Assembly: GCA_949746915.1 (NCBI GenBank)
Contig: CATKEA010000109.1
Coordinates: 1-17,871, forward strand
Source of the DNA: an uncultured Bacilli bacterium
GTDB taxonomy: Bacteria > Bacillota_I > Bacilli_A > RF39 > UBA660
Direction of reading: 5' to 3'
DNA length: 17,871 bases
Below are positions 1-17,871 of the stretch, one piece after another. The translations under genes and the position numbers were made by a program. Positions within the stretch are counted from its first letter, which is position 1; each line of letters begins with the position of its first letter. The notes under the pieces were generated by a model that was given only the letters and a program-made list of their open reading frames with translations, searched no databases and had not been told where the DNA came from.

Positions 1-134
1 AGCATTCTTACCTTTCAATATCTATATTTTGATACTAATTATATTAATTGTATCAGATATTTTAGTTTAAAAAAAGAAAATTAATTATTTTGTAACTTTA
101 AATATTTAAATTATGCTATTTTGAAATTTTAATC
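1..134. other. AT-rich intergenic end of window
   Basis: This stretch lies beyond the tsf terminator. I see no open frame, no convincing promoter and no RNA structure in it; it is very AT-rich and probably ordinary intergenic DNA. Confidence 0.5.
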
Positions 135-172
135 AAAAAAATACTGACAAACAAAGTCGTCAGTATTTTTTT
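135..172 (-). terminator. Intrinsic terminator after tsf
   Basis: A perfect 14-bp inverted repeat (plus-strand arms 135-148 and 159-172, core ATACTGAC/GTCAGTAT) encloses a 10-nt loop. Read on the minus strand it ends in a T tract, and it begins directly after the tsf stop codon (173-175). It is the likely end of the infC-to-tsf transcription unit. A-rich and T-rich arms mean it could also work for the opposite strand. Confidence 0.9.
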
Positions 173-1048
173 CTATCCATTAATTTGACTCATAACTTCA
201 GCAGCAAAATCTTCTTGTTTCTTTTCGATTCCTTCTCCTACTTCATAACGAATCATTTCTTTTACGCTACAATTGTTATTTTCAGCATATTTCTTAACAG
301 TTTCTTTATCTTCAGCTTTTATGAAGATTTGATCTAATAAGCATACTTCTTGATAGTATTTATTAACTTTACCAACTAGAATATTTTCAATTCTATCTTT
401 TGGTTTTCCTTCATTGATTAATTGCTCAGTCATTATTTCTTTTTCACGATCTAACACATCACTTGGAACATCGTTACTAGATAAATAAGCTGGATGCATA
501 GCTGCAACGTGCATAGCTATATCTTTAGCAACTTCTTCATTATTACCATCAAGCAATACAAGTACACCAATTTTTCCTCCCATATGAGAGTAAGCACCAA
601 ATACTTGGTTGTCTGTTTTTTCTAAAACAGTGAATCTTCTAAAACTAATTTTTTCTCCAATTTTAGCAATAATATTAACTACTGCATCACTTAAAGAAAC
701 ACCGTTGACAGAAAGATTTAAAGCACTTTCCATATCTTTACAATCACTACTAATAATAGTTTTAGCTAAGCTTTCAACAAATCCTGTAAATTCTTCATTT
801 TTAGCAACAAAATCAGTTTCAGAATTAACTTCTAAAATGATAGCTTTGTTTCCTTCAACAAGAATTTTAGTAATTCCTTCTGCTGCAACTCGTGATTCTT
901 TCTTTGCAGCCTTTGCCATACCTTTTTCTCTTAGCCAGTCAATTGCTTGATCCATGTTACCATTACATGCTTGTAGTGCATTTTTACAATCCATCATACC
1001 AGCACCAGTTTTTTCTCTTAATTCTTTAACATCACTAGCACTATACAT
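173..1048 (-). CDS. tsf: Elongation factor Ts
   Basis: EF-Ts, the guanine nucleotide exchange factor that recycles EF-Tu-GDP in the cytosol. The 291-residue length fits the bacterial family. The N-terminal UBA-like module carries the family signature TGAGMMDCKNAL (about residues 15-26), followed by LREKGMAKAAKKESRVAAEG (about 39-58). The conserved core motif TDFVAKN, which contacts EF-Tu, sits near residues 78-84. The start is supported by AAGGAGGA about 6 nt upstream. The gene begins 18 bp after the rpsB stop, the usual rpsB-tsf pairing, so the two are almost certainly co-transcribed. The terminator at 135-172 follows immediately. Unlike rpsB and rplT, this protein has no Rho_N-like tail. 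Confidence 0.97.
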   Translation of the reverse strand: MYSASDVKELREKTGAGMMDCKNALQACNGNMDQAIDWLREKGMAKAAKKESRVAAEGITKILVEGNKAIILEVNSETDFVAKNEEFTGFVESLAKTIISSDCKDMESALNLSVNGVSLSDAVVNIIAKIGEKISFRRFTVLEKTDNQVFGAYSHMGGKIGVLVLLDGNNEEVAKDIAMHVAAMHPAYLSSNDVPSDVLDREKEIMTEQLINEGKPKDRIENILVGKVNKYYQEVCLLDQIFIKAEDKETVKKYAENNNCSVKEMIRYEVGEGIEKKQEDFAAEVMSQING

Positions 1049-1066
1049 AAGTGTCCTCCTTAAATT

Positions 1067-1180
1067 TTATTTATTTAAAGCTTCAACTAATTCAGCTTTT
1101 TTCATTGTTGTATATCCTTCGATACCTTTTTCTTTAGCTTGTTCTTTTAATTCAGCAACTGTCATTTTTGAATAATCTAC
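1067..1180 (-). repeat. Direct repeat copy A: 3' end of rpsB encoding the Rho_N-like tail
   Basis: Aligned base for base with 2080-2193 (offset 1013), I count four mismatches over 114 bp, including the stop codon. Identity stops abruptly at the codons before VDYSKM and just past the stop codon. The frame is the same in both genes. Confidence 0.9.
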
Positions 1181-1987
1181 AACAGTTTCTTCTTTAGCTT
1201 CTTCAACAACCTCTTTTTTTACTTCTTCTTTTTTTGGCTCATCTTTTTCTTTTGCTTTTTTGTTTTGTTTATTTTTATCTTCTTCAGATACATAGTCAAT
1301 TACTTCATTTCCATTAACTTCAGCAATTGCATTTGTTAAAACTCCAATCATTAATTTTACTGATCTAACAGCATCATCATTTCCTGGAATAACATAATCA
1401 ACCATATCTGGGTCACAGTTAGTATCTACTACACCAAATACTGGAATTCCTAAAATTCTTGCTTCTTTAATAGCAATTTCTTCTTTACGAGGATCAACAA
1501 TAATTAATGCCTCAGGCATTTTTTTCATTTCACGAATACCACGAAGATATTTGTTTAATTTTTCATATTCTTTTTTAATGCTGATAACTTCTTTTTTAGG
1601 AAGTAATTCGAAAGTTCCTTCTTTTTCCATATTTTCGATTTCTTCAAGACGTTTAATACGTGATTTAATTGTTCTAAAGTTAGTTAATGTTCCACCTAAC
1701 CATCTTTCATTAACAAAATACATGTTTGTTCTAAGAGCACATTCTTCTGCTGCTTCTTGAGCTTGTTTCTTAGTTCCTACATATAAAACTTTTCCACCAT
1801 CTTCAGCTATTTTCTTTAAAGCATTGTATGCCTCTTCAATTTTTTTAACTGTTTTTTGTAAGTCGATAATATAAATATCATCACGAGTTGTGAAGATATA
1901 CTCCTTCATTTTTGGATTCCATCTTCTTTTTTGGTGTCCGAAATGTACACCAGCTTCTAATAAGTAATTCATTGAAACTACTGTCAT
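1067..1987 (-). CDS. rpsB: Ribosomal protein S2 with C-terminal Rho_N/SAP-like extension
   Basis: Small-subunit protein S2, which joins the 30S late and is needed for S1 or mRNA docking. The start [19 protein letters not shown] matches family N-termini closely, and AAGGAGA lies upstream of the ATG. Signatures include [28 protein letters not shown] and PEALIIVDP. The conserved core ends near residue 230 ([10 protein letters not shown]). It is followed by a Lys/Glu-rich linker (about 235-268) and a 37-residue module (270-306) starting [19 protein letters not shown] and ending in [11 protein letters not shown]. That pattern resembles the Rho N-terminal (Rho_N) or SAP helix-extended-loop-helix fold, often linked to nucleic acid binding. 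The same module ends rplT with one residue changed. Family S2 is usually 230-260 residues, so the tail is extra. What the tail does is unknown. Confidence 0.96.
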
Positions 1988-2015
1988 ATTAAATTCTCCT
2001 TTTCGTTATAACTTC

Positions 2016-2070
2016 TATTAGTTTCTAAAATATACCACCATTTGGCACTAGGTATATCAATCTACTAATA
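2016..2070 (-). promoter_or_regulatory. Nested hairpin RNA element in the rplT-rpsB gap
   Basis: The 92-bp gap between rplT and rpsB folds, on the minus strand, into two nested perfect 7-bp helices. The outer arms are TATTAGT (2064-2070) and ACTAATA (2016-2022). The inner arms are ATATACC (2051-2057) and GGTATAT (2030-2036). A 14-nt apical segment contains GCC-AAAT-GGT, which can form a further short stem. Internal loops of 6 and 7 nt separate the helices. Only a short T run follows, so it is not a strong terminator. It could be an rpsB leader (S2 feedback), a processing site or a transcript-stability element. I cannot tell from sequence whether it matches a known rpsB-leader family. Confidence 0.5.
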
Positions 2071-2079
2071 TGTCTATTT

Positions 2080-2193
2080 TTATTTATTTAAAGCTTCAAC
2101 TAGTTCAGCTTTTTTCATTGTTGTGTATCCTTCGATACCTTTTTCTTTAGCATGTTCTTTTAACTCAGCAACTGTCATTTTTGAATAATCTAC
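2080..2193 (-). repeat. Direct repeat copy B: 3' end of rplT encoding the Rho_N-like tail
   Basis: Partner of the repeat at 1067-1180. About 110 of 114 positions are identical and the reading frame is preserved, so the encoded 37-residue modules differ at one position (Q in S2, H in L20). Confidence 0.9.
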
Positions 2194-2646
2194 TGCTTCG
2201 TTTTTAGCTTCTTTTTTTTCTTCTGTTTTTGGACTTTTTTCTTTTGCTACTGTTTTTGTTTCTTTTACAACTTCGCTTTTTGCAATTTTTCCTGCTTTAC
2301 CATCTTTGCTAACTTTAACAAGTTCACTAAATGCTTTAGGATCATTGATTGCTATTTCAGCTAACATTTTTCTATTGATTTCAACACCAGCTTTATTTAA
2401 ACCTTCGATGAAACGAGAATAACTGATTTCATTTTCACGACATGCTGCATTGATTCTTGTGATCCATAACTTTCTGAAATCTCTCTTCTTTTGTTTTCTA
2501 TCTCTATATGCATATTGTCCTGAATGCATTAATTGTTCTTTTGCAGTTTTGTATAATCTATGTTTACTTCCAAAGTATCCTTTAGCTTGTTTTAAAACTT
2601 TTTTATGACGAGCTTTAGTTACAGCTCCATTTTTAACTCTTGGCAT
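2080..2646 (-). CDS. rplT: Ribosomal protein L20 with C-terminal Rho_N/SAP-like extension
   Basis: Large-subunit assembly protein L20, which binds 23S rRNA early and in Firmicutes represses its own operon through a leader RNA. The N-terminal MPRVKNG, the motif KQAKGYFG and the conserved [22 protein letters not shown] region are all present. The normal L20 domain covers residues 1 to about 118 (family length about 115-120). A 33-residue charged linker follows, then a 37-residue module (152-188) that is almost identical to the S2 tail and resembles Rho_N/SAP. The ATG is preceded by GAAGGAGGA. It lies 24 bp after rpmI and 92 bp before rpsB. The doubled length is the oddity; its effect on assembly or on leader binding is unknown. 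Confidence 0.96.
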
Positions 2647-2670
2647 TTTTAATTCCTCCTTCTACTTCTA

Positions 2671-2859
2671 TTAGATTATATTCTTTAATCTATTTCTATC
2701 AGCTTTTGATAAACTTGATCTCTTTCTTTTATTTCTGTTTAAGCTTGCTGGTTTATCTCCTGTATTATGACGACTACCAGGATGTCCGATTGTTATAGTT
2801 CCACTTTTTCTTACGTTAAATACTTTTTTTGTACCTTTATGAGTTTTAATTTTTGGCAT
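2671..2859 (-). CDS. rpmI: Ribosomal protein L35
   Basis: Small basic 50S protein L35, 62 residues against a family length of about 64-66. The N-terminus MPKIKTHKGTKKVF and the segment KRKRSSLSKADRNRLKN are typical; the protein is rich in Lys and Arg. AAGGAGGA lies 6-7 nt upstream of the ATG. It sits 16 bp after the infC stop and 24 bp before rplT, the conserved infC-rpmI-rplT order. No Rho_N-like tail is present. Confidence 0.96.
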   Translation of the reverse strand: MPKIKTHKGTKKVFNVRKSGTITIGHPGSRHNTGDKPASLNRNKRKRSSLSKADRNRLKNII

Positions 2860-2875
2860 ATAACTTCCTCCTTAA

Positions 2876-3406
2876 TTATTTTTCTTTTTTTGGTGCTAAC
2901 AACATTGTCATTATCTTTCCTTCTAATTTACAAGAAGTTTCAATACTGGCAACATCTTCAACTCTTGCAGCAAATTTTTCTAAAACCTCACGTCCAAGTT
3001 CAGGGTGAGCCATTTGTCTACCTTTGAAACGAATGGATAATTTTACTTTATCGCCTTTTTCAAGATATTTTTTGGCATTTCGAAGTTTAGTTTCAAAATC
3101 ACCAACATCTATCACTGGCGATAAACGAAATTCTTTAATTTCTTGACTATTTTGTTTTTGTTTTTTTAAAGACTCTTTCTCTTTCTTACTCTTTTCATAA
3201 CGATATTTGTTATAATCCATTACTTTACATACTGGTGGATTACCATTTTGGTTCATAAGAACTAAATCTAATCCAGCATACGAAGCTAATGTTAACGCAT
3301 CTTTAAGTGATTTAACACCAACTTGTTCTCCATTTGGACCAATAACTAGAACTTCATTTGCTCTAATTTGTTCATTGATAAACAAACTATTTTTATCCTT
3401 TGCTAT
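2876..3406 (-). CDS. infC: Translation initiation factor IF-3 with an AUA start codon
   Basis: IF-3 binds the 30S subunit, blocks premature subunit joining and checks the start codon-initiator tRNA pairing. The 176-residue protein has the IF3-N signature FINEQIRANEVLVIGPNGEQ, the linker PPVCKVMDYNKYRYEK, and the IF3-C region with KEFRLSP, DFETKLRNA and IRFKGRQMAHPELG. A longer frame opens at GTG 3421, but there GTGGAGGTG contains the Shine-Dalgarno sequence itself. GGAGG is followed 8 nt later by ATA (3404-3406), and the resulting N-terminus (M)AKDKNSLFINEQ matches the family. Non-canonical starts (AUU in E. coli and B. subtilis) are known for infC and allow IF-3 to repress itself. It is the first gene after the L20-type leader. 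Confidence 0.93.
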   Translation of the reverse strand: MAKDKNSLFINEQIRANEVLVIGPNGEQVGVKSLKDALTLASYAGLDLVLMNQNGNPPVCKVMDYNKYRYEKSKKEKESLKKQKQNSQEIKEFRLSPVIDVGDFETKLRNAKKYLEKGDKVKLSIRFKGRQMAHPELGREVLEKFAARVEDVASIETSCKLEGKIMTMLLAPKKEK

Positions 3407-3418
3407 AAAAAACACCTC
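3404..3418 (-). promoter_or_regulatory. infC ribosome binding site and AUA start
   Basis: On the minus strand the sequence reads GGAGGTGTTTTTTATA. GGAGG pairs with the 16S anti-Shine-Dalgarno and sits 8 nt before ATA. No ATG, GTG or TTG lies at a workable distance downstream. The GTG at 3421 is upstream of and overlaps the GGAGG, so it cannot use it. Confidence 0.8.
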
Positions 3419-3430
3419 CACATAAATGAC

Positions 3431-3462
3431 AAAAAGGTAGACTCTAATGAATCCACCTTTTT
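3431..3462 (-). terminator. Leader attenuator of the infC operon
   Basis: An 11-bp hairpin with one G-U pair extends by a few pairs around the loop ATTA and ends in five T residues on the minus strand. It lies 13 nt before the infC Shine-Dalgarno, so it works as a regulated terminator inside the leader. Confidence 0.85.
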
Positions 3463-3568
3463 GTTGCGCACAAATATAGATAAATGGAAATTATCTACGA
3501 GAGGCATACTTAACCCAAAGCCACGTTAGGCAATCAGGTGGATTATTAATCGCTTTCCTTTTTAATTA
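3431..3568 (-). ncRNA. L20-type leader with attenuator before infC-rpmI-rplT
   Basis: The transcript between the promoter and infC ends in a clear attenuator. Arms at plus positions 3431-3441 and 3452-3462 (AAAAAGGTGGA/TCTACCTTTTT on the minus strand, one G-U pair) are followed by a T run. An upstream segment on the minus strand, AATCCACCT (3536-3544), is perfectly complementary to AGGTGGATT (3450-3458) in the terminator's first arm, giving a 9-bp long-range antiterminator. This position and architecture match the known Firmicutes L20 leader, where L20 binding favours termination. I did not check the detailed L20-binding motif. It may also control rpsB and tsf if they lack their own promoter. 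Confidence 0.82.
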
Positions 3569-3575
3569 CGATTTA

Positions 3576-3604
3576 ATTATACATATATATGTATATATTG
3601 TCAA
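3576..3604 (-). promoter_or_regulatory. Consensus sigma-A promoter of the infC operon
   Basis: Minus strand: TTGACA (3599-3604), 17-bp spacer, TATAAT (3576-3581). Both hexamers match the housekeeping consensus perfectly at ideal spacing. Transcription should begin near 3568-3570, giving a leader of about 160 nt. The -35 box lies just past the stop codon of the upstream kinase-fold gene. Confidence 0.93.
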
Positions 3605-3608
3605 GTAA

Positions 3609-4313
3609 TTATTTGATATATTTGATTTTTTCTTTTGCATACTCTTCAATTGTTTGATTTTCTTTTAATATTTCTTTAAATAAGGTACTATATCTTAATG
3701 ACCCACATTGTTCTAATAATGTATTTTTAAAAATTTGAGTTTTCCTTTTTGTTCCTATTTTTTCTTTTACTAAATCATTATATATTAATAGTAATACTAA
3801 CTCATCTAGCTGACTTCGATTATCTTTATAGTATTTGTCTTTATCACTAAAACAAAAACTACGATATCTACCACAATCTATTTCGTAAAGATTTCCATCT
3901 TTTCCATAAATATGATTATATGGTCTTATATCACTAACTAAAACATAATTGGTAGCTAAAAGATCAAAGTCATTTTCTAAAATACTTAAGTTTGTTATTA
4001 GTTTATTTTTAGGAAGTTTGATTATTCCATTTTGATTACGTTTATCATGTTCAACTACTTCAGTTGTGTATCCAGCATAATCACCATTTTCATCAAAAAT
4101 TAACTCATCTAATAACTTAACTTGTTTAGTATTGATATCTTTTAAAATTCGATGATATCTTTCTTTGTTACCAAAACCTTCATTTAAAGCTTCTTTAAAA
4201 TATATCTTATAAAGTGTATTTTCTACTCTATATAACTTAGCTTCAGAGCCTTGTCCATACGGTTTTTTTGAAGTATTTATTTCTACTTCTTGACCATTAA
4301 TATAATATTTCAT
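3609..4313 (-). CDS. Compact protein-kinase-fold protein
   Basis: I do not recognise a named family, but kinase motifs appear in order. A glycine-rich loop GQGSEAKLYRV (about 20-30) is followed by Lys36 in LYKIYF, the expected ATP-binding lysine. A catalytic-loop-like segment LVSDIRPYN (125-133) has Asp128 and Asn133 five residues apart, as in RDLKPEN of eukaryotic-like kinases. EIDCG (144-148) stands in for the magnesium-binding DFG. At 234 residues it is shorter than usual Ser/Thr kinases (about 260-300 for the domain), with a small C-lobe and no transmembrane segment. It may be a minimal kinase, an aminoglycoside-phosphotransferase-like enzyme or an inactive kinase fold. It has its own promoter (4340-4368). 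Its substrate is unknown. Confidence 0.7.
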   Translation of the reverse strand: MKYYINGQEVEINTSKKPYGQGSEAKLYRVENTLYKIYFKEALNEGFGNKERYHRILKDINTKQVKLLDELIFDENGDYAGYTTEVVEHDKRNQNGIIKLPKNKLITNLSILENDFDLLATNYVLVSDIRPYNHIYGKDGNLYEIDCGRYRSFCFSDKDKYYKDNRSQLDELVLLLIYNDLVKEKIGTKRKTQIFKNTLLEQCGSLRYSTLFKEILKENQTIEEYAKEKIKYIK

Positions 4314-4339
4314 TTTACCACGCCCCTTTTTCTTGCTAA

Positions 4340-4368
4340 ATTATATCATACAATAACAAATTTGTCTA
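4340..4368 (-). promoter_or_regulatory. Promoter of the kinase-fold gene
   Basis: Minus strand: TAGACA (4363-4368), 17-bp spacer, TATAAT (4340-4345), which is 5/6 and 6/6 matches to consensus. It begins about 27 bp before the ATG at 4313. Confidence 0.85.
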
Positions 4369-4380
4369 CTTTAAATTTAA

Positions 4381-4753
4381 TTACTTAGTATATTGTTTTA
4401 CTTTTCCACCATCAACTTCATAGATATTATTACTATCGATTGACTTTTCGATATCAACTTTCATATGGGTAGCAATAATAATAAGTTTTCCCCTGGCTTT
4501 TTCTTCAAGAAGAATTTTTCTTATTTTCCTAGCTGTTTCGTTTTCAACACCATTAAATGGTTCATCTAATATTATCAAGTCAGGGTCTTCCATGAGTACT
4601 TGAATAATTCCATGTTTTTGCTTTGTTCTTGTCCACCTTCACCCTTTTGAGCTTCTTTACTTATCCAACTACTTGATAGTATTTGTATCTTAATTCCTTG
4701 AATAGCAAAATATATTGAGGCATTCACTCCATCATATTTAAGCAGTTTGCTAC
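4381..4753 (-). pseudogene. Decayed ABC transporter ATPase remnant
   Basis: The last 70 codons (4381-4593) encode the C-terminal half of an ABC ATPase nucleotide-binding domain. EDPDLIILDEPFNG is the Walker B and D-loop, LIIIATHM is the H-loop switch, and YEVDGGKV is a typical end. Just upstream, in another frame, lies EGGQEQ, a weak ABC signature (LSGGQ-like), and in the Walker B frame KHGIIQVLMEDPDL precedes it. The two join only with a frameshift near 4616-4622. The Walker A half is missing. A further open stretch back to about 4753 shows no ABC similarity that I recognise. No transporter permease adjoins it. I call it a truncated, frameshifted remnant; the 70-residue frame has no credible ribosome binding site. 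Confidence 0.75.
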
Positions 4754-4821
4754 TACAAATATAGTTATTGTAGTTTTTAAATATTTCACCTTTCCTTCTT
4801 TGATACTACATATTAATTATA

Positions 4822-4850
4822 ATTGTATATAGATTCTTGATCGCTTTCAA
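4822..4850 (-). promoter_or_regulatory. Promoter upstream of the ABC remnant
   Basis: Minus strand: TTGAAA (4845-4850), 17-bp spacer, TACAAT (4822-4827), each 5/6 to consensus. It points into the decayed ABC region. The rest of 4754-4905 holds no other gene that I can support. Confidence 0.6.
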
Positions 4851-4912
4851 TAAAATTGGGAAATTTAAAAGCATAGTAAGTAAATTTAGTATAAAGCAAA
4901 TAAGCGTAGAAA

Positions 4913-4937
4913 AAGTAGATAAAAAAGTTATCTACTT
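4913..4937 (-). terminator. Intrinsic terminator after thrS
   Basis: Perfect 10-bp stem AAGTAGATAA/TTATCTACTT (arms 4928-4937 and 4913-4922) with a 5-nt loop, followed by a T run on the minus strand. It overlaps the thrS stop codon by two bases and ends the T-box transcription unit. Confidence 0.9.
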
Positions 4938-6687
4938 AAGCTTTGTTTTTTATTTCTTCGTTAATTAGTTTTATAAACTCTTCTTTAGAAACAGTTGTTG
5001 TTACCTCTTCTTTATACTTACGATAACTAATTTCATTGTTATCTCGTTCTTTATCCCCAATAATGATTGTATAAGGAATCTTTCTCATTTGTGATGATCT
5101 CATTCTATACCCTAGTTTTTCTTCTCTTGAGTCTAGTTCTACTCTTACACTTTCTTGATGTAACATTTCTAATACTTCTTTAGCATAGTCTAAATGATGT
5201 TCATTACTCACTGGGATAATATTAATTTGAGTTGGAGCTAACCATAATGGGAATGCTCCTTTTGTTTCTTCTATTAAGTATGCCATAAATCTATCAATAC
5301 TTCCAAGAATAGCTCTATGGATTACAACTGGACGTTGTTTTTCACCATGCTCATCAATATAAGTTAAATCAAAACGTTCTGGTAAAGAAAAATCTAATTG
5401 ACAAGTAGATAAAGTTAGATCATGTCCAATTGCTGTTTTTATTTGAACATCTAATTTTGGTCCATAGAAAGCAGCTTCACCTTCAGCTTCATAATATTCA
5501 AACCCTAATTCATCTAAAACATTACGTAATTCATTTTCTGCTTTATTCCACATTTCATCATTATCGATATATTTTTCTTTATCATTTTTATCTCTTAATG
5601 ATAAACGAAACTTATATTCAGTAATATTAAAATCTTTGTATACATCTAGTATAAGTTTAACAACTGCGGCAAACTCTTCTTTAATTTGATCAGGTCTTAC
5701 AAAAAGATGGGCATCATTTTGACAGAATGATCTGGCTCTTTCAAGTCCACAAACAGCTCCACTTGCTTCATATCGGTAATCATGAGCTAGTTCTCCAATG
5801 CGAATTGGTAAATCACGATATGAGTGCATTTTGTTCTTAAACATAACCATATGATGTGGACAATTCATCGGACGTAATACTAATTCTTCATTATCCATTT
5901 TCATCATTGGGAACATATCTTCTTTATAATGATCCCAATGACCACTAGTTTTATATAAGTCAACACTCCCTAGTGAAGGAGTATATACATGAAAATATCC
6001 TAAGGCTATTTCTTTATCAGCGATATATCTTTCTAACTCACGTCTTACTGTTGCACCATTTGGTAACCACATTGGAAGTCCTTGACCAACTAATTCGCTT
6101 GTCATAAATAATTCTAAATCTTTTCCTAATTTACGGTGATCACGACCTTTGGCATCTTCAAGAAAAGCTAAATGTTCATTTAATTTTTCTTCAGTATCAA
6201 AGCAAACACCATATACTCTTTGCAAAACTTTATTTTTAGAATCACCTTTAAAGTATGCTCCACTTACTTTAAGTAATTTAAAATACTTTAACTGTTTAGT
6301 TGATTCAACATGTGGTCCACGACATAAATCCGTAAAATCGCCTTGTGAATAACAGGAAATGACTTCATCGTCACTCATATTAGATATTAAATCTATTTTA
6401 TATGGGTCATCTTTGAACATTTCAAGGGCTTCATTTTTTGAAAGTTCTTGGCGAACAATTCTCTTATTATCTTTACTACACTTTTTCATTTCTTTTTCAA
6501 TTTTTTCTAAATCTGCTTCTGTAATTACTTCATCATTTAAATCAATATCATAGTAGAAACCTTCTTCTATAACTGGTCCTACCCAAAATTTAGCATCTTT
6601 ATATAAATGTTTTACAGCTTGTGCTAACAAATGAGCACAGCTATGATTTAGTATACTTAATTCTTCATTATCTTTTATATTTAACAT
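4936..6687 (-). CDS. thrS: Threonyl-tRNA synthetase lacking the TGS domain
   Basis: Charges tRNA-Thr with threonine. The editing (N2) domain begins at once: HSCAH (15-19, HxxxH) and CRGPH (122-126) are the post-transfer editing residues that clear Ser-tRNA-Thr. The class II catalytic core follows with motif 2 region [17 protein letters not shown], and zinc ligands Cys276 (NCPHH), His327 (DAHLF) and His457 (VIHRA). The C-terminal anticodon-binding domain starts near [13 protein letters not shown]. At 583 residues it is shorter than the usual 640, because the first ~60-residue TGS domain is absent. I chose the ATG at 6687 because AGAAGGAA precedes it; the open frame continues to 6729 but that part overlaps the upstream gene. 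It overlaps that gene by 20 bp. Confidence 0.96.
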
Positions 6688-7234
6688 ATTTATTCCTTCT
6701 TTCTTCTTTTGCAAATTCTTTATTGTCATCTAGAATTTTAGCTTTTAATTCTGCAGATAAGGTTTTTTCGATTTCTTCATATCTTGATTCCTGATATTCA
6801 TGAGCGATTTCTTCTGCTACAGTTTTAACTGTTTGATTATTTGTTAAGTTCGCAAGAGTAACGATATCATCTATTGGCAAATCATTAATAACAGTAATTA
6901 ATGTTTGTAAGTCCGCTAGTTCATTTTTGGTAGTTAAATTATGCACTAATACTTTTTGCAAAGCTAAATAATTACTTCCATAACTTCTTTTCAACATACT
7001 TGTTATAGTGTGTAGTTTCATATCTTCCTGTTTATATTTATCGATTAAAACTAACTTTAAAAATTCTATGTCGCTTTCTAATTTAGCTATTTCACTTTCT
7101 TCTACTTTCGTATCTAATCCACGTCTTATCTTATTAATAAATAACTCTTGATATATGTCCAATTTCTTTCTAAGTTGTTCATCTATTATACAAATAGCCT
7201 TTGTTGAATAACTTTTTAATCCTAAAAACTTCAT
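6668..7234 (-). CDS. Unknown helical protein co-regulated with thrS
   Basis: I do not recognise this 188-residue protein. It is predicted soluble: there is no signal peptide or membrane segment, charged residues dominate and it should be almost all alpha-helical, with a Lys/Arg-rich C-terminus ([13 protein letters not shown]). The open frame reaches ATG 7249, but GGGGGAG there is the ribosome binding site for the ATG at 7234, giving the start [10 protein letters not shown]. It is the first gene after the threonine T-box and its end overlaps the thrS start by 20 bp, so translation is likely coupled. In Bacillus the gap between dnaI and thrS holds ytxB and ytxC; I see no clear likeness to either. 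A role linked to threonyl-tRNA supply or primosome loading is only a guess from position. Confidence 0.85.
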
Positions 7235-7310
7235 AATTTTCTCCCCCATTAAATTAGTTTTGATGTCTTTATTTTATTATATGTATAATCACCCACCTAT
7301 TTTTAAAAAC

Positions 7311-7340
7311 AAAAAAGCACTTCCTCTACAAGGAGTGCTT
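7311..7340 (-). terminator. T-box regulated terminator
   Basis: AAGCACTCC pairs with GGAAGTGCTT (one bulged base) around a TTGTAGA loop, followed by six T residues on the minus strand. Its first arm includes the CACTCC used by the antiterminator, so the two folds exclude each other. Confidence 0.93.
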
Positions 7341-7512
7341 ATACACGGTACCATCCAATATTTAACTTAATTTAAATAACGGTGCTAACCGGGAATCCTA
7401 TTAAGGTCCAACTAAAGAGTAGTAACTAGTTAGATATAAGTATTTGCTTTCACCATTTACAAATTCTCTAAGAAATATATTCTAATAGTCGTGTCTCTTA
7501 TAATCGTTTTTT
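7311..7512 (-). ncRNA. T-box riboswitch, threonine type
   Basis: The conserved T-box GGATGGTACCGTG lies at 7344-7356. It forms a textbook antiterminator: GGA, bulge TGGTACC, GTG, loop TATAAG, CAC, TCC. The mutually exclusive terminator is at 7311-7340. The distal stem I segment GGTGAAAGC is present and the base AAGAG/CTCTT closes stem I. On the 3' side of stem I three ACT triplets occur (7428-7430, 7421-7423, 7418-7420). Any of them would read threonine, and AACTA (7427-7431) best fits the specifier position. Uncharged tRNA-Thr should favour read-through into the unknown gene and thrS. The 310 bp between 7250 and 7560 is fully taken up by this element and its promoter. Confidence 0.93.
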
Positions 7513-7523
7513 AACTTAAATTT

Positions 7524-7551
7524 ATCATATCACTTTTTTAATATTTGTCAA
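7524..7551 (-). promoter_or_regulatory. Promoter of the T-box/thrS operon
   Basis: Minus strand: TTGACA (7546-7551), 16-bp spacer, TATGAT (7524-7529), 6/6 and 5/6 to consensus. It lies 10 bp past the stop codon of the RNB nuclease gene, so thrS expression is independent of dnaI. Confidence 0.88.
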
Positions 7552-7560
7552 TATGTAAAA

Positions 7561-9492
7561 TTAGTTTTTACTTTTATTTTTAGTTTTTTCTAAATGTTTG
7601 CCAAGTTCATAATTGATTGAAAAGTCTTCAATTGGTTTTCTTCTTTTATTCGTATAGTTAGCTGCTTTGCTTAATAAAGTTTCTAACTCATAAGCACGCT
7701 TATCTGTCGGATTATTAAAAATAAATTCTCTAATGGCCAGATGATTTAAGTTATCTTCTTCTCTTCTTAATGGTGATGTCACATGAGAATAGTGTGATAT
7801 TCCTAAACCAAAATGTCCTTCATTTGTAGTATTTAATTGAGCACGTGGATATGTCGAAGTTAAAACTTTGAAATGCTTTTCAAAGTTGGCAAAGTCTTGT
7901 TCATCTTGAAATAGTTCTCTAAGCCTTTCTATTTCAAGTTTCTGTTCTTCATTTACTTTATGATTTCTATAAATAAATGGGTATCCTTTAAAATCCATAT
8001 ATTTTGCTATTTGATAATTAGTTATAAGCATTGATAATTCAACGATTTTTTGGGATTTAGTTAAAACATTATTTTTATTACTTGCGCTACGATATAATTT
8101 TCGATAAAAATCTTCTATATTTAATTTTTTATTTAGTATTTCAGAAATAATAGCCAATTCTTCTATACTGGAAGATAGTAAATAGTCAGTAACTTTAGTA
8201 CCATTTAAATAATCATTAACTTGGTCATATGTTAAATTACGATTAACAAATATTTTTTGTTCTTTTATATCTATATTTTCTACTTCACTAGTAGATGGAT
8301 TTATTTCGATGTAAAAAGAAAGTGCCATATTGTATTGATTTTCTTGTAAAGACATTAAGTCTTTAGAAATATAAGAAGGATACATAGCTATAGTTCGATC
8401 AGATAAATAGATAGATGTAGTTCTTTTTTTAGCTTCTTCAAAAATAATATTATTTTCTTTTATTAAAGCAGTCGGATTAGCAATATGAACTCCTAGAATA
8501 TAATTACCATTTGAACTTTTTCTAACACTTAATCCATCATCAATTTCATAAGCACTATCACCATCAATTGTAACAATAAATTCATCATTATTATTTTTTT
8601 CCATCTTATTTAATAATTCTGGTAGTCTTCTACTAATTCTTTCAACCTCTTTAGTTATCACTATTGAAAAAGTATCTGGTATATCATATTTATATAGTAA
8701 GTCATCTAATTGAAAATTATTAGAAGGCTCTTTTTTTTCTAAAGTATCTTTTAGCGAATTTAACCAAAATATTAATTTTTCTTGATTAATATCATCATTT
8801 GTAAAATCAATGTTATCAATAATACATTCAATATTTTTAATCATTTCTTTTTCATATTCATAATCAATGTATAGTTCTTTACTAGTTAGAAATAAAGCTA
8901 AAATATTATCAAAATATACTACTTCATCATTGCTTTTATTCTTAACATGAGAAAAATCAAGAATTGCTTCAATATAGCTTTCTACTATTCTAGAAAAAAT
9001 ACTTTTCATATTTGAATCAATCAAATTGACAACATATGGAAATCTCTTAATAGCATCTGCTATCATAACTGGATTTTTCAGTTTAAAAACAAGGAATTCC
9101 ATCAAACTATATTTATTACCATGGTATTCTGTTATGTAGTCATAATTTAAGGCTAATGTTAACGCTTCTATATTATCAACAGTGTCTTTTAAAAAGGAAG
9201 ACACTTCTATATTTTGTTTTTTTTCTAATTCAATTTGTTCTTTTATTGAGTAGTGTATTGAATTAACTTTGGAAATTATATTTGGTAGCTTTTGATTGGA
9301 AATATTAAAAAAACAAAATGGAATAATCTTAAAGATTTGTGATAAGTAATCATAACTTTCTTCATGATTATAATTTTTTATTTTGTAATAAAGTAATTCT
9401 AATAGTAAATCTCCTTGTTTCTCACTTTTATATTCATCAAAATTACCATTTGTTTTTAGTTTTATGTCTAATTCCTTTAAAATATCAGTCAT
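7561..9492 (-). CDS. Divergent RNB-domain (RNase II/R family) exoribonuclease
   Basis: 643 residues. The C-terminal half holds an RNB catalytic domain (about 305-590). DGDSAYEIDDG (310-320) matches the family pattern DPxxAxDxDDA, keeping the first, third and fourth acidic positions but with Glu in place of the second Asp. HVTSPLRREED (570-580) matches HFTSPIRRYxD, keeping the substrate Arg but with Glu for Tyr. RNB enzymes degrade single-stranded RNA 3' to 5'. The first ~290 residues are helical and do not look like the cold-shock domains of RNase II/R, and no S1 domain follows the RNB part. I chose the ATG at 9492, preceded by AGGAG; it overlaps the dnaI stop as ATGACTGA. The open frame continues to 9525 without a ribosome site. 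Activity is plausible but unproven. Confidence 0.82.
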   Translation of the reverse strand: MTDILKELDIKLKTNGNFDEYKSEKQGDLLLELLYYKIKNYNHEESYDYLSQIFKIIPFCFFNISNQKLPNIISKVNSIHYSIKEQIELEKKQNIEVSSFLKDTVDNIEALTLALNYDYITEYHGNKYSLMEFLVFKLKNPVMIADAIKRFPYVVNLIDSNMKSIFSRIVESYIEAILDFSHVKNKSNDEVVYFDNILALFLTSKELYIDYEYEKEMIKNIECIIDNIDFTNDDINQEKLIFWLNSLKDTLEKKEPSNNFQLDDLLYKYDIPDTFSIVITKEVERISRRLPELLNKMEKNNNDEFIVTIDGDSAYEIDDGLSVRKSSNGNYILGVHIANPTALIKENNIIFEEAKKRTTSIYLSDRTIAMYPSYISKDLMSLQENQYNMALSFYIEINPSTSEVENIDIKEQKIFVNRNLTYDQVNDYLNGTKVTDYLLSSSIEELAIISEILNKKLNIEDFYRKLYRSASNKNNVLTKSQKIVELSMLITNYQIAKYMDFKGYPFIYRNHKVNEEQKLEIERLRELFQDEQDFANFEKHFKVLTSTYPRAQLNTTNEGHFGLGISHYSHVTSPLRREEDNLNHLAIREFIFNNPTDKRAYELETLLSKAANYTNKRRKPIEDFSINYELGKHLEKTKNKSKN

Positions 9493-10405
9493 TTGTATTT
9501 CTCCTATTTTTACTTGCAAGTTCAAATTTTACAGTTAGTTCTTTGATTCTTTCAACTATTCTTTTAGCTTTTACTCGATCTATTCCATTATTAGTATTAG
9601 CTAAGTGCTCTTCTAATTGTTCTAAATTAAAATTAGAAGTAAAAAAAGTTGGTAATTCTTCATCCATTCTATATTGTAAAATACTTCCAAGTATTTCATC
9701 TCTTGCCCAAGGGGTTAAATTTTCAGCTCCAATGTCATCAATAAGTAATAATGGTGCCATTTTAACTTGGTGAAACATCTCTTTGTATTCAGAATCAAAT
9801 GATTCCTTTAAACTTCTTAAAAACTCTGGAAAATAAATGATAACACTATGAACATTTCTTTTAGCAAATTCATTAAAGAAAGCTGCAATCATGTAACTTT
9901 TTCCGGTTCCAAAGCTTCCATGTAAGTATATTCCTTTAGGACTTACTTTATCCTGATAATTATCCATAAAAGTTTTAAAATATTTAATAACTTCCAATCT
10001 ATTTTTATCATCAGTATGAATGATTTTTAAAGAAGCCTCTTTAATTTTTTTAGGTGCAGAAAATAATTCGATATTTTTCTTATATTCATTTTCTTGAAGA
10101 TTCTTTTGCATATAAGGACAAGCAACATATTCAAAATTTAAAGTATTATTATATCTTTTAGGAGAAAGAACAAAGCCTTTAGTTTGATTTTTACACATTC
10201 CAAGAGCTTTACAAGAAGAGCAATTATTAAATTCTAAACATGCATCTTCTAATGTTGAAGTATACTTCATAAGTATTTCATTTGGAATATTTAATATTTT
10301 TACATAATCCCTAAACTTGCTATTATTTAGCGCTTCTTGATAGTTAGATTTTAAATCAAATACATTTTGGTCTGACATCTTCATAATATCTTTTACGTTT
10401 TTCAT
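9485..10405 (-). CDS. dnaI: Primosomal protein DnaI, helicase loader
   Basis: DnaI is the AAA+ ATPase that loads the replicative helicase (DnaC in Bacillus naming) onto DNA. At 306 residues it is close to B. subtilis DnaI (about 311). The N-terminal helicase-binding domain has a cysteine cluster (Cys56, 62, 65, 71 and Cys96) fitting its zinc site. The AAA+ part has Walker A GSFGTGKS (163-170), Walker B LLLIDDIGAE (219-228), sensor-1 region TFFTSNF and an arginine-rich RIVERIKELTV segment. GGATGG precedes the ATG. Bacillus has dnaB-dnaI-ytxC-ytxB-thrS; here dnaB is not adjacent, a divergent sortase lies upstream, and an RNB nuclease gene overlaps the 3' end by 8 bp. Confidence 0.93.
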   Translation of the reverse strand: MKNVKDIMKMSDQNVFDLKSNYQEALNNSKFRDYVKILNIPNEILMKYTSTLEDACLEFNNCSSCKALGMCKNQTKGFVLSPKRYNNTLNFEYVACPYMQKNLQENEYKKNIELFSAPKKIKEASLKIIHTDDKNRLEVIKYFKTFMDNYQDKVSPKGIYLHGSFGTGKSYMIAAFFNEFAKRNVHSVIIYFPEFLRSLKESFDSEYKEMFHQVKMAPLLLIDDIGAENLTPWARDEILGSILQYRMDEELPTFFTSNFNLEQLEEHLANTNNGIDRVKAKRIVERIKELTVKFELASKNRRNTND

Positions 10406-10427
10406 TTAATTACACCATCCTGTTTCT

Positions 10428-10456
10428 ATTGTAAGTTATTTATTTTTTTTAATCAA
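10428..10456 (-). promoter_or_regulatory. Possible dnaI promoter
   Basis: Minus strand: TTGATT (10451-10456), 17-bp spacer, TACAAT (10428-10433). The predicted start site falls almost at the Shine-Dalgarno, leaving a very short leader, so this assignment is weak. Confidence 0.35.
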
Positions 10457-10482
10457 TATTAAAATTGTAAAAGTGCTTGCGA

Positions 10483-10488
10483 TATGAT
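10483..10488 (+). promoter_or_regulatory. Possible -10 box of the sortase gene
   Basis: TATGAT lies 32 bp before the sortase ATG. No good -35 box stands 17 bp upstream (TAAAAT), so either the promoter is weak or needs an activator. AGGAG (10506-10510) is the ribosome binding site. Confidence 0.35.
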
Positions 10489-10519
10489 AAAATTATTTTA
10501 TAGTTAGGAGAATTTAGTT

Positions 10520-11380
10520 ATGTATGACAGAAGAATAAAAAGGAATTATATTATTATACTGGTTGTTGCTATTATTGCTTTGTTTCTTTCTACTACTAAT
10601 ACAGTTCGTTTTTTTATTGACAGAATGCGTGTTGAAAAGATTATGGATAAAGTTAACGATGATGTAGTTATAGTTGAAGTTAATGATGATATCAAAAATG
10701 TTGTACCAATTAATCCACCTTCTACACCAAGTAATTCTGATAACGAAGAGGATTCTTTAGAAGAGCCAAACACACCTAATGATTACTGGGATTATATAAA
10801 AATCCCTCTTATGAGTGTAAATTTTTCACAACTTCTTGAAAAAAATAAGGATACTGTAGGTTGGGTTAAATTAGAAGGAACAAATATTAACTATCCAGTT
10901 GTTCAAACAGATAACAATGATTATTATTTAAACCATGCTTTTAATGGAAGTAAAAACTATGCTGGATGGGTATTTATGGATTATCGTAACAATGCAACTA
11001 CTTTTGATAGAAATACAATTATATATGGACATGGAAGAATAGATGGTACCATGTTTGGATCTTTAAAAAATATTATAAAAGATAATTGGTATGAAAATAC
11101 TAACAACTATGTTTTAAAATTTTCAACACCAACAGAAAATACTTTATGGCAAGTTTTTAGTGTATATACAATTGAGAAAGAAAGTTATTATATAAAAACA
11201 GATTTTGAATCAGATGATTCTTATATGGAGTTTTTAAATACTATTTCTAAAAGAAGTATTTACACATTTAATGCTAACTTAAATAAAGATGATAAAGTTA
11301 TTACCTTATCAACCTGTTTTCAAGATAATAAGCATCGTGTTGTCTTACATGCTAAGTTAATAAAAAAAGAAACAAGATAG
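10520..11380 (+). CDS. Class B sortase
   Basis: Membrane-bound cysteine transpeptidase that cleaves surface-protein sorting signals and joins them to peptidoglycan or pilin. Residues 9-27 form an N-terminal membrane anchor, followed by an acidic, Pro/Ser-rich linker (62-90). The catalytic domain opens with DTVGWVKLEGTNINYPVVQ and YLNHAFNG, hallmarks of class B. The triad is His171 (YGHGR), Cys266 (TLSTC) and Arg273 (HRVVLHAKL). The length of 286 residues is normal. It is the only plus-strand gene in the window and converges with the TasA-like/GH3 gene. The nearest candidate substrate ends in NPSTATGG (gene 13523-14659). Class B enzymes typically recognise NPxT-type signals. Confidence 0.95.
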   Translation: MYDRRIKRNYIIILVVAIIALFLSTTNTVRFFIDRMRVEKIMDKVNDDVVIVEVNDDIKNVVPINPPSTPSNSDNEEDSLEEPNTPNDYWDYIKIPLMSVNFSQLLEKNKDTVGWVKLEGTNINYPVVQTDNNDYYLNHAFNGSKNYAGWVFMDYRNNATTFDRNTIIYGHGRIDGTMFGSLKNIIKDNWYENTNNYVLKFSTPTENTLWQVFSVYTIEKESYYIKTDFESDDSYMEFLNTISKRSIYTFNANLNKDDKVITLSTCFQDNKHRVVLHAKLIKKETR

Positions 11381-11398
11381 ATACAATATATAGTAAAT

Positions 11399-11441
11399 TA
11401 AAAGATCTAGTCAATTTTTTCAATTGATTCTAGATCTTTTT
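11399..11441. terminator. Bidirectional terminator between sortase and TasA-like/GH3 genes
   Basis: Arms AAAGATCTAG and CTAGATCTTT plus an inner TCAATT/AATTGA stem (two bulged T) form a long hairpin. T tracts follow on both strands: strong on plus after 11435, weaker on minus. It overlaps the 3' end of the minus-strand gene. Confidence 0.85.
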
Positions 11442-13368
11442 CTTCAAATAAACCTTTAGAATATTTCCATGCAATTACTTTAAACGCTAGTTTAGTGATC
11501 TGTTCTTCTGTTAGCGTTTTATTAGCAATACTTTCAAGTATATCAGCTTGAACATCTTGATAATTTGAGCAAAGAAGTATATTATTTCCAGCAAGAAGGG
11601 CTTTAGTATATTTGTTTGGTATATTCTTAGTGGCATCCATGTCAAGGTCATCAGTTATTGCAATACCAGTAAATTTTAAATCGTTAAATAAAATATTGTG
11701 AACTGCTTTGGATAATGAGGCAGGGTTTTCTTTATCAACAGCTGCTACAATGTTATGAGCTATCATTACGGCTTCTGCCCCAGATTCAATTCCCATTTTA
11801 AATGGAACTAAATGTTTTGTATTTAACTCTTCTAAACTTGTTTCATCTGTTGAAGATGTTCCATGAGTATCGGCATTATTTCCATATCCAGGAAAGTGTT
11901 TTAAAGAATATGATACTCCAGTATCCTTACTTGCTTGAACTACTGCTATAGCATATTGACCAGTTATTTCTGGAGTTTGTCCAAGCGTTCTAGCATAAAT
12001 ATATGCTGTTGGATCAGCAATATCGACAACTGGAGCAAAGTTCATATTTAATCCTAAATTCTTTAGTATGGCACTTTTATTCTTAGTATCACTAGATATT
12101 AATTCTAAACCTCCTGTGTCATAAAGTTCTTTAGATGACTTAAATGGCTCCGACACTAAATTAGGATTACTACTAACTCTTATTACTTTGCCACCCTCTT
12201 CATCTACTGCTGTTATTAAAGGAATATTTGTTTTTGATTGTAAACTAGAAGTCATAGCTTTCACTTCTGCTTCTGTTTTTTCTGTAAAATCAACAGCATA
12301 AAAGGTGGTACCACCAACATAGTAATTAGTGATAGCATCATCTATAGTAGAAGAAAGATATCTTACTATCATTAATTGGCCAATTTTTTCTTCAAGACTC
12401 ATTGCTTGAACTTTTTCATAAGCCAGTTCATAATAATCTTTAAATATTCCATTATCTTGCCAAGCAACTGGAACATTTGAATTTGGTTTTTGATCAATAA
12501 TATTTTCAGCGATTATTGTTATCTTACTTTCAAATGTTGCATTCATAACTTCATCGATTGTTGGAGTTTCATTATCCATCCATAATCTTAGAAAAAATTG
12601 GACTTTGCCATTAGCTTTTAATGTTGATTCATATAACTTGTAAGCTCTTATTGCGTTTGGTATGGCCTTTGTTTCATTTATATGGCTATCATTTAAAGTA
12701 TCAAAAAAAACAATTTCTCCTATTTCAATTTTGTCATCAGAACTATTATCTTCAGTTGAGCCATCAGAAGTATCTGTATTACCTTCAATTGTAGAATCGC
12801 CAGTTCCTTCTTCTGTTGAATTTTCATTTTCATTTGCTGATGAGTCATTATGATTAGGATCATTGGCATCGTCAATATTTTTATTTAACTTTTCTTCTTC
12901 TGTTGTACCCGAATTTTCTATTTCTACATCTGGTAATTCGGATTCGTCAACTTCTTCGTCAACTTCGCTGTCATCTTTAATACTTTTTTTTAACTTAGCT
13001 TTGATATACTGCTCAGGTAATTTTTTTTCTTCTTCTGTTGTAACGTTTTCAAGATTAATTGTATAAGAAACACTACTATTACAAGTATTAGTTATTACAA
13101 AAGTATATGGTGTTAATTTATCTCCTTCTTCATCACTCATTGGGCCTGCATTTCTAAGATTAACTCCTTCACTATAATTTTCTAACTTAAGATTTAAACA
13201 TCCTATCTTTATACTATTAATATCAGTTTGTTGTAACTGTTTCTGCCACAGTGCAAGTGAGGTACCAGCTACTAATAGTAGCATCATTAAAAATAGTATT
13301 ATAAATATTTTTTTAGGTTTTATTCTACGTTTTATCTTGTATTTTTTTGGTAATTCATTGATATCCAT
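11407..13368 (-). CDS. Membrane-anchored TasA-like domain fused to a family 3 glycoside hydrolase
   Basis: 653 residues. A basic cytoplasmic end (1-20) and a hydrophobic segment (21-41, ending VAGTSLALW, as in TasA/camelysin proteins) lead to a TasA-like beta-sandwich. That domain runs about 42-128 and resumes 213-292 (YKLYESTLKANG, FFLRLWMDNET), split by an Asp/Glu/Ser/Asn-rich insert (129-212). A GH3 domain of NagZ type follows (about 310-640): MSLEEKIGQLM, DEEGG (389-393), NFAPVVDI, KHFPGYGNNADTH (490-502, where Asp500-His502 form the acid/base dyad) and TDDLDM (Asp573 as predicted nucleophile). NagZ-like enzymes remove beta-linked N-acetylglucosamine from cell-wall fragments. The second His of KHFPGHG is Tyr here. 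It could act on wall glycans outside the cell. GAGGAGG precedes the ATG. Confidence 0.88.
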   Translation of the reverse strand: MDINELPKKYKIKRRIKPKKIFIILFLMMLLLVAGTSLALWQKQLQQTDINSIKIGCLNLKLENYSEGVNLRNAGPMSDEEGDKLTPYTFVITNTCNSSVSYTINLENVTTEEEKKLPEQYIKAKLKKSIKDDSEVDEEVDESELPDVEIENSGTTEEEKLNKNIDDANDPNHNDSSANENENSTEEGTGDSTIEGNTDTSDGSTEDNSSDDKIEIGEIVFFDTLNDSHINETKAIPNAIRAYKLYESTLKANGKVQFFLRLWMDNETPTIDEVMNATFESKITIIAENIIDQKPNSNVPVAWQDNGIFKDYYELAYEKVQAMSLEEKIGQLMIVRYLSSTIDDAITNYYVGGTTFYAVDFTEKTEAEVKAMTSSLQSKTNIPLITAVDEEGGKVIRVSSNPNLVSEPFKSSKELYDTGGLELISSDTKNKSAILKNLGLNMNFAPVVDIADPTAYIYARTLGQTPEITGQYAIAVVQASKDTGVSYSLKHFPGYGNNADTHGTSSTDETSLEELNTKHLVPFKMGIESGAEAVMIAHNIVAAVDKENPASLSKAVHNILFNDLKFTGIAITDDLDMDATKNIPNKYTKALLAGNNILLCSNYQDVQADILESIANKTLTEEQITKLAFKVIAWKYSKGLFEEKDLESIEKID

Positions 13369-13395
13369 AGTAAACCTCCTCTACTTTATGTCTTT

Positions 13396-13425
13396 ATTAT
13401 ATCATATAGAAATTATAACTGACAA
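13396..13425 (-). promoter_or_regulatory. Promoter of the TasA-like/GH3 gene
   Basis: Minus strand: TTGTCA (13420-13425), 18-bp spacer, TATAAT (13396-13401), 5/6 and 6/6 to consensus. It lies 27 bp before the ATG, with GAGGAGG between. Confidence 0.75.
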
Positions 13426-13482
13426 CTAATTTATTATTTATTGAAATAAAACGAAAGTCTTATTTTCTCAACAAATAATAAA

Positions 13483-13502
13483 GGAACTGATATTACAGTT
13501 CC
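13483..13502 (-). terminator. Terminator after the secreted sortase-substrate gene
   Basis: Perfect 7-bp stem GGAACTG/CAGTTCC with a 6-nt loop. The minus strand continues TTTATTATTT. A T run also follows on the plus strand, so it could act both ways. Confidence 0.7.
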
Positions 13503-13522
13503 AATTTTTGTTCATCTTTTAT

Positions 13523-14659
13523 TTAGAAATCTCTTTTTAATTTTCTACTAGCAACATATATTGCTCCAACTGATATAGCAGCTACTACTAATGTCATAGT
13601 CATTTCATTACCGCCTGTTGCAGTTGAAGGGTTTTCTGGTTCTGGTGTTGGAGTAGTTGATGGACTTGGTGATGGATTTGGTGTTTGTGAACCTGTTATT
13701 GTTAACTTATAGTGACAAGTTGTTGATGTATATGGATCAACTATTGTAAATACATGAGATCCATTTTTTAAATAATCGCTTGCTGTATTATCTTCATTAA
13801 CTGTTGATGCTACATAATGAGCTAATTCTCCTGTTCTTCCACTTAATAATGTAGTTCCTTCATAGCTTATAATTTTAGTGTGTTTTTGTGTAGTACCATT
13901 ACTTGCTGTATCATTGTATTCAACTCCAATAAATCCAAACTTACTAACACTTATATCAGTTCCATCGGCGATTTCTTTACCATTAAAATCAATAGCTTTA
14001 GCACTTGATGCATCTTTTACTAAAACAATACCATGTCCTGCTGTTACATAACCAATAACTGCTTTGGTTTTTTCTATTGCTTTACTATAGAATAATTCTC
14101 CTGAACCATTTGCCAAATAATATTTTGAGTTTTGTTCAATTGCATAATACACTTGATTATTTAACTCTCCTAAAACATTAACTCCTGTTATTTGTGTTCC
14201 TGGGGTTAATGGGCTTCCTGATGTAGAACTGCCTGTTATTGAAGCCACTAATTTACTCATTGAAACATTCCATTTCTTTCCACTACTTGAAGTAATATCC
14301 ATACTAACTCCATCATCACCTACTGTAGTAGTGTATGTATTTCCTCCAGCTACTTTCAATGTTGGATAAGCTGGTTGAGTTGTTGAACCACCATATGGGT
14401 CGGCAACTGCAGTAACACTTCCATCCCATCCTATTTTGTAAAAATTATTTGTTCCATATTCTTTACCATAGAAATAGGTGGTAGAATTGTCCTTGTTATC
14501 AATCCAAGCTATCTGCTTATTTCCAAATGATAATTTTTCTTCCTTTACAGTTTTATTTAGCGTTTGTAAATCAGTAGCAGCATTTACTGGCATAGCCACA
14601 AAAATAGTAAATACTAAAACTGCTAAACAAGTTACTATCTTTTTAAAATATTTTTTCAT
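13523..14659 (-). CDS. Secreted protein with putative class B sortase sorting signal
   Basis: 378 residues with no enzymatic motif that I recognise. A signal peptide covers about 1-27 (basic MKKYFKK, hydrophobic core, VNAA cleavage site). The body is rich in Gly, Ser, Thr, Tyr and Val, likely beta-structured (KIGWDGSVTAV, YYAIEQNSKYYLANGSGE), somewhat like repeat folds that bind ligands or wall. A Pro/Ser/Thr spacer (325-343) precedes NPSTATGG (343-350), a hydrophobic segment (353-370) and the tail RKLKRDF. This is the layout of a sortase substrate, with NPST in place of LPxTG, fitting a class B sortase. AAGGAGG precedes the ATG. The promoter at 14707-14734 carries repeated elements that may bind a regulator. 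Its exact surface role is unknown. Confidence 0.85.
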   Translation of the reverse strand: MKKYFKKIVTCLAVLVFTIFVAMPVNAATDLQTLNKTVKEEKLSFGNKQIAWIDNKDNSTTYFYGKEYGTNNFYKIGWDGSVTAVADPYGGSTTQPAYPTLKVAGGNTYTTTVGDDGVSMDITSSSGKKWNVSMSKLVASITGSSTSGSPLTPGTQITGVNVLGELNNQVYYAIEQNSKYYLANGSGELFYSKAIEKTKAVIGYVTAGHGIVLVKDASSAKAIDFNGKEIADGTDISVSKFGFIGVEYNDTASNGTTQKHTKIISYEGTTLLSGRTGELAHYVASTVNEDNTASDYLKNGSHVFTIVDPYTSTTCHYKLTITGSQTPNPSPSPSTTPTPEPENPSTATGGNEMTMTLVVAAISVGAIYVASRKLKRDF

Positions 14660-14706
14660 TTTTATCCTCCTTACGACATTTAAGTCTTTTTATTATTTAC
14701 AATTAA

Positions 14707-14734
14707 ATTGTATCATATTGTTGTAAAGAGTCAA
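14707..14734 (-). promoter_or_regulatory. Promoter of the secreted-protein gene
   Basis: Minus strand: TTGACT (14729-14734), 16-bp spacer, TACAAT (14707-14712), each 5/6 to consensus. One copy of the 11-bp repeat at 14717-14727 fills most of the spacer, so a bound factor would directly affect polymerase. Confidence 0.75.
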
Positions 14735-14783
14735 TTAATTAATCGAAAATTGTTGTAAATTGTATGTCAACGTGTGTAAACAC
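14717..14783 (-). repeat. Helically phased 11-bp repeats upstream of the secreted-protein gene
   Basis: The 11-mer TTTACAACAAT (minus strand) occurs exactly at 14717-14727 and 14749-14759, 32 bp apart (about three helical turns). One copy lies in the spacer and one upstream of the -35 box. A related TTTACACACG ends at 14780, about two turns further. There GTGTAAACAC (14774-14783) is also a near-perfect palindrome. The pattern suggests an operator for a regulator; none is identified. Confidence 0.55.
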
Positions 14784-14837
14784 TTGAGGTGATTATAACT
14801 TAGTATTTTTTGTATTTACTTATTTAAAAAGATATGT

Positions 14838-15626
14838 TTACTTAAATAAAAGCATATATAGTTTTGTTCCAAGCACTTGAGAAAGTGGTGTTCTATAAAT
14901 AAAATGATTGTTTTTTGATTCAATAGCTTTGACTATTTTTTTAACAATACTATCTGTATAGGTACATTCCATTAGTTTAATTATTGATTGTTCTAGTTCT
15001 ATTATAGAATCATATTTATTTTCTAATTCTTTTATTTTGCATATATTCTTACCACTATCAATCATATAGTCATTAAATCCAGTCTTATAAAGTCCTGGTT
15101 CAATTAATTTTATTTTGATTGGAACTTTTAGTAAAAGACATTCTCTTCTTAATGCAGTCATCATTGTTAATAGAGCCGCTTTTGTTGATGAATAGCTACC
15201 TAAGAATGGTACTGGTATTAATCCAGCTAAAGAAGCCATAGTTACTATTGTTCCTTTTTGATTAGAGCTTAACCAATTAAGCATTACTTCTTTTGTAAGT
15301 TCTAGTGTTGCAAAAAAGTTAACTTCAAAATTTTCTCTTATTTTATCTATATCAAGACAAATAAGTGAGCCACCTACTCCTGTTGCTGCATTATTAAAAA
15401 GACAATCAATATCTAGATTCTTTACCTTATTTCGATCTACACTTTTAGTAATATCGAGTATCATCACTTCAATATTTTCTATATTATAGTTTTTTAATTT
15501 TTCTTTGACTGTCTTGACTTGTTCTTTTTGATGAACTGTAAGATATATAAAATGTCCTCTTTTGGCTAAAGATATTGCTGTATCAAATCCAATTCCAGAA
15601 TGTCCACCTGTTATTAATATTTTCAT
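14838..15626 (-). CDS. Short-chain dehydrogenase/reductase
   Basis: Cytosolic NAD(P)-dependent oxidoreductase of the classical SDR family, 262 residues. The cofactor motif TGGHSGIG spans 6-13 and NNAAT follows at 78-82. The catalytic Ser132 lies in MASLAG, and Tyr145/Lys149 in YSSTK. EPGLYKT follows at the usual place. The natural substrate cannot be named from sequence. AGGTGA lies 7 nt before the ATG. A terminator separates it from the kinase gene upstream (65-bp gap), so it probably has its own promoter, though I see no strong one. Downstream, an 8-bp TTATTTAA/TTAAATAA inverted repeat spans the stop codon but lacks a T run. Confidence 0.92.
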   Translation of the reverse strand: MKILITGGHSGIGFDTAISLAKRGHFIYLTVHQKEQVKTVKEKLKNYNIENIEVMILDITKSVDRNKVKNLDIDCLFNNAATGVGGSLICLDIDKIRENFEVNFFATLELTKEVMLNWLSSNQKGTIVTMASLAGLIPVPFLGSYSSTKAALLTMMTALRRECLLLKVPIKIKLIEPGLYKTGFNDYMIDSGKNICKIKELENKYDSIIELEQSIIKLMECTYTDSIVKKIVKAIESKNNHFIYRTPLSQVLGTKLYMLLFK

Positions 15627-15680
15627 GTTATAATCACCTAATATTATTATTAGAAAAAAGTTTTACTTTATACAAAAAAG

Positions 15681-15704
15681 AAATAAGTTTTTTAAGACTT
15701 ATTT
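15681..15704 (-). terminator. Terminator after the histidine kinase gene
   Basis: Perfect 8-bp stem AAATAAGT/ACTTATTT (arms 15697-15704 and 15681-15688), with an 8-nt loop that includes the stop codon, followed by CTTTTTT on the minus strand. Confidence 0.88.
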
Positions 15705-16966
15705 ACCTTTATTATAAATGATACGCCATTTTTATTATTCTTTACAGTAATATCATAACCCATGATATTTAATGTTTTCTTTACAATAGATAGTCCTAAG
15801 CCAAATTGTCCTTTGATTCCTTTTCTAAAAGGAACAAATATACCTTCAAGTAGTGATTCATCTATTTTAGGTCCATCGTTATAAAAAATTATTTCTTTCT
15901 TTTTTATGGTTACTTTTATTTCACTTTTAGCATAACGAATAAAATTTCCTAAAATATTATCAATTACTGTTTCCCAAGCATCAAAGCTTCCTTGATAGAT
16001 AGTATCTTTTTCTACAGATACATTAAATTTGATATTTTTATTTTGAAATTTAAATTTTTCGACACTAGCCATTATAGGTTCTGCTACATCAATTTTTTCA
16101 AGTTTTATACCTTTTAAATCTTTAATATAGTCTAATTTATTTAAATATAGTAGGGAGTGGACTTTTTGTTCTAATTTTTTTGTTTGCTCACTGATTATAT
16201 CAAGAGCTTTATCTTTATCTTCAATACCGTCTGAAACGGCTTCAATATATGATTTTATAACGGTGAGAGGTGTTTTAAAATCATGAGATATATTTTGATA
16301 CATTTGATTTCGGTATTCTTCTTGATTTTTTAAAGAAATTCTCATATCCTCTATTGCTAGCTCTAATGATTTTATTTCATCATCATATGAATTATCTATT
16401 GCATGATTATAATCGTTATCGTCAATGTGATCAATTTTAATTTTTAATTTTTCAATTCTTCTAACAACATTACTACACCATACACATATAATAAAAGTTG
16501 TTAATATCATCGTTATAAGAATTATTGGAAAAATATGACTAGTAGCATATTCTGTTGCTGATATTATATAATTATCATTTGTTATAGCTACTTTCTTTAT
16601 ATAGTCTTCCTTATATTGATAATAATAATACGTTTTTCCTGAATAATTAAATTTTCCATATTTTGATTTTATTTTATCTAAAATTTTATTTACGGAAGTA
16701 ACTTCAATAATATCAGAAAAATTTTCACTAACAGCGGCTTTATCATTGTAAATATAAATATATGCTATTTCAGTTGTTATTTTATTTTTTATTATATCTT
16801 GATTAACAAAATCAAGTGGTTGTTTTAAATAGTCATATAAGCTTCTTTCTAGTAATGGTTTTAACGCGTTTGGTAGAATTATTCCTATAGTTAATAAAAA
16901 AATGCCAAAAATTATTGCGATTATTGAAAGTAGTTGTCTACTTAATTTATTTCTAATTTGTTTCAT
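15692..16966 (-). CDS. Sensor histidine kinase, two-component system
   Basis: Membrane sensor of 424 residues. Two membrane segments (about 11-33 and 144-165) flank a ~110-residue extracytoplasmic sensor domain rich in Tyr and Lys (FNYSGKTYYYYQYK). A HAMP-like linker leads to the dimerisation domain with phospho-accepting His228 (NISHDFKTPLTVIKSYIE). The ATPase domain has an N box around Asn337 (WETVIDNILGNFIRYA), G1 YNDGPKI with Asp364 and G2 GQFGLGLSIVKK; it ends IIKVNK. All catalytic motifs are intact. Its start overlaps the response regulator stop as ATGA, so the pair is translationally coupled. No transporter or obvious target lies next to it, so the signal is unknown; the nearby envelope genes are possible targets. 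Confidence 0.94.
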   Translation of the reverse strand: MKQIRNKLSRQLLSIIAIIFGIFLLTIGIILPNALKPLLERSLYDYLKQPLDFVNQDIIKNKITTEIAYIYIYNDKAAVSENFSDIIEVTSVNKILDKIKSKYGKFNYSGKTYYYYQYKEDYIKKVAITNDNYIISATEYATSHIFPIILITMILTTFIICVWCSNVVRRIEKLKIKIDHIDDNDYNHAIDNSYDDEIKSLELAIEDMRISLKNQEEYRNQMYQNISHDFKTPLTVIKSYIEAVSDGIEDKDKALDIISEQTKKLEQKVHSLLYLNKLDYIKDLKGIKLEKIDVAEPIMASVEKFKFQNKNIKFNVSVEKDTIYQGSFDAWETVIDNILGNFIRYAKSEIKVTIKKKEIIFYNDGPKIDESLLEGIFVPFRKGIKGQFGLGLSIVKKTLNIMGYDITVKNNKNGVSFIIKVNKS

Positions 16967-17625
16967 GTCAATCTATAGCCAAATCCATATATGGTACTAA
17001 TATTTAACTCTGGCATTTTACGTCTTAATCTTCTAACTAAATCATCTACAGCACGATCACTTCCAAAATAGTCATCTCCCCAAACCATATTTAAAATATC
17101 ATCACGGGAAAAACTTTTTCCTAAATTAGAAACTAGAAGTATTAATAAATCAAATTCTAAAGTTGTAAGTTTTATTTCTTTATCATTTTTGTTTACTAAT
17201 CTTCGATCTTGATCTATAACATATTTATCATATTCTAGTTTTTTAACATTTTCCTTATTATATACTCTTTTTATAATGTTGTTGACTCTTAAAACTAATT
17301 CTTTAGAAGAATAAGGCTTTGTTATATAGTCATCACTTCCAAGTTCTAATCCAACTATTTTATCTAAATCTTGGTCTCTTGCAGAAGTAAAAATTACTGG
17401 TACTATTTTATCTGTTTCTCTAATTCTTCTTATTATATCATAGCCACTTATATCATCAGCTAACATTATATCTAATATCCAGATATGAACTTTTTCATTA
17501 TCAATATAATTAATTGCATCACTACCTTTAGTAAATTGTATAACATTGTAGCCTGCATGTTCTAAATACATCTTTACGAGATTGGATAAATCAAGTTCAT
17601 CTTCTACCAAACAAACATTGTACAT
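16963..17625 (-). CDS. OmpR/PhoB-family response regulator
   Basis: DNA-binding partner of the kinase directly downstream. The receiver domain (about 1-120) has acidic pocket Glu8-Asp9, phospho-accepting Asp52 (WILDIML), Thr80 (IFTSARD) and Lys103 (YITKPYSSKEL). A winged-helix domain (about 125-220) ends in the family motif DLVRRLRRKM and STIYGFGYRL. I chose ATG 17625 (start MYNVCLVEDE), with GGTGA 5 nt upstream. The open frame starts 15 bp earlier at 17640, but there is no ribosome site for it and the extra residues are not conserved in the family. Stop TGA overlaps the kinase ATG. A possible -10 box TATACT lies just upstream, without a clear -35 box. Confidence 0.94.
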   Translation of the reverse strand: MYNVCLVEDELDLSNLVKMYLEHAGYNVIQFTKGSDAINYIDNEKVHIWILDIMLADDISGYDIIRRIRETDKIVPVIFTSARDQDLDKIVGLELGSDDYITKPYSSKELVLRVNNIIKRVYNKENVKKLEYDKYVIDQDRRLVNKNDKEIKLTTLEFDLLILLVSNLGKSFSRDDILNMVWGDDYFGSDRAVDDLVRRLRRKMPELNISTIYGFGYRLT

Positions 17626-17640
17626 ATTAATCACCCACAT

Positions 17641-17815
17641 TTAGTATAACATTATTTATTTTATTTTTCTAGTTATCATACCTCCTCTAAAATAAAATAT
17701 CTATAAAACGAATTATTTCTTGTTATTATTTAAATATCTTTCTATCACTTCCTTTCATATTTCCAGTATACATATAAAATTACGATAAATTATTAAAAAA
17801 ATGTGGGAAAATATG
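17641..17815. other. Intergenic region upstream of the response regulator
   Basis: AT-rich and without a gene that I can support. An isolated AGAGGAGG sits before ATGATAACTAG on the minus strand, but only 1 nt separates it from the ATG and the frame is 7 codons long, so I do not call it. No clear -35/-10 promoter pair was found. Confidence 0.4.
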
Positions 17816-17820
17816 AAAAA

Positions 17821-17837
17821 AGAGAACTTAGTCCTCT
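17821..17837 (-). terminator. Terminator of the gene entering from the right edge
   Basis: Stem AGAGGAC/GTTCTCT (one G-U pair) with a TAA loop that is also the stop codon, followed by six T residues on the minus strand. Confidence 0.7.
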
Positions 17838-17871
17838 TCTAGATTCATGTTAAAATTTGTAACATTTAAAT
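17828..17871 (-). CDS. C-terminal tip of an unidentified gene, cut by the window edge
   Basis: The minus-strand frame ends NVTNFNMNLEED and then TAA, placed inside an intrinsic terminator hairpin exactly as for thrS and the kinase gene here. The acidic end and terminator support a real gene 3' end. About 14 codons are too few to identify the product. Confidence 0.45.
   Translation of the reverse strand, partial: LNVTNFNMNLEED

What the first reader, a model, noticed from the sequence alone, without database searches (positions are those of the whole stretch)
1067..2193. Ribosomal proteins L20 and S2 share a nearly identical added Rho_N/SAP-like C-terminal module
Both proteins continue past their normal core through a Lys/Glu-rich linker into a 37-residue module differing at one residue. 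At DNA level the 3' ends are a 114-bp direct repeat with four mismatches, including the stop codon, while the linkers differ. This points to recent duplication or ongoing gene conversion. The module resembles Rho_N/SAP nucleic-acid-binding folds. Having one tail on each subunit suggests a common partner: rRNA, mRNA, DNA or RNA polymerase, possibly linking ribosomes to the nucleoid or to transcription. The function is inference.
Basis: partly seen in the sequence, partly recalled or inferred. Interest (0 to 1): 0.78.

Follow-up and report, generated by a model that had tools for sequence, protein, structure and literature searches.

The report
Rho-type tails on two ribosomal proteins
In a family of uncultured bacteria with no detectable transcription terminator Rho, two ribosomal proteins, one on each half of the ribosome, end in a small flexibly tethered domain resembling the N-terminal domain of Rho, and their genes now and then copy this tail from one to the other.

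Summary
uS2 (1067-1987, -) and bL20 (2080-2646, -) each end, after a Lys/Glu-rich linker, in a 37-residue module differing at one residue; the DNA is a 116-nt repeat with four mismatches. Both tails pass Pfam's Rho_N cut-off, not those of SAP or HeH; the model is helix-loop-helix, pLDDT 90. They are not a recent duplication: in the host's family 116 of 117 uS2 and 99 of 119 bL20 ends examined carry one. Near-identity here fits episodic gene conversion: in 10 of 93 genomes the two tails are closer to each other than to any sampled ortholog, 8 of 39 with neighbouring genes, 2 of 54 without. None of 145 family genomes reached the cut-off for Rho. In the window's assembly the only third Rho_N found is on FtsH. 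Bacteroidota carry similar tails on bL21, one on bL27. Most likely the tails are auxiliary RNA-binding arms; this is inferred, not tested. NCBIfam already has an L20 fusion with an unknown domain; no listing of ten paper searches concerned the uS2+bL20 pair.

The parts
1067..1987 (-). uS2 (rpsB), 306 aa: core, linker, C-terminal Rho_N tail
   Evidence: PF00318 and PF07498, TIGR01011
1070..1180 (-). Rho_N tail of uS2, residues 270-306
   Evidence: PF07498 37.7 bits, cut-off 24.9; AlphaFold2 model pLDDT 90, helices 8-18 and 28-36 of the tail
1181..1309 (-). Lys/Glu-rich linker of uS2, residues 227-269
   Evidence: sequence; the 60 nt next to the module are 42% identical to the bL20 side
2080..2646 (-). 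bL20 (rplT), 188 aa: core, linker, C-terminal Rho_N tail
   Evidence: PF00453 and PF07498, TIGR01032
2083..2193 (-). Rho_N tail of bL20, residues 152-188
   Evidence: PF07498 38.0 bits; helices 159-168 and 179-187 in the bL20 model
2194..2301 (-). Lys-rich linker of bL20, residues 116-151
   Evidence: pLDDT under 50 at residues 127-150
1065..1180 (.). copy 1 of the 116-nt direct repeat (uS2 end)
   Evidence: the repeat finder family D1; 4 mismatches
2078..2193 (.). copy 2 of the 116-nt direct repeat (bL20 end)
   Evidence: the repeat finder family D1; 4 mismatches

Best explanation
uS2 and bL20 of this bacterial family carry a small Rho_N (helix-extended-helix) domain on a charged linker, disordered in the bL20 model. 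Shown by computation: domain identity, predicted fold, family-wide conservation of both tails, an almost invariant Lys-Lys pair, repeated homogenisation of the two tails that was seen more often where the two genes are neighbours, and no Rho above the curated cut-off in 145 family genomes. Inferred: each tail is an auxiliary nucleic-acid arm, most likely for RNA (mRNA on the 30S side, rRNA or nascent transcript on the 50S side), holding RNA loosely near the ribosome; gene conversion between the two gene ends occasionally copies one tail over the other because either version works on either protein.
Against: No binding was measured. The module's net charge is near zero by its sequence. Rho_N tails in this class also sit on FtsH, an oligopeptide ABC ATPase and proteins that look membrane-bound, which fits a protein- or membrane-linked role as well. 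Two genomes of other families with both tails (G193, G171) do have a multi-S1 frame. One of the 19 replaced bL20 tails (G144) is probably a broken frame rather than a replacement: one search lists a tail match in a separate 43-aa frame just behind it. The Fisher test ignores relatedness (7 or more of the adjacent cases and all their controls but one lie in one clade), 37 of 94 inner branches of that quick tree are weak, and within-genome similarity is not higher in adjacent than in separate pairs overall (Mann-Whitney p 0.91). The ten genomes were picked by outcome, so the codon comparison is partly circular.
Confidence: 0.5

Rival explanations
1. The tails are protein-docking modules that gather ribosomes with another machine (RNA polymerase, membrane FtsH, transporters) rather than binding nucleic acid.
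For: A Rho_N tail also ends FtsH in the window's own assembly; elsewhere in the class it ends an ABC ATPase (L219 over cut-off, L261 just under it) and proteins with hydrophobic stretches judged by eye.
Against: One module on unrelated carriers fits a generic ligand such as nucleic acid at least as well; bL20 tails are replaced by low-complexity Lys-rich tails; no amino-acid co-drift of the two tails outside converted genomes.
Confidence: 0.25
2. The tails bind DNA in the manner of SAP domains and tie ribosomes to the nucleoid.
For: Best whole-chain sequence match in the PDB is the Ku70 SAP construct 1jjr, with both tail profiles (E 3.1e-13; 4.6e-8); fold matches to SAP domains.
Against: Both tails fall just short of Pfam's SAP cut-off; per stretch, Rho scores higher than 1jjr (31.7 versus 25.9 bits).
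Confidence: 0.13
3. The tails are neutral passengers spread by recombination.
For: Absent from 20 of 119 bL20 and from both proteins in G059.
Against: Kept in 116 of 117 uS2; folded module with near-invariant positions.
Confidence: 0.08
4. Recent duplication of the tail from one gene to the other in the window's lineage.
For: 97% DNA identity.
Against: Both tails are family-wide and occur in other families; between the window's genome and its sister G042 orthologous tails are 86% identical while the paralogs are 96% and 93%.
Confidence: 0.02

Closest known systems
NF011109 / PRK14537, 50S ribosomal protein L20/unknown domain fusion protein (NCBIfam)
   Same: bL20 with an added C-terminal domain; the tails of uS2 (1.6e-6), bL21 and bL27 (4.1e-6 and 5.2e-7) also match the far end of this model, so its unknown domain is probably this Rho_N module.
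   Different: The window's bL20 scores 179.5 bits, below the cut-off of 187; the model does not name the domain and does not cover uS2.
NF051450 and NF051451, sunset domain variants of L20 and S2 (NCBIfam)
   Same: By their names, the same two ribosomal proteins share an added domain in other bacteria.
   Different: The window's proteins are far below the cut-offs (144.5 of 375 and 292.5 of 710 bits) and the matches stop at model positions 176 of 219 and 278 of 382. 0 of 14 control genomes pass the S2 cut-off. The sunset domain itself was not examined.
N-terminal domain of transcription terminator Rho (PF07498)
   Same: Sequence and fold.
   Different: Here at the C-terminus of ribosomal proteins, in genomes without a Rho over the cut-off.
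C-terminal SAP domain of Ku70
   Same: Sequence similarity of a C-terminal domain of this type.
   Different: SAP cut-off not reached.
bL21 and bL27 with Rho_N tails in Bacteroidota (mostly Flavobacteriaceae by record title)
   Same: Tail up to 81% identical to the window's, behind a linker rich in Lys and Ala.
   Different: Other ribosomal proteins, other phylum; in Crocinitomix the tail is on bL27 and the bL21 in the same locus is bare.

Membership tests
Rho_N (PF07498) | score over Pfam's gathering score | tested here: met
   37.7 and 38.0 bits, cut-off 24.9
Rho_N (PF07498) | helix-extended-helix fold as in Rho | tested here: met
SAP (PF02037) | score over Pfam's gathering score | tested here: not met
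   22.9 and 23.6 bits, cut-off 23.9
HeH/LEM (PF12949) | score over Pfam's gathering score | tested here: not met
   23.1 and 24.7 bits, cut-off 28.9
uS2 and bL20 | equivalog cut-offs of TIGR01011 and TIGR01032 | tested here: met
   341.1 bits (cut-off 76.3) and 171.4 bits (cut-off 65.65)
NF011109 L20/unknown domain fusion | equivalog cut-off 187 bits | tested here: not met
   179.5 bits
Sunset domain variants NF051450, NF051451 | cut-offs 375 and 710 bits | tested here: not met
   144.5 and 292.5 bits
Gene pair under gene conversion | paralogs closer than orthologs, repeatedly on the tree | tested here: met
   10 of 93 genomes, 8 changes on the core tree; depends on how densely close relatives are sampled
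Gene pair under gene conversion | a diagnostic change shared by both paralogs of a genome | tested here: met
   one-residue deletion in 3 uS2 tails, each with a bL20 that has it
Nucleic-acid-binding module | measured binding | not testable with these tools

The most novel reading that the evidence does not exclude
A lineage without Rho has kept a Rho-type N-terminal RNA-handling module and moved it onto the ribosome, on both subunits, and onto the membrane protease FtsH, so that ribosomes, their transcripts and the membrane are held together by one shared low-affinity RNA-binding tail; the tail is an exchangeable part, passed between carrier genes by gene conversion. Bacteroidota reached a like arrangement on bL21 and bL27, separately or by transfer.
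Probability: 0.12. Interest if true: 0.85.

Novelty: new variant of a known kind. Interest (0 to 1): 0.56.

Why it matters
Ribosomal proteins are thought of as conservative. Here a small domain acts as an exchangeable tail on two of them, one per subunit, is copied between their genes, and also turns up on other ribosomal proteins in another phylum. If it holds mRNA or nascent transcript at the ribosome in bacteria without Rho (and, in the ten genomes looked at, without a multi-domain S1 protein), it would show how translation and RNA capture are kept together there, and it can be tested with a 37-residue module.

Tried and rejected
Recent duplication: rejected. Strict pairing of the two tails: rejected, they are lost separately. 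A general excess of similarity for neighbouring genes: not found (Mann-Whitney p 0.91). Discrete cases stand out; without the ten the amino-acid excess over neighbouring genomes vanishes (83 genomes, Wilcoxon p 0.78), while a small nucleotide excess remains (all 83: p 0.055; the 52 with separate genes: 1.4 points, p 0.014; the 31 with adjacent genes: p 0.84). The 672-aa third Rho_N protein was noted as probably Rho; it is FtsH. Rfam at gathering thresholds: 0 matches. Foldseek gave no match at E <= 0.001. No tailed chain was seen among solved ribosomal proteins: none of the 48 L20 sequences listed exceeds 129 residues, and the 7jil bL21 chain (147 aa) ends within a linker-like stretch. Literature: ten searches. 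Searches found no paper, the single hit is unrelated, one search was useless because the underscore is dropped, and no listed title or abstract start in the others concerned these tails; of the listed papers I opened one, PMC10568206, and read passages only, which say that L22, L23 and L29 of Mycoplasma pneumoniae have C-terminal extensions. The library lacks most subscription papers.

Full report
What is there. The window is a whole contig of a 1.42 Mb assembly, 86.8% complete. On the minus strand run genes for IF3, bL35, bL20, uS2 and EF-Ts. bL20 and uS2 each continue past a complete core through a Lys/Glu-rich linker into a 37-residue module. The module DNA is a 116-nt direct repeat with four mismatches; outside it identity falls to 42% and 35% over 60 nt. 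Both modules pass Pfam's Rho_N cut-off and miss those of SAP and HeH.

Fold. An alignment of 40 tails gave a helix-extended loop-helix model, mean pLDDT 90.1. In the bL20 model (mean pLDDT 70) the linker is unstructured (residues 127-150 under 50) and the two tail helices follow. A tail profile matches solved Rho N-terminal domains and the SAP construct of Ku70; the best VIA rows are Rho chains, then FAN1 and SAP domains, with CDNF and others lower. A 37-residue model gives no significant Foldseek E-value.

How widespread. A search with the uS2 tail found matches in 144 of 145 genomes of the family; G059 had none. uS2 was found in 138 of 145 and bL20 in 138 of 145. I held DNA for part of these: 118 uS2 and 120 bL20; one of each (uS2 of G065, bL20 of G002) ran off its stretch and was dropped. 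By a tail HMM of my own (i-E under 1e-3) the tail is present in 116 of 117 uS2 and 99 of 119 bL20 ends. Of the 20 bL20 without it, 19 have another Lys-rich, mostly Lys/Thr-rich extension and one has none; one of the 19 (G144) is probably a broken frame, since one search lists a tail in a 43-aa frame just behind it. The one uS2 without a tail (G059) also has a Lys/Thr-rich end, in the same genome whose bL20 lost the tail.

Other families. A Rho_N search of 295 genomes of the phylum found matches in 92. I picked 59 genomes from outside the family, mostly because they had a match, so the following are not frequencies; bL20 was located in 59 and uS2 in 58. For those whose DNA I held, 35 of 39 bL20 and 21 of 34 uS2 have the tail (i-E under 0.01): bL20 tails in families f2, f5, f6, f8, f13, f19, f22 and f24, uS2 tails only in f2, f5 and f8. 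On a tree of 61 genomes the uS2 tail needs 4 changes and the bL20 tail 12 (the family f1 rows were chosen to include all bL20 losses, and the root is unsure). The bL20 tail is therefore the wider and perhaps older one.

Gene conversion. Of the genomes with both tails (93), 39 have the two genes side by side and 54 do not (adjacency read by me). In 10 the two tails are closer to each other than to any sampled ortholog. In the window's genome and its sister G042 paralogs are 96% and 93% identical while orthologous tails are 86%, although the cores are 91% (uS2) and 89% (bL20). On the core tree adjacency is one clade of 38 plus G125, and the homogenised state needs 8 changes (quick tree, 37 of 94 inner branches weak). 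Eight of 39 adjacent and 2 of 54 separate genomes are homogenised, p 0.015 without correction for kinship. A one-residue deletion in 11 bL20 tails, all in adjacent genomes, is found in three uS2 tails, each in a genome whose bL20 carries it, which points to copying from bL20 to uS2. In the window the tract is bounded by the module; in G042 and G136 similarity runs into the linker (86% and 89% over 36 nt). Against: mean similarity is no higher in adjacent than in separate pairs overall, and outside the ten genomes there is no amino-acid excess and at most a small nucleotide excess. So conversion is episodic.

Context of the module. In the window's incomplete assembly the Rho_N search (E up to 1) found three matches: uS2, bL20 and a 672-aa frame that is FtsH (locus L003 is cut at one end). 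FtsH with this tail was confirmed by Pfam in one further genome (L259); three more frames of like size (L260, L283, L284) were seen but not scanned. Elsewhere in the class the tail ends oligopeptide ABC ATPases (L219 over the Rho_N cut-off, L261 at 24.3 of 24.9 bits) and proteins with hydrophobic stretches. Rho itself: 0 of 145 family genomes reach the curated cut-off of 509 bits, while 8 of 14 control genomes do; 10 genomes have weak matches of 40-62 bits whose nature I did not examine. In 10 of 10 family genomes looked at no frame carried more than one S1 domain at E <= 1e-5; 2 of 2 from other families had such a frame.

A parallel in another phylum. 37 tail-bearing frames belong to Bacteroidota: 36 contain the start of bL21 and one that of bL27; Pfam confirms two bL21 and the bL27, the rest are read by eye. 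In eight loci checked, seven have the tail on bL21 and a plain bL27, and Crocinitomix has it on bL27 and a plain bL21. That bL20 and bL21 are neighbours on the 50S and that uS2 lies near the mRNA exit and the bS1 site is recalled, not tested.

Names. NCBIfam already holds an L20/unknown domain fusion model whose far end matches these tails, and sunset domain variants of L20 and S2. So accessory domains on these two proteins are known to curators; that the unknown domain is Rho_N, that uS2 has it too, and that the two evolve in concert did not appear in the listings of ten paper searches. Titles of loci that share contig lengths with family genomes (L288 and G092, L296 and G051, L297 and G104) call them uncultured Erysipelotrichaceae or Tenericutes bacteria; the name RF39 for such lineages is recalled.

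Judgement. Anatomy, conservation and conversion are shown by computation. That the tails bind RNA is the best inference from Rho_N identity, the near-invariant Lys-Lys pair and replacement by Lys-rich tails. Protein docking remains the main rival.

Noticed in passing
window 3423-3561, minus strand: Leader of infC-rpmI-rplT: weak L20_leader match (18.5 bits, E 0.23, cut-off 58.7) and a strong hairpin; folding z-score of 3420-3600 is -4.66. Possibly a degenerate L20 autoregulatory attenuator.
   Followed up: partly
G000:C149:8122-8223 (locus L003): FtsH of the same assembly ends in a Rho_N tail, as in at least one further family genome.
   Followed up: partly
loci L247, L258, L268, L269, L270, L278, L250, L251, L273: Proteins of unknown function with hydrophobic stretches that end in Rho_N tails in other families of the class.
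   Followed up: partly
locus L348: Crocinitomix has the tail on bL27 while bL21 in the same locus is bare; seven other Bacteroidota loci have it the other way round.
   Followed up: partly
loci L110 and L037 (G059): Both bL20 and uS2 end in Lys/Thr-rich low-complexity tails instead of Rho_N.
   Followed up: no
window 4381-4593, minus strand: 70-aa frame resembling the C-terminal part of an ABC ATPase; looks like a gene remnant.
   Followed up: no
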